Shown piece after piece: positions 1 through 64,000 of a stretch of 64,000 nt of DNA; position 1 is the stretch's first letter, and each line of letters begins with the position of its first letter. Both the position numbers and the translations under genes were made by a program. Under the pieces are notes generated by a model. The model had not been told where the DNA came from, did not search any database, and saw only the letters and a list, made by a program, of their open reading frames with translations. Origin of the DNA: Sanghuangporus weigelae. Its lineage: Eukaryota; Basidiomycota; Agaricomycetes; Hymenochaetales; Hymenochaetaceae. The DNA is taken from positions 1,054,001 to 1,118,000 of the forward strand of contig CP137330.1 in NCBI GenBank assembly GCA_033182465.1, given 5' to 3'.

Positions 1-1117
1 CTTGTCTCTGTTACTTCATGAGGCAAAAGGCGCACTCCGCTCCGTGGCAGCGGCATCGCTGGCAGTTGTGAGAAACGGTGAGCCTTACTCCACCACCCCT
101 TTGTTCTTGCCGTCCTATTTTTCTCAGACCAACAATATCTGTAGGCCTCTCGCGTGTTCCAGGGCTACAATTAGACCTGCCGAGGGACAGTTCAGCGCCG
201 ACATTGAGCGAGTCTTTTCCAGGCAGGTACACATTCCATTAAGGCTTCTCTCCGAAGGTCATTGTGACACTGCACTAACCCCAGTATCCGATCGTGGCAG
301 CTACGGATGAAGAAACGGTACCTAGCACCTGACAGCGGAGCAAATCGCATCACGTATGTCGCGTTCCCACCTGCGTAGCCAAGCCTTCTTGCACAGGTCT
401 TTCACGAGCCACTGTTCTGGTAGACATTCCAGGCTTTGTCATTCCACTTGTTCTCGGTGGGTTTAGTGAATACTTTGGAGCTGTAGCAAGAGTTGTCCGG
501 TCCCATCGTTATCTTTCCGATAGGTCGTCCTGGCGAGTTCAGGTCTTTTGTTCTCAGATCTGACCCAACGGTAGAGCAAACTCACCGTGTGCCGCCTCAC
601 TGTGTGCCGCGAGCTGATAACATGCTTCTCCGAACCAGAAGCCTTAGCCCATCCACACGAATCGTCGGGATGCATACTGTCGATAACCTTGGACGACTGT
701 TATCCTTGCTGAGATCATAAAGAAAAATAATGTCGCCACGCGGAAGAAATTGGTACTCACGTCGAGGCGGGTTCAATCGAGTCTCGGACCCGGAGCCACA
801 TTCCGCCGTCAAAGATAGCCGCGTTGATCTTTGACAGTTGCTCCCGGGTCAAACTTGCTCGTGCGTTAGAAAGTGGTGGTGCTCTTGATGGATTATCAGG
901 GCGTGGACTTCGGCGGCCCTGATTCCAGAGTTCGGAACGTCTGGACCACAAGTACCTTTTTTTTGTACTAGTATTTCCCGCGGTATCAAACACTAGGTCT
1001 TGATGCTTGTGCTCAACCTATCTCCGATAAAAATAATTATCGACACCTATGGTGTAGTATTAAAGGACACTCCGTTGGAACTGGGGGAAATCAGTACCTC
1101 GTCTCAGAACTTCAGAC
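1..1117. other. No supported gene (left edge to first gene)
   Basis: Several short overlapping ORFs lie on both strands, none with a recognisable domain or a convincing exon chain. A minus-strand stretch near 757-993 is open for 78 codons and ends at a GT-AG-like donor, so it might be an exon of a gene, but nothing else joins to it. The last part upstream of 1118 must carry the promoter and 5' UTR of the next gene. Confidence 0.4.
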
Positions 1118-2994
1118 ATGGCTTCTACTACGACTGCTTATGCCCCTTCTTCTTCCCCCCCCTCCTCCTCATCAGCCTGTTCTTCCTTCGAGAAGCTCAA
1201 ATCTGCCGACATTACCGTCGCCGAGAAAGAATGCGACTCTCAGTCGGTCACTGTTGATGACCAACACCCCGTATCGTCTTCCGTCGAGAAGGGCTACGCT
1301 TCCAACGACTGGGAAGACTACAAAGACGACTCGCTTCCAGACAAGACGAATGATCGTTATCTGCGCAACTTGCGTTTCCAGATCTTTGTCATCTACCGAC
1401 GGCTCTTTGGAGTTGTCTTCATCACGAATATGGCTGTATTCATCACGACGGCAATAAAAGGCGACTTCAACGCTATGACACTTGGTCAAATCGTCATTGC
1501 GAATATATTCGTCTCGGTACTTATTCGCTTGGAACATGTCGTCAACATCTTGTTCGCCATCTTCTGCTCGGTCCCTCCTTCGTATGTATTCATCTCTATC
1601 CTTTCCTTCAAATGAATTCAAATATCTGATATCCATGTCTTATAGCTGGCCCCTTTGGATCCGTTGCTTCGCTGCGAGAATTTACAGCCTCGGAGGAAGT
1701 AAGCACATCACTGTTTCGCCACAATCTTGCGCCCGTTGACTTTTCCTCAGTTCACTCAGGCTGCGCAGTATCCGCTACCATCTGGCTCGTATTCTTTGCG
1801 GCACAAGCCACTCATGAAAAGATTACTGGTGGCAAGGTGTGCAGTGCATTTTTTGTCTCTTTTCTATGGTCTCCCCTGACTCTTCCCTACCAGACTAGTG
1901 TCGCGACTGTGACGATCACATATATCATACTTTTGCTCCTTCTCACGATGATAGGTTTTGCTTACCCGAAAGTTCGATCAGTGGCCCATGATCGCTTCGA
2001 GAGGACACACCGTTTCATGGGTTGGACCGCCGTGGGACTCGTTTGGGCTCTGGTAAGTTACCGCTTGCACTGATTTCTGCTTCCGGTTATATCTTACTTT
2101 AATTCGTCTTTGATAGATTGTTCTTCTCACAAATGACTATCGGGAGCCGAGTCAATCACTGGGCCGTGCATTGACACTTTCTCCACCATTCTGGCTTGTC
2201 GTCGTCTTGACCCTTTCGATTATTGCTCCCTGGACCCACCTGCGCAAACATACTGTTGACTCGCAGGCCTTATCTGAGCACGCACTCAGGATCAATTTTA
2301 ACTACGGAAGTCAGTGCCCTTTCTCAGGCTCTATTTTTGGCTTTCTTGCTTAACTCAATTCTTCCGCAGCCTACGCTGTTCCGGGCTCCTTTATCCGAAT
2401 CTCCGACAGCCCCCTCCTTGAATGGCACTCCTTTGCCACGATGGCGGAGCCTAACAAGCCAGGCCAATACTCCGTCATCATCTCTCGTGCAGGAGACTGG
2501 ACGAGGAGGATGATTGAGAACCCTCCCAAGGAGATCTGGGTACGCGGTGTGCCAACATGTGGAGTCATGCGCATCGCGCCCATGTTCAGGCGCCTTGTTC
2601 TGGTGGCGACTGGGAGTGGCATTGCGCCCATAGCTCCACACGTTTTGGCGAGGATGATGCCGATTCGCTTGCTTTGGGTATCTATGACTGTTCGCGAGAC
2701 TTTTGGTGATGCACTTGTGGATGCGCTTCTTGAGGCTGAGCCTGGTGCTGTATTATACGGTACGTACCTTATCATTCATCATTTCCCATCCTTCGCTTTA
2801 AAACTGATACATTTCCCCCCTCAGATACTCGCAAGCACGGTCGACCAGACATGGTGAAGCTCGCTCATCGCATGTACAAGGACTTTGATGCAGAAGCCGT
2901 CTGTATCATATCCAACCAGAAATTGACACAGAAAGTCGTGTACGGACTCATGAGTCGCGGCATTCCCGCCTTTGGTGCTATATGGGATTCCTAA
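1118..2994 (+). CDS. TmpA-like integral membrane protein with ferredoxin-reductase-like C-terminus
   Basis: Seven exons (1118-1581, 1646-1698, 1751-1836, 1894-2052, 2117-2309, 2370-2759, 2825-2994) join in frame to 504 aa. The N-terminal ~75 residues are Ser/Pro-rich and polar. A block of hydrophobic segments follows (for example FGVVFITNMAVFITTAI, then TYIILLLLLTMIGFAY), with a conserved-looking SVAHDRFERTHRFMGW. The soluble C-terminal part has VLVATGSGIAPIAPHV, which resembles the NAD(P)-binding glycine motif of ferredoxin-NADP reductase-type folds, and ends near FGAIWDS. This architecture matches the fungal family of Aspergillus TmpA, a transmembrane protein related to the C-terminus of NRPS-like adenylate-forming enzymes and tied to conidiation signalling. 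The family call is from memory of its motifs. No heme-ligand pattern of ferric reductases was established, so electron transport is only inferred. Confidence 0.8.
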
Positions 2995-4254
2995 TTTATT
3001 TCACACTTTCTCCATGCACATATTGCCCTATCATTTAGAACCTTATTTCTCTCCCCAGGCGGGGTTCCTTCTTGTATTTTTTTCGTTCTAAAGCCCCGTC
3101 TCAAGGGTTGTTTTGATGAAACTAAAGGACGCTCATAGATCATTGAATACTAGTGTAGAAGCGGGATTATTCGTGAACCTAGAAGGGTCATAGATTCCGT
3201 TTGTAGAGTCAGTAGAGATAGATGAAGAAGCATAGAAAAGAGGAGAACAAAGAGCGCGGAAATAAATCATCCATTTTCGAATCAATTCATTCTTCATGCA
3301 GAGTTTTGAGTTTTGAGCTTCTATTTAATCTGTGGTCAAGAGAGATGGTGGATATCATGTGAAAATTATTTGTTCCTGCATCACTGCGCTGTTCTCTATC
3401 ATGCCGTATTTCGCGCTCAAGTTTAAATTATAGGGTCATCACCGGAGCTCTCATCTCAGTATGTCATGAAACTTATCTTCTCGCAGGGATGCTTGTGTCC
3501 GAGGAGTCTCGTTACTACTCGCTATTCACTATTCATTCGTTTAAGTATCCCTGATACACGGAGCGTGAGTGTATATACTTGATACACGAGATATACCATG
3601 TAAGATCCGATACGAATTTTGGAGCGGGTAAGAGCGAAAGAATAGGATCATGATGAAACAGTGCATTTAATGTGAGCCAAATAGAGTTTTATGCCTTCAA
3701 AGCGCTACAGCACTGCTACACCTGGGCAAGAAGACTACATCCAGAAACAAAAGATAAGAAGACCGTGAGATATTGAGTTATGTATCTAACACAATTTGCA
3801 AGACATAACAAAGATCTGAAACAGTGTAGTTAGGAACAGAACCCAAAAAGCTAGTTTGGAGCGTTTATGATACATTGCAGAGCAGAGAAGGAATGCGAGG
3901 AAAGGACCGGACTGAGAAAATAAGAGCGATGACAAGGGCTGACTCGGCGATGACGAATCACGAAAAAAGGCGAGTGAAACAATCTGAAGTACGTGAGCGC
4001 TAGGGGACAAATCTTGGTGAACGTGCACTGGAAATGAGAGCATTGATAACAAGGAGACGTGCAACTGCGAAAGAGAGTATGCAGATAAGGAACGTGTAAG
4101 AATGTTGTTTCTACGGGAAGTGTTACCCAGAATTCCTTGCTACGTATGTAGATGTATAGAAGAATAAACACGGCTAGTTACGTCTATGTCGGCGGAATAA
4201 GTGAGCCATCAAAAGCTCGGGGGCTTGAGAAATGGGCATGACTTACAAGGAGTG
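2995..4254. other. Intergenic region between convergent genes
   Basis: This AT-richer stretch lies between the ends of the TmpA-like gene (+) and Dcp1 (-). It should hold both 3' UTRs and terminators. Small minus-strand ORFs at 3786-4171 are low in codon bias and have no family resemblance. Nothing else was recognised. Confidence 0.5.
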
Positions 4255-6565
4255 TTAGATGGAGCTAGCAACAGTGTCCTGGTACGCCTGGTACAACTTG
4301 TCGACAAATTTACTGTCCGTCTGTATATAGGTATAATTAGAATATCTCAAACGAGGGCCTATTCTCGAGAACTTACATGGATGAGAGTCAAAACTTCGCG
4401 TACGAACGCATTTCTACTGAGAGTCTGGCCGTCCGATGTCAGAAGGTTGGAGGCTACGAGGGCGGAGCGCAACGACCGCCCCACCACGTCTTGCCGCGCA
4501 TCCGTCGGCGTAACGATCTGAGGGACATTTGTGGGCGATTTCACTCCATTCTTCTCACGTGGTCCCTTCACGTTGGCACCTTTATCATCAGCAGAGGATC
4601 GAGGACCTTTTGCGTGGACACCATTCGGCATAACGGATGTTCCGTTTACCTTCACTTTCTCCTTAAACTTGGTTTCCCTTCCACGAGCTGGACTCTGAGC
4701 TTTCGCTTCGAATGCACACATGTCATCCAAGGCACCGATCTCGCTGAAGTCCAACTCAACTACCTCGTTGCTGTCTCCTGCGACGCTCATAGGTTCCGCA
4801 GATGAAGACTCGCCACTCGGCCAGAGTTCCACACCTGACTGAAACGGAATCCGTACAGTCGATGGTGCAGAGACGGTATGTGACGCCTGATTTGGCTGCA
4901 CTGGACCTTTCTTGTTCATAGTAGGTGTCGCACCTGCTGATACAGTATGCGTCACACCTGGTGGTGATTTGACCGAAGGAGATGTATGACCGAGTTGCTC
5001 GGTCCGAGCACGGGGGGTAGCATCTCCTTTCAATGAGCCCGTCGAGGTATTGCCTCCTGCGCTCAAGAACGTCGTCCGAACTCCTGGTAAGAGTCTCTCC
5101 AGAATACTTTCACTCGTTTGCATGTCCGGATCAACGTTCGTCGATGCTTCCGATGTCCCTCCATCATCTTCGCCGAAGTCTGCAACGTATCCACGCTCTT
5201 TACTTCGGCGAGCACCAGTAGAACTGGGAGACCGAGGATGGTCCACGTATGAAGCCGAAGTCGAGGAACGAGAAGCACTCCGACTGTCTGAGCTTGGGAG
5301 GCCCATCAGCTCGTCAATGACGTCCGTCGTGAGTATCTGGGGTAACCCTGCAGCGCTTGGCTTAGGCGAGAGAATCTCCATGTTCTCAGGAGGGGACGAT
5401 ACTGACGGTGCTAGTCCCAGTTGTTGCAGAGTTAACTTCTGTCCTGTAGCGCTTGGTTGGTTGGGAGGAGTAACAACAGACGCGAACATAGAATCTAGGA
5501 GTGCCTTCCCGGATAACGGTAGTTGCGCAGGAGGAGGAGCGGGAGGAGTAGAGTCTGGAGGCGGAGCTTCGCTCACCGCGAGCTTGGAGAATAACTGGTC
5601 GAGTTCCGACAAATTTGATTGGACCGATGGCAAAGACTCTGAGCTAGGTATGTCATTTTGTCTTCTCTCGTTATTAGCATCCTCCGCCTGAGCTTTAGCT
5701 TTAGCCGTCTGAACCGTCCTTATAATCTTCTCCCTCATCCCGTCAGGCAAATCTCTTAGGAAATCATGTTTTACCTCGTCCCGATTGCCACCAGCTACGT
5801 AATTTTGTTGTGGAACAATTCTGTCCGGGCCATAGCGAAATTCGTCTGGGTATCGTTCACCTCGTCGAATGTACGCTGCTAGGCGCGTCATCATATCTCC
5901 TAACGTCTCTCTCGCGTCGGAGGCCAATGTCCAGAAGCCCGTTGTTTTGTCCTCGTCGCCCATAGCGTTCTGTGACGTCGGCGATAGGGTGCTTATCCAG
6001 ACAGCTTCGCCTACCACCTCAAAGAGATCATCATGTAATAGATAACGAATGTAGTCATTCATACCCTGACGGTTCAGGATAAATAGGCCGTATCGAGGCT
6101 CAATGTCTCTGCATGGTCCATTAGGACAGGATACCGGATAAGATGCAGAGACAGACGGTACCTCTCGAAGAAAAATAAGGTGCCTTCATAACCCGCCCGT
6201 TCCATATTCATGTCATCAACCATGTAGTATACCGTTACATGAGCAAACTGATCAAAAATTGAGACGATGTGAGAGTCCCGGCGACGCAAGACACGCAGGT
6301 TCTTGTAGTATCGCTCTGCAGGGGTCATACCAACATCCCCTCTTGGCTCTGGCGTCCGTGTGGATTTCCCAATTTCTCCGTCATCTTTAGCTATTCTTAC
6401 TGCTTTTGCTGGTGTCGCCGTCGGCGAATATGCCACCTGCGACGAGCCACGCCGAGGGCGTTGCTGTTGTTGCTGGTACTTCTTCGGTGACGGTTTCGGC
6501 GATGCGTTGGTCGCCTTGGGGCGCTGATTTGCGCTAGAAGATGCTCGCGATCGATTTTGAGCCAT
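4255..6565 (-). CDS. DCP1: mRNA-decapping enzyme subunit 1 (Dcp1)
   Basis: Three exons on the minus strand (6565-6162, 6108-4377, 4320-4255) give 733 aa. Dcp1 activates the Dcp2 decapping enzyme in cytoplasmic 5'-3' mRNA decay and P-bodies. The EVH1-like fold is visible from about residue 85: YYKNLRVLRRRDSHIVSIFD, then VTVYYMVDD, EGTLFFFER, and across the first intron RYGLFILNRQGMNDY. A long disordered Ser/Pro-rich middle follows. The third exon is needed: it completes the C-terminal trimerisation helix (FVREVLTLIH joined to TDSKFVDKLYQAYQDT), so stopping at the in-frame stop at 4359 would truncate the protein. The protein is much longer than yeast Dcp1 (about 230 aa), as is usual for filamentous fungi and animals. 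The N-terminus has a short poly-Gln run. Confidence 0.93.
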
Positions 6566-7322
6566 GTCTGGTAGACAGTGCTATGCTCGTTGCCGTCGTC
6601 GACGTCGTCGTTGATAATGGTCGCGTGCAAGGATGAAATGCGTACTCCTCGCATTCACTGGTCTGTGGGTGATGGTCCCGGTTCATCTGCCCGATAGGGA
6701 CAAATCCCGGATCCGGATCATCTCGAAGTAATTCCGGACCGAGTCTTTGCTACTTACCGGCCCGAAAAGGCAAGCAATTACTTCTCGTTCTCTCAAGGTC
6801 GCATTTCTTAAAATCGGTCGTAATTGTTTCTCGCGTGAATACTGTTATATTAAATTCCATATCTAACTTCATGGCCACAATATCCTCAGGAGCTTAGTCG
6901 GTTCCTGCCCGACCCTCCCAACTGTCTTGTCTGGTGGTAGTGCTGAGCTCGTAGCATGAGATTATCCTTCTCTGATTCCTTATGCTGTCTTTATCGCTAC
7001 TGTCGTTACCTCTTTCACATTCTGAAGCCACTTCGTAGCGTCCTTGGTCCCTCGTATATTATTCCACGGGGCCACTTATGACCACTAGGGAGTAAAATTT
7101 CGTTGCATCCTAGAAAACTGTTACTCACATCACATCCGCGTTTTGATACAGGCGTGGTTAGAACTTTCTCTGCTGGTAATTGAAAGGCATGCCTGCCACG
7201 GGTCAACTACAGAGCATTCTAGAGGCAAGGGAAATCTCATCGAGACTCGAATATTGCTACTGCGATCTCTGGGACGATAAACGCTAATTGCCTTATATTT
7301 GTGCGAGCTTCAAATCTAATCG
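6566..7322. other. Upstream region of Dcp1, no gene seen
   Basis: This holds the 5' flank of the minus-strand Dcp1 gene. A GTC/GAC-rich short repeat lies at about 6594-6616. Only small unsupported ORFs were found. Confidence 0.4.
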
Positions 7323-7742
7323 TCACTCAGAGCCGTGAAGCTTAGGAGGTTGCATGCCTGATCGCGTTGTGCATCCTTGCGGTTTCGGGACAGGGCACCA
7401 AGAAGCATTTTCTCTTACGTACACATGAGCAAAGAAACTACGAGTATGGTATACTATCATAGACCCATACAACGTGAACTCCTTTTCGTGATTCGGATTA
7501 ACTGGTAACTTGGCGCGCGTCGGTCTTAGCCTTCGGCTTCTTCTTCCCAGGACTACTGGCTTTCTGGTTCGCTTTGTTACCACTTTTTTTGGGAAGAGCC
7601 GAGTCACGGTACTCATTGCAGTAGTTAGAAACTTCCTGAAGCCTTTCGTTCGTCCGGAAAAGCTCTTCTTTCGGCCAGAAGAGCCCTCGTACTCGGCTTC
7701 GTCGTTTCGTAGAACAGGATAATCATTATCAGTGAAATCCAC
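7323..7742 (-). CDS. Possible small basic protein, unrecognised
   Basis: A single 139-codon ORF encodes a strongly basic middle (RKKSFSGRTKGFRKFL and KRTRKPVVLGRRSRRLR). It has no signal peptide, membrane segment or known domain. It lies alone between the Dcp1 promoter region and a pseudogene, and shows no intron. The length and the clustered Lys/Arg are more than expected for a random ORF of this base composition, but it could still be spurious. No function is proposed. Confidence 0.25.
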   Translation of the reverse strand: MDFTDNDYPVLRNDEAEYEGSSGRKKSFSGRTKGFRKFLTTAMSTVTRLFPKKVVTKRTRKPVVLGRRSRRLRPTRAKLPVNPNHEKEFTLYGSMIVYHTRSFFAHVYVRENASWCPVPKPQGCTTRSGMQPPKLHGSE

Positions 7743-8107
7743 CCTAGATCCCCCAAAAACACGAAATCAGTCGGGTCAATAGTTAGTCGGGTCATTAGTT
7801 AGGTCAAGGTAGTTATGATTGTATTCCAACAGGCGCGATCTCTCTTTTCCTGGCATAGTAAGTATCAGAACGGGGTTGCGAAGTTGTAATATTTCAGAGC
7901 CCTCCGCGGGCCCGCAACATATACTGATTTCATGTCTTGTACTATATATACACCTCAGACTGAAAGCAATGCTAATCAATGACTTTGCTTGCTTCGATTT
8001 TACGGCATGTCCACTCGCACATTCTCGATTTTCAAGTAGGATAACAAATAAATGTTGATAGACGATCAAGCTTCATGTAATCACTTTATTACAAGGTGAG
8101 TTTACAG

Positions 8108-8420
8108 TCAAGCTCCTTGCTGCACGAGATTAACCCATCTCTCGGTTCTTAGACCCTCTTCCTCCTGTCTCTCAATCTCAGTACAGCTTCGCGAATCCCG
8201 GCGGCACCTCTGTTAAACTTGAACTCCTTCCCATCCAAGTCATTCATTAGATGTCTGTACACTTTGTCAGCGAGGAACGGTCCATTCTTATCAAGCAACT
8301 GCCACATCGTACTTATGTACCCACGACACTCTGGAATCCGCAGAACTATATAGACGCCGCGAGATGAAGACCTTCGTCGAAGGTCAGGTCATGCTAAGCG
8401 CTTGCTCTGTGGTATGGCTT
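8108..8420 (-). pseudogene. Degenerate C-terminal fragment of a CHAT-domain protein
   Basis: Read on the minus strand in shifting frames, this stretch spells the end of a CHAT (caspase-HetF-associated) domain. It reads DEGLHLAAS, then an in-frame stop, then FCGFQSVVGT and another stop. In the next frame comes STMWQLLDKNGPFLADKVYR with REAVLRLRDRRKR, and after a further shift ERWVNLVQQGA and a stop near 8108. Agaricomycete TPR-CHAT proteins carry the same order (HLAAG, FRSVIGTMW, DGP.VA..FY, RW..F). At least two stops and two frameshifts make it non-functional. It is probably a relic of a multicopy family. The upstream protein was not traced. Confidence 0.6.
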
Positions 8421-9085
8421 ATGGCCTATACCATACACCTCAGGCTGAAAGCGATGTCTAGTTGATAAATTTGCTCCTCCAGCGATCAAGATGGCCGCGA
8501 GGACGAGAGTCAAGTAGGTATTGGTCGAGGATAATCGTTAAGTCAAGATCTTCTCTATTACCTGACTGCTCGAGACGTCCCATAGTGTATATCACTAGAC
8601 CAAGGATCACTTTCAACACACCAGTGTCGTCTCTCTCATCCTAAAGCTGATTGCCGATCGACTCCAATTCCTTGTACAACACAAGAATGTTAAACTTGTA
8701 TGTCGTCACGTCATGATGAAGTTGAAGGTTTTACCGAAGAGGAATGAACTTGAGTGAGTTGATGGTCGTATGATGGAAACTTAAAGCACTCTTTGCCTCA
8801 CTTCGGTTTTTTAGAACGGCGCCTCGGTGATCGCCGATTTCTGTCGTTAAAATCCCAACAAAATATCTCAGAAAGGAGGTCTCCGTGAATACCAAAATCA
8901 TATCTTTACAGACGCAAAAAAGGGAACACATAAATGTGTTACAGAATCAATAAGCCCCAAACAAAGGAACGGTCCCATACATTGTAAGAAGCATCCCAGT
9001 TGAAGTATACTTATAGATGTATTTATCAGGAAGAAAGCCACATTGATTCAACTCGGGAGTGCGTCAGTATTCGCGCGCCTCAAAT
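8421..9085. other. Intergenic, possibly older CHAT-gene debris
   Basis: The segment CACCTCAG[AG]CTGAAAGC appears at about 7946 and again at about 8437, so a short block is duplicated either side of the CHAT relic. The minus strand has scattered helical-looking fragments (for example near 8640-8700, FNILVLYKELESIGNQL) that could be remnants of the same pseudogene. No intact ORF was found. Confidence 0.3.
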
Positions 9086-10440
9086 TCAAGGCTTCTCAGG
9101 GTAAGCGGTTGGTGTATGTTTTGGCATGGGCGGTTGCTGAATGGCCGCTGCACCGATGAACGTGCGCTCTTCCAGCTCGAGCTCGCGTGATGCTTGGGTC
9201 AACTCGCACGGCGTGCAGCACCAGGCCAACATGCAATCGCCGCAGCCGTCTCCGCGAATGCGATAGCGTTGGCGAACGGACTGCCTTTGGCCGATCTGTG
9301 ATCAAATTTAGTGGCTAATACAGTCGTTGATGAGAAGAAAGCATACCTGAAGAACCCAACCGGCGGACAAGCAGGAAGTGAGCAAACAGTGAAGGAAGCA
9401 GTCCCCTCCGCATGAGTCTCCGCCGTCCGGATGAGGAGTACCGCGCGACTCGAGATGGTTGTAGCGAGTCTGGATCTGCGAGTATAACATGCATGGACAA
9501 CACCAACCGAAGAAGCCTTGAACCAGACAAACCAGTGATTAGACATCAATCCGGAACGTCAAAAGAAAAATGGAGCGCACAGGTTCCACAGTCATCAAAG
9601 CACTCAGAGCATCCGTGACTCCATTCGCGCTCCCCATTACCATCACGAGGGACACCCTTGACGTTCCGAATATCCATTCCAGGAGCCGGAGCTGGCTGCA
9701 TGGTCTGTACAGCACGCGCGCTTGGCATCGGTTGTTGCATCTGAGGCGGAGGCGACATTTGCGGTTGTGGTTGACCATATGGCTGAGGCTGCTGGCCAGG
9801 GTGTCCGTATGCTGGCGCGGGCGGCATGATATTAGAAGAATTGTAGTTGGGATCGAAATTGCCTTGCTGCATGTTTGCTTTTTCTGATAAGGGAGATGCG
9901 TAAGGTGGTGCAGAGGACTTTTCCGAAGGAGACAATGGTGAAACGTTGGTTGCCTGCGACTGAGTCGTTGCAACTTGTGTTCTCAAAGGAGGAGTGGGGT
10001 TCGGTTGCTGCGGAGCGTAGAAGAGGGCAGACGATGATGTCTGGGACGGCAAACCAAAGGGGGTCTGGGAGTCCTGGGTCAATCTGTCAAACCTGCAGTG
10101 TTTTAATACGAGTATCAATGAGTTTAATCAGGAGGCGATGAATATCTTTGGACTTACTGGCGCTGAGTGCTAGGACCCTTGCCGTCCTGATGCGCCGGAG
10201 CGGCAACTGTAAAGACCTCGCGTGGCGGCTGTCAAAAATTAAATTCAGTCAGCCCAGAGATCTCAACGGAGAATGAACAAGAAGGCTCTCGAGCGCGCCC
10301 GGAAAGAAATTTTGGCGTCGTGGGGCGGAAGTCAACTGTGTCTCGGAAGCTGGTGCCAATGAAGTCGAAAACATCGGAAGAAGAAATGTCTCTGTCTCTC
10401 TTCTCCCAAAAGTGTATGCTGAAGAGAGCCTCACAGTCAT
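9086..10440 (-). CDS. PLAC8 family cysteine-rich protein
   Basis: Four well-supported exons (10228-10158, 10092-9581, 9516-9347, 9295-9086) code for about 320 residues. A tiny first exon ATG-ACT at 10440-10435 with a GTGAGG donor would supply the start in phase, but it needs a 206-bp intron, so the 5' end is uncertain. The N-terminal half is Pro/Gln-rich and disordered (PPQMQQPMPSARAVQTMQPA). The C-terminal half is the PLAC8 domain: EWSHGCSECFDDCGTC, FFGWCCPCMLYSQI, then GGDCFLHCLLTSC and RGDGCGDCMLAWCCTPCEL. PLAC8 proteins sit at membranes, and their roles in fungi are poorly defined; fruit-weight, cadmium-resistance and Ama1-associated members are known elsewhere. The last exon ends with a charged tail and ..TAYPEKP. 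Confidence 0.85.
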
Positions 10441-11495
10441 AATCGGTCTCGGAAACGATCAATGTTCCGGATCAATCAATATCATGAAACGAGATGAGCT
10501 TTCAAGGTTGCCTCGTTGCTGTCGTTGGGCGCAGGATTAGATCACAGAACAGAGAAGATGGAGTACAACAGCGACGAGATCAAAGCTGAGAGGGCGCTGT
10601 TCATATACGCTAGCCATTGCCGCGCTTGCACGTGTCGGCCGTCAAGCGAATGAGATGTAGTGAGGGTTTTGCTCGGCTCGCGCCCAAAGGATTGCGCATC
10701 ACGGATCACAGATTCGCTGTCAAGTATCCGCATCATCGCCACTCTTGGCCCTTCTTAGCGGTACTTGCAGTGTATTATTATTTATCGAAGGCGATCTGGA
10801 TAACTGGCTGCTGTAGCTGGAGGCGCTGCTCGCGATGGTTGAAAAAGTTGGTTGAAGTGCCGGATATGGAAATTTTCGATATGACCGACTCGTTGTCAGC
10901 TCATGTTGGAATTTCCGAACCACTCTAAAACGTAGCAAACGACAAGCCATCACAGCTCATGCTATCGTGGACCATATCTAAGTACCTCAGGGGGGATTTT
11001 TCGTTCAATTCGCTCTCGCTCAGCTGGTTTGATCACAGATCATCTTCCTTTCCGATGGCCGATGGAAAGGAAGTATCGTGATTAGGGTAGGTCATTCCTC
11101 ACGTGCGTTCTGACTTTTCTTTCTCACTTACCGCAGGGCAGCACAGGCTGAGCACAACACCACCTGGCATATGTGGACGACTTGGTAATAGCTAGAATCC
11201 TAATCCAATACGGTCCTCGAGTGTTAGATCAGTGCTTGTTCGCGGCGCGTCGGGGTGTGGACTCGTCACTAGATTTGCTAGAGTCCCAACGTTCAAGTCT
11301 TCCAGGAAGCCAAGCGCAACTTGAAGTGGCTTGAAATGTTTTGTGAATCGACGATAGGAGAGGCGACCGCGGGTTGTCAGTTGTTCTTCGATGGCGCTAC
11401 GGCAGAATTATGAACGGTCCGCTCGGGCCGAAGGAATTTCTACTGCAGCGTATAAGGATGGAAATACCGAAGTCACCAGTTGGTCGTGGACCGTC
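10441..11495. other. Divergent upstream region between the PLAC8 and DUF2264 genes
   Basis: The two flanking genes are transcribed away from each other, so this ~1 kb must hold both promoters. An in-frame upstream ATG for the DUF2264 gene exists at 11391 but is unlikely to be used (see that gene). Nothing else was recognised. Confidence 0.4.
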
Positions 11496-13569
11496 ATGCC
11501 AGTAGCTGCTAGTGTCTCTCTATTCGCATCGAACCCAGTTGAGAGCCGAGAGGAGCTTCAGGCTTTCCTCATTGGTTTGCTTGACGCTCTTGCACCTCAT
11601 ACCTCTCCGGGCGGTGCACTTATCCATCTTGGAGACACTGCAACTCACTACGATGAAACTGCTGCGCAGCTTGAGGGATTCTCGCGTCCCATTTGGGGTC
11701 TGTCGTCTCTGTTAGCAGGGGGAGGAAGTTATCCTGGCACGGAACGATGGGTTCGCGGCTTTTCTAGCGGAACGAACCCGAACCATGCTGAATACTGGGG
11801 CGATATGCGGGACAAAGACCAGCGTATGGTCGAATGCTCCGCTATCGGATTCGCAATCGCAGTGGCCAAGGAGCAACTTTGGGATCCTCTCCCTCAGGAG
11901 TCCAAAACTCACTTCGAGAATTGGCTTGGAAGTATGAACGACAAGCAGATGCCCGACACGAATTGGCTCTGGTTCCGTGTGAGTGAATCTTTCCATGATT
12001 TCGGCCTCATTTGTTCCGTTACTAATCTGAACTGTCGCGAAGGTGTTTGCGAATCTTGGACTTGCTAGAGCTGGTTCGGCCCGCTTCGATGCGGCTCGGA
12101 TGAAAACTGACTTGGATCACCTGGATACCTTTTACGTCGGCGATGGATGGTCCCGTGACGGCCCGGAGACCGTCTGCCAATTTGACTACTATTCTTCTTC
12201 CTTTGCCATCCAATTTGCCCAGCTGGTATATTCTAAGCTGATGCAGCATGAGGATCCGGAACGATGTGAAGAATACAGACGACGTGCAAGTGCATTTGCT
12301 GCTGACTTTGTTCGCTACTTTGATCACGAAGGTAATCACAAGTTCCGACTGTTGTGGCTGAAAGTTAACATTTCTTTGATACCAGGCCGGGCTATTCCCT
12401 TCGGGCGTAGCATGACATATCGCTTTGCCCAATCGTCTTTTTGGGGAGCTCTGGCCTTTGCAGACGTCGAGCTGCCGCCACCACTCACATGGGGTGCTGT
12501 TAAAGGCCTCCAGTTGCGTAATATCCGCTATTGGGCAAGGCAGCCTGGCGCTTTCAATCCGGATGGTACTCTTACAATTGGGTTCAACTATCCCAACCAC
12601 AACATGACGGAGAATTATAATTCCCCTGGATCGCCGTACTGGTGTTGCAAGTCCTTTGTGACGCTTGCCCTTCCCCCTACACATCCTTTCTGGACCGCAA
12701 AGGAGGAACCATATCCAGAGAGCCTTCGAGAAACTGTTAAAGTCCTCAAACAACCCTTGCACATTGCAACGAATAGAGGTGGACATACGTATATTCTCTC
12801 GTCAGGCCAGCAATGCAGTTACGCCCTCAAACAAAGCGCAGCAAAGTACGGGAAGTTTGCGTACTCGAGTGCCTTTGGGTACAGTGTTCCCGTCGGAGTA
12901 GGCACGCTTGCCGAGGCTGCTCCAGATTCTGCGCTAGCGTTTTGTGACTTTGAGACAGATCCCGCACTTGAGTTTTGGCGTCAGCGACGGGTCACACTCA
13001 ATGCATGTTTCGAAACTGGGAAGGATGGGGTTACGTGGCTACGTTCGAGGTGGCTGCCTTGGCCTGATGTCGAAGTCGAGACTTGGCTCATTCCACCGAG
13101 CGAGGCCGCGCCACTCTGGCACTTACGTGTTCATCGAGTAAAAGCAGGTCGTAGAGTGCGTGTTGCAGAAGGCGGATTCGCCATTTATGGTCAGCGTCGG
13201 GACGGTCGTCATCTAGATCCCATCGCGGAGAACTCAGAAGACTTCGGCTTTTCCGAGGCTGGGAGTGCAGCGCGAGCGGCATCTCGCGCAGGCGCGTCGG
13301 GGATTCTCGCCCTTGAAGGCGCCGACCAGCCTCAGAGGAAAGGCGAAGTCATACGTCTCGATGCGAACTCGAACTTGATTGAGGCGCGAACAGTACTACC
13401 AGTGCTTCTCGTCGATATCCCGGCGAGTGAGAAGGACGTGTGGCTCGTCACAGCAGTCTTTGCTTTACCCTCTGCGGAAGGTAAGGAAGCTGCCCGCACT
13501 GGCTGGATTGAAAGTTGGAAGAATATGAAACCGGTTATACCAGAGGAGATTGCAGCTCTTATTTTGTAG
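11496..13569 (+). CDS. DUF2264 family protein
   Basis: Three exons (11496-11978, 12043-12331, 12386-13569) join to 651 aa. The second intron is 54 bp with no stop, so retention would add 18 residues; the splice signals GGTAATC and CCAG and the family alignment favour removal. The start at 11496 ([20 protein letters not shown]) was chosen because the family begins with N-P-x-x-x-R-x-E about ten residues in. The upstream ATG at 11391 adds an unlikely 35 residues. Family marks are [60 protein letters not shown] followed by [12 protein letters not shown], and [18 protein letters not shown]2264 proteins have an (alpha/alpha)-barrel-like N-domain and are suspected to act on carbohydrates, but the substrate is unknown. 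No signal peptide is seen, so the protein is probably cytosolic. Confidence 0.88.
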
Positions 13570-13982
13570 GACATCCGCTCTTTCAAGCTGACATGACACG
13601 TGCATATCACTTGGCAATTTATAAAGTGGCGATAAAAATTACCGGCGGTACACACAGAACGATAGGTGCCATTGAGAAAGCGGTTTATTATTGGTCATCG
13701 TAAACCAGCAAGGAACGTCTGCGTGCGCAATTCATCAAAGCGTCGAAGTCAATCCTGGCAAAACTTATTCTTCACCTCCATGCCGCAAAATACATGTACT
13801 TCGTCACTTCGAAGTCTGCTGATGTGGAGCAGACAAGAAAGGAGGGAGCTCGGGCTATCATCGATCGATCCAGAAAGTGCAACTTTCATTTCGTCTTACA
13901 TTCCTCAATGCAGACCTGACAAAGGGGAATCAGGGACTTGAAAGGCCATACAGGGATAACTATCATTAGGTTGGACTGATTT
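13570..13982. other. Intergenic, 3' flank of the DUF2264 gene
   Basis: Only short ORFs without domains were found. The stretch separates the plus-strand DUF2264 gene from the doubtful minus-strand locus that follows. Confidence 0.4.
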
Positions 13983-13990
13983 ACTATTGA

Positions 13991-15603
13991 TTAACAAACT
14001 AATTCAGTTCTCTGAGTCGCGTCTACGCTCCGTGCCACGTCTACTGCGATGATGCTTTGTGATCGTTGTTTCTTTCTCGTAATCCGTCGTCTTCCTGAAA
14101 CCGACAGTGTCCCGCCTCGGCTTCCGCAAAAGGTCATAGGAGAGGAATGGGACTCTGACCGAGAAGTTCTGCTTTCCTTGAGTTTGAAGCCGGAGTCACT
14201 TGAGCTACAGTCCTTATGTCGCTGTTTATGTGACCTCACTTCCGTCTCCTCCTCCCTTTCTTCATCGCTCTCAATTGTTCCTGTCCTGGTATCAATTTTC
14301 TACTGCGACCGTATCGTGCCCGATGTACGACGATGTTGTGTCGCACAGCGCTTTCCGTGCCTCTTCCTTCTCGATCTGTCTCTAATTTCAACACCGCCTT
14401 TACCTCCATCTTCTACTAGACTATCTCGGGGGTCTTGCTGCAAGCGTTCGGAATTACCTTGGTCGACAAGACTGTCTGCATCATTCGCAGTTCTGATCGG
14501 AATGCGACTTTCGTCGACTTCACTTCTTCTATTAGATTCAACTAGTGGCACCGCGTCTTTCATTCTTTCAGTTCTATCTCTCTGACTTGACTTTTCGGCT
14601 CGATATTGATTCTCTTCTTTCGCAGCGGCAATGATTGGCTCCTTATCCTCCTGCTGGCCTACATTTCCGACAGGTATTTTATTCTCATGTTTCGGAGACG
14701 CGACGCTAGTTTCAACTGAGCGAACCTTGTCTTTTCCCTGATTTTCATTGGTGACACTGTGTGTCCTACTCGACCGCGACTTGGCTCGTATTTTTTCTTC
14801 CTTGGCCTGCCCTTGTTCAGATGTAACACCACGAGCCATTCCTTCACGCTGGCCCGTCTTTCCAGTACTAGCCGTATCATCCTGTTTTGGAGGTTCCATG
14901 TTTATGTCCCCAACAGCATTCTTGTTCTTAGTCTGGTTTTCACTGATGCTAGTAGCCCTACTGACCCGGCTAGCTTGAGCAGATTTCAAGCTCCCAGACC
15001 TTGATTTCGATTTTGGCCGTACCGCGGCTGTGTTTGACGCGTCCGAGAGTGCTTTGGGGCTCTCACTAAATGTCGCTGCAAGAGTGCGCTTATTCTCGGT
15101 CCCGACAATTGAAGCTGGTGCTTTGGGGGATACAGCCCCAGCAGCACGCCCACCTTGTCATTTTCGCCAACGCTCATCACAAAGGAGCTAATTTCGTCGC
15201 GTTCACTTGCCTCCTTTGCATTATTATCTGGATCATCTTCTGGTATGGTACTCAACCACGATGTAACATCATTCTTCGAGTTCTATTCTTGCATATTCCC
15301 GGCCGCCATGTCCTTTGGAGAGGCATGTGCGTGTCGCTCATCTGCTCCTAGTGATTTCTGAGTAGCGGTTCTTAGCAGCGGAGAATTTGTATGACCGGAG
15401 GGATTCTTCCTTGGAGCTTATGTATCATTGGTCGAAGTTAGCATAGGAACCAAATTAAAGCTATCATGCTTGCACGATATGATGGTATTAAGTCGTGGTT
15501 GTGGCGATCCCTTCTTCTGAGCTTTAGAGAAACCAAAAATTCCGGTACTCTTCTTTACGGGTTCCGATCTCGTTGATTTCCCTGATTGGTTTGAACCGCT
15601 CAT
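13991..15603 (-). CDS. Doubtful multi-exon gene for a charged, low-complexity protein
   Basis: Several long minus-strand open segments share one composition: Lys/Arg/Glu/Ser-rich and disordered. They run from an ATG at 15603 (MSGSNQSGKSTRSEPVKKS) through about 14300-15120 (PKSKSRSGSLKSAQASRVSR and about 230 more residues) to 13991. Some junctions work; for example, a GTGCAAGC...AAG intron after 15480 restores frame. However, an in-frame TAG near 15285 has no donor before it, and I could not build one continuous message. It may be a real gene with unseen introns, or a decaying one. No domain or function was recognised. The weak KSRS and RDRTER runs suggest a nuclear or RNA-linked protein, but this is only composition. 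Confidence 0.3.
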
Positions 15604-15918
15604 ATGGAACGCTACTTAGAGAAGAAAGCCCCGATCGATAATAAAAAGGCCAGAAGTGCAGAATGTCAACGAATTAGGAAGATTCACCTTGGTGAATACC
15701 AACCTGCCAGTGAATCACACAATAGATATTTATACCACCGATAACTGCAAATGACAGTATATTGCATCGATCCATTCCGCAAAGATGCCATCGGTCAGGA
15801 CTTTCGGGTTGCAAAGTAAAAGTAAACGATCTTCTTCAACGTTCGTTGTGCGTAGGAATGTGGCAAACTTAAGATATATGTAAAATTTGCCATTTCCTGG
15901 GGTGTTCAACGATGGCCT

Positions 15919-15954
15919 GCACTGTGGGTTGCACTGTGGGTTGCACTGTGGGTT
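15919..15954. repeat. 12-bp tandem repeat, three copies
   Basis: GCACTGTGGGTT is repeated exactly three times, followed by a partial unit (ACAC). It lies in a non-coding stretch upstream (on the minus strand) of the doubtful locus. It is a simple minisatellite with no known role. Confidence 0.85.
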
Positions 15955-16105
15955 ACACACTGGAATTCTTTATGGTTATATGAAGGTGCAAAGTAGGACG
16001 GAAAGATGTTGTGCGTGATTGAACAGCAATGCTATCACTGAATAATTGCGCAAAACAAATGCTTATGTCCGTGCGAGGCATCTATTGGTTGCTCCTAGGC
16101 CGCAG

Positions 16106-16763
16106 TAGTGTTCCGACCGTATGCGTATAATGCGTATACGGCTTTCCGTATACGCAATACGGCCATATCGTATAAGAGAAAAAGAAGAAAATATACGGCC
16201 CGTATATATACGGCCGTATCCCGTATAGAGTTGGGAAAGAAATGCCGTATACGGCATATGCGCCATATACGGCACAGTACTAGTCGGCACTGAGTAGAGG
16301 TGTTCCGGTGAGTTTTTTTTCTTCGTGTCACACACATTGACAAGTTCCGTGCGGCCGTGCTCGATTTCCCATTTTATCTCGTCTTACCAGAGACATTCAT
16401 TGTATTCCTAGTAAGCTTTGTCCTTCGTACTATACTAATTGCTTACTAAGATTGTTCAGGCTCGTTGCTGTTGAGCGTATTTTCTCAAGCGGACGCGACA
16501 CAATTGCTCTCCGACATGCTAGATTGAAGGCAGGAACAATTAGGGACCTTATGATACTTAAACACTTAGAGCGACCGTGTAATTATTTTAATTATTTTTT
16601 CTAAAAAAGTATGCTGCCGTATGCGCCATATAAGCCGTATACGGGCCTCCCGTATGCGTATAAAGGTCTGAGTACTCAAATATACGGTCGTATCTATACG
16701 GCCGTATCCGTATAGAGTCTAAATTATACGGCCGTATCCGTATACGATACGGTCGGAACCCTA
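16106..16763. mobile_element. Short hAT-family DNA transposon (658 bp, deletion derivative)
   Basis: The left end TAGTGTTCCGACCGTAT (16106-16122) and the right end ATACGGTCGGAACCCTA (16747-16763) are inverted repeats matching at 16 of 17 positions. They are bounded by the GGCCGCAG duplication. Inside each end sits an array of palindromic CGTATACG / CCGTATACGG motifs (about 16119-16275 and 16617-16750), which would be sub-terminal transposase-binding repeats. Between them is a remnant of a transposase C-terminus (separate entry). The element is far too short to encode a full hAT transposase (usually 600-800 aa), so it is an internally deleted, non-autonomous copy. The near-perfect ends and perfect duplication suggest fairly recent insertion. 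Confidence 0.9.
16461..16603 (+). pseudogene. hAT transposase C-terminal dimerisation-domain remnant
   Basis: The plus strand reads VAVERIFSSGRDTIALRHAR followed by LKAGTIRDLMILKHLERP and a stop near 16603. This is the conserved end of the hATC dimerisation region (typical form S.P.ERxFSxGxDxIxxxRxxLxxxTIxxLMxLK). A plausible intron acceptor (TTCAG) just precedes it, and the preceding 100 bp (FRAAVLDFPFYLVLPETF) may be another remnant exon. The DDE catalytic core is absent. Only this tail has survived within the 658-bp element. Confidence 0.8.
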
Positions 16764-16771
16764 GGCCGCAG

Positions 16772-17816
16772 TCACGTCTCAAAAGCATCTGGTTCAATGC
16801 TTACTCGTTGTGAGCAAAGGTAATTTCACCCGCCGTTTTCCCGCAAGATAGTAACGCGAGGCGAACAGTGACACCTTTGGCGTTGAAACCGTCCAGTTCT
16901 TTCCTATCGAAAAAGCAGGGTAACTTTACCTTTCTCTTCTCCACAATTGGCGCATCAAAATGATCGAGAACGGAGAAGACATGCAGAGGCCGAGTTTACA
17001 GAATTATCTATCAATGATGAATCAATGTTTCCTCCATTGGAACTAATTTCAAAATATCATGTCTGCACTCTGCTCACCGGGAAAGGTGATCAGTCCGTCA
17101 ACAACAATACGATCCCTCTATTATACATTCAGAATCGATCAAGAGACCAGACTAGATATTGGAACACAAACGTGTTTGTAGACCATAATAGACCATAGTA
17201 AGCTCCTATATAGTAAACAACGAGAGGCAGATGAGAACACTGAGGAGGGATGACAGGTGTGTCAGATGAGCTTAGATAAGCGATCCGAAAGGAAAGCTAC
17301 GACGTGAGAGGTAACAGATGGCTATCTGATCCAGATCAAGAGCTCACGAGAAGGTCTGAGGTGCTCGAAGTCTGAGACGCAAATAACGAGTTGAGTGCTA
17401 ATTCCAAAGCGCATGTTGTGTAAGTAAAAGTCGGCATTGCCAATATTAATGAATGAGACCACACAGGAGTAATTAAATAGCAGTTTAAGTGGCAAGGAAA
17501 CTCACTCATAAAATCATCACTGTGACGGAGAACGAGTGACTGGGTCGGGTCAGTGCACAGGAGAAGCCGAGTTGATCGGATTCCCGGAATGGCAGGAAGC
17601 CCGAAATTTGCGTGACGTGACGTGATCTGACCTGACTTTCTCCCCGCCGCCAACTAAACTAACTGTGGTTGTCTCCAGTCCAGTGCACACACCGCCGAGA
17701 CAACTGGTCACCGGTGTGGCTGCTGGACATTTCTTTTATTTCTTGTCTCGTCTTGTATCTATTTTCCTATCTCTTCACGACCAGGTGCACATACACGAGC
17801 ACAACGTACAACGTTC
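16772..17816. other. Intergenic, upstream of the lipid phosphatase gene
   Basis: Short ORFs only (an 83-codon ORF starts at 16947). The last 200 bp would contain the promoter of the sphingoid-phosphate phosphatase gene. No repeats or domains were recognised. Confidence 0.4.
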
Positions 17817-19650
17817 ATGCTCGTCTCGAATCTAATGACAGCGCAGACCGACTATTCTTCGGCCTGTACGCAGGATGGAGTCAACGAGAAGCATGGAAAC
17901 TCGTTAACTGCTCCGAGCTCACCCTTGACTGCCGATACGTTGACAGATGAGTCCTTGTACGCCGTAGGCACTGCGCCGGAAGAGTTTTACACGCGCACAC
18001 TCGCGCCATGGCGGGCGGCAGCGCGCCGCTTCATTATGCAGCGTCTCCAGCTGGAATCAGAGTGGATCGCGAGGATGCAAGAACAGGTTAGATCACCGTA
18101 TCTGGATGCGTTTTTCGTGTACACGAGCTCCTTGGGGACGCATACGTTTTTCATGATGGCTCTCCCAGCTCTGTTTTTCTTCGGATTTGCAGACATTGGT
18201 AGAGGGTGAGTTTCGGAAAGCACGCAGCGAACTGAGGAATGACGCCGTACCTCCCTTTAGACTGGTGTTCGTCCTGGCCACAGGGGTCTACGTCGCGTCC
18301 TTTATCAAGGACCTTATCTGTGTGCCAAGACCATACGTCCCTCCGGTTGCAAGGCTAAGTGAGTGGAACAGACTTTTCCGACCTGGTTTGTGCTGATCTA
18401 TCTTTTTTTCAAGCAATTGGCTCTCATCACCTTGAATACGGCTTCCCAAGCACACACTCCACGAACAGTGTCTCCATCGCATTATACATTTATCAACTCA
18501 TCCACATACACTACTTCACCTCTTCGCCCTCTATCGCAACTACGACATACATCTTTTCCTGCATCTTCCTCCTTTTCTACGTCTTTTCCATCGTCCTTGG
18601 GCGGGTGTATACGGGCATGCATTCGCTCGTAGATTGCGTCGCTGGGGTTACGCTTGGTATTCTCGTATGGGCTGTTCATGCCCTTTATTGGGGAAGTATC
18701 GAAACCTGGCTGGTTCGGACGCACTGGTACTCACCCTTGCTGATTTCGCTCTTATGTGGATTGATCGTACACTGGCATCCTCAACCAGCGGACGACTGCC
18801 CTTGCTTTGAGGACGCTATCGCTTTTGTGAGCGTCGAAAGCGGGATTTTAATCAGTCATTGGATGTCAAATGTACTCGGATACAAGGATGGGAAATTAAT
18901 GTCGAAGATGCCCGGATTCGCTTGGGCTTTCCTTTCTGCATCCTCTCCTATATCATCTGCTAGCACGGCAGATGCTTGGCGCCTTTCCTCCATCTGGTGG
19001 TCCACGGCTCTCCTAAAGCTCACCCTCGGTATTTCGCTCATCTTCAGCTGGCGCCTCATCGCCAAGTTCCTCCTTCACATAAGTCTTCCCGCATTGTTCC
19101 GTCTCGTCTCGATTAGACTCCTCCCCAAGGGCATAACGCTCCCGCACAGAAGGTTTTATATCCCTGCGACTGAGTATTCCGGTGCCGTGCCGGAGCCTGA
19201 GGGTGGACTGCACCCGATTCCTAGCGTCATTGATTTGCCGACCATGCTACATGAGGAGGGGGGTAGAACTGGGCGGAAGGAGAGTTATGACATTGATGGA
19301 GAACTCGGTGGAATGAAGAGACGCGTGGGCAAAGGAAAGGGACGGAGAAGGTTCAGCACCGATGTTGGAATCGTGAAGCAAAATCAAGATAAATTTGATG
19401 TGCCTTATGCGGCAGCTGACGAGGCGAGTGATGATGGCGAGAACGTGAAGCATTATGACGCAGATGGTACGCTGTTTATATCCTTACACCTTCATTCTAT
19501 TTCTTTCAAATATAGTGTGCGGCGAATCTGGACTGACAAATATGAATTTTAGTATTGACCAAGGTCATCGTCTATGCTGGTATTGGTATCCTTGCATCGG
19601 GCCCTATACCCATCATGTTCGATCTGCTCGGTCTGGGGGTCTATCCTTGA
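17817..19650 (+). CDS. Sphingoid long-chain-base-1-phosphate phosphatase (PAP2 superfamily)
   Basis: Four exons (17817-18205, 18261-18358, 18414-19466, 19553-19650) give 545 aa. The protein is an ER multi-pass membrane enzyme that removes phosphate from (dihydro)sphingosine-1-phosphate, like yeast Lcb3. The three phosphatase motifs are present: KDLICVPRP (K-x6-R-P), FPSTHS (the PSxHS motif, split from motif 1 by intron 2) and GRVYTGMHSLVD with the catalytic His and the Asp. At least seven hydrophobic segments surround them. The C-terminal ~120 residues before the last exon are charged and polar (GMKRRVGKGKGRRRF), which is an extension for the family, and the last exon adds one more hydrophobic stretch (IVYAGIGILASGPIPIMF). 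An alternative start at Met-7 (17835) is possible. Confidence 0.9.
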
Positions 19651-20185
19651 TCCTCTGTCGCTATGCTTCTTCATCCCCGCGGCTCGCCTTTTTTCCCATT
19701 CCTCTCGCTATGAGGTACTTTATCCTTGCATCTACCTTGCCATATATCTTACTTGATATTTTTAAAGTTTGCCTGTGACTTCGTCTTTGGTCCGTTTAAG
19801 GACTATACAGCTAGGCTGAAGTATCTATCATCGAGTTGAAAAGTCCGGCACGCGTCAGGACATGCGCAGTTATCCAATTTATTTTTTCTTCGGACACGGA
19901 TGTCGGGTTGGATGGTCTTCGAAAGTAACTATAGTGATGGATGTAATACTGTACAACGAGTTAATTTATTATGTACTTTGCCTTGATGAAAAATGAGAAA
20001 TCATTATCAGATTCATACTATTGCTGGGCACTTGTTTCGGTACGCGCTTGGAACACGTGACCGAAATGGAACGCGTTTGGTTGGGCGTCTAACAAACCTT
20101 CATTAGGCGTCGTCTGTGCTCGGGCCTCAGAGTACTCCTTCGTCTTCGGCCACGACGACGACGACGACACGCCGACACACGCACG
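19651..20185. other. Intergenic, promoter of the S1/P1 nuclease gene
   Basis: Contains a GAC trinucleotide run at about 20150-20168 just before the nuclease start codon. Nothing else was recognised. Confidence 0.4.
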
Positions 20186-21386
20186 ATGAAGCTCGTCCCT
20201 TTGGTAGCTCTCGCAGCGAGTATCAACTCGGTCGCGGCATGGGGTGCGGTCGGTCACGAAATAATCGCGACCATCGCGCAGATTCACTTGCACCCGACAA
20301 CTACTGAACAACTATGTGAGATTCTCCCGGAGTATGCTGACTGCCATCTCGCTCCAATAGCAGCATGGGCGGACAAGGTGCGCATGCACATGCGCTGGTC
20401 GTCGACTCTGCACTACGTGAACGGACATGGCGATCATCCCGCGCAGCACTGCGTCTTTGGCGACGAAGGTTGGGCGGGTGCGCCGGGGCATAACGTGCTT
20501 GGTGCAATCAGGAACACGACCATGTGGCTTGAGAAAGACTATCCTGGTGCAGAGGAAGCTTTGAAGTTCCTTGTCCATTTCATCGGCGACTTGCACCAGC
20601 CATTGCACCTTACTGGACGCGATAAAGGAGGTAATGGAGTCAAAGTTAAATTCGATGGTCGGATTACAAGTAAGTTATCCCAAGGCAATGCCCGCCACGG
20701 TGTATTCTGATGCAACACCAGACCTTCATTCCGTATGGGACTCCCGCTTAATCGCCAAATCACTACGTACGATCCCAAGGAACTATACGAACCCTCTTAA
20801 GATCCGACGCATTGAAAATGCATTGCGTGGGACGATATACGACCCATACATCCGGCAAATCATGTTCGAGGGTGTTCTGGGCCGGTTCGAGTCTGAGATC
20901 GATGAGTGGCTGAGCTGCCCTCCAGTCGAGGAAAGCTCGCCACGACCTTACCCGCCCACAGAGAAGTTCCAGCAGCTGCCTCTCGATACGAAATCACGGT
21001 CCAGAAGCACGAGGACAGGCAGGAGGAAGGCTCCGCAAGCTGATCTCCCTCCGACTGACGATGGAGTCGTGTGTCCCTATGCCTGGGCCTCTCCGATGCA
21101 CGAGCTCAATTGTGAGATCATCTGGCCTCTCGCGTTGGACGAAAACTACACTTCTATCACTGGGTCGGCCTCGGAAAACGTTGGATCTGCCAACTCTTAC
21201 CTCGAGCTTGACACACCAGAATACGCGGGCGCCATCAAGGATGCTTGGCTTGTGGAAAAGTTACTCGCGATGGGTGGAATCCGCCTGGCGGCTACGCTCA
21301 ACTACTTGTTTGCTATGGAAGGGGACGATGTCGGTCCCCTCTACCTGGGCGATTCCTTTGTGTTTACGCCGGTCACGATTGGATAA
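20186..21386 (+). CDS. Secreted S1/P1-type zinc-dependent nuclease
   Basis: Two exons (20186-20669, 20722-21386) give 382 aa. A cleavable signal peptide (MKLVPLVALAASINSVAA) ends just before the Trp that becomes the mature N-terminus, as in S1 and P1 nucleases. Zinc ligands can be assigned in order: W1 and H6 in WGAVGH, Asp in AAWAD, His in TLHYVN, HFIGDLHQPLH (H-x3-D and H), and HSVWD (H-x3-D, formed across the intron). The enzyme cleaves single-stranded DNA and RNA to 5'-mononucleotides outside the cell for nutrient scavenging. A Pro/Arg/Ser-rich insertion (about residues 250-285, SRSRSTRTGRRKAPQADLPP) is longer than in the Aspergillus enzymes. N-glycosylation sites such as NTT and NYT are present. 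Confidence 0.93.
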
Positions 21387-22198
21387 TGTTATGTATTGTA
21401 TTTGCTTTCGCACGTGCATACGCTGTTCTTGCTTTGTACATGTTGTATTTGTCGTGTCAAAAAAACTCTGTAATACAAATTTATGATTGTAGTTGAGTGA
21501 GCAGAGCTGGAGTAACGACATCCGTATCTTGCACATCTAAAGGTGTTTATTCTGGAGCACTTTCTTCATCGTGGCTCGCGTTAGGCACTGTGCCAGAACA
21601 ATTCTTATCCAGCTTTGTGTGCGGCTCTCTTCGTTCTAAAACCGCTATGTAACAAGGTGTATGCGAAAATCTACGGGAATATCCCCGAAGCAATTGGTCA
21701 AGTAGGCAGATGGTAGAATCCCAATTAGCACCAATGTTTTCCGCACCCACACCATAGACTAGTTGGAAAAGAACTCTGATCTCAATCCAGTCTGTTCCTA
21801 ATTCAATTCAACGATGGGTGAGTGATTTATACAACTTATATTTCAACGCAAACCTGAAACATTGTAGATATACAACTTAGGCATGTGTAGATATCTACGA
21901 CTGAGTTGAAGAGAGCAGACGAAGCAAGAAAATATCAAGATTGTGTAGAGACGGAAATCAATGCTGTAATGTTCAATGTTCTGTGCTTGTTCATGCTCTG
22001 ATTGAGGTGAGTCATAGCGTAAGAAACGTAGGAGGAAATGATTCAGGAAACCAAAAACGGAAAGCATAGAGAGCATAGAGAGTATAGTCAAGGGAGGCAT
22101 GGTGGAAATATCAAGAAAATAAGAGTCGGGGTGACGCAAAGTGGTCGAAGGTATCGCACTCGTAGATCCATCATAAATGCTTAACTTTAATTTATACA
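21387..22198. other. Intergenic between convergent genes
   Basis: Short minus-strand ORFs (67 and 118 codons) have no domain. The stretch contains the 3' ends of the nuclease (+) and of the pRiA4b-like gene (-). Confidence 0.4.
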
Positions 22199-24200
22199 TT
22201 AGACTTCAGCCTCGCTTTCGACAAGAGCAGCGTTTTCGTCGTTCTCCTCGGAGCCATCCTCTTCGTAGTCCGTCCTAACAGAAATTCTCACCTCAGCGCT
22301 TTCCCTTCGTACAGGAGCGCCGCGCAAAGGTGCGTGGCGGCGTTTATGGCGGAATGGTCCCGCTTTGATAAAATCCTCTTCTTGAGGGTCTTCATCATCC
22401 TCGTCTTGTGCTGCTAACAGTCCGAGAAGCGAAGGAAGACTCGCTCGACGATCGCGCATGACAGGCTTGGAAGGCCTGTCGTCCCCGATCTCGCGGCTTT
22501 CATCTGGGTCTGGAAGACGAGGAAGCATTGAAACCCGGCGGCGAGAGCCAATGACATGACGTGCGCGTGCTCGAATTTCGTCTTCCGCATTGGGATGGCG
22601 CGGAACGAGCGGAATGATGCGTTTGCATGGAATAGCATCGATTTCATCGCTCTCTTCTGGGTCGGAAACTCTAGGTTGCAAAGGCAAGCGCTTGCGATGC
22701 ACACCGCGTGCGATTGCCTGGCCACCATGGTCACGAAGAACCGGGCGGACATCGTGAATATCATCTGAATGATGAACGCGGGATATACTACGTTTATGGG
22801 GAGCTTTCGGATAGTCATCGCCGTCTTCGCTGTACTCCTCAGGATCGGGAAGACGAGGCACAGAAGACGCGCATTTGCGAACAACGATCTGAGGGCGATG
22901 GATAGGTTTGGGATTGTAATCCTCGACACTCTCTTCCGCATCAGACAGGTAAACGCCCGAATCTTCCAATCCTTTCTTTACTGGTGACAACTCACGCACG
23001 GCGCCGTCTGCCTCTTGGCTTTCTTCTACTTCTGGTAGGAGTGTGCCATGCATAGAAATCCTGTGATGTCTTGGTCTGGGCGGAGGCGCGAAGCTAGACA
23101 TTGTTGGGGGTTTTGACGCCTTCGGTAGTTTATCCCCATCCAAGGGGAGGTGCTTGGGCAGAGATGCAGACATACGCTGCTTGGCGATCTTTTGTTCCTC
23201 TGCAATACGGACTATGGAAGGGCACTGCATAGGTAATCAGTACAAGCTCGTCAGAGAACTGTAAATAGTCTCACGTCATTTTCTTCATCTTCATCCGCTT
23301 CTTCTTGGCTCCGTATGAAACTCTCAAATGCATTGACTTCATTGAATTGCTGAAGATCCAAGGCAAAATCTTCATCGTCGTCGTCGTCATCTGGAAGTCC
23401 GGAGCCGATCACTACGTGCGGCTGATTACTTAGTTCCTCGTTGTCATCCAGTGATGTTTTGATCCTATCCGCGCCGTCATGAAGTGAAATGTGAACAGTA
23501 GCTCTACGTCGCGAGAAGATGTCAAAGTCCTGTAACAGTCATAAGCAGGGTAGCGAGTGAGTAGAAGACCTCTGCGTACATAAACGATCCCGCGTGACGC
23601 GTTGCTGGAACTGCCTGGCTTGTTCCAAAGGTCGGCAAGGGTATAGCATTCCTCACGCTCCCAAGGCAGATCATCAAAGCACATGCGCTTGAGTTCCTTA
23701 ACGTTCCCAGCCACTCTCATAACATCCGTCCCATCTTTGAAGATCCCCGCATACTTGCCTGCCGCATAGAACACTATCCGTTTCTTTAGTGTAAAGACGT
23801 GCTCAATACGGCGTTGTATGCGACAGTGCTTGTTCTCGGGATGCCTTTCGGTGCGGAAGTCTTTCCATTTGAACAGAAATTGAGTAAGACGATGAAGATG
23901 CCAGAAGGTATAGTTTGCGGGCACAACCACAATGCGATGCACATTGTGCCTTTGTCGGTCGAGCTGGAACCGAAGGACGAGGTGATCAGACACAGGTGTT
24001 GGCGCAGGAAGGTTGTGAGGGGAGTGAGTCCTAAAGCGCCCAAATGGATTCGACGGCGAGTCAGAGGGAATATGGAATGTAGACACGTCGGAAAACGCGT
24101 CTGAGTCAATATGGAAGCGTTTCACGGCCTTGCCTGGACGCTCTGGCGGGGTCGACGATGCCGGCGACGTGTCAAAGGCGTCTCGCGGTCGTTTGAGCAT
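22199..24200 (-). CDS. Plasmid pRiA4b ORF-3-like domain protein with charged repeat tail
   Basis: Three minus-strand exons (24200-23580, 23529-23275, 23224-22199) give 633 aa. The start at 24200 (MLKRPRDAFDTSPASSTPPE) is preferred; an in-frame ATG at 24284 adds a hydrophobic leader-like stretch that looks like UTR. Residues about 65-235 form a pRiA4b ORF-3-like fold: LVLRFQLDRQRHNVHRIVVV, FWHLHRLTQFLFKW, then after the first intron DFDIFSRRATVHISLHDGAD. An acidic run (DDDDDDEDFALDLQQFNEVN) follows. The long last exon is basic and acidic with degenerate repeats of the form LPRLPDPxES next to KR clusters. The domain occurs in bacterial plasmids and transposon-linked proteins and in many fungi, and its function is unknown. 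The tail looks nuclear, by inference only. Confidence 0.8.
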
Positions 24201-24524
24201 TGAGAGAGTCTTTGTAGTAAATCCAAGGAAATTGTGAAGAAGAGTTGGCGATAGATGTGGATGAAGGTAAAAGACAAGAAACAAGGGTTACGATCTTCGG
24301 TCTTCAGAGTTAATTGCGGAGTTTAAAACCGGTGGCTCTGTGGGAAAACAACCTCAAATCAATCATGTGACCGCGACGCGACGCGTTCCATTCATATGAC
24401 TCTAATTATCTGGCCAATCGGAGCTCATCAAGAACAAAGACTGTCTGCATGTATGTATTGTCATCAAATTCAGCGAGGATAACGCGATTTTACAATGCAC
24501 GCACTAGAACTAGTCGTATTGTCG

Positions 24525-26751
24525 CTAACAGGTGGCGGAACAAAGACTCGAGCATCTAATGAGTGCAACCGCCTTATCCGACCTGGGCCGAATAACACAA
24601 TGGAACGGTTCCGGGTGGCTAGCCAAACGTCTAATCGTATTCAATTTCCTTCTATCGCATAAATCATACCTGATAAATCCCCTAAAATCAACTTCGGGTT
24701 CTATTACATGCCCGGCTGCATCTTTAGCTTTCATGATATTGAAGACTGCGAGCATAGACGCGACAATGAGGAAAATCGAGTGCTCCGCCAAATGCATTCC
24801 GGGACATATTCTTAAACTTTCGGGATTAGAAATCCGAAGAACCAGTGAATGAAGGTAGATCGCTACCTCCGTCCGAAGCCAAACGCCAAAACCGATGGAT
24901 CGGTTGTGCGATCTGTCATGACATTCGCATTGTCACCCAAAAACCGCTCGGGGCGAAACATCCCTGGCTCGGGAAACATATTTTCGTCGTGCAGAATGGA
25001 CCTTCTCTCGGAAATTAGTTAACTAAATTGCTACGGACAACGATAGCTTACCAGATATTTGCCCAAACGATCGTTCCCTTGGATAATTTGAAATCTCTAT
25101 AATGATCATCTTGAGTGAGCTGATGAGGGAGTCCTGAAGGAAGATAATAATCAGTTCCTCACACATATTATAATTGATTTCAAAAATGCTACCGAGAGGC
25201 ACTGCAGGATTCCATCGCAATACTTCCTTGACAATCGCATTCACGTATGGAAGCGACTCTCGATCCGCATGGATCGGAAGACGGTGCATCTTTAGAAGTG
25301 CGTCGACTTCTGCTTGACCTCGAGCTTGAATTTCTGGGTTCAATGTCATGGCGAGAATGAAGGAAGTGATAGATGAAGGTGTCTAATCTGATTTTAATAT
25401 GTATGATTGAGTAGTAGATGACGCACGTACTGTGTCCGCTCCTCCTTCATTGAATAATGGTCTGTGAAATTTCGATTTGGTGTGAACATGGTCTAAGCTC
25501 ACCCGAGTACAGTGAGGCAGCGGCAGCTTTGACAAACTGCTCCTGATCATCAGAAAGGTTCTTGTTCTCTAAGAGATACCTTGAGGTGAAAGAACGAATG
25601 AAGGAGCCAGATGCCTGACACGCAAGACGGACTCAACGGGTTGACCTCGACTGAAATACGAGATTGATACCTACCATTTGGGACTTCACAAAATCAAATG
25701 GGACGTTATACAAGCGCTCCAAGTCTTCGCGCATACGTCTAGCCTCAATCTTGAAGCCAGCTCCCGGGAACCATTCCGGTACATATTTCACTAAAAGAAA
25801 TACAGTCTGCTCTCTCATAAAACGAACACGATTGCTAATGACTTACACCACGAGAATCGATCTACTATATATGCACCAGGCTCCGAGGCTCTTGAGAAGC
25901 CAAGCATTGCTTCTTCAGCAATTTTCACTAATGGATCATCCACTGACTTTGCAGAGTAACCATACGCCAGCATCAGAATCGCAGCACCAGCGCTCCTACC
26001 GATTGACATGCATGTGTAAATAACCTTCTCATTTAATGAAGGAAATAGAGTGAACGTACTGCCGCGCATGCTCGGTAAAGTTCGCTGGGTTTTCAAGCAG
26101 ACGAAGAAGAAGACGCGCTGTCTCCGCTTCTTGGATAGGATTAATCTCGTTCAAGGCACGTGGACCCATTGTTTGGTGGAACATCTTGCGGAACTCCCTG
26201 AATCGTTCGCCGTAATGTGCATATCCGAGACCGCGGTCCCAACCGACACTGAAGAAGTTTGCGACGGTAAAAGGACATGTCATGGAATATGGATAAAACT
26301 CACAGTTCTCCGGCCATGATAGCTTTGGGTCTATCTGAGTAAATATTTCCTGATAAGGATTCATGAATATGTCAATCTAATCGAACTAAGTTTTATAAAA
26401 CCTTTCGCTTCGAGGAGATCAAAAGCCGCTTGAGCAGAGCTCAGGATCACCGTCTTCTGACCCATTGTGATTATTTGCACAACGTCACCTGAATGTAATT
26501 AGGACCCATCTCCAAATTAGAAAGTGGAAGCACAACATACCGTACTGCCGATTCCATTCATGAAACTTGAGCCATTGCTTATCTCTTGGGATCTGGAATT
26601 CATTCCCGAAAATTGGAATTCCCTCTGGACCTGGAGGTGCTTGGTATTGCGGGGGTGAGACGCGATACCACAGAATCAGACCGGCGAGTAAGACGACAAC
26701 TGTCACAACAGCGAGTATCAAGAAATCCAGATGACTTGGTTCTGATGACAT
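24525..26751 (-). CDS. Cytochrome P450 monooxygenase
   Basis: A multi-exon minus-strand gene starts at 26751 with an N-terminal membrane anchor (LILAVVTVVVLLAGLILWY) and the Pro hinge PPGPEGIPIFGN. Exon joins recover NIYSDRPK then VGWDRGLGYAHYGERFREFR (helix C), the I-helix GGADTTPSSITSF, the K-helix EVLRW (E-x-x-R), FRPERF, and the heme loop FGFGRRICPGMHLA with the Cys ligand. The heme loop is split by an intron between RR and ICPG. The C-terminus ends HPEPFHCVIRPRSDKAVALI plus a short tail. The enzyme would be ER-bound, oxidising small hydrophobic substrates with electrons from P450 reductase; the substrate cannot be read. No frameshift was needed, so the gene looks functional. One exon is only 14 nt (25444-25431). 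Confidence 0.88.
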
Positions 26752-27110
26752 GACCGTTATGAGATAAGGGTCAGATAAAGAGTTTTCTGAACAAAGATCG
26801 AGGCGTCTGGGAAAACGCGAAATTTATCCGGTTTGCCAGATCAAAAGACTACAAATGGACAGATTACATGACTTGATTGACTGGGAATACGTAGGTAGGA
26901 CGTTCCGTCCGCAACACGGGATGGTCGAGGTCAACCGAATGAATGTAATGTTTTAATCACGTAGGAGCCGGATATAGTAGTCAGGACTCGCGATCACGCT
27001 TCCACAAATCATACGGCACTGCCACCCCGAACATTTCACGATGGACCGCCGGTAAGAGACGACAACCATGCCTCGGTCTGCTCTTGTTCTTTTACGAGTA
27101 TCTGCGAGGA
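26752..27110. other. Divergent promoter region between the P450 and PAH genes
   Basis: The P450 (-) and the first PAH gene (+) start in opposite directions here. No motifs were assigned with confidence. Confidence 0.4.
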
Positions 27111-28121
27111 ATGGATACCTCTGAACATTCGGGATACCCTCATATCACTTCCGCAGATCAACATGCTAACAACTCAGTCTGTATGAGCGACTCGCTGTTT
27201 CCAACTTCTATCGCGATCTCGTCCATCATGGGCGGTCCAAACACCGCCGACGGACCTGCTGAAGGAGATTCTCTCAATCCTATGTCTTCCGACGAAGGAG
27301 CTTTGAACGTCGATGGCGTCTTGATCTATCTGGATTGTGTGAAGACTGTATTCTCCAGTAGTCCAGATGAATATAACAACCTCGAGGATATTTTAAAGGA
27401 TCTTCGACATCATAGGTAATGACCACACCCCTCGCTATATCACGCTACGTTCTTGACGGATAATACATATAGCGTCGATTTTCATGATGTTATTCAACGC
27501 GTGACGATCCTCTTCGCCGGATATCCCAGGCTGATCAAAGGATTTAATACGTTCTTACCTCCTGGATATCGAGTCACATATACAACGCCAAATTACAATG
27601 CAGGCACGAGCTCTGACTTTCTTTCTAATGCTGTGGTGAGCGATAGTCAAGGCGCAACAGGTCCGTATTCTTCTTCTTGGACGGCTAGTCGAGTAATCTC
27701 ACTTCTGCAATTTGTGAAGAACCTAGCTCGACTACAGAACTTCAAGCAGACAGTATGCAATATACAAGAGACATGATGCGTCATACAATGGAATATGTGA
27801 TGCAGGTTAAGCTGCGGTTCGCCTTCCGAGATGACTTGTATCAAGAATTCCTCAACATTCTCAGGGCAGTTCACGACCCGCCCGTTGATCAGGTAAAATA
27901 ATGTCGCTGATTTCTTCCGTGGCTTCGTACTCACATATACTCTTTACTTTCTTGATCAGAAGCATCTTTCGCTAAGGATAGCCGATCTTTTCCAAGGCTC
28001 ACCAGACCTCCTATCTGGCTTACAGTATTTCATTCCACGCGAGGTGGTCAATCTTGACACCATTGTTGTTGGAGAGAGGATCGGAAGCATGAATATACAT
28101 GGATCTGTTGAAGCTGATTGA
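27111..28121 (+). CDS. Small PAH1-PAH2 protein, Sin3 N-terminal paralog A
   Basis: Four exons (27111-27415, 27473-27660, 27738-27892, 27960-28121) give 269 aa with no stop or frameshift. The intron phases and positions are the same as in the first four exons of the full-length Sin3 gene 2.7 kb downstream. PAH1 reads GVLIYLDCVKTVFSSSPDEY then DVIQRVTILFAGYPRLIKGF and NTFLPPGY. PAH2 reads MEYVMQVKLRFAFRDDLYQE, then [20 protein letters not shown]. The message stops shortly after PAH2, so PAH3, the HDAC-interacting domain and the C-terminal region are absent. Full-length PAH domains bind short helices of transcription factors, so this protein could compete with Sin3; that is inference. It may be a recent tandem duplicate. 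Confidence 0.78.
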
Positions 28122-28642
28122 AGGGATCCATAGGGATCTATCGCGCGTTTTCGAGTGGGTCGATACCTGAAACAGATGAAGTCAAGATCACTATGTTCTT
28201 AATGCCTACTGAGGCACATCGTTCAACGAGTGCTACGTCTGAGCCACTTTTCACATTCGCTAAACATGGAACAGAAGTCTGTATCGCTATTTCATTTATC
28301 TGCCTAAACTTGCCTCAAACCTTTCTACAAGTATGAAGTGGGCTCGTTCGAAATCACTTACCTTTAGCTCTTCAATAAGAAATTTTGATACTCCGAAAAC
28401 AAGATTTCATGCTGGTCAAAAGATTTCGTCTTCTGAGTGTCGTCCAAATCGATTTCGAAGAAATTATGCTTCACGAATACGGTTGCGTCGATCTTCCTTT
28501 ACTGATCGACGATGCTCCTATCGCTTCGTAGCCACATCCTTTGTTGCTTACATGTTCCAACCTGTGCTCTCTGCAGCTGCGAAGAAACTTTCCAGATTTT
28601 CCGACCTGCTGAAGGACATAGTCGCAGTCACTACAGAGGTGC
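28122..28642. other. Spacer between the two small PAH genes
   Basis: Plus-strand ORFs here (28118-28336, 28333-28653) show no PAH motif. A phrase such as AAAKKLSRFSDLLKDIVAV is helical but unassigned. The stretch may hold the 3' UTR of paralog A and the promoter of paralog B. Confidence 0.35.
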
Positions 28643-29473
28643 ATGGCAAGTGACTCTCAAAGCAGAAGCACTTCCACCCAGGAGTTTGCTTCTTTCAGAG
28701 AAAGACCATTAGATGTCACAGACGCTTGTTCCTTCATGAATGCCGTGAAGGAGAAATTCGCTGACAAACCAGGTAACTACGATCAATTCCTCGACATAAT
28801 GACGCACTTCAAAAGTCAAAAGTGACGTTTGTACATGTTAGCGCAAACTGGTACGAGAGTCGTAACGAGACTGATGGAACAATGTTCTGTAGCATCGATA
28901 CCCTTGATGTAATCGAACGTGTCGTGGTGCTCCTTGCTGGGCATTCACACCTTATCAAAGGATTCAGTGCCTTCTTGCCTCCCAGATACCATCTCGAATG
29001 TTCCCCCAACGGAAAGGTGTTTTTATGGGAAACGCCGACTCCAGTTCTGAATAACGAAGGCTCGTGATTTGCAATAATCAAATCGGTCTGAGCATTAGGC
29101 TGATTTTCCCATACAGATGAACATCTACAAAGCACTACCGTGGAGATGGATGCTATAAAAGCATATGTGGGAAAAGTAAAGCTGCGTTTTGGCGGACGAG
29201 ATGATCTTTATCTCGACTTATGTGATATTCTCGATTCGTACGATCATCCTGGAGCCCAAGTCTCTTCGGTGTCACAGGTTGACTCACTCCCCGCAAAATC
29301 CATCTCAGGACCGGCGATCGAAGCGGATAGCAAAGCTTTTTCGAGGTTCTCCGGACCTTAAATCTGGCCTGCAACGGTTTTCTGCACGTGATATTTCCAA
29401 TGTTCTGAAAGGCTCGATTGCAGAAGAAAGGGCGATATTCATGAGCACTGATGAATCAGTCGAAGCTGCCTAA
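28643..29473 (+). CDS. Small PAH1-PAH2 protein, Sin3 N-terminal paralog B
   Basis: Four exons (28643-28821, 28893-29059, 29117-29259, 29309-29473) give 217 aa. PAH1 reads DACSFMNAVKEKFADKPGNY, then DVIERVVVLLAGHSHLIKGF and SAFLPPRY. PAH2 reads IKAYVGKVKLRFGGRDDLYL, then KRIAKLFRGSPDLKSGLQRF. Exon junction phases equal those of Sin3 and of paralog A. The second intron would start with GC instead of GT (29060-29061); the position is homologous to the GT donor of the other two genes, so this is either a GC-AG intron or a damaged donor. The N-terminal acidic leader of Sin3 is missing. If the donor fails, translation ends after PAH1. The gene is more diverged than paralog A. Confidence 0.65.
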
Positions 29474-29847
29474 AGAACATGCTGAAGGAATCAAGATTCG
29501 CTGGATTTACTTGCCTATGAGTCTATGACTCGGACGGATATCGGATTATATCATCAGGAATAAGCCACTACTAATACTTTAATATGTATACATAGAGTAT
29601 TTGGCATGAATGAATTGGATTGTATGCGCACGTTCTCTTGTTTCAAGTGCATTTATGTATTTTGAGCCTGCCCTCGTTTTTGTAAGTTCACGCCCATTCT
29701 CAAAATTGGAGTGCCAAGAGAAAAAGGTAATTAGAACTCACGATCACGAGAGCGTCGATCGCCATTAGTTGAGTCCGTCAAAACCTTGTTTGTTGCCTGT
29801 TCATGCCCCGAGTCCTGCTTTCAACTCTCTGCTAGCATCTGCACGTT

Positions 29848-32800
29848 ATGGAGGAAACGCGACCAGAAGAACCAGCCCTGAATGACCAGGCAGCGCCAGA
29901 CCAGCAAGCTGGACATCCTGCACCGACGAACGGCACTTTCCCAGCGGCTTCGGATCCGGCCACGGTGGACCAGGAAGAGCCGGCCAAAGCAGATGAATCT
30001 GCTGAGGATAGCGTAACTCGAGATGATGCGCCTGTCACGGAGGGAGAAGTAGAGAGCGGTGTGACAAAGGTGGAAAGGTTGCAGAGTGCGCCAGCTATGG
30101 AAGTCGACACGACTTCAACAGAGCTGGGTGGTGAAGTGACTATCAAGCACTCCCCTGCAGATGAGAACTGGCCAGAGGGCGCCCCCGCTTGGGATGAAAG
30201 TCCGTCATCGAGGCTGCCTGATCAGCAGGAATCAGAGCCTGTCGGCGAGAGGACGTTGAACGTCACCGATGCGCTGACCTATCTCGATTCTGTGAAGAGG
30301 CAGTTCTCAGATAGTCCGGGTGTCTATAACAGATTTCTGGACATAATGAAAGATTTCAAGAACCAAACGTAATGTATTGTTTGTTAGCGGATATGCTCTG
30401 AGACTAATGATATTTTTTGAAGCATCGATACCCCCGGTGTTATCCAACGCGTGTCAACTCTCTTCGCAGGATACCCACAGCTCATCGAAGGATTCAATAC
30501 CTTCCTTCCTGCTGGTTATCGTATAGAATGCTCTGTTGATGCACACGACACCAACATCATTACGGTCACCACACCTGATGGAACGACAACACACAGCCAA
30601 GGAATTGAAGGTTTGTCTATTCTAGCGCGCAATGCGTAAGATACCAACTGAATTGATTTACACAGTTTATGGGGGGCCTAGCTCTACTGCCTCAGTGATA
30701 GGAGATGGTCTGCAGTATACACATGAACAGATTTATCCAGCAATGGAGTACGTGACAAAAATAAAGCAGCGCTTCGCCGGACGCGATGACCTTTATCACG
30801 AGTTCATCGATATTCTGAACTCGTATAAGCGCCCACCCGTGGATCAGGTAAGCAGCCTCACTACCCCTGGCACCTTTCACGGTTCCGACTGACTACTTGA
30901 CTCACCACTATACTTCGACGCCATCACTCAGGATCAACTGGCAAGGAGGATATCCGACCTCTTCCAAGACGCGCCAGATCTCCTATCTGGGTTACAACAT
31001 TTCGTTCCGCGCGAAATGTTCAATGCACTCGACAGTTCTATCTCTGCAGAGAAGGATGTAAAGACAGGTAAGCTCGGAAAGAGGGGAGCTCTCGACTCTG
31101 CTTCCCTATCTGTGACTGCTACAGGTGGTCAGAAGAGGAAACGGAAAGCACCCACGCGCGAGAAGGACAGGGAGAGAGAGTCAGAGTTGGATGCATCATC
31201 GAAAGCAGCGGCAACCAAGGTCCGTATGTAGTAGTGCTTGTATTAGTCACTTTATTGAGAAATGTGCTCAGTCGAAGAGGATGAAGTACCACATCCACGA
31301 CACGCCATATGGGGAGGATATATCTCATTCACCACATTATTCTCATTCCCGCGCAGCACCACCTCCGCAGCAACGTGCTGCGACTGCGTACGACGAACAA
31401 CCACCTGTAATTCTGGATATGCCCTCCAGGGATGACATGGCATTCTTCGATCGGGCTCGACAATTAATCGACAATCGCGACGTCTATAATGAATTTCTGA
31501 AACTCATAAATCTCTTCACTCAGGGCTTTATTGACATGAGACGCCTCGTCGAACAGAGTCGAACATTCTTGGGCGACGAGCTTCTCGCTCAGTTCAAAGA
31601 AATTCTGGGATGGGATTCGAGCTGGGAGAGTGGAGGGCCTAGCCATGGTGAAGGCATGGAACGTCTGAGCAAAGAACACCTCAGTATTCGTTTCGGCCCA
31701 AGTTATAGGCGTTTGCCAGCAAGCGTGAGTGGAATCCTTTGATATGTGTCTGACGCTTTGGCTGATTGCGGGAACAGGAGGCAAACATGCCATGCTCGGG
31801 CAGAGATGAAATGTGCAAGAGTGTGCTCAATGATGAATGGGTGACGCATCCGACCTGGGCAAGTGAAGATTCAGGCTTTTTCACGCACCGGAAGAACGTC
31901 TATGAGGAAGCTCTCCATCGAACAGAAGAGGAGCGACACGAGTACGACTTCCACATTGAGGCTATCAGTCGTACGATAGTGGCACTGGAGCCATTCTATC
32001 TGAAAATCGTGCAACTGTCCCCTGAAGAGAGGGCCACGTCGAAGCAGAAGTTGCCTCTGTCGGGCGTAAATAAGGCGATACACCAGCGGATCATCAAGAA
32101 GATTTATGGACGTGAAGCAGGGCTCGAGGTTATCCAAGCCATGCACGATTCTCCAGCGATCGCGATACCTATCGTTTTCGAAAGACTCAAACAGAAGGAA
32201 CAGGAGTGGAAAAGAGCGCAACGAGAATGGAACAAAGTGTGGAGAGAGATCGAGAAAAGGAACTATCAGAAGTCACTAGATCACCAGGGTATCAACTTCA
32301 AAATGTCGGACAAGAAAACGATCACTGCAAAGACTTTTCTGAACCAGATCGAGTCGGCTCGAGAGGAACAGATATCGAGACGAGCATCTTTGATTGACCC
32401 CCTTTTCGCTCGCACGAGGCCTCGGTATCATCTAGCGTTCATGATAGAGGACACAGATGTCCTCGTGGACCTCTTAAAACTCACTTTCTCCCTTCTCGAT
32501 CGTATGCAACACCACATTAGTATATCGGACCGGAGGCGCATTGAAGGCTTCTTGCGTTCATTTATCCCTCTGTTCTTCACGTTCGACCCAGCTCCTTTTG
32601 ACGCAGCGTTCCGAACGCGAAACCAGCAGCTCGACCAGCAGTTCTTTTTAACGGATGACTTCACAAACTTTATCGATGAGATCGATGAGAATGCCTCCGC
32701 TACTGGGCCTTCCCGGACCGGGAGGAACGGGAGACGATCGGCCGGTAATGACCTTAGGAAGAGACTTCTGAAGACGAATGCGCACGATAAGAGTCGGAGG

Positions 32801-34262
32801 GCAGCCCAGACTACCCAGACTAATTCTGGATCTCGTTTGGCATCGCCTCTCCCAGGAAATTTAACATTGGGTGACGAATCTGCGGCCGCGGAACCTAATG
32901 GAATTGGAAATCCATTCCAGACACAGATTCCAGATCTTGCTGCAGCCGTGGCACCGTTGCAGCCTGGTCGCAGATGTGCATTCTTTACGAATGCTACTTT
33001 TTACAATTTACTGCGACTGATTGAGGTAAGCATAACTGGCATCTAACTTTTTAGGTAAGTTGAGGAAAAGCTCACACTGCTATGTAGCTTCTCTACACAC
33101 GTCTACTGTCGTGCAAAGATCTGGCAAACAGGCTCGCAAATGATCCGTCTTCCCCTTATCGTTCAAACCCTTTGGCTAACGACCTGGCATTGCTGGACAC
33201 GGAACCAGCTGATTCCAAGCTGGCCGAGTTAAAGAAGAGAGTGTCTCCTGCTGCACAATTTTATCCCTTCTTGCTTGAAACATGTGAACGTTTGTTCGAC
33301 AATTCTATTGACCAGCAGGCATTCGAAGATATTACTCGGCATATGTTTGGCACGAAGGTATGTTCAATTCGGTTGATGATTCGTTCATCTCACGGAATGT
33401 CCGTCTTGGCAGGCATATGTGACTTTCACGTTCGATAAAGTCATCGGCGCTATCATTAAACAAGTGAGTAGTTACGACGTTAACCTTCTTCGTCGGAAAA
33501 CTTACCAAATGTCTTGATAATCCAGGTACAAAGCATAATCTCGGACGGTAAGTCCCTTGTGCTTCTTGAAGGCCTCAAGCGGGAAAGGGAAATGGGTTCC
33601 CCTACAAGTTTGGATTTGGATGAAATTCGCGCAAACGCCGAAAGAGTTGTTGGCCCCGAAGAAAATCTCTTCCGAATTGACTGGGTTCGTTGGATCTTCC
33701 TAAGCACTGAAAGACTACTAACGAAAGTTCACCTCCAGACTCCGGCCTCCCGCACGATGACCTTCCAGCTGCTTGGGAAGGAAGATGCAAATTTTGACGA
33801 CGTCGATGTATATACCGGCCGATGGCAGGCATATATCGATTCATATGTATCGGTGAGCTACCTTCTGTGTGGTATTGAATGTAAAAATTTATCTACGATA
33901 GGATGAAACAACACGAGGACTTACTGACATCAGAATAAAGCCGCCATTCTTAAATCGGTGAGTAGTCCGTGTGTCACCGACTTTTTATATAGTCTATCTG
34001 ATTATTGTGGTGCGGTTCCAGTAATTACCGGGCGGTCAAGGAACACCCGTTGACGAATCCTTCAATGAGTCGAAGTGGGCTGGAGATCAAAGTCTGTGTA
34101 CGAACATATCGTATGTTCTTCGTCTCCAATACGCAAGATTTTCTTTGGCGAGCATGGGATACTCAAGAAGCAGAGGAAACATCTAAACGTTCAAGTCTCC
34201 GCTCCACAAGGAGCCAACGGTGGCTGAATCGATTTGATGAGGAAGAAGCCATTCCCCGATAG
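29848..34262 (+). CDS. SIN3: Sin3 histone-deacetylase corepressor scaffold
   Basis: Twelve exons (29848-30368, 30423-30610, 30666-30847, 30932-31067, 31125-31219, 31272-31724, 31778-33025, 33088-33357, 33413-33463, 33526-33852, 33902-33957, 34022-34262) join in phase to 1255 aa. Sin3 is the nuclear scaffold of the Rpd3/HDAC complexes. PAH1 starts near residue 135 ([20 protein letters not shown]), PAH2 near 245 ([20 protein letters not shown]), and PAH3 near 420 ([20 protein letters not shown]). The HDAC-interacting region follows ([48 protein letters not shown]). The Sin3 C-terminal domain follows ([20 protein letters not shown]). The first ~130 residues are Pro/Glu/Ala-rich. A basic KRKRKAP stretch between PAH2 and PAH3 is a likely nuclear signal. 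At 1255 aa it is close to fungal norms (yeast about 1536). Confidence 0.92.
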
Positions 34263-34655
34263 TATATTCCCTTGACTCTATTTCGGTCCTACTTTTGTAT
34301 GTGTTTTTCGTATCATTATTGATTTTGCGCCATTATCTCGATGTTCCATCGTTTCGATCGAGGAAAGCGGGTCTAAATCTACACCGAATGTATCGATTGC
34401 CAAGTAAGTAGACACCTTTGATTCGCTGCTTCCTCTTTCGTTATATCCGTTCGTACCCATCTCCGCTCACCGTCAGAACCGTTGGGGTACGATTAGCAAG
34501 CAGGTCCATTGAGTGCTACAGTGGCCAAGATGCAAAATACAAGTTTGACGAGACCGCCCATGTCAGATGGCGAACGATGCGGCCGGATTCAATTGAAATC
34601 CGAATATAAAGGCTCTGGTTCATTCGAATTAGTTGGAACAGCAATCCTATCCTTC

Positions 34656-36651
<1,996 letters not shown>

Positions 36652-37009
36652 CTTTCCATACTCGCATGTTATAAACTGAATGGCCCGTATGTGATTGCAC
36701 GATAAAATAATCACTGCTTAGCTCGAGCAGCAAGGACAAAACATAAATGAGAACTGGGGTATTACATAATAGGGAGAATCATCCTGAGGGATCAAAAATA
36801 AAATATTACTGTATATGTATATGACACCGGCGACAACCCAAGATCCTTAATGCCACCTCTCACTTCTCGTGTCGTGAAAAACAGTCCAAACAGGACATCC
36901 GCTATATGATATTCTTGACAAATTGCGTATTTTCCCTTCGAGCACCGTCTAAATACCTGATATGTGATATCTGGATATCTGACGTCTTCCCTTTGTTTCT
37001 CGGCTGTAG

Positions 37010-37423
37010 TCGTCGGAATCGTGACAGTAGATACTATTGATGAAGCAGTCGAGCTCGCAAATGAGACAGATTACTCCTTGTCAGGCTCTGTTTGGATCAA
37101 AAACGTTAGTGTTGCTTTGGATGTGGCCTCCCGTATCCGTGCGAGTAAGTATTCTTCTCTTCTATTTCTCTTGTAAGGTCTGGTTAAGCCCAAATCAGGT
37201 ATGGTGAACATCAACGGAACCACCATTCACGCAGAGATCGAGATAGTAGCTGCTGGACTTGGGTAAGACGCTTCAAGCGCTTTAGAACATGTTTAATCGT
37301 GTTAACGTTGATTTTTACAGAGGTACTACTGGATACGGCCACTTTGATATTCAGCACTTTACGGTCGAACGAGCCATTGTCGTTCATCCCGAGCATGCTA
37401 AGTATCCCCTGGTGGATATGTAG
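37010..37423 (+). pseudogene. Duplicate of the last three ALDH exons (possible alternative 3' end)
   Basis: Three exons downstream of the ALDH stop repeat its terminal part. They encode VVGIVTVDTIDEAVELANET through SRIRAS, then NINGTTIHAEIEIVAAGLG, then GYGHFDIQHFTVERAIVVHP and a stop at 37421-37423. All reading frames are open, and the first acceptor (TGTAG at 37009) has the same phase as the acceptor at 36203. No start codon or upstream ALDH body belongs to this copy. It is either a truncated duplicate or a usable alternative set of last exons. Sequence differences are scattered and mostly conservative (for example VDTVDQAV against VDTIDEAV), which suggests selection on the protein rather than decay. 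Confidence 0.7.
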
Positions 37424-37677
37424 CTTCTTGAATGAAATGAAGGTGATTTTCCCGGAGAAAAATACGAGCGAGCAATAAATCGAAAGCGATCCCCAAAGCA
37501 CACTTTCTTATGATACATATGTACATACATGCTTGTATCCTGCTTTGCTTTGAGATAACATACAACCAGCTCCAGCCGAACGCCGAAGAGAAACCCTGCA
37601 ACGCACACATTACATATACGTATACTTGCTGCATTGTACACAATATCCGCACCTCGATTCGCCCAGACAAATCTCCT

Positions 37678-39156
37678 TCATGCTGCACCGCCTCGCCGCG
37701 TTCTCCATCCTGCTCCGCCGCCTCCAAATCCGCTGAATGCACCTCCAGGTCCGGCACTGGCCGGTGCTCCGTCCGTAGAGGTTGGACTTATGACGTGTCC
37801 TTGGGCAAATGATGATCTGAATGACGATTGTGGGACGGAAGAGTGAATGGAAAGGAATTTGTTAGGTGGTGGACGATCCTCGCTGTTGTACTGTTGATTT
37901 TAGTTAGTAACTGAGAAAAACCACGATAAGGAAAGCCGGATTTTTACTAACTTGGTACTCGAGGCCGATTCCATCAGCCTCGGAAACATCCAGTACCTTC
38001 ACGAGTTTCTTGCCAATGCCATTCACACGCTCAACATCCTCCTTGATGCGGATCCACAATTGTATACGATCGACCTTGCTTCGGAGACTGACAACTGCAC
38101 CACAAATATCCTCGCTATAGTCATCAAATTCCTCACCGACCATTGCCATCGCGAGCCAACTCCAACACCGGTCGAGTAATTGCGGGTTGTTCTTCATCGT
38201 CAATACCCATTTCCCTCCGTTGGCATTCGCCTCATCTTCCCACATGGGTTTAATACCCGTTTTGAAGAGATGATAATTGGAATTGCGCTCGATCTTGGAA
38301 GGAGGCTTGAGCCAGTTAAAGTACCGGCAGAAGGATTCGACAGTGTCGAATTCGCCGATAACAGTCAAACCAGCTTCGTACTCGCCTGTGTCAGTAGGTT
38401 GTGGATGTGAATGGGTACCGTCCGCAGCTGCAGCTGGTGCAGCTGGTGCTACAGGTGGTCTAGACTTTGAATCGTGGTAGATGGTCCTATCAGACGGTTC
38501 TAAATCAGACAACATAGCAACGTGACACGAGAATCAGAAGGCTCATACCATTTGTTTTGTAGAGGATGCTCCGGTACCTTCTGCGGTATCCCAGGTGTCG
38601 CCGGGTCCTCATATGTCTCCGGCTCGGGTGGCTTATGCGAGCCATCGATGCTCAAAGAGCGCGTCATAGCCATACGAGCAGTGATCGCATCCAGGCTCGG
38701 GATGTTCTTGTAACCAATGGGCGCCTTCTTATCGCTATCCGCATTCATCTTCTCGACCCTTTCTGTCGTGAGTGGCTCACCACCTGAAGGAGCCGCTGAA
38801 TGAGGAGAAGAGTCGCGGCTAGACGTTGCAGGAGAGGCAGAGCGAGTCGTGGGCGCGTTTACGGCAGTTGAATCAGCATTGGATACAGCTGTGCTCGTCA
38901 AAGAGATCTGAGATCCTGTCCGTAGAAGTTGGGCAGCTAATCGTGGTCTCGGTGTGGAAGACTGGTTTGGAGCAGGCGGCGCGTTGCCCGACGCTGTGAT
39001 TCGTGCCGCTAGCTGATTGAGGGAAGGCGGGAGACGAGACGGAGGGGGTGAGGGACTCTTGTCTGGCTTGGAAGAAGCGCCTGACTCAGGTGTCATTTCT
39101 ACTGTCGCCGTCACAGCCGCTGCCGGCGTCGCTGAGTCTTGCTGAACCGTGGTCAT
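37678..39156 (-). CDS. eIF4E-family cap-binding protein, class II (4EHP-like)
   Basis: Three minus-strand exons (39156-38549, 38486-37952, 37890-37678) give 451 aa, twice the usual eIF4E size. The first ~200 residues are disordered and Ser/Pro/Ala-rich. The cap-binding core starts at EHPLQNKW and continues with IGEFDTVESFCRYFNWLKPP, YHLFKTGIKPMWEDEANANG, RCWSWLAMAMVGEEFDDYSE and ICGAVVSLRSKVDRIQLWIR. MWED supplies one cap-sandwich Trp. The other sandwich position is Tyr (GEYEAGL), as in class II 4EHP rather than eIF4E-1. The N-terminal beta1-beta2 loop holds a Pro/Ala-rich insertion. The C-terminal exon is Gly-rich (FSGFGGGGAGWRTRRGGAA). The protein would bind m7G caps in the cytoplasm, probably as a translational regulator rather than the general initiation factor (inference). 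Confidence 0.88.
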
Positions 39157-39581
39157 CGTCGACGACGAGGAGTAAGGACGACACGTGCCAACGCGTCAAT
39201 CATCCTTTGAAACACGTGACTGTAAGTGAATACAGAATTCTATTTTTTCAGGCAGTTTCGGATATTATGAGTCTCGAAATCATCCACCACTTATCGAGGC
39301 GTAACTGACCTGAAGATAACGAAACAGAGAGTTCTAATCTCGTTATAAAACATGCATGTCCTGAAAGCTCGGTTTTACTGCTCAAATCTAAATGCTAAGC
39401 TCATAAAATTGGCGGAGCTGCTTCTTCGAAGGACAATGCGCGATAGACCTCATCCCAAATCATTGGACTAATGGACTTGATGGTTACAGTACACATCAGA
39501 GCTTGAGGGTCGGATCTTTTCCGTGACAACAGTCTCATTGTCAGCCTTGTCAGCCTCGTCGTGACCTGAGTGACTGCGACC
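39157..39581. other. Divergent region between eIF4E-like and membrane-protein genes
   Basis: Likely holds both promoters. A short minus-strand ORF (39401-39583) has no recognisable domain. Confidence 0.4.
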
Positions 39582-39638
39582 ATGTTATCGCTTATTTTAC
39601 CATCCTTCTTGTCGCTACATACTCTCTTCCAGCTCGAT

Positions 39639-40344
39639 ATGTCCCAGTCTGCCTCGCATGATGACAGAAGTAAGTGTAATTACTTGCTTCTGTGAGAATC
39701 TGATTAACTGGAAAATTACCGATTTGCTTCGTTACTTAGCAATCGAGGTGTTGTTGCTCAAGTTCTTCGCCGTTATTGGCGGATTCTTTTTTCTGCTGCT
39801 CTTCTACACACAAAAGAACAAACTTTTATACTTGTCTCGCTGCTTCTGGTCTCTCTGTGGGAAGAGGGTAGGAACGAAGGACTCTAGCAAGAGGATCGGC
39901 GACCAAGCCGCTGAGGCCGACCTTGAAAAAGGAGGCTCGTCCGTCGAGGTAGCAGTCCAGCAATCCGAAGAGCAATTTAGAGGCGTACGCTCAAGCGCTC
40001 ACGCACGAGTACTCGCATACCTTTACACACTTCCACGCGAATCGCATGACTTCCTCGAAATGCGCGAAGTATCAAATTGTAGTTCCGAAGAGCGCTCGGC
40101 CGGACAAACCAGCTCAGACGGAGATAGCGCAGAGAGTTCTTATGGAACTGACGAATCTCTCGAATCTAATTGGGTAGAGATCGTTCACAGCTTCCCCATT
40201 CCGCCCGGCGCAGACGACTTGAAAGTCAATTCCAATGAATCGAATGCTCCAGCTTCTGGACCAAAGGTCGTATCTGATGATACAGCCATTTGCTATGCAA
40301 AGCACGTTGCTACCCCAGGACCTTCCCCTGAGCCAACCGTCTAA
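39639..40344 (+). CDS. Small single-pass membrane protein, unrecognised
   Basis: Two exons (39639-39669, 39740-40344) give 211 aa. An in-frame ATG at 39582 would add a further 19 residues (MLSLILPSFLSLHTLFQLD). One strong membrane segment is seen near the N-terminus (LLLKFFAVIGGFFFLLLFY), followed by a basic patch (RCFWSLCGKRVGTKDSSKR) and a ~150-residue acidic, Ser-rich cytosolic-looking tail. The first exon is inferred from the GTAAGT donor and TTAG acceptor in phase. Without it the ORF opens at 39658 with a Cys-rich start that is less likely. No family was recognised. Confidence 0.55.
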
Positions 40345-41171
40345 AGCACTTCTACCGACGGACATTGTCAACTCGAGCCAAGGTAGCAAAGATCAAACTA
40401 CACACCTGCTATTTTTGGAATCAGATTCTTTCTTTCAACGTGTTGCTCTCGGGACTGTCATCCTTGAAATGTGCTTTGATTGTATCGTCGCGGTTGATGC
40501 GGATTCCGGAAAGCTTTTGCTGCCGTCTCGACGACATGGTAGTTCTTGTCCGCGGTGTCGACGATTTTTTGCTGCGAAACTGGATAGCCCCAGTCCAAGC
40601 CCGCTCTCCTTCGATACAGGCTTTCCTGGGATATCTCCTTCTCTACTTTTCCTTGTCTTTCGTTATCGACTCCAGCCACGCAGTTCCTCTGTGCATCTGA
40701 ACAAGCCACTACCCTACGTGCTCTGTCTCCGCGTCTCCGCGGTTCATGTTCAATTTCTATGTCACATGTGCGGATCAACTCCGCCAATGATATTACTCTT
40801 GCGTGTGACTGTTACTTTAATAAAACAAGGTTTCTTGCTTCTGCGCTTATCGATGGTAAGATAGATTGATGGGATGGAGGAGAGCCACCGGATGCCTCGC
40901 CGGATTTGATCCCGCGCCGATCTGTCTGCCCAATTTGGAAACGGAAACAAAGAAAGACAGAAAGAAAGAGCGGCGAACAATGAAAAGCTAGCCACACTGG
41001 TCGCTTGAGGCAATATGAACTTGACCCACCGTGAAAGGTATAAAAGTGGGGTGGGAGCCGATAGTTGAGCTTTATGCCTGGTCAGTTTCTTGTCGAGTCT
41101 TTTGCTCCTCGCATTCCTCCAAACCCCGCCTCTGCGTTTATCCATTACTACAACCTTCGTCTCCCATAAAC

Positions 41172-41681
41172 ATGTCTGTCAGACTCGTCTTACCTCACGA
41201 TGCACCTGCGGAAGTGCGCAGACGATCGCAACCCGTGCGCGTTTCTACCGTGAGGGAACGGGTCGACTACCATGCCTCTCGCTTTCTCCTGTAAGCACAC
41301 TCACGTCCGGCCATGCCAGACCTAAAAGTCGCTCACGATTATTATAGCAAAAATAATAAAAGACTTTTAGGACAGAGGCCAGGACGCTCCGTGCCTCCGA
41401 AGGAATTGATGCGACAACGTCTGATCAAGAAAATTTTCGACGAGCTCCAAGGTATTTATACAACGCGAGTGGAAGACCTCATTCGCAATAAGGAACGCAT
41501 TGACCACCTTCGGCGCTGCGTAACGGCGCTGTGCATTTACAATGCACGAAAGAAGTCTGTGCTCGCCAATCTGCACATGATGGAGGACGTGGTTAGTGAG
41601 TTAGACGAACGAGAGGCTAAGGAACAGGAGATCCTCGAGGGTATACGAGAGGTCGCTCTGGAGATCCTTAGCCTGGATTGA
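41172..41681 (+). CDS. Tandem-array orphan gene, copy 1
   Basis: Two exons (41172-41290, 41348-41681) give 150 aa. I do not recognise the family. Exon 1 encodes MSVRLVLPHDAPAEVRRRSQ and a short amphipathic stretch ending HASRFLL. Exon 2 encodes a highly charged, predominantly helical protein: KRLLGQRPGRSVPPKELMRQ, then FDELQGIYTTRVEDLIRNKE, RIDHLRRCVTALCIYNARKK and a C-terminal EEx-rich helix ending ALEILSLD. Heptad-like Leu/Ile spacing suggests a coiled coil or helical bundle. There is no signal peptide, membrane segment or Cys pattern. It has its own TATA-like promoter block. The intron is 57 bp with GTAAGC and TATAG. Confidence 0.78.
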
Positions 41682-42224
41682 TCCTGATGCTATATGTCAA
41701 GGACGTTCTACAATAGAAGAACAGATGTCGAATTTTTTGTTTTGTTTCGTGGACATCTGTCAAATTGCAGGAGCGAGAAATGAAGCAATTTTGGAGGGAA
41801 TCGTCAACGCGAACACTGAATACAAAGGTTTTGCCCTCATCATTAGAAGCCTGGTCCTACGGAAGGAGCGCGCACTAACAATGTCAGATGACGCATATAA
41901 TTTGCACTTATCAATGGTTAGTAAATTGATGGGGCAGAGGAAAGCCACCAGATGCCTCGCGGGATTTTGGTCCTGCGGCCGATCTGTCCACCTAATTTGG
42001 AAACGGAAACAAAGAAAGACAGAAAGAAAGAGCGGCGAAAAATGAAAAGATTGGCCACGCCGGTCGCCTGGGGTGACATGAACCTGACCTCGCTGGGAGA
42101 AGGTATAAAGAGAGGGCTGGGTGGCGACAGCTGAACTTCAGGCTTGGTCAGTTTCTTGTTCCTCGCCTTTTCTAAACCTTTCTAAAGATCTCTTCCACTA
42201 CTACAATCTCTTATTCCCCTGAAC

Positions 42225-42734
42225 ATGTCAGTCAGACTTGTCTTACCCTGCGACGCATCTGCAGAAGTACGCAGACGATCGCAGCCCGTGCGCGTGTCGA
42301 CCGTGAGACAATGGGTCGACTACCATGCCTCTCGCTTCCTCCTGTAGGTACACTCACGTCCAGCTATACCGGACCTAAGAGTCGCTCACAATTATTATAG
42401 GAAAAACTATAAACGACTCTTAGGACAGACACCAGAACGCTTCGTGCCTCCTAAGGAGATGACACGACGACGAATTATTAAGGAACTTTTCGACGAGCTC
42501 TATGCCGTTTATACTGCGCGAGTCGAAGAACTCGTTCGCAATAAGGAACGCATTGACCACCTTCGACGCTGCGTGACAGCATTGTGCATTCGAAATGCAC
42601 GGAGGAGATCTGTCCTAGCAAATCTTCACATGTTGGAAGACGTCGTTCGCGAATTAGATGATCGGGAGGCTGCAGAACAGGAGATCCTCGAGGGTATACG
42701 GGAGGTCGCACTAGAAATCCTCAACTTGGATTGA
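42225..42734 (+). CDS. Tandem-array orphan gene, copy 2
   Basis: Two exons (42225-42343, 42401-42734) give 150 aa, the same length and intron position as copy 1. Differences are spread over the protein and mostly conservative (for example KELFDELYAVYTARVEELVR here, KIFDELQGIYTTRVEDLIR in copy 1). The frame is intact and the end is EILNLD. The promoter block includes GGTATAAAGAGAGGG. Retained reading frame despite many substitutions argues for selection on the protein. Function unknown. Confidence 0.78.
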
Positions 42735-43272
42735 TTCGTTGCCACATGTCGAGGGCACATAATAGAAGAATAGATTCCGACTTTTCGTGGACATCTGTTA
42801 GATTGCAGGAGAGAAAAATGAAGCAATTTCAATTTTAGGACTGCGTGAATCGTCAACTCGAATGCGTATATACATAAGGTTTTGCCCTCACCACGAGAAG
42901 CCTGGTCTGACGGAAGGGACGTGCACTAACAATGTCAGAAGACACGCATATAATCTGCGCTTATCGATGGTAAATAGATTGATGGGAACGAGGAGAGCCA
43001 CCAGGTGCCTCGCCGGATTTTATTCCGCGGCCGATCTGTCTGCCCAATTTGGAAACGGAAACAAAGAAAGACAGAAGGAAAGAGCGGCGAACAATGAAAA
43101 GATTGGCCACACCGACATGAGTTTGAACTCGCTAGGGGAAGGAATAAAGAGACGGGTGGATGGCGATAGTTGAACTTCAGGCTTGGTCAGTCTCTTGTTC
43201 CTCGCCTTTTTCCAATCCTCCCCTTCTGCGGTTACTCGCTTTCAATCCTCGTCTTACCACCTTTCTGCAAGT

Positions 43273-43772
43273 ATGTCCATTAGGCTTGTGTTGCCTCGCG
43301 ATGCCCCGGAAGAGGTGCGCAGACGCTCACAGCCCATGCTCCTCACTACTATGAGAGAATGGGCCGAGTTTCAGGTCTCTTGTTTTCTCCTGTAAGCACA
43401 CGAATGTCCGACTATGAAGGACTAAAAGTCGCTCACGATTATTATAGCAAATATCACAAACGACTCTTAGGACAGAGACCCGGACGCTTCGTGTCTCCTA
43501 AGGAGCTGATGCGACGATGTCTAATCAAGGATCAGTTTGACGAGCTCCAAGCCATTTACACAACGCGAGTTGAAGACCTCATTCGTATTAGGCTGCGTAT
43601 TGATCACCTTCGGCATTGCGTAACGGCGTTGTGCATTCACAATGCACGAAAGAAGTCTGTGCTCGCCAATCTGCACATGATGGAGGACGTGGTTAGGGAG
43701 TTAGACGCTAAGGAACAGGAGATCCTCGAGGGTATACGGGAGGTCGCTCTGGAGATCCTTAGCCTGGATTGA
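43273..43772 (+). CDS. Tandem-array orphan gene, copy 3
   Basis: Two exons (43273-43391, 43448-43772) give 147 aa. It has the same structure as copies 1 and 2, with a three-residue in-frame deletion near the C-terminal helix (RELDAKEQEILEG instead of ELDEREAKEQEILEG). The N-terminal exon is the most diverged part (TTMREWAEFQVSCFLL), while the core KSVLANLHMMEDVV is nearly identical to copy 1. The frame is intact, so it is probably expressed. Function unknown. Confidence 0.75.
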
Positions 43773-43985
43773 TCCTGATGCTATATGTTGAGGACGCTCA
43801 ATAATAGAAGAATAGATGTCGACTTTAGTGTTCTGTTCCGTGGATGTGAGTTAGACTGCAGGGATGAAAAACGAAGCAATTTCAGGACTAAGTGAATCTT
43901 CAATTCGAACACACATGTACAAAAAGTTTCTCCCTCACCATTAGAAGATTGGTACAACGGAAGGGGCGTGCACCAACAATGCCGA

Positions 43986-45210
43986 AAGACACGCATATAA
44001 TCTGTCTTTATCGAGATTCATTAGGATCGGGAACCTCGCCGGAGTCGATCCTACCGCCGATCGGTCTGTCTAATTTGGAAAAGAAAACAAGGAAAAACAA
44101 AAAGAAAGAGCGGCGAACAATGAAAAGCTAGCAATACCGGTCGCCTGATGGAATATGGCCTCGACCCCACTGCGGAAGATATGAAGAGAGGGATGGACGG
44201 CGGTAGTTGAGCTTTATGCTCGGTCAGTTTCTTGTTTTTCGCCTTTCCCAAACCTCTTTACCGCAGTGACCCACCACTACAACGCTATCTCTCGTATATC
44301 CTCCAAAGTCTCCGGCTCTTCCGCTTGCCTCTCATCCTATTCCCAGACCACGTCCTCCAACATATGGAAATTAGCAAGGATGGACCTCATTCCTGCACTT
44401 CGTATGCAAAGAGCCCAGACGCATCGTCGCAAATGATCTATTCTCTCTTTGGTCCTAACGAATTCCTCGACCAGCGCCAGATAGCTCCGTGAATGCTCCT
44501 TTGAGTACTTGTCGGTGCATGAACGATCTGTACGATGCGTATCATGCAGGATCTCGTCCTATGATTCGGCTGTATGTTTTGCTACGGGCATAACTGTGAG
44601 CGACTCATGGGTCTAAGGCAACTGGAAGCAATCACACCTATATGAGGAACGGGGACACCTGATAGCCGACCTATTCTCTCACGGACGATATGCGGACGGA
44701 TTGCGATCGGTTGCGCACTACTTCAGTCACGTCGCGAAATAGAACGAGTCTGACGGATATGTTTGCGGCAGATGAAGATTGGAGATCCTAAGCTTGTCAT
44801 GATCCACACGTCTCGCGAATAGGAAGACCAGTCCATTACTTCTTCGCTTGCTTATACATGTCTAGCGCCTTGTAACAATGAGCAAAAAAAGCCTTCCCCG
44901 TCTATAGTCTGAATGAAGCATCAACCATTATACACACAGGAGGAATTCACCCGCATTACCAAAGTCTCAGTCTAGCATACATGCCATGTCCCATGAAAGA
45001 AAGGAGCCCAAAGACCTGCATTAATGGGCTTTCTTCACATCCCTTGCGAATGCAAGTACAAGAAGCGAGAGAGACAGGAGAGAGAAATGGGCGGAGGGCT
45101 CGAAGAGTTGAATCGAGAATCGGCGACGACCCGCTTGTCAAACACAGAGCTTGCCCTCATTGAAGAAAGCATACATGGATAGGTAGGAGGCTATAATTGG
45201 GTTTCGGGAC
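43986..45210 (+). pseudogene. Decayed unit(s) of the tandem array
   Basis: The promoter block of the array recurs at about 43960-44235 (ACACGCATATAATCTG, GATCGGTCTGTCTAATTTGG, GAAAGAGCGGCGAACAATG, CGGTCAGTTTCTTGTTTTTCGCC). The coding part that should follow is missing or unrecognisable, with only an unrelated ORF at 44232-44492. Near 45205-45235 a second fragment of the initiator-region motif appears (TTGGTCAGTTTCTTCGTCCTCG) without a gene behind it. At least one, perhaps two, array members have therefore been lost here. Confidence 0.6.
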
Positions 45211-45629
45211 TTGGTCAGTTTCTTCGTCCTCGCTACTTTCTGACTCTCTCGACAACGACAAGACGTCGTTCGGAGTCGGAGAGACACGAAGCAGAGGGTC
45301 AGGAGAGGGCGGGAATGGGATTCGAAAAGAATGCTCGACGCCTCGGAGGGAGGGTCAGAAACGGCCATTTAAATAAAGTCTCGTCATGTCCTGAGCCTCC
45401 GTAGCCCCCTGCTACCTATTTCCGTAAATGGAAACCGAAACAATGAATGGAGCAAAAAAGAAATCGGACAATGGACGTCCTAAGCAGCCACAGGCCACCT
45501 TGTGGATAAGATATTAAGGGAAATCGGCTGATGTTGGTCGAACTTTAGCCTGGTCCTCCATCCGCTCCTCACCTGTCGCTAGTCACTTAGCCTGCGTTTG
45601 CTCCTCTCTCTTTCAGCCTAATTGCAAGA

Positions 45630-46163
45630 ATGCCAATTCCCACTACTTCAACGCGCATGGCACGCGCTGAGCCACCGACATATGTCGATCGCGCCAAGAG
45701 AAGTTGCGTCCCTACCTTGCGCGAAGGGTTAGAGGAGATCGCAAGTCGGTTCCTTTCGTGAGTGTAGCCTTGCAAAGAGATCCAGACCTAGAACTCATTC
45801 GCAACTGTAATCCATAGGGAAAACCGCGAAAGAATAATAGGACGGCAGCTCGAGTTCGTCTCACGCGAAGCATTCCTCCGCCGTCAACTACTAAAGAAGC
45901 AAATTAACATACTGGAAGCCGAGTATAACAAGCGCGTCCGCTTGATCCTCTGGAACAAAGACCAGATCGAACAGCTTCGCGAAGCGATGCGGACTCTGAG
46001 CAGATTCGGCACTTGGCGACATAACAGAGTGTGGGTAGATCGCTCAATGGCAGCGGCAATGAAGGAATTCGAGAGGAGGGAAGCAGACGAACAAGGGATG
46101 CTCGAGGACGTACGCGATGTCGCAATGGACATAATCTATCTAGGACGACACAGTTACGCTTGA
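45630..46163 (+). CDS. Tandem-array orphan gene, divergent copy 5
   Basis: Two exons (45630-45757, 45818-46163) give 157 aa. The architecture is the same as the array genes: a short first exon ending in SRFLS (copy 1: SRFLL), an intron at the same place and phase, then ENRERIIGRQLEFVSREAFL, EAEYNKRVRLILWNKDQIEQ, and a C-terminal EFERREADEQGMLEDVRDVA followed by MDII. Identity to copies 1-3 is low but the pattern of charged helices is kept. The N-terminus (MPIPTTSTRMARAEPPTYVD) is unrelated. This is an older duplicate at the array's edge, and it shows which residues are constrained. Function unknown. Confidence 0.68.
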
Positions 46164-47076
46164 TACGCCCTTTCCGGGGTTTTCATTTTCGTTTGTTAGT
46201 CTGCAATTAGTTCCAACGAATGTTGTTTGAATGCTCGACACGGATTTCCTGACAACGACAGAACTGGGTCCTCCGAGAACGTAGATTGGTTGCTGATATA
46301 ATCCCAGTAGTAGCAAATAAACACGCACGAAAAGCAATCTCCACCAGTTTATCAAACCCTCTGGCCTGAATCCGTTACTCTGATACATCAAAAAGCGTAT
46401 GGATAAAGATGACCTTCCTCCTCGTCAAGCCCATCTCCATGGCCTGCATATCGAGAATGATGAAAAGAGAAGAACATACCAGCTTCTCGCTGATCGAGAT
46501 AGCTATACGCCAAGAAAGTAGAGAACTAGCGCGTCTGAATGGGAATGTGCTCGCTGAGATTCGTCCAATTAGACCAAGACATGTCTAGTCAACGTTGACC
46601 GTGCCTCTAACGTAATCCGCGTACATGTCTTCTCAGGTTGAAATATACCAAGAAGCACTATTGCATAGACTGCATATACGTAGAGGAAGCGATGCTTAGA
46701 CGGTGAGCAACGTCTCCTAAGCCTGCCAATTTTCAAACGCGCAGTTTTATAGCAATTCAGAAAGGCGTACCATCATTCCCAGGCAGACAAAGAGATCTTT
46801 GTTTCCATATCCTATTTAGAAATCATTGACAGGATCTGGGAGACCCGCGGCAAAACAGAGGAAACAGTGCTTAACTACAATGTAGTAGAAATTTAAGAAA
46901 AAGAGAAAAAATGCATTCGTATCACGTGTCCAGATCTTTCGCGACGTGACATCACAGAATGTGACCTATTGTTTGCGCATGTTGCGACGCGACGAATAGC
47001 CACGCGCGTTCAGGTTGACCTCCTTGTCTTCAACACGAACCATTGCTTTCTCTCGACAACCGCCACTTTCATTACT
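46164..47076. other. Intergenic, array edge to nuclear-protein gene
   Basis: No gene or clear repeat was recognised. An in-frame upstream ATG at 46969 precedes the next gene but is probably UTR. Confidence 0.4.
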
Positions 47077-48689
47077 ATGCCGCGCATTCTTCGCGCACGC
47101 GAACGCGAGTCGTCGCCGACGCGTGCGGACAGCGGCGGCGGCACGGATCCAACATCCTCTCCGTCGCGTCCTCGTCGAAACCTCAAGCGTACCGCGTCTC
47201 AAGCTCTGCCGCCGACCCCGCCCCGTACAGTCAAACGAGAGAAGAAATCTCGCGTTGCAAGGCATGCACTCAATGGCTCGTCGAAGACAAAGTCTCCGAC
47301 GCACGGGTGCTCACGTGGCGTTAGGCTCGAAAGACGGTTAAAGCGAATTGCTGAAGAAGAGGAGGAAGAACAAGAGAAAGAAGAAGTCTCATTAGGTGCC
47401 GCAGCAGTGATTGGGCGCCGACTGGATTTTGGTCCTGCTGCCAAACGGCGTAAGCTGGAACTGGATGCAAGGTTAGAAGCTTTGCTGGGCGATGATGCCG
47501 AAAATCCATTCTGGGACGGGCCGACCAAACCTAAAATGACCAACGCGTCGAAAGACGATGTCAAAAAAGGTGGCGACAACGAAGAGGATGCCGAGAAACG
47601 CGGGAGGACCGAAAAAGGTGGTTGCACTAAACGTGACGGTAGCGATAAATCTGTCCGGATCCGTTCCCCATCTCCTCCTCTGTTATCGTTCCGTGGCAAG
47701 GCTCCAGTCTCTCCCCCTCCGTCGAACAGGCGGAAGAAGAAAGTTCGCGGCAAGGCCACTATCGACACGGTCATTGAGGAAGAGGCGGTAGCGACGGAGC
47801 CACCTGTGACTTCGACACACGAACTCCCTTCTGATTCAGTAGAGGAGCCATCCTCCAAGCCGTGTCTAGAAGTGCTCCCCGAATCTTCGGATGAACTATC
47901 GGCCAAGCCAATGCTCGAACCCTCCGAGCAAACTGAAGTGGTGCTCGACAAACCAGTTGTCGACCGGGTTCCTGGGCCTTCGGACGAATCATCAACTGAA
48001 CCAATAATCAAGAGCTCTTCCGAGACAACAGAAGTGTCCGTGAAACCGAGTTTAAGACGACTGCCCGAACCAATTGAGGATCCCTTTGCTGAACCGGAAG
48101 GCGATCTTTCCTCTGTCGACTCGCCGCCTATGCCGAGCACGCCGAAGAAGGGCAAGAAGCGGATGGACTCTCCTATACGAGACTCTCCGAACAACCCCTT
48201 CCTAGATGATTCGCCTGCATCGCTGTCTGGCGAGCCTGTGGAACCGCGTACACCAACGATTCCTGCTGAGAAACCCACCATCGCTTATGTTTTGTATGTT
48301 CCTCGTTTATTTGCACAGCAAAGGTGGTAATTAACATGTTATTGTCTCTTCCTTAAAAATACAGCCGGGGTGTACGCGCCAAATTTGCCAACCCGATGTA
48401 CAACCTCCCATCAGAAGTATATGAACGCTCACTTCTTCCCGTTGAACATCCCGATTACTCTCCCAACCCTCTCTGTCCCCCCAAGGTTCTCTTCCCGAAA
48501 TCACGGAGGCGCCAGGCGTCACCCTCACCTACACGACACAAGGGCAAAAACAATAAAGTAGACACCCGGTCGACCAATGCCACAACGTCAGCGGCACCAT
48601 CCGCCGGCCTCGCTGCTGGTAATGGGTGGGACGATAGCGATGATGAAGCGGAGTTGCACGTTACTCCGCCTAAGAGACTCTTCCAGTAG
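47077..48689 (+). CDS. Disordered, probably nuclear protein with conserved C-terminal motif
   Basis: Two exons (47077-48293, 48365-48689) give 513 aa. The start MPRILRARERESSPTRADSG was chosen; an in-frame ATG at 46969 adds 36 unremarkable residues. The protein is almost wholly disordered: basic N-terminus (RRNLKRTASQALPPTPPRTV, KREKKSRVARHALNGS), Glu-rich run, then acidic Ser/Pro stretches with degenerate repeats of the type PxSDELSxKPxLEP. Two conserved-looking elements stand out: NPFWDGP / NPFLDD, and IAYVFRGVRAKFANPMYNLP, which is formed across the single intron, followed by YERSLLPVEHPDYSPNPLCP. A similar YVFRG..FANP motif is, to my memory, present in uncharacterised fungal proteins. Function not known. 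Confidence 0.72.
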
Positions 48690-49735
48690 TCGAAGCCCTT
48701 GTGGACTTGCTGTTGCTCCTTTAGTAGTGTAAGTTTGGTCCGTGGTTCTGACCAACAAATATCTGATTGACGTTCTCAGATTGTCTACACTACATGTTGA
48801 GGTCTTCGCCTATCGATGCGTTATGGACGATGAGCACACTTCTTAGTTCACATATGTTTTCAATTCCATCTGGGCGCGCAACATGTAACCTGACTAGCAA
48901 TCCCGAAGTCTAATCCCAAGCGCCTTGCATGCATCCCATTACTTATCCTATTTTCACGCTCTGCCGACGCGGTACCTCCTACTTTCCCACTCTCGCTCTT
49001 TCAAACTGTCCTTTCTCTGCACATCGGTCATTGACTTATCAACGTTTTCTTGTTTGTCATCTTTGTCATCGATTTGTCGAAAGCTTGATTTTCCCGCCTC
49101 CTTTTTGCCTGCTTGGATCAGCCGCGTACCGCGTACCTGCTCATTTGTCCTTAACATCTTCCATTTAATCCGTCCATCAGTCCATGATCTTAATTTCAAT
49201 GTTCAAATTGTCATGTCCCTTTTTTCTGCTTGTTTATTATGTTGACTGCTTTTGATCGGAAAAGAGAATAGAAATACACATTATGCTGTCCCCGTGCATC
49301 CTATCGTATCGAAATCAAGGCGATGCTGATCCATGACAACGGAGTTGTACAGTATATTTTAAAGCCGGTGTTTGAGACCAAGCTCGGTGCTCGTCGCGAA
49401 GAATTCCGGGGCTACAAGTAGTAGTGTAATACATGGGAAGAGGTCAGCAGCGTCGTATAGACCAACTAAGAATAATCGACATAAGTGATGCGTTAGAAGA
49501 ATGTAAAAACATACATTAAGTACACCGAACCGTATGATTATAGACCCATATGCGTGTAGAGAAGAAACAAAAGAAAAGCCTGAAGACAGGACAGCATAAA
49601 GATAACAGTGAACAGCATAGTGAGAAGAAGAAAGAACGGGATGACGTAGCAATGAAAAAATTACAAGATTGTAGAAGAGGTTACTTAGCAAGTAAAGTAG
49701 AGAAACGGTAACTCAAGAACACCTTTAGGCATCAA
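48690..49735. other. Intergenic between convergent genes
   Basis: ORFs up to 110 codons on both strands overlap each other and have no domains. The stretch holds the 3' ends of the genes on both sides. Confidence 0.4.
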
Positions 49736-52700
49736 CTAGCATCGTATTTTCGTTACCATCATAGGCACGCCATCGGGAGCGTCCAGACGTTCCTCTGTAA
49801 TGGTCACATCCTGGTCCATCTGCACAACTCCAGCCTTTTTGTCCTGCGTCTCCTTATGAAGCTCTTCAGGACTGGGCGCTAGCTGCAATACGTCAGGTAC
49901 CGATTTAGCGGCCGGTATCGGATTCCCAGAAGGCGCTGATGCATCCGATATAGAACTTTCGTTCATGCGCTTTTCCCGAGGCCTGTCGACAGGTCCGGGC
50001 AAATCTACTCTTGGTCCAAGCTGTAAAACATCCGGGACTGGCTTGGCTTGAAACGCTACCTCCATCAATTCCACAGTAGAGTTGTCTCGGTCAATACTCG
50101 TTTTGTCCCTCTCGAGAAGTATATCTTTCCTTGGCCCAAGTTGGAGTACTGTCGACGCGTCTGCCGCAGTATTCTCCTGCCTCTCTATATGCGGTGATAC
50201 CTGGATGTCCGGCGTGTGTTGAGATACAAAGCACCCTGTTTCCTTAGGCGAAACAATTGATTTTATCGCGTTGGTCTCGGTCGTTATCCCGCCGTTTGCA
50301 ACAACGGGCTTTACGGGTGTCGGCACCGCAACCCGACTAGATCCTGGAGCTTTTGCTAAATCGGGTCTTGCAAGACTACCTGTCTGGGAGCTTCCGAAGC
50401 CGTTAGCCACGCTAGCACCCTGTGGAGGGCTTAAGGAGTGCATATGTGGTACTCCGTCGGCCTTCGTTGACCCTACAGGCGGTACGGGAGGAGTTCTCGG
50501 AAGGGACAAGGGCGAGACTGTTCTGGCTACATGCCTAGACGTGTGTGAAATAGGGACGAGAACGGGGCGAGGAAGTAGGTGCGGTAGCATCGATGGTGCT
50601 GGAACCACAAATGGTATGGATCTTTGGGAGCTGCCATTCTTCGGTGATGCAGATTTAGTAGGCACACCATCCTTGGACACTGGGAAACCATGCCGGACCA
50701 TATGGGGTGCATAAGGGGTACGATAGAAAGGCAGCGGAACGGTGGTGAAAGGCGCTGCCATAATCGGGGGCGAAGCCGAAACTGGCTTCTTCAAGTCCAC
50801 ATTAGCGGACGTAGATGATGTGTTTGCCTTCAAATCGGCTTTATTAGCACGCAATGCAGCCAAGGGAGTCGGAACAGACATTTTCGGAGCACTGGCAGCA
50901 TTCGGCGCACCGTTCGTGCTCGGGTTCTCTAAACGACTCATTGGAGGTTGATCTGACCCTAGCGATGTAGATATTTTCCCAGTAGAAGGTACGAGGTTGT
51001 CCACGTTAAACTGCTCATCGTCATCGTCGTCATCAGAAGTGACTATCTGTCCCCAGTCGACTGGCTTGAGTGGCGGAGGTTCGAAATTGACTTCCTTTTC
51101 CTCCAGACGCTTTCGAGCATTGTACGGCATGAGCTCTTCTGCTACATTCTCGACGACAGACAGCACTCCATTGGTTTCAGCTTCTGTATCATGCTTCTTT
51201 GCCCAGCTGCATGAAAGTAGAAAATAGCGAATAAAGATCAAGACAAAGCAGAAAAAAGACAAGGGATGAACATACCCTGTTCTTTGCTCGCAGATGCCCG
51301 CATGCTTCAGCCAATTCTGCGGACTGTATGAGACGTCACGGCGCATCTGGATCCAACGATCACACATTCTGCAGAGGATCTTTTCTGGATGCACTATCTT
51401 CGTTCGTGGGTCGCTCTCAAGTTCCTGCTTACGTTCTTCCTCTGTCCGGTGCATGCGTTTACTAGGATCTTGTATCTTCACTTCGTGCTGGGAGAGAGAC
51501 ATTGGCGCCGGACTATTTAGTCTTGAATTGCCCGTCCGCGCGCGAAGGGTAGGCAGGTTCAGCACAGGCGGAGGCTGCTTCGTCGATGCTGCTACAGTTG
51601 CAGGTGGAAGCTTCGGTTCAGTAGGATTACCGTAGTCTGTGGAGGAAACCGTCGGCTCAAACTTTCCGATAAGACGCCCAAGCTCGATGAAACCGAAGTG
51701 TCCCGAGGTCCCATCGTATTCGAGATCTATAACCTCTAAAGCACTGAGCTCAGGCGGCTCCTCCGTGTACTCGGGAGTTGCGCCTTGCCAGCTAATGAAA
51801 GAAACGGGCGTCAAGAGAAGGAACAACCTCAAGTGGATATCAGACGTGCCTTGCTTTTCCTTTACAACGCTGGGCGTGTCGCAACCAATTCCCTGGAAGA
51901 AACCCTGTAGCCATATTGAGCCTGATCCAACTATCGCACATCTTGCAGAAAACACGGCCCGGCTCCACACCGCCCAGCCGAGGGTCAGCACGTAAACGAG
52001 CTTCTCGCTCTTCGTCGGAAACCTTACGCTGACCATGATTATGAAGCACTGTATCAGTGGATTCTGGTTCCTTCTTAACAGCTGCAAATGAAGAAACCTC
52101 CTCGTCGGGCGGCACATCCAATTGGGTAAGCCTGATCATATAGACATTAGGAGATAAAGAACTCTCATATGAAAAACGCAGTACGTACCCATGTCGTTTC
52201 TCACATTTCCTCTTGTGCTTAAACCAGTTATACGGAACATAGTCTTTCCCGTCGCGTAGTTTGATCCACTGGTTACAGATATCGCATAGGACACGATGTG
52301 CCTCGACTGCAGTGACACGGGGATCATTGAGAAGAAGTGCACGTCGCCTGAGGACGGTGGAGTTTCCAGTTCTCTCGGTGTCAGAATCATCAATGACCAT
52401 AGATGATGGTTCTCGCTTCTCAACAGGAGGTGCGGACGTCTGCTCAACTGGTACTGCACTGTACGATCGTTCAGGAGATCAACTAGAGCTAAGTTTGATA
52501 GAGATAAGGACGAACTTTGGTTTTTCGGCACACTTCTTGATATGAGCAAACCAGTTGTGCGGATCATACTCGGTCTTGTTCTGAAGCTTGACCCATTTAT
52601 CACACACACCGCAGCGAGCCCGATGTTTCTCGATTACTTTGATACGTGGATCTGCTTGTATCCGTGCTAGTCGCTCCGCAGGGGTCGTTCGCTTGCGTGA

Positions 52701-55700
52701 CCCTCCGTCAGACGAAATGGAAGGCTCCTCGATGACCTTAACTTCTGGAACTTCTACCTCTTCTTCCTTTACGAAGATCGATTCCTGGGCGGTACCTTGA
52801 AACCTGAGACTATGGCGAAGGAGTAGGTTACGTGAGCTCAACGTTAAAGACTAACAGATCTATCGCATGCACTCACTTCGTACGGATCAAACATCTTTCA
52901 ATATGCTTGTACCAATTATATGGTGCATATTCCATGAACTCGTTCAGCTTCAACCAATGTTGACACAATCTGCACCTGATACGATTCGGCTCCACTGCTT
53001 CGACGCGACTGTCTGCAAGAAGTTTCGCTCTTCGCTCCGCAGGAGTGCTCTTCGGTGGTTTGTTTACATGCGGAGGTGCGGAGACAATAAGTTGAACTTC
53101 TTCATCCCGGTTCGGCACTGCTTCGTCGACTGCGACTTTCGTACCATCGCTTACACCATCATCAGGTAACACTTGAGTAGAGGTGGATTGCTCTGTCGAA
53201 ACGGCAGCAGGTCCCGAGGCATCATTAACAGTAAGCGGTTTGATAGACCATGTCGAAGATCTGGGAAAACGAATGAACATAATATACTGACGAGGGATTT
53301 GCCAACTCACTTCCCAGCGACCTTATCACAGCTCGCAATATGTTTATACCAGTTCGAGAGTGAATAGTCTTTCTTCACGTGAAGGCCAACAACACGCTGG
53401 CAGAGCTTGCAAGTGACGCGTTGCGGCTCAATATTCTGACACCGACCGTCTCTCTCAAGAATGGTGCGACGTTCCTCGACTGAAGTCTCATCCTTTAATT
53501 TAGCAGAGGACGAAAATGCCGGCGGAGCAGTTAGGGGAACGGGGACCGATGGCCCTGAGGGTGGTCTATCTTCAACCTCTTCAGCCTTGATGGAACGCAG
53601 CGATCGGTTGGACTCAGATGGTTGAGCTCGAAGTCTCGTCAGTCGTGAAGAACCGTCATCCGTACCTCTGTCAAGCAAACAAGTTGTGTAAGGACAGCGT
53701 ATTGAGCTTCTAGATGGTAAATGTATTAACTTACGAATGACGTTGCTCACAAAGCGGGACGTGTTTTCTCCAATTCCAGATATCATAGTTTCGGTACAAC
53801 TGAAGTTTGATCCACTGTTTGCAAATGCGACAGAGCACCTGCTGTGGTTCGATAGCTTCAATTCGTGAGTCTGCCTGTAGATCACGCAGGCGTTCTTCAT
53901 CAGTTTTCATTGGTGATCGCTTCCCTAGCGAACTAGAAGACGCGGAGTTCGGGGCCAGCGCAACCGACCCATGCGCTTTCGGAGAGCTGGAACGACACAA
54001 TTATCATTTGAAAATAAGAGCTAAGTGGTAAGAGGAGATCACTCACGGTTTGGCTGCAACACGTAAACTACACCTCTCAGCGTGACGAATCCAGTTCGAC
54101 TCAACATATTCGACCTCCTTGTAAAGCTTGATCCACTTCTTGCACATATTACAAAACACCTCGTTCGGCAGAACCTGGCCGGCGCGTGTGTCGCTAAGGA
54201 GAGCTTGCTTCCGTTCCTCGGTAGTGCGTCCCTTTCGCCGTTTCATGCTTGTGGAAGCCGACCCGGATACTTCGTCATCTTCAACTTTCAATCCAGGTGG
54301 AGAATAGAACAAAAATTGATCTGAACCGCCAGGTTCAGGCTTGATCAAATCGATAACTTGACTAAGGCTAGTTCTAGAGTCCCTTGGATTGACATGTCAA
54401 ATCATTGGAAGTGACATAATACATACCTTTTCTGACTGCGCTTAGTGGAAGCAGAATCTCCAGCCATATCTGATACATGCTCAGAACGGTCTATCGACAG
54501 GTCTCTTTGCTCACATCGTGTCTCAGCTGCACGAGCTTTACCGAAGGATCGAGGTTTCGCTGAATGATCCGTTTCAGAAATTGCTGACACTGTGCGCCTC
54601 GATGCAAGATGCGACTCCGGTCGTAGCGTTTGCGAGATCGATATGCGCCTTCGAAGTTCACGAGCCCCTTGAGTAGATGGCTTACCAGACTGATATCCAG
54701 ATACGTTTCAGATAATAAGATTTTTGGAATGGATGAGAACTTACGTTAGGTGTACTGGAGCTCTCTCCGTTTTCCGGCCGGGATGACTGGTCAAAGAAGC
54801 TAGTACCTTCTCCAGGAGGTCCAGAGTCTGTATTTGAATCCTGAGCTCCGGCGGATTCAACCTTTACCCATCCGTTCCTAACTTCGCACTTTTCTGCATG
54901 CCGTAGCCAATTCCAAAGATCGTACTCCCGCGTGTTATGGAGTCTTACCCACTGTCCGCACATTTTACATAGTACAGAATGAGGTCCAGAATCCTCGCAA
55001 CGCACGTCGTTTTCGAGCTCGCGTCGTCGATCGTCAGTGGTCTTCGTTACTCGCTTTTGAGGAAGAAGCATGGCATCGACTTCCAATGGCTCGTTAGGGT
55101 CATCATCGGACATGTCGTCGTTATCATATTGAACATCCTCCGCAGGATCGGATGCACGAGTCGTTGAAATGGACACGGCAGGTGCAGCAGGCGCCGAAAT
55201 CGATTCTGGCGCCGGAAGCGGGCGATCGGGGTTAACCGAAGGGATCGTCAGAGTGAACGCTACCCCCGGGTCTGCTCGTATACGGGCCCTCCATCTATTG
55301 TAAAGTGGTTGATATAGTTCAGTAATCAGTGTCCGATCAAGAGTATAATAGTAAACTCGCCCTGAACGAGATTCGCATTTCTCAGCATGTGTCCTCCAAT
55401 TTGCAGGCGAGAAATCAGTGTGTTTGAAAAGCTTCACCCAGTGTCCGCACATCCTACAAAGCACCTGCTGTGGTTCAACCGCACTTATTCGATCGTCATT
55501 AAGGAGAACCAAAGCCCTCTCCTCTATCGTAGACTTGCTCTTGCGCCCACCCCTACCATGCCTCTTCTGCGATAACAATCGGCCCTCCTCAATTGAACTA
55601 CGAGAGTAAGAAAGTTTAAGACTCCAGTACACACATCCTTCATGAATTAATGGAACTCACTCTTCCTCTAGTTTAATCTTTTTCGATGGAGGCTGCTGAG

Positions 55701-55734
55701 CAATGTCATCCGGGCTGTCAAGACTGTTTTTCAT
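49736..55734 (-). CDS. Large protein with ten C-x2-C-x19-H-x3-C fingers
   Basis: A minus-strand multi-exon gene starts at 55734 (MKNSLDSPDDIAQQPPSKKI) and ends at 49736. Ten copies of one zinc-finger-like unit occur at roughly 55460, 54970, 54155, 53835, 53415, 52975, 52620, 52290, 51955 and 51375. Each reads [TAS]xEER(x)n...D.R...[VI]EP..[VI].C..C..W[IVL]KL, then Y....NW..H...C, with exact C-x2-C-x19-H-x3-C spacing. Examples are VLCRICKQWIKL and NWRKHVPLC. Most units end just before an intron, so roughly one exon encodes one finger. After the fingers comes a ~500-residue Pro/Ser-rich tail (DSDDDDDEQF-like acid run, then repeats of VPDVLQLGPR). The spacing fits a BED-like C2HC finger, so DNA or chromatin binding is inferred. 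Some splice sites remain uncertain. Confidence 0.75.
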
Positions 55735-56855
55735 CAGCACAGTCGGAGTGCCGCACAAGTATCAAACGAGATTAGTCGGGAGCCTCTACGAAGAGTATAT
55801 GGCAAAAAATGTGATAAATAGTATGCGAATGAGGGTCACTTCGCCGAAGTGGAAGAATAAGCCTGTAACGGTATGTAGGAGGGAGGTAGATGAATCAACA
55901 CAAGCTGATGCCTTCTCTTCGCCAAATCTTCAATGGGGGCGTGACGTGGTCTGAGTGACATGTTGTTATGATCTCATCACGCATTCAAAACCGTTGATTT
56001 GTTCTTGTTTACTGCATCTTAGCATCACCGAAATTTTCCGAAATATAAAAAGCTCCCTCAATAGCAAACGCGTCGTAACCAGCAACAAGAGATAAACGGT
56101 GGTGGCTCTTGTGAGTCCTCCAACTCACGGTTACGTAAACCGTTTCAATGCATGTACGTGCTGTTCGGTGTTCCAACTATCATGCGGACCAGTAGTATCC
56201 ACAGCATATATATTTTGATGCAAATATGCAGCATCCAGTAGGTGTATAATCGATAGCGAATTATTCATCAGCTTGATATCGGGTCAAACTATCGTTTGTC
56301 TTTCTGACTCGGTCATCGTACACTCAATGTCACTCATGATCAACTGAAGCGCCTTGCTGAATATCGACGAGTCACGCCCCACAGATCACGGAGGTAAGCA
56401 AATGGGTCATTTTGTAATGGTCAGCCTGAAGACCTGCTACTGGTATGACTCTTATCAACTCGCTTGCAGTCGGCCCGGAAGATCTTACTTTTGAATCGAA
56501 GCTATCCTTTTTGGCAAGGAATTTCATACCTGATAATTGGCCAGAAAACGAGCAGTTCATATGCAGAGCATCATCTAAAACTCTCAAACGGATTCTGCAT
56601 CTGCATATATCAACCGTTGATAGGCTCGCTTCAGTCTTTTCAGCATTTCTGCTGTAAAACACGGAGTATATCGATTCATATCCCCGATCACAAGCCTGAA
56701 CTACATATGGAATGTCACAAATCGCAAAATACGAACAGTTATTCAAAGAACGAATACAGTTGCAAGCGCAAAAACCAGGATCAGTCATTTTCCAACCGTC
56801 ACTTTGAGAACGTCCACAGCAGTATCGTCCAATCTCGTTGATGCTTCTCATTAGC
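55735..56855. other. Intergenic, finger-protein promoter to hydrophobin 3' end
   Basis: Contains the promoter of the finger gene on the minus strand. Small ORFs at 56372-56872 are antisense or random. Nothing else was recognised. Confidence 0.4.
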
Positions 56856-57345
56856 TCAGATGTCGATACCAACTGGAAGACATCCGATTGCGACTGCGCC
56901 TGGATAATAGTAAGTCATCTAACTCGTCTCTCAAACAAAGGCAAAGGCCACCGTGGCTAGTGTCCGTGCAGCAAACAGGGCTTGCATCACATCCCGAACT
57001 TTCAGTCCCAATAACCTAACGAAACGTTATAAATACCGTCATTTTCTGATGAGTTATTAAAGAATACTCACGGTAATCGGTGAGCAGCCGACTCCGACTG
57101 GAACATTGACATCCTGGATGACAACACCAATCGCACTCAGAATTGGAGCCATTGCTGTGGAGCCTGCGGGTGCGACGCTGCTGCAACACATCGCTTTGAT
57201 CGAAGTGTCGCACTACCGGAAGAAAATCAGTTAATATCGAAAAAAAGAAGACTGCTGTCTTCAACATGGTACCAACCTGGCTCAATGCAGGCGTGGCGAC
57301 CGCAAGAATAATGGCGAAGGCAAAGGAGGAGAACTTGGAGAACAT
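56856..57345 (-). CDS. Class I hydrophobin
   Basis: Four minus-strand exons (57345-57277, 57212-57072, 57015-56952, 56899-56856) give 105 aa. The signal peptide MFSKFSSFAFAIILAVATPA is encoded by exon 1. The eight-Cys hydrophobin pattern is complete: QCDTSIKAMCC, then VGVGCSPITV, SSGC, PVCC and IGCLPVGIDI at the C-terminus. Spacing fits class I, whose members self-assemble into amyloid-like rodlets that coat aerial hyphae and fruiting bodies. The last intron uses the weak donor GTGGCC. It is required to recover the eighth Cys; reading through gives a Cys-Leu-Cys-Leu tail without the usual end. The region between the third and fourth Cys is short. The gene is isolated, not in a hydrophobin cluster. 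Confidence 0.9.
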
Positions 57346-59420
57346 ATTCAGAGTGCTTAGAACGACGAGGGGGTCTGTCCGACTACTGAGAAAATCCCTG
57401 CATTCGCTCTTGATTTTATACCGAGAAGATAATGGTCTGTGCGTCGTACAGCAGATGCTTGACGTATCGTTGTTAAACTTGTTATCCTAGAACAACACTT
57501 CCACAATGAATCAAAATCGTTCAAGTGGGGCTCGAAATTACGAATTCTCAACCCTGGAAAATCATCGTCTCTTCTTACTATGAATGATCAAAGGAAGCGC
57601 ACTGGGAATCGCGATAAAATATGAAACTTCTATTAATTGAGCACGATGTATCTCGAAATCAAGCATAGACATTCACGCGCCTCGGAGACTTAAGGAAGTA
57701 GTGACACGTAGCATACAGGAAGATGGCCATAATCTTTGATCCAACTGAGTCGTCACCACAACTGAGCATTTTGTTTTCGTGTTTCAAGTCGCAGACCAGC
57801 TCGGGAAACAAGACTCCTTATCATGGTGAAGTCGAACAAATGACGTTGCCAAGCAGAGAGCTGACGATGAAAAAGTCTGGGTAGTCTCGAAAAGAGTACT
57901 TACCCACGCTGTTTTTGAACTATATGAGGTTTCTCAGGTCGGAGCTCGGGTGGAAAGCGGTAGCGATGTGCCGTGAAGCTCGTTGGTAACATATGTCTTC
58001 GGCAATATCAAGGTCCACGCATTACAGACACGTTCAATACTTCGACATTGACTCTCTTCAAATAGAAATCAGTGCCTTGGGGCTCTCGAGAAAAATAGCA
58101 TACTCAATGTACAATGGCGGCGACAAGAACTTGAAGGCGTGAACGATAACTTTAGTAAAGTCAAACAAGTTGAACCAGATCCGTGCGTAAGGAACGGGAA
58201 CATGGATCCGTAGACAGAAATCCAACTATGACATCAGTTTTACAGTAGCTATGATGTTATGATATGATGATTGCCTATGGTAGTCAGTTTCATCGAGGAA
58301 TCGTCATGAGCGACCGAAGGGACCATGAGACAGTAGAACAGAACTTGTTTGTGTCACAGTATGTAACGAATCACACTATTCGGTGATATCCGCGAACGTA
58401 CTGATCGTCATAGCGAAAAGAAAAAAAAACTACTAGTAGTACGCTTCTCGATTACTTCCACATCAATGGAATGCAGCTGCAGTTGCGTCAAGGTGATTTG
58501 ACCTTCGTCATTGTCTATTGATCTTTCTGGTGAGGCTTTCAACCCACTGGAGATGCTTAAGAATGTCGCAGCTTCTCTAAGCCTGCTGCTCAAGTTAGCG
58601 AACCGAACCGTCGAAAAGATTTATAGTCTCACTTGCTAGCGAGCTCTGCACCTGGAGCTAGAAAATTTGCTTTTTTATCTTTGGAAGATGTTCTTCATCT
58701 ATGCACTCTTGAATCTCATCTCTGAATGCGACGCTGGATTTACCCGACACAGAAGTAGCGCTGTACCAGAAGACAATGAGGTGAGTCTATTTAGAATGAG
58801 TTCCATTAATCTCGAACACATGCTACTAATTTTATTTCTTCGTTTTGGGGTTGCATAATTCAGGGCCATAATACCAGATCAAAGCGCAAAAATATGAAAC
58901 GTGACGTTTCTTTGTGCGAATATATTTGATACCCTAGGGCGCAGCGATACATTTGACAAGCGCAAAACGAAGTCACCTGCGTACACCAATATATGCATAT
59001 ACGCCGCTTTGCAGGGAAAATTGTCCGGAACACAGACCGATCTGCCCGGAGGAAGCTGAGCTTCTGAAGCCTTGACATTGGCCCTATTGTCACTTTTCAA
59101 GCGCTCCATTTTTTGTCAAGGTTACTAAACTACAACGGCATGGCCCACAGGGTCCCTTGGCCGCAGTACCTGTGTTGCGACCAAATCCTCGGGCGGAGAT
59201 CTCCTTACTAGGCGACGCGTCTAAGATCTGCATCAGTGTGGTTTGGCTGTTTTTTGAAAGAGAGACATTCAGCTTTAACACACTGTTGGGTTTATGCTTT
59301 CTGCGGCTTGACAAATCCGTAGTATTTAAGCCGCCACTTTGAACCTCAACCACCGACATCGCTCTCTTCTTTCCTCCACATCCACTTGTATTTTCTTCTT
59401 CGCTACTATCGATCCTCCTC
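57346..59420. other. Long intergenic region upstream of the hydrophobin and TF genes
   Basis: About 2 kb with only short ORFs. The two flanking genes diverge from here, so both promoters are included. No transposon ends or domain fragments were recognised. Poly-A/T tracts occur near 58418. Confidence 0.45.
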
Positions 59421-60759
59421 ATGGACTATTATCACGGGGACTTCACCTCTACCCTACACGCACCTATCCCTCGTCGGGCATCGGTTTCTGAACATTCGCT
59501 GTCCCTCCCGGAAGGCGGACAGAATGAAGCCTCATTGAGCAACGTCTACGATTATGATCTCGGTGGTCTCAATGGCAGCTTCATCCCGCCCACCTTTGTG
59601 GCTTCATACGACATCCCAGCTGGGCTGCATGGTCTCAACAACCCAACCTTCACTTCCGAAGCTCATGATATTTACGGAGGAATGGTAAGTACTCGTCTTT
59701 CTCTGTGCCAAAGGCGTGCATCATAACGAGACATGTTAGGATCTCCCATCTGTCCATGACGGCTACGACCGCCTCTATTCGGAATCATCACAAACTGATT
59801 TCGAACCACTTGGTTTCTCATCCGAAACCGCAAGTGGTTTCAACAACCATTACTCGCCAAATAATTCCGACTTCTCAGCATTCGTGTCATCGCCCACATC
59901 CTCAGCTTCATCCTCAACTTCACTGAGCCTAGAGCTTATGACTCCAATTGATCCGAGTGGTTTGACACCCCAACCGGTTTTTAGTTCTCCTGAGGTCGAG
60001 ACGCAATATACTCTTCCTCTTCTTCCGTCGCTCGACTCGGTTAAGGAAGAGACATTCACCCCTGTTATGGAGGAGACAGGTTACCAGTTGTATGACGATT
60101 CCCATATCCCGTTTGCCCAGCCGCCAGCATCGTCCGCATCAACTTCAACGTCACTGACACAGGAGATTATGACTCCAGCCGACCCGACGGACTTTGCGGG
60201 CCCTCATTTTTCTCAATCCTTCGAGGCCGGAACGCAATTTGCGCTTCCTCTTCTTCCGTCGCTCGATGCGATCAAGCAAGAAACAGTCGCCTCCGTCACG
60301 GAGGACACCGCTGAGTTTCCGCGGTCAACCCCGCCAGCACTCGATGCTAGCCCCGGTCCTGTAAAAGATGAAGCATTGATTAGTCACGGAACATCGCCGG
60401 AGTCCGCTGCGGGAGTTCCTTCTGCATCCTCATCATCCGCTTCGCCGGTCAACACTCCGCAGGCGTCGTCTATCGACGAAGACAGGATCCCTTGCATTTA
60501 TGATGATTGTCCTGTGACCTTCGTCGATGTTCGTGGCCGAAACCGGCACATAAGGCACATCCATCTTGGCGAACGAATCTTTTGTCCGGGAATGTGCCGC
60601 GAAGAAGGATTTAGTCGTTCCGATTCTCTTAACCGTCATCTCCACTCTCTCGGAGAGCGAACGAAGTGCCGCAGGAAGGCGAGAAAGTGGGGCTGGCGCC
60701 CTAAAACAAAGGGCACGATCAACAAACTCTGGGATTTCATCCCAGACTTGGCTGATTGA
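59421..60759 (+). CDS. C2H2 zinc-finger transcription factor
   Basis: Two exons (59421-59684, 59740-60759) give 427 aa. The long N-terminal part is Ser/Pro/Asp-rich and likely a transactivation region. The C-terminus carries two zinc-finger-like modules: CIYDDCPVTFVDVRGRNRHI followed by RHIH (C-x4-C ... H-x3-4-H), and CPGMCREEGFSRSDSLNRHL with a following His and Cys. A basic tail (KCRRKARKWGWRPKTKG) suits DNA binding and nuclear import. Residues about 155-260 hold a tandem duplication of a ~60-residue segment with TSL..E[IL]MTP.DP and LPLLPSLD.[VI]K[EQ]ET in both copies. The protein would be nuclear; targets unknown. Confidence 0.85.
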
Positions 60760-61089
60760 AGCCACGCATCGCACGTCCTTTCTTTTCATCTCTTAATTTT
60801 CTTCCTCTTCAAAAGGATTGTCTGCACTGTTTTTTCTTGCTGTACACTAATACCCCTAATCTCTCGCACTGCTTATGTCCGAGTCGACAATGCTGTCTTA
60901 CATTAGAGCTACTCCTCCGCCTGCTGTTCGGTCCCATTTGTACTGGTATTTATTCGCACTTTCTCACATATTGTCTTGGTACCTGTCTGCATTTCTAATA
61001 CTGGTTTTCGCTTTATCGCTATCTGTATTGGATTGCATGTCCTGTATTCCGTATTTAATTGTATCGCGCTTGTCCTCATAAAATATCGC
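60760..61089. other. 3' flank of the TF gene up to the LINE 5' end
   Basis: AT-rich, non-coding sequence. The transition to the GC-rich LINE coding sequence lies near 61090, but no clean junction could be fixed. Confidence 0.4.
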
Positions 61090-62123
61090 TTGGTGTGAAG
61101 CTTGGTTTGCCTGCCTCTGAAGGCCGAATGGACGCGACGCGTGCTCGTGGTGCCCTTTCCCTCTTCGATGACGACGACGATACATTCATCCTCGCCTACG
61201 TCGACGACCATCTCCTTGTTGTTCAGTCTACCTCCTTTGACACGAATAACGAACTTCTTCTCCGGGCTTTTAACCGCCTGTCCTCCTTCTTGTCCTCTGT
61301 GGGCCTTTCTTTGGACGCTGCTAAGACCGAACTTATACACTTCGGCCGAGGCGGTTTGTCCGGGCCTTCTCTTACTCTCCCCCTCACCCCCCCCCTTGTT
61401 CTCCGTCCCCTCCGGGCCATCCGTTGGCTCGGTATTTGGTGGGAGCCCAGTTTGACGTGGAAGGAGCACACATCCCGAATGCGATGTAAAGCATCCTCGG
61501 CTCTATGTGCCCTACGCCTCCTGGCAAACACCTATCGCGGTCTCTCCCCCATCCTCATACGCCGGCTTATTGTTGGTGTTGTGCGCCCTATACTCCTTTG
61601 GGGGGCTCCGGTTTGGTACACTGGGGTCTCCCAAGCTACTATCCTCAAGCGGCTCCAGAGCGTCCTCGACGCTTCCGCTCGCTTTCTTCTGGGGGTTTTC
61701 AAAGGGGCCTCTGCCCCGGCCCTCCGTTTCTTTTCTTCTCTTATGCCACTCTCTGCTTATCTTCCTAAGCTCAAAGCCTTTGCGGCGTATCGCCGACTCA
61801 CCCTCCCAAACCCACCTCGTCGGAAATTCACTTCTGATGGGCCGAAGTCCTGTTTTTCTAAAAGTTTCACTGACCCCTTTCCCTGGCTGCCAGCAGAAAC
61901 CCTACCCCGCTCCGTGTGCCCCCCATGGTCCTCTGTGAGCTCCCCCTCGCCTCGGATGGTTTTCCACCTCCCCGGCAACGCTAAGGCCGCCAGAAAGGAC
62001 ACCGTGGCTACTATCAACGCCACTGCATACCCCAACAACCCGGCCCACTTATCCGTCTTTACTGACGGGTCCGCCACTCTCCTCCCGAACCTGCGCTACA
62101 GCACGGTGTAGTGCGCCGCACTT

Positions 62124-62149
62124 GCCTGTACCGGTACGTCGGTACAGGC
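62124..62149. repeat. Near-perfect palindrome at the LTR 5' end
   Basis: GCCTGTACC and GGTACAGGC form a 9-bp inverted repeat around an 8-bp centre that itself contains GGTACG. It sits 17 bp inside the element's left end. Such hairpins are common near LTR ends; the role is not known. Confidence 0.7.
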
Positions 62150-62995
62150 CCCTCAGTACTCTGTACAGTATACCATCGTGCGCCGACCGCTACACCTCCG
62201 CCGCTCCTTAAGACCCTCCAAACCGCCGCTCTTTGATTCGCGGCTCAACCAATACGTCCGCCGCCTCCCGTCCTTCGAAGACTTCCCAAACCGAGTACGC
62301 TTGGCCAGCCGCACTTTCTGATACGCGGGCGCCTGGAACGTTGCAGCGGATGTATCGGCTACGGCGGCGGAAGGATATCGAACCATATAGCCAATGGAAT
62401 ATTCGTCGGCTCCTGTTGATTGGCTTATCCGACGTCGGGTAGTGGTTTTACAAGGTCCCAGGTACCACGTTTCATGTTCATACTATGCTGCTTCGTGCGC
62501 CGAGTCCGATTGTCGGACGCGGCGGCCACTCGCGTATTCCCCTTTTAGTATTATTGCCTCCCCTGACGTTTCATATTCGTGTGGTGCGACCACTTAGCGA
62601 TCCGAGCGCGCCCGATGATGATGCGCTGCGCCAATCACCGCCAGCCCGATCAGCGCGCACCCGTGTCTTGGCAGCTTCGCGGCGCGCCCCGATCTTCGGG
62701 TCCGCACCGATTGCGTGCCTGTGACGCGCCGTCACTGTCGCCGCCTCTGTGACGCTCTTCCCCAGCATTCCCTAGTATATATAGACCTCATGTATGTAGT
62801 GTTCAGCAGCAGTAGTTCAGAATAGATCTCAGTGCACTCCTCTCGTCTCTATTAGCCCTTTTGCTCTCTATCGCCTCCGCCGAAGATCGTGTGCCGACAC
62901 AAGACGCCGCCCCCGTTTAAGGGAATAACAGGGGCACGTGCTCACTCGCCACTGCGCAAGTGATCGGCAGACCTATCCCCCGTCCTGGGAATCGG

Positions 62996-63212
62996 CAGCG
63001 CCATCGCCCTTTTGACAATCGGCGACACCGTCGCTCTCCTGGTAATCGACGACCCCGCCGCTCTCCTGGGAATCGGCAGCGCCATCGCCCTCTTGACAAT
63101 CAGCGACACCGTCGCTCTCCTGGTAATCGGCGACACCGTCGCTCTCCTGGTAATCGGCGACACCGTCGCTCTCCTGGTAATCGGCGGTACCGTCGCTCTA
63201 CTAGTAATCGCC
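62996..63212. repeat. 27-bp minisatellite inside the LTR-like element
   Basis: About eight tandem units of consensus GACACCGTCGCTCTCCTGGTAATCGGC, some diverged (for example AGCGCCATCGCCCTCTTGACAATC). The unit is a multiple of three, so it reads as an open nine-residue repeat (DTVALLVIG) in one frame and as RRSPGNRRH in another. It is GC-richer than the surroundings. Confidence 0.85.
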
Positions 63213-64000
63213 GCCGCTCGCAGGACTCGACAGCGCCGTCGCTCTACTGCTTATTCGCGACGCCGACATCTTGACTCGTCGGCGGCTCTGTCTCGTACAT
63301 TATCGGCCGCGCCCCCTCTATACGCAGACCATACCATAGCCCTTACGATTGAGCTCTTCCCACGACTGAGCGCGCATCCCGATCGGCAGCAGTGCTTCCG
63401 GGTCGAATTGTCCGCCGCGGCACCGAGCTGTCCAGGAGATTTAGCCACGAGTTGGATCCCTTCTTACCTCTCCGATCTTTGACACCGCCGATGCCTCTCT
63501 GTGGTCGAACGCCGTCGCCTTCGCCGCTGCTTAAGAGGGTCTGATAGTCTACAACGGGATGGTCTTGGGTCGCATACTCCTCCGGAGTTGAGGCCCTCCA
63601 TGCCCAGGGTAACGTTGGCCCGTACGCCCATTCTACCGACTTAGAAATGACGGCTCTCCTGAAACTGTCATCGGCTCTAACCTCCTTACCGGACATGACG
63701 CGCTACCTTCGCCGCGCCCATTCCCTCAACATTTATACCGACTGCCTCCCAGCCCTTGCTATGCTGGAGAAGCCTTCTCGGTCCCCTGGCCTCCAGATGG
63801 CACTTGAAACCCGGGCCCTCTTTCTGACCGCCCTCACGCGTTTCCCCCGGCTCACCATTCACCTATACTGGTGCCCTGGCCATGAAAACATCGTCAGCAA
63901 CGAACGAGCCGATGAGCTTGCTCGGGATGCAGCACGCTGAGACCCTGACCACGAACTCAACCCTACCCTGCGCTACCTACGCTCTTATGCTTCCCACAGG

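Follow-up and report, generated by a model that had tools for sequence, protein, structure and literature searches.

PAH1-PAH2-only genes derived from SIN3 in the fungus Sanghuangporus weigelae, one of them apparently maintained as a protein

Immediately 5' of the full-length SIN3 gene (SIN3a) of Sanghuangporus weigelae, a medicinal bracket fungus, and in the same orientation, lie two small plus-strand genes, here called copies A and B, that carry the PAH1 and PAH2 modules only. Their presence raises the question of whether such genes are working regulators or the debris of duplication. MicroProteins, i.e. small interference proteins derived from multidomain regulators, offer one point of comparison: like copy A they are small, arose by duplication and domain loss and keep an interaction domain, but they have one domain as against two in A, and interference by A is putative. 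In PAH1 and PAH2, the cleft of helices 1 and 2 takes up the amphipathic helices of transcription factors, and Mad1 is bound better by a PAH1-PAH2 fragment than by the single domains (PMC7948954). We analysed the two copies within a stretch of 64,000 nucleotides of contig CP137330.1 (hereafter the window), together with their relatives in the same genome and in other species.

The existence of PAH1-PAH2-only genes beside SIN3, as proposed by a first-pass annotation, was confirmed, with Pfam matches, coordinates, orientation and the first three introns in agreement (Table 1). Introns 1 to 3 of A, B and SIN3a occupy identical positions in phases 2, 1 and 0, and DNA of the A/B region aligns with SIN3 in six pieces of 68-81% identity. 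Against a curated cut-off of 21.3 bits for PAH (PF02671), the public protein of A scored 75.7 bits over two stretches (E = 2.3e-21) and the model of B 63.8 bits (E = 1.1e-17), with only one stretch (PAH1) passing alone; the PAH2 of B is recognised by alignment to SIN3 and lies below Pfam recognition on its own. Pfam gave no match in A or B for PAH3, nor for the HDAC-interaction domain (Sin3_corepress) and Sin3a_C, the last two of which are present in SIN3a and in the second paralog, SIN3b. Copies A and B are thus members of PF02671 that descend from Sin3, as introns and tree indicate, without being Sin3 scaffolds by domain content: they share origin, PAH modules and intron positions with the full-length Sin3/Pst corepressors (Pfam PAH, Sin3_corepress, Sin3a_C), but lack PAH3, the HDAC-interaction domain and Sin3a_C. 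The earlier proposal of an origin from SIN3 with loss of everything beyond PAH2 is supported by introns, tree and Pfam alike. SIN3a itself shares 93.9% identity with S. vaninii ACEPAH_2092 over 1256 aligned residues.

Table 1. PAH-containing features; positions are those of the window unless contig 1 is named.
Feature	Position	Strand	Content	Basis and remarks
Copy A exon 1	27111..27415	+	N-terminal region and start of PAH1	Gene model; residues 25-275 vs ACEPAI_2930 99.6%
Copy A exon 2	27473..27660	+	Remainder of PAH1, linker	Gene model, Pfam; intron 1 phase 2 as SIN3
Copy A exon 3	27720..27892	+	First half of PAH2	Gene model, Pfam; intron 2 phase 1 as SIN3
Copy A exon 4	27960..28121	+	Second half of PAH2, tail diverging from SIN3, including stop	Intron 3 phase 0 as SIN3
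Copy B exon 1	28643..28821	+	Start of PAH1	Gene model; donor GTGACG, 1.7 bits
Copy B exon 2	28893..29059	+	Remainder of PAH1	GC donor next; read-through stops at 29067
Copy B exon 3	29117..29259	+	PAH2-like, first half	Gene model; donor GTCTCT, -0.4 bits
Copy B exon 4	29309..29473	+	PAH2-like second half, A-like tail, including stop	Gene model
SIN3a	29848..34262	+	11 exons, 1274 aa; PAH1-3, HDAC-interaction domain (Sin3_corepress), Sin3a_C	Model, Pfam
c1	L009 1753-2107 (contig 1)		PAH2 alone, 89 aa	Donor 10.9 bits; smallest open array member
c2	contig 1		PAH1-PAH2	Public tag ACEPAI_106, modelled without last exon
c3	contig 1		Broken PAH2	
c4	L009 4937-5709 (contig 1)		PAH1-PAH2	Public tag ACEPAI_107
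c5	contig 1		Open frame without ATG ahead of PAH1	Upstream exon possible

As A, B and SIN3a stand on one strand inside 7.2 kb, A or B could in principle serve SIN3a as an alternative 5' part, or be a piece of a mis-split gene. We consider such an artefact of modelling very improbable: each of the two copies has a start, a PAH pair and an in-frame stop to itself, SIN3a comes with a separate PAH1-PAH2, and A and SIN3a carry different tags in the public S. vaninii annotation. Position, orientation and introns point to a partial tandem duplication, in which the 5' part of SIN3a (exons 1-4) would have given rise to copy A.

Other features of the surroundings may be mentioned here. Two 3' pieces of the gene downstream of SIN3, by eye an aldehyde dehydrogenase, are duplicated at 36202-36654 and 37008-37426 of the window (75% and 79% identity), forming another partial tandem duplicate nearby. 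A model from Phellinidium pouzarii (P0132) has Sin3 fused to an aldehyde dehydrogenase domain, and the SIN3 neighbourhood therefore looks conserved. Farther along, a unit of ~1.05 kb is repeated in at least three tandem copies at 40861-43498 (72-91% identity in pieces; scan to 43500), and an open frame at 61059-62111 resembles, by eye, the reverse transcriptase / RNase H of a retroelement. Long minus-strand frames at 49736-52135 and 54682-55656 have in common a Cys/His motif, C(R/K)MC..W...NW..HA..CE, seen by eye once in the former and twice in the latter.

Copies A and B are not the only PAH-only genes of this genome. A PAH family search of the whole assembly (33.87 Mb, 13 contigs) gave 12 matches, four on the contig of the window and eight on contig 1, which carries a second, ancient Sin3 paralog, SIN3b. 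The public SIN3b protein, ACEPAI_109 (P0126), has 1351 aa with PAH, Sin3_corepress and Sin3a_C; our own model ends before its C-terminal end. About 12 kb from the PAH region of SIN3b, in opposite orientation, lies an array of about five PAH-only copies (c1-c5). Intron 2 of SIN3a is missing from SIN3b as well as from c2, c4 and c5. When flanks were compared with that of SIN3b, the observed score was reached in none of 200 shuffles for c4, in 2 for c5, 29 for c3, 105 for c2 and 137 for c1, which suggests a shared flank for c4 only, plus perhaps c5. The c2 and c4 proteins also occur in S. baumii. Variation within S. weigelae is uneven, c4 differing from its public counterpart at 8 of 218 residues and A at 1 of 251.

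The relationship between the two sets was examined in a tree of PAH1 and PAH2 (58 rows, 143 columns). It comprised 34 full-length Sin3 proteins (32 chosen from the 120 matches listed, in addition to SIN3a and SIN3b) together with 24 PAH-only rows (18 chosen public proteins plus A, B and c2-c5), and excluded c1, P0001 and P0011 (which stand for the genes of A and c2 again), P0092 with its 98 aa, and all other matches. The two Sin3 types fall into two clades, and eight further species of the tree have both. In this phylogeny across Agaricomycetes, a check proposed together with the original annotation, A and B group with Sanghuangporus SIN3a (UFBoot 99, SH-aLRT 81), and the array with SIN3b of Hymenochaetales (99) along with two Schizopora paradoxa proteins that are listed on contigs of matching length (node 78). 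A single origin of A/B and the array was rejected (AU p ~1e-38, SH 0.0004; 14 rows), as was one for all 24 PAH-only rows (AU ~1e-94), where the constrained trees come from a fast search and AU values this small are extrapolations. PAH-only genes were therefore born at least twice in this genome. The finer branching is less sharply drawn: an outside placement of A/B, which bears on whether they were born after the split from Fomitiporia, survives at an AU value of 0.44, and the test for a position of the array within the SIN3b proteins of Hymenochaetaceae gave 0.12. A and B appear as sisters with UFBoot 98; both are long branches, and a tree separating them has an AU value of 0.13.

Similar short PAH proteins are present in other Agaricomycetes, none of which we count as a proven birth. 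Those from Pholiota, Mycena, Moniliophthora, Armillaria and Rhodonia form long branches with the second Sin3 type and hint, at weak support, at additional births; in the Rhodonia model PAH1 is interrupted by an insertion. The Lanmaoa (very short branch) and Hericium (cut-off PAH2) proteins may be truncated gene models, and the Lenzites and Trametes pair forms a doubtful long branch. The same profile search returned PAH-repeat proteins of Capsella rubella (229 and 232 aa, one named 'Sin3-like 6') that are short like A and B; they belong to the plant lineage, stand outside the tree, and no common origin with A/B is claimed. In titles and the beginnings of abstracts we found nothing on fungal PAH-only genes, which is not to claim their absence from print.

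Births of this kind could be no more than the turnover of partial SIN3 duplicates that arise frequently and decay, their open frames being leftovers of recent function or luck. The array holds members that would fit such an account: PAH2 is broken in c3, the open frame of c5 lacks an ATG ahead of PAH1 (though an upstream exon is possible), and in S. sanghuang the c4 protein is missing part of PAH2. On the other hand, c2 and c4 differ with a dN/dS of 0.37 at a dS of 0.73. Overall we regard birth and death alone as improbable, and for copy A, which shows uneven, PAH2-centred constraint in four species, as already unlikely on that ground.

Copy A encodes 275 aa from the first ATG, and the public S. 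weigelae model ACEPAI_2930 begins 24 residues later (251 aa), with one difference over those 251 residues; the first-pass annotation had given A 269 aa, and the 217 aa assigned to B stands if its GC donor is used. Among 641 candidates, a search with A yielded seven proteins. Four of these are A proteins, annotated in S. weigelae, S. vaninii, S. baumii and S. sanghuang; the other three likewise have a PAH domain. The frames are open in the annotated proteins of the three other species. Comparison of the four species at the protein level, with S. weigelae represented by the window copy, gave variable columns at 18/39 in the N-terminal region, 23/75 in PAH1, 19/39 in the linker, 7/74 in PAH2 and 4/24 in the tail. 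PAH2 and tail together vary in 11/98 columns against 60/153 elsewhere (Fisher p = 8e-7), and PAH1 is weakly constrained relative to N-terminus and linker (p = 0.047). When neutral change was simulated at the lowest divergence found overall (38 differences), six or fewer changes in PAH2 plus tail occurred with P = 0.0016. By contrast, one lineage of A stayed free of stops with P = 0.24, and stop absence by itself therefore proves little. The dN/dS of A against SIN3a (0.28) was obtained at a dS of 1.8 and is excluded from the evidence. Open orthologs and the constraint on PAH2 argue against decay of A, which looks like a maintained gene, apparently under selection as a protein.

For copy B the argument from open exons leaves the matter unsettled. 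Its frame is open only through a GC-AG intron 2, and with this intron retained it stops just past PAH1. The three donors (GTGACG, GCTCGT, GTCTCT) score 1.7, 2.6 and -0.4 bits against 4.6-10.3 bits in 15 reference donors (10 from SIN3a, 5 from SIN3b). As proof of decay these values are weakened by the small reference and by low donors elsewhere, A having 5.2, 7.0 and 3.7 bits (the third under all 15 reference donors), c2 3.1 and 4.9, c3 4.4, c4 2.6 and 4.9, and c5 2.9 and 2.4; since A and c2-c5 score low too, c2 and c4 being copies with a public annotation, low scores alone are no verdict on B. What sets B apart is its GC donor, together with the -0.4 bits of intron 3. A profile search headed by B had 473 matches, and the 120 of these that were listed include no B ortholog; in S. 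vaninii nothing is annotated between A and SIN3a, as their tags are consecutive. The GC-AG intron, the very poor third donor and the lack of an ortholog among these matches make recent decay possible despite open frames. Chance would leave B without a stop with P = 0.19 for a neutral divergence of 9% and P = 0.06 for one of 15%, which is in keeping with debris; yet its divergence from SIN3a (pN 0.33, pS 0.79) lies far over 15%, and B was therefore probably constrained through most of its life. The dN/dS of this pair is saturated and excluded from the evidence.

We regard copy B as doubtful: it is a likely sibling of A that may be decaying or be spliced poorly. The two tails are alike, their score being reached by 6 of 5000 shuffles, which would fit one truncated ancestor, although the tree separating them survives. 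Both tails also show a weak similarity to SIN3a (160 of 5000 shuffles for A, 52 for B), so that the tail may partly be a plain SIN3 remnant. Promoter scores were reached in 14 of 500 shuffles for A/SIN3a, 50 for B/SIN3a and 467 for A/B; a promoter common to A and SIN3a is no more than hinted at by these values, and we set it aside as evidence.

The earlier description of both modules as intact overstates the case for A. Its PAH2 is constrained and retains 12-14 of 16 Sin3 positions. At 50 PAH1 positions conserved in at least 90% of the 34 Sin3 rows, A proteins keep 31-36 and have lost 14-19, including helix 2 of the docking groove, which reads LEDIL in all four species as against FLDIM in SIN3; the PAH1 of A is consequently no simple mimic of that of SIN3. 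At twelve of these positions no A protein has the Sin3 residue, and at nine of the twelve the four species share one replacement. Copy A also changes faster than SIN3a: S. weigelae and S. vaninii share 87.7% identity in A (PAH1 to end, 212 positions) against 99.5% in SIN3a (PAH1-PAH2, 202 positions).

The nearest known product to copy A is mammalian SIN3B(293), or SIN3BSF, a short splice isoform of 293 aa with PAH1 and PAH2 only and a unique end of 19 residues, which is described in a review as not interacting with HDAC, as possibly competing for partners and as still repressing basal transcription (PMC5902990). It resembles A in having PAH1 and PAH2 without the HDAC-interaction domain at a similar length (in B, PAH2 is seen by alignment only). 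Its 19-residue end compares with 24 residues past PAH2 in A, which resemble those of B and, weakly, of SIN3a. Whereas SIN3B(293) results from alternative splicing of SIN3B, A is a separate gene model whose sequence has a history of its own and whose PAH1 is rewritten. The A-type proteins are probably contained in public annotations that were made with BRAKER3 and for which the methods section names no RNA-seq (PMC12001456); for this reason we do not use these annotations as evidence of expression.

By analogy, it is plausible that A/B-type genes act as competitors without HDAC. Copy A, if expressed, would yield a protein of only some 27-30 kDa that carries two PAH modules but lacks the HDAC-interaction domain. 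This protein, most likely nuclear, would bind, mainly via its conserved PAH2, the amphipathic helices through which transcription factors recruit SIN3. Being unable to bring histone deacetylase, it would occupy these factors and lower or re-route SIN3 action, in the manner of SIN3B(293) but from a gene of its own; in parallel, PAH-only copies were born separately from SIN3b on contig 1. That A is a functional, lineage-specific gene derived from SIN3a whose PAH2 competes for SIN3 partners is a serious possibility, to which we give not quite an even chance. Loss of the HDAC-interaction domain need not imply antagonism, as SIN3B(293) is reported to repress basal transcription. A could also be a real protein that has lost competition with SIN3, its rewritten PAH1, conserved PAH2 and tail binding partners of their own. 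The twelve PAH1 positions altered in all four species and the little-varying, B-like tail speak for such an adaptor; we nevertheless think it rather unlikely, given that PAH2, the most constrained part of A, retains most Sin3 positions and that part of the tail may be inherited from SIN3. From sequence, competition, an adaptor role and weak repression by A are indistinguishable.

With competition as the preferred reading, a wider generalisation can be put forward tentatively, though we expect it to fail more readily than to hold: that Agaricomycetes repeatedly make free PAH-only, tunable, HDAC-less Sin3 regulators from the 5' end of either Sin3 paralog, which are then lost or re-specified by lineage. 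Gene birth in Agaricomycetes would then do what SIN3B(293) splicing does in mammals. Within one genome, the array on contig 1 offers copies caught at various points of birth, re-specification and loss. If free PAH proteins do modulate Sin3, a brake or re-router of a core histone-deacetylase complex, encoded by genes of its own, has arisen in mushrooms more than once, and would offer a natural test of what Sin3 does without its deacetylase arm, a question that is also open for mammalian SIN3B(293).
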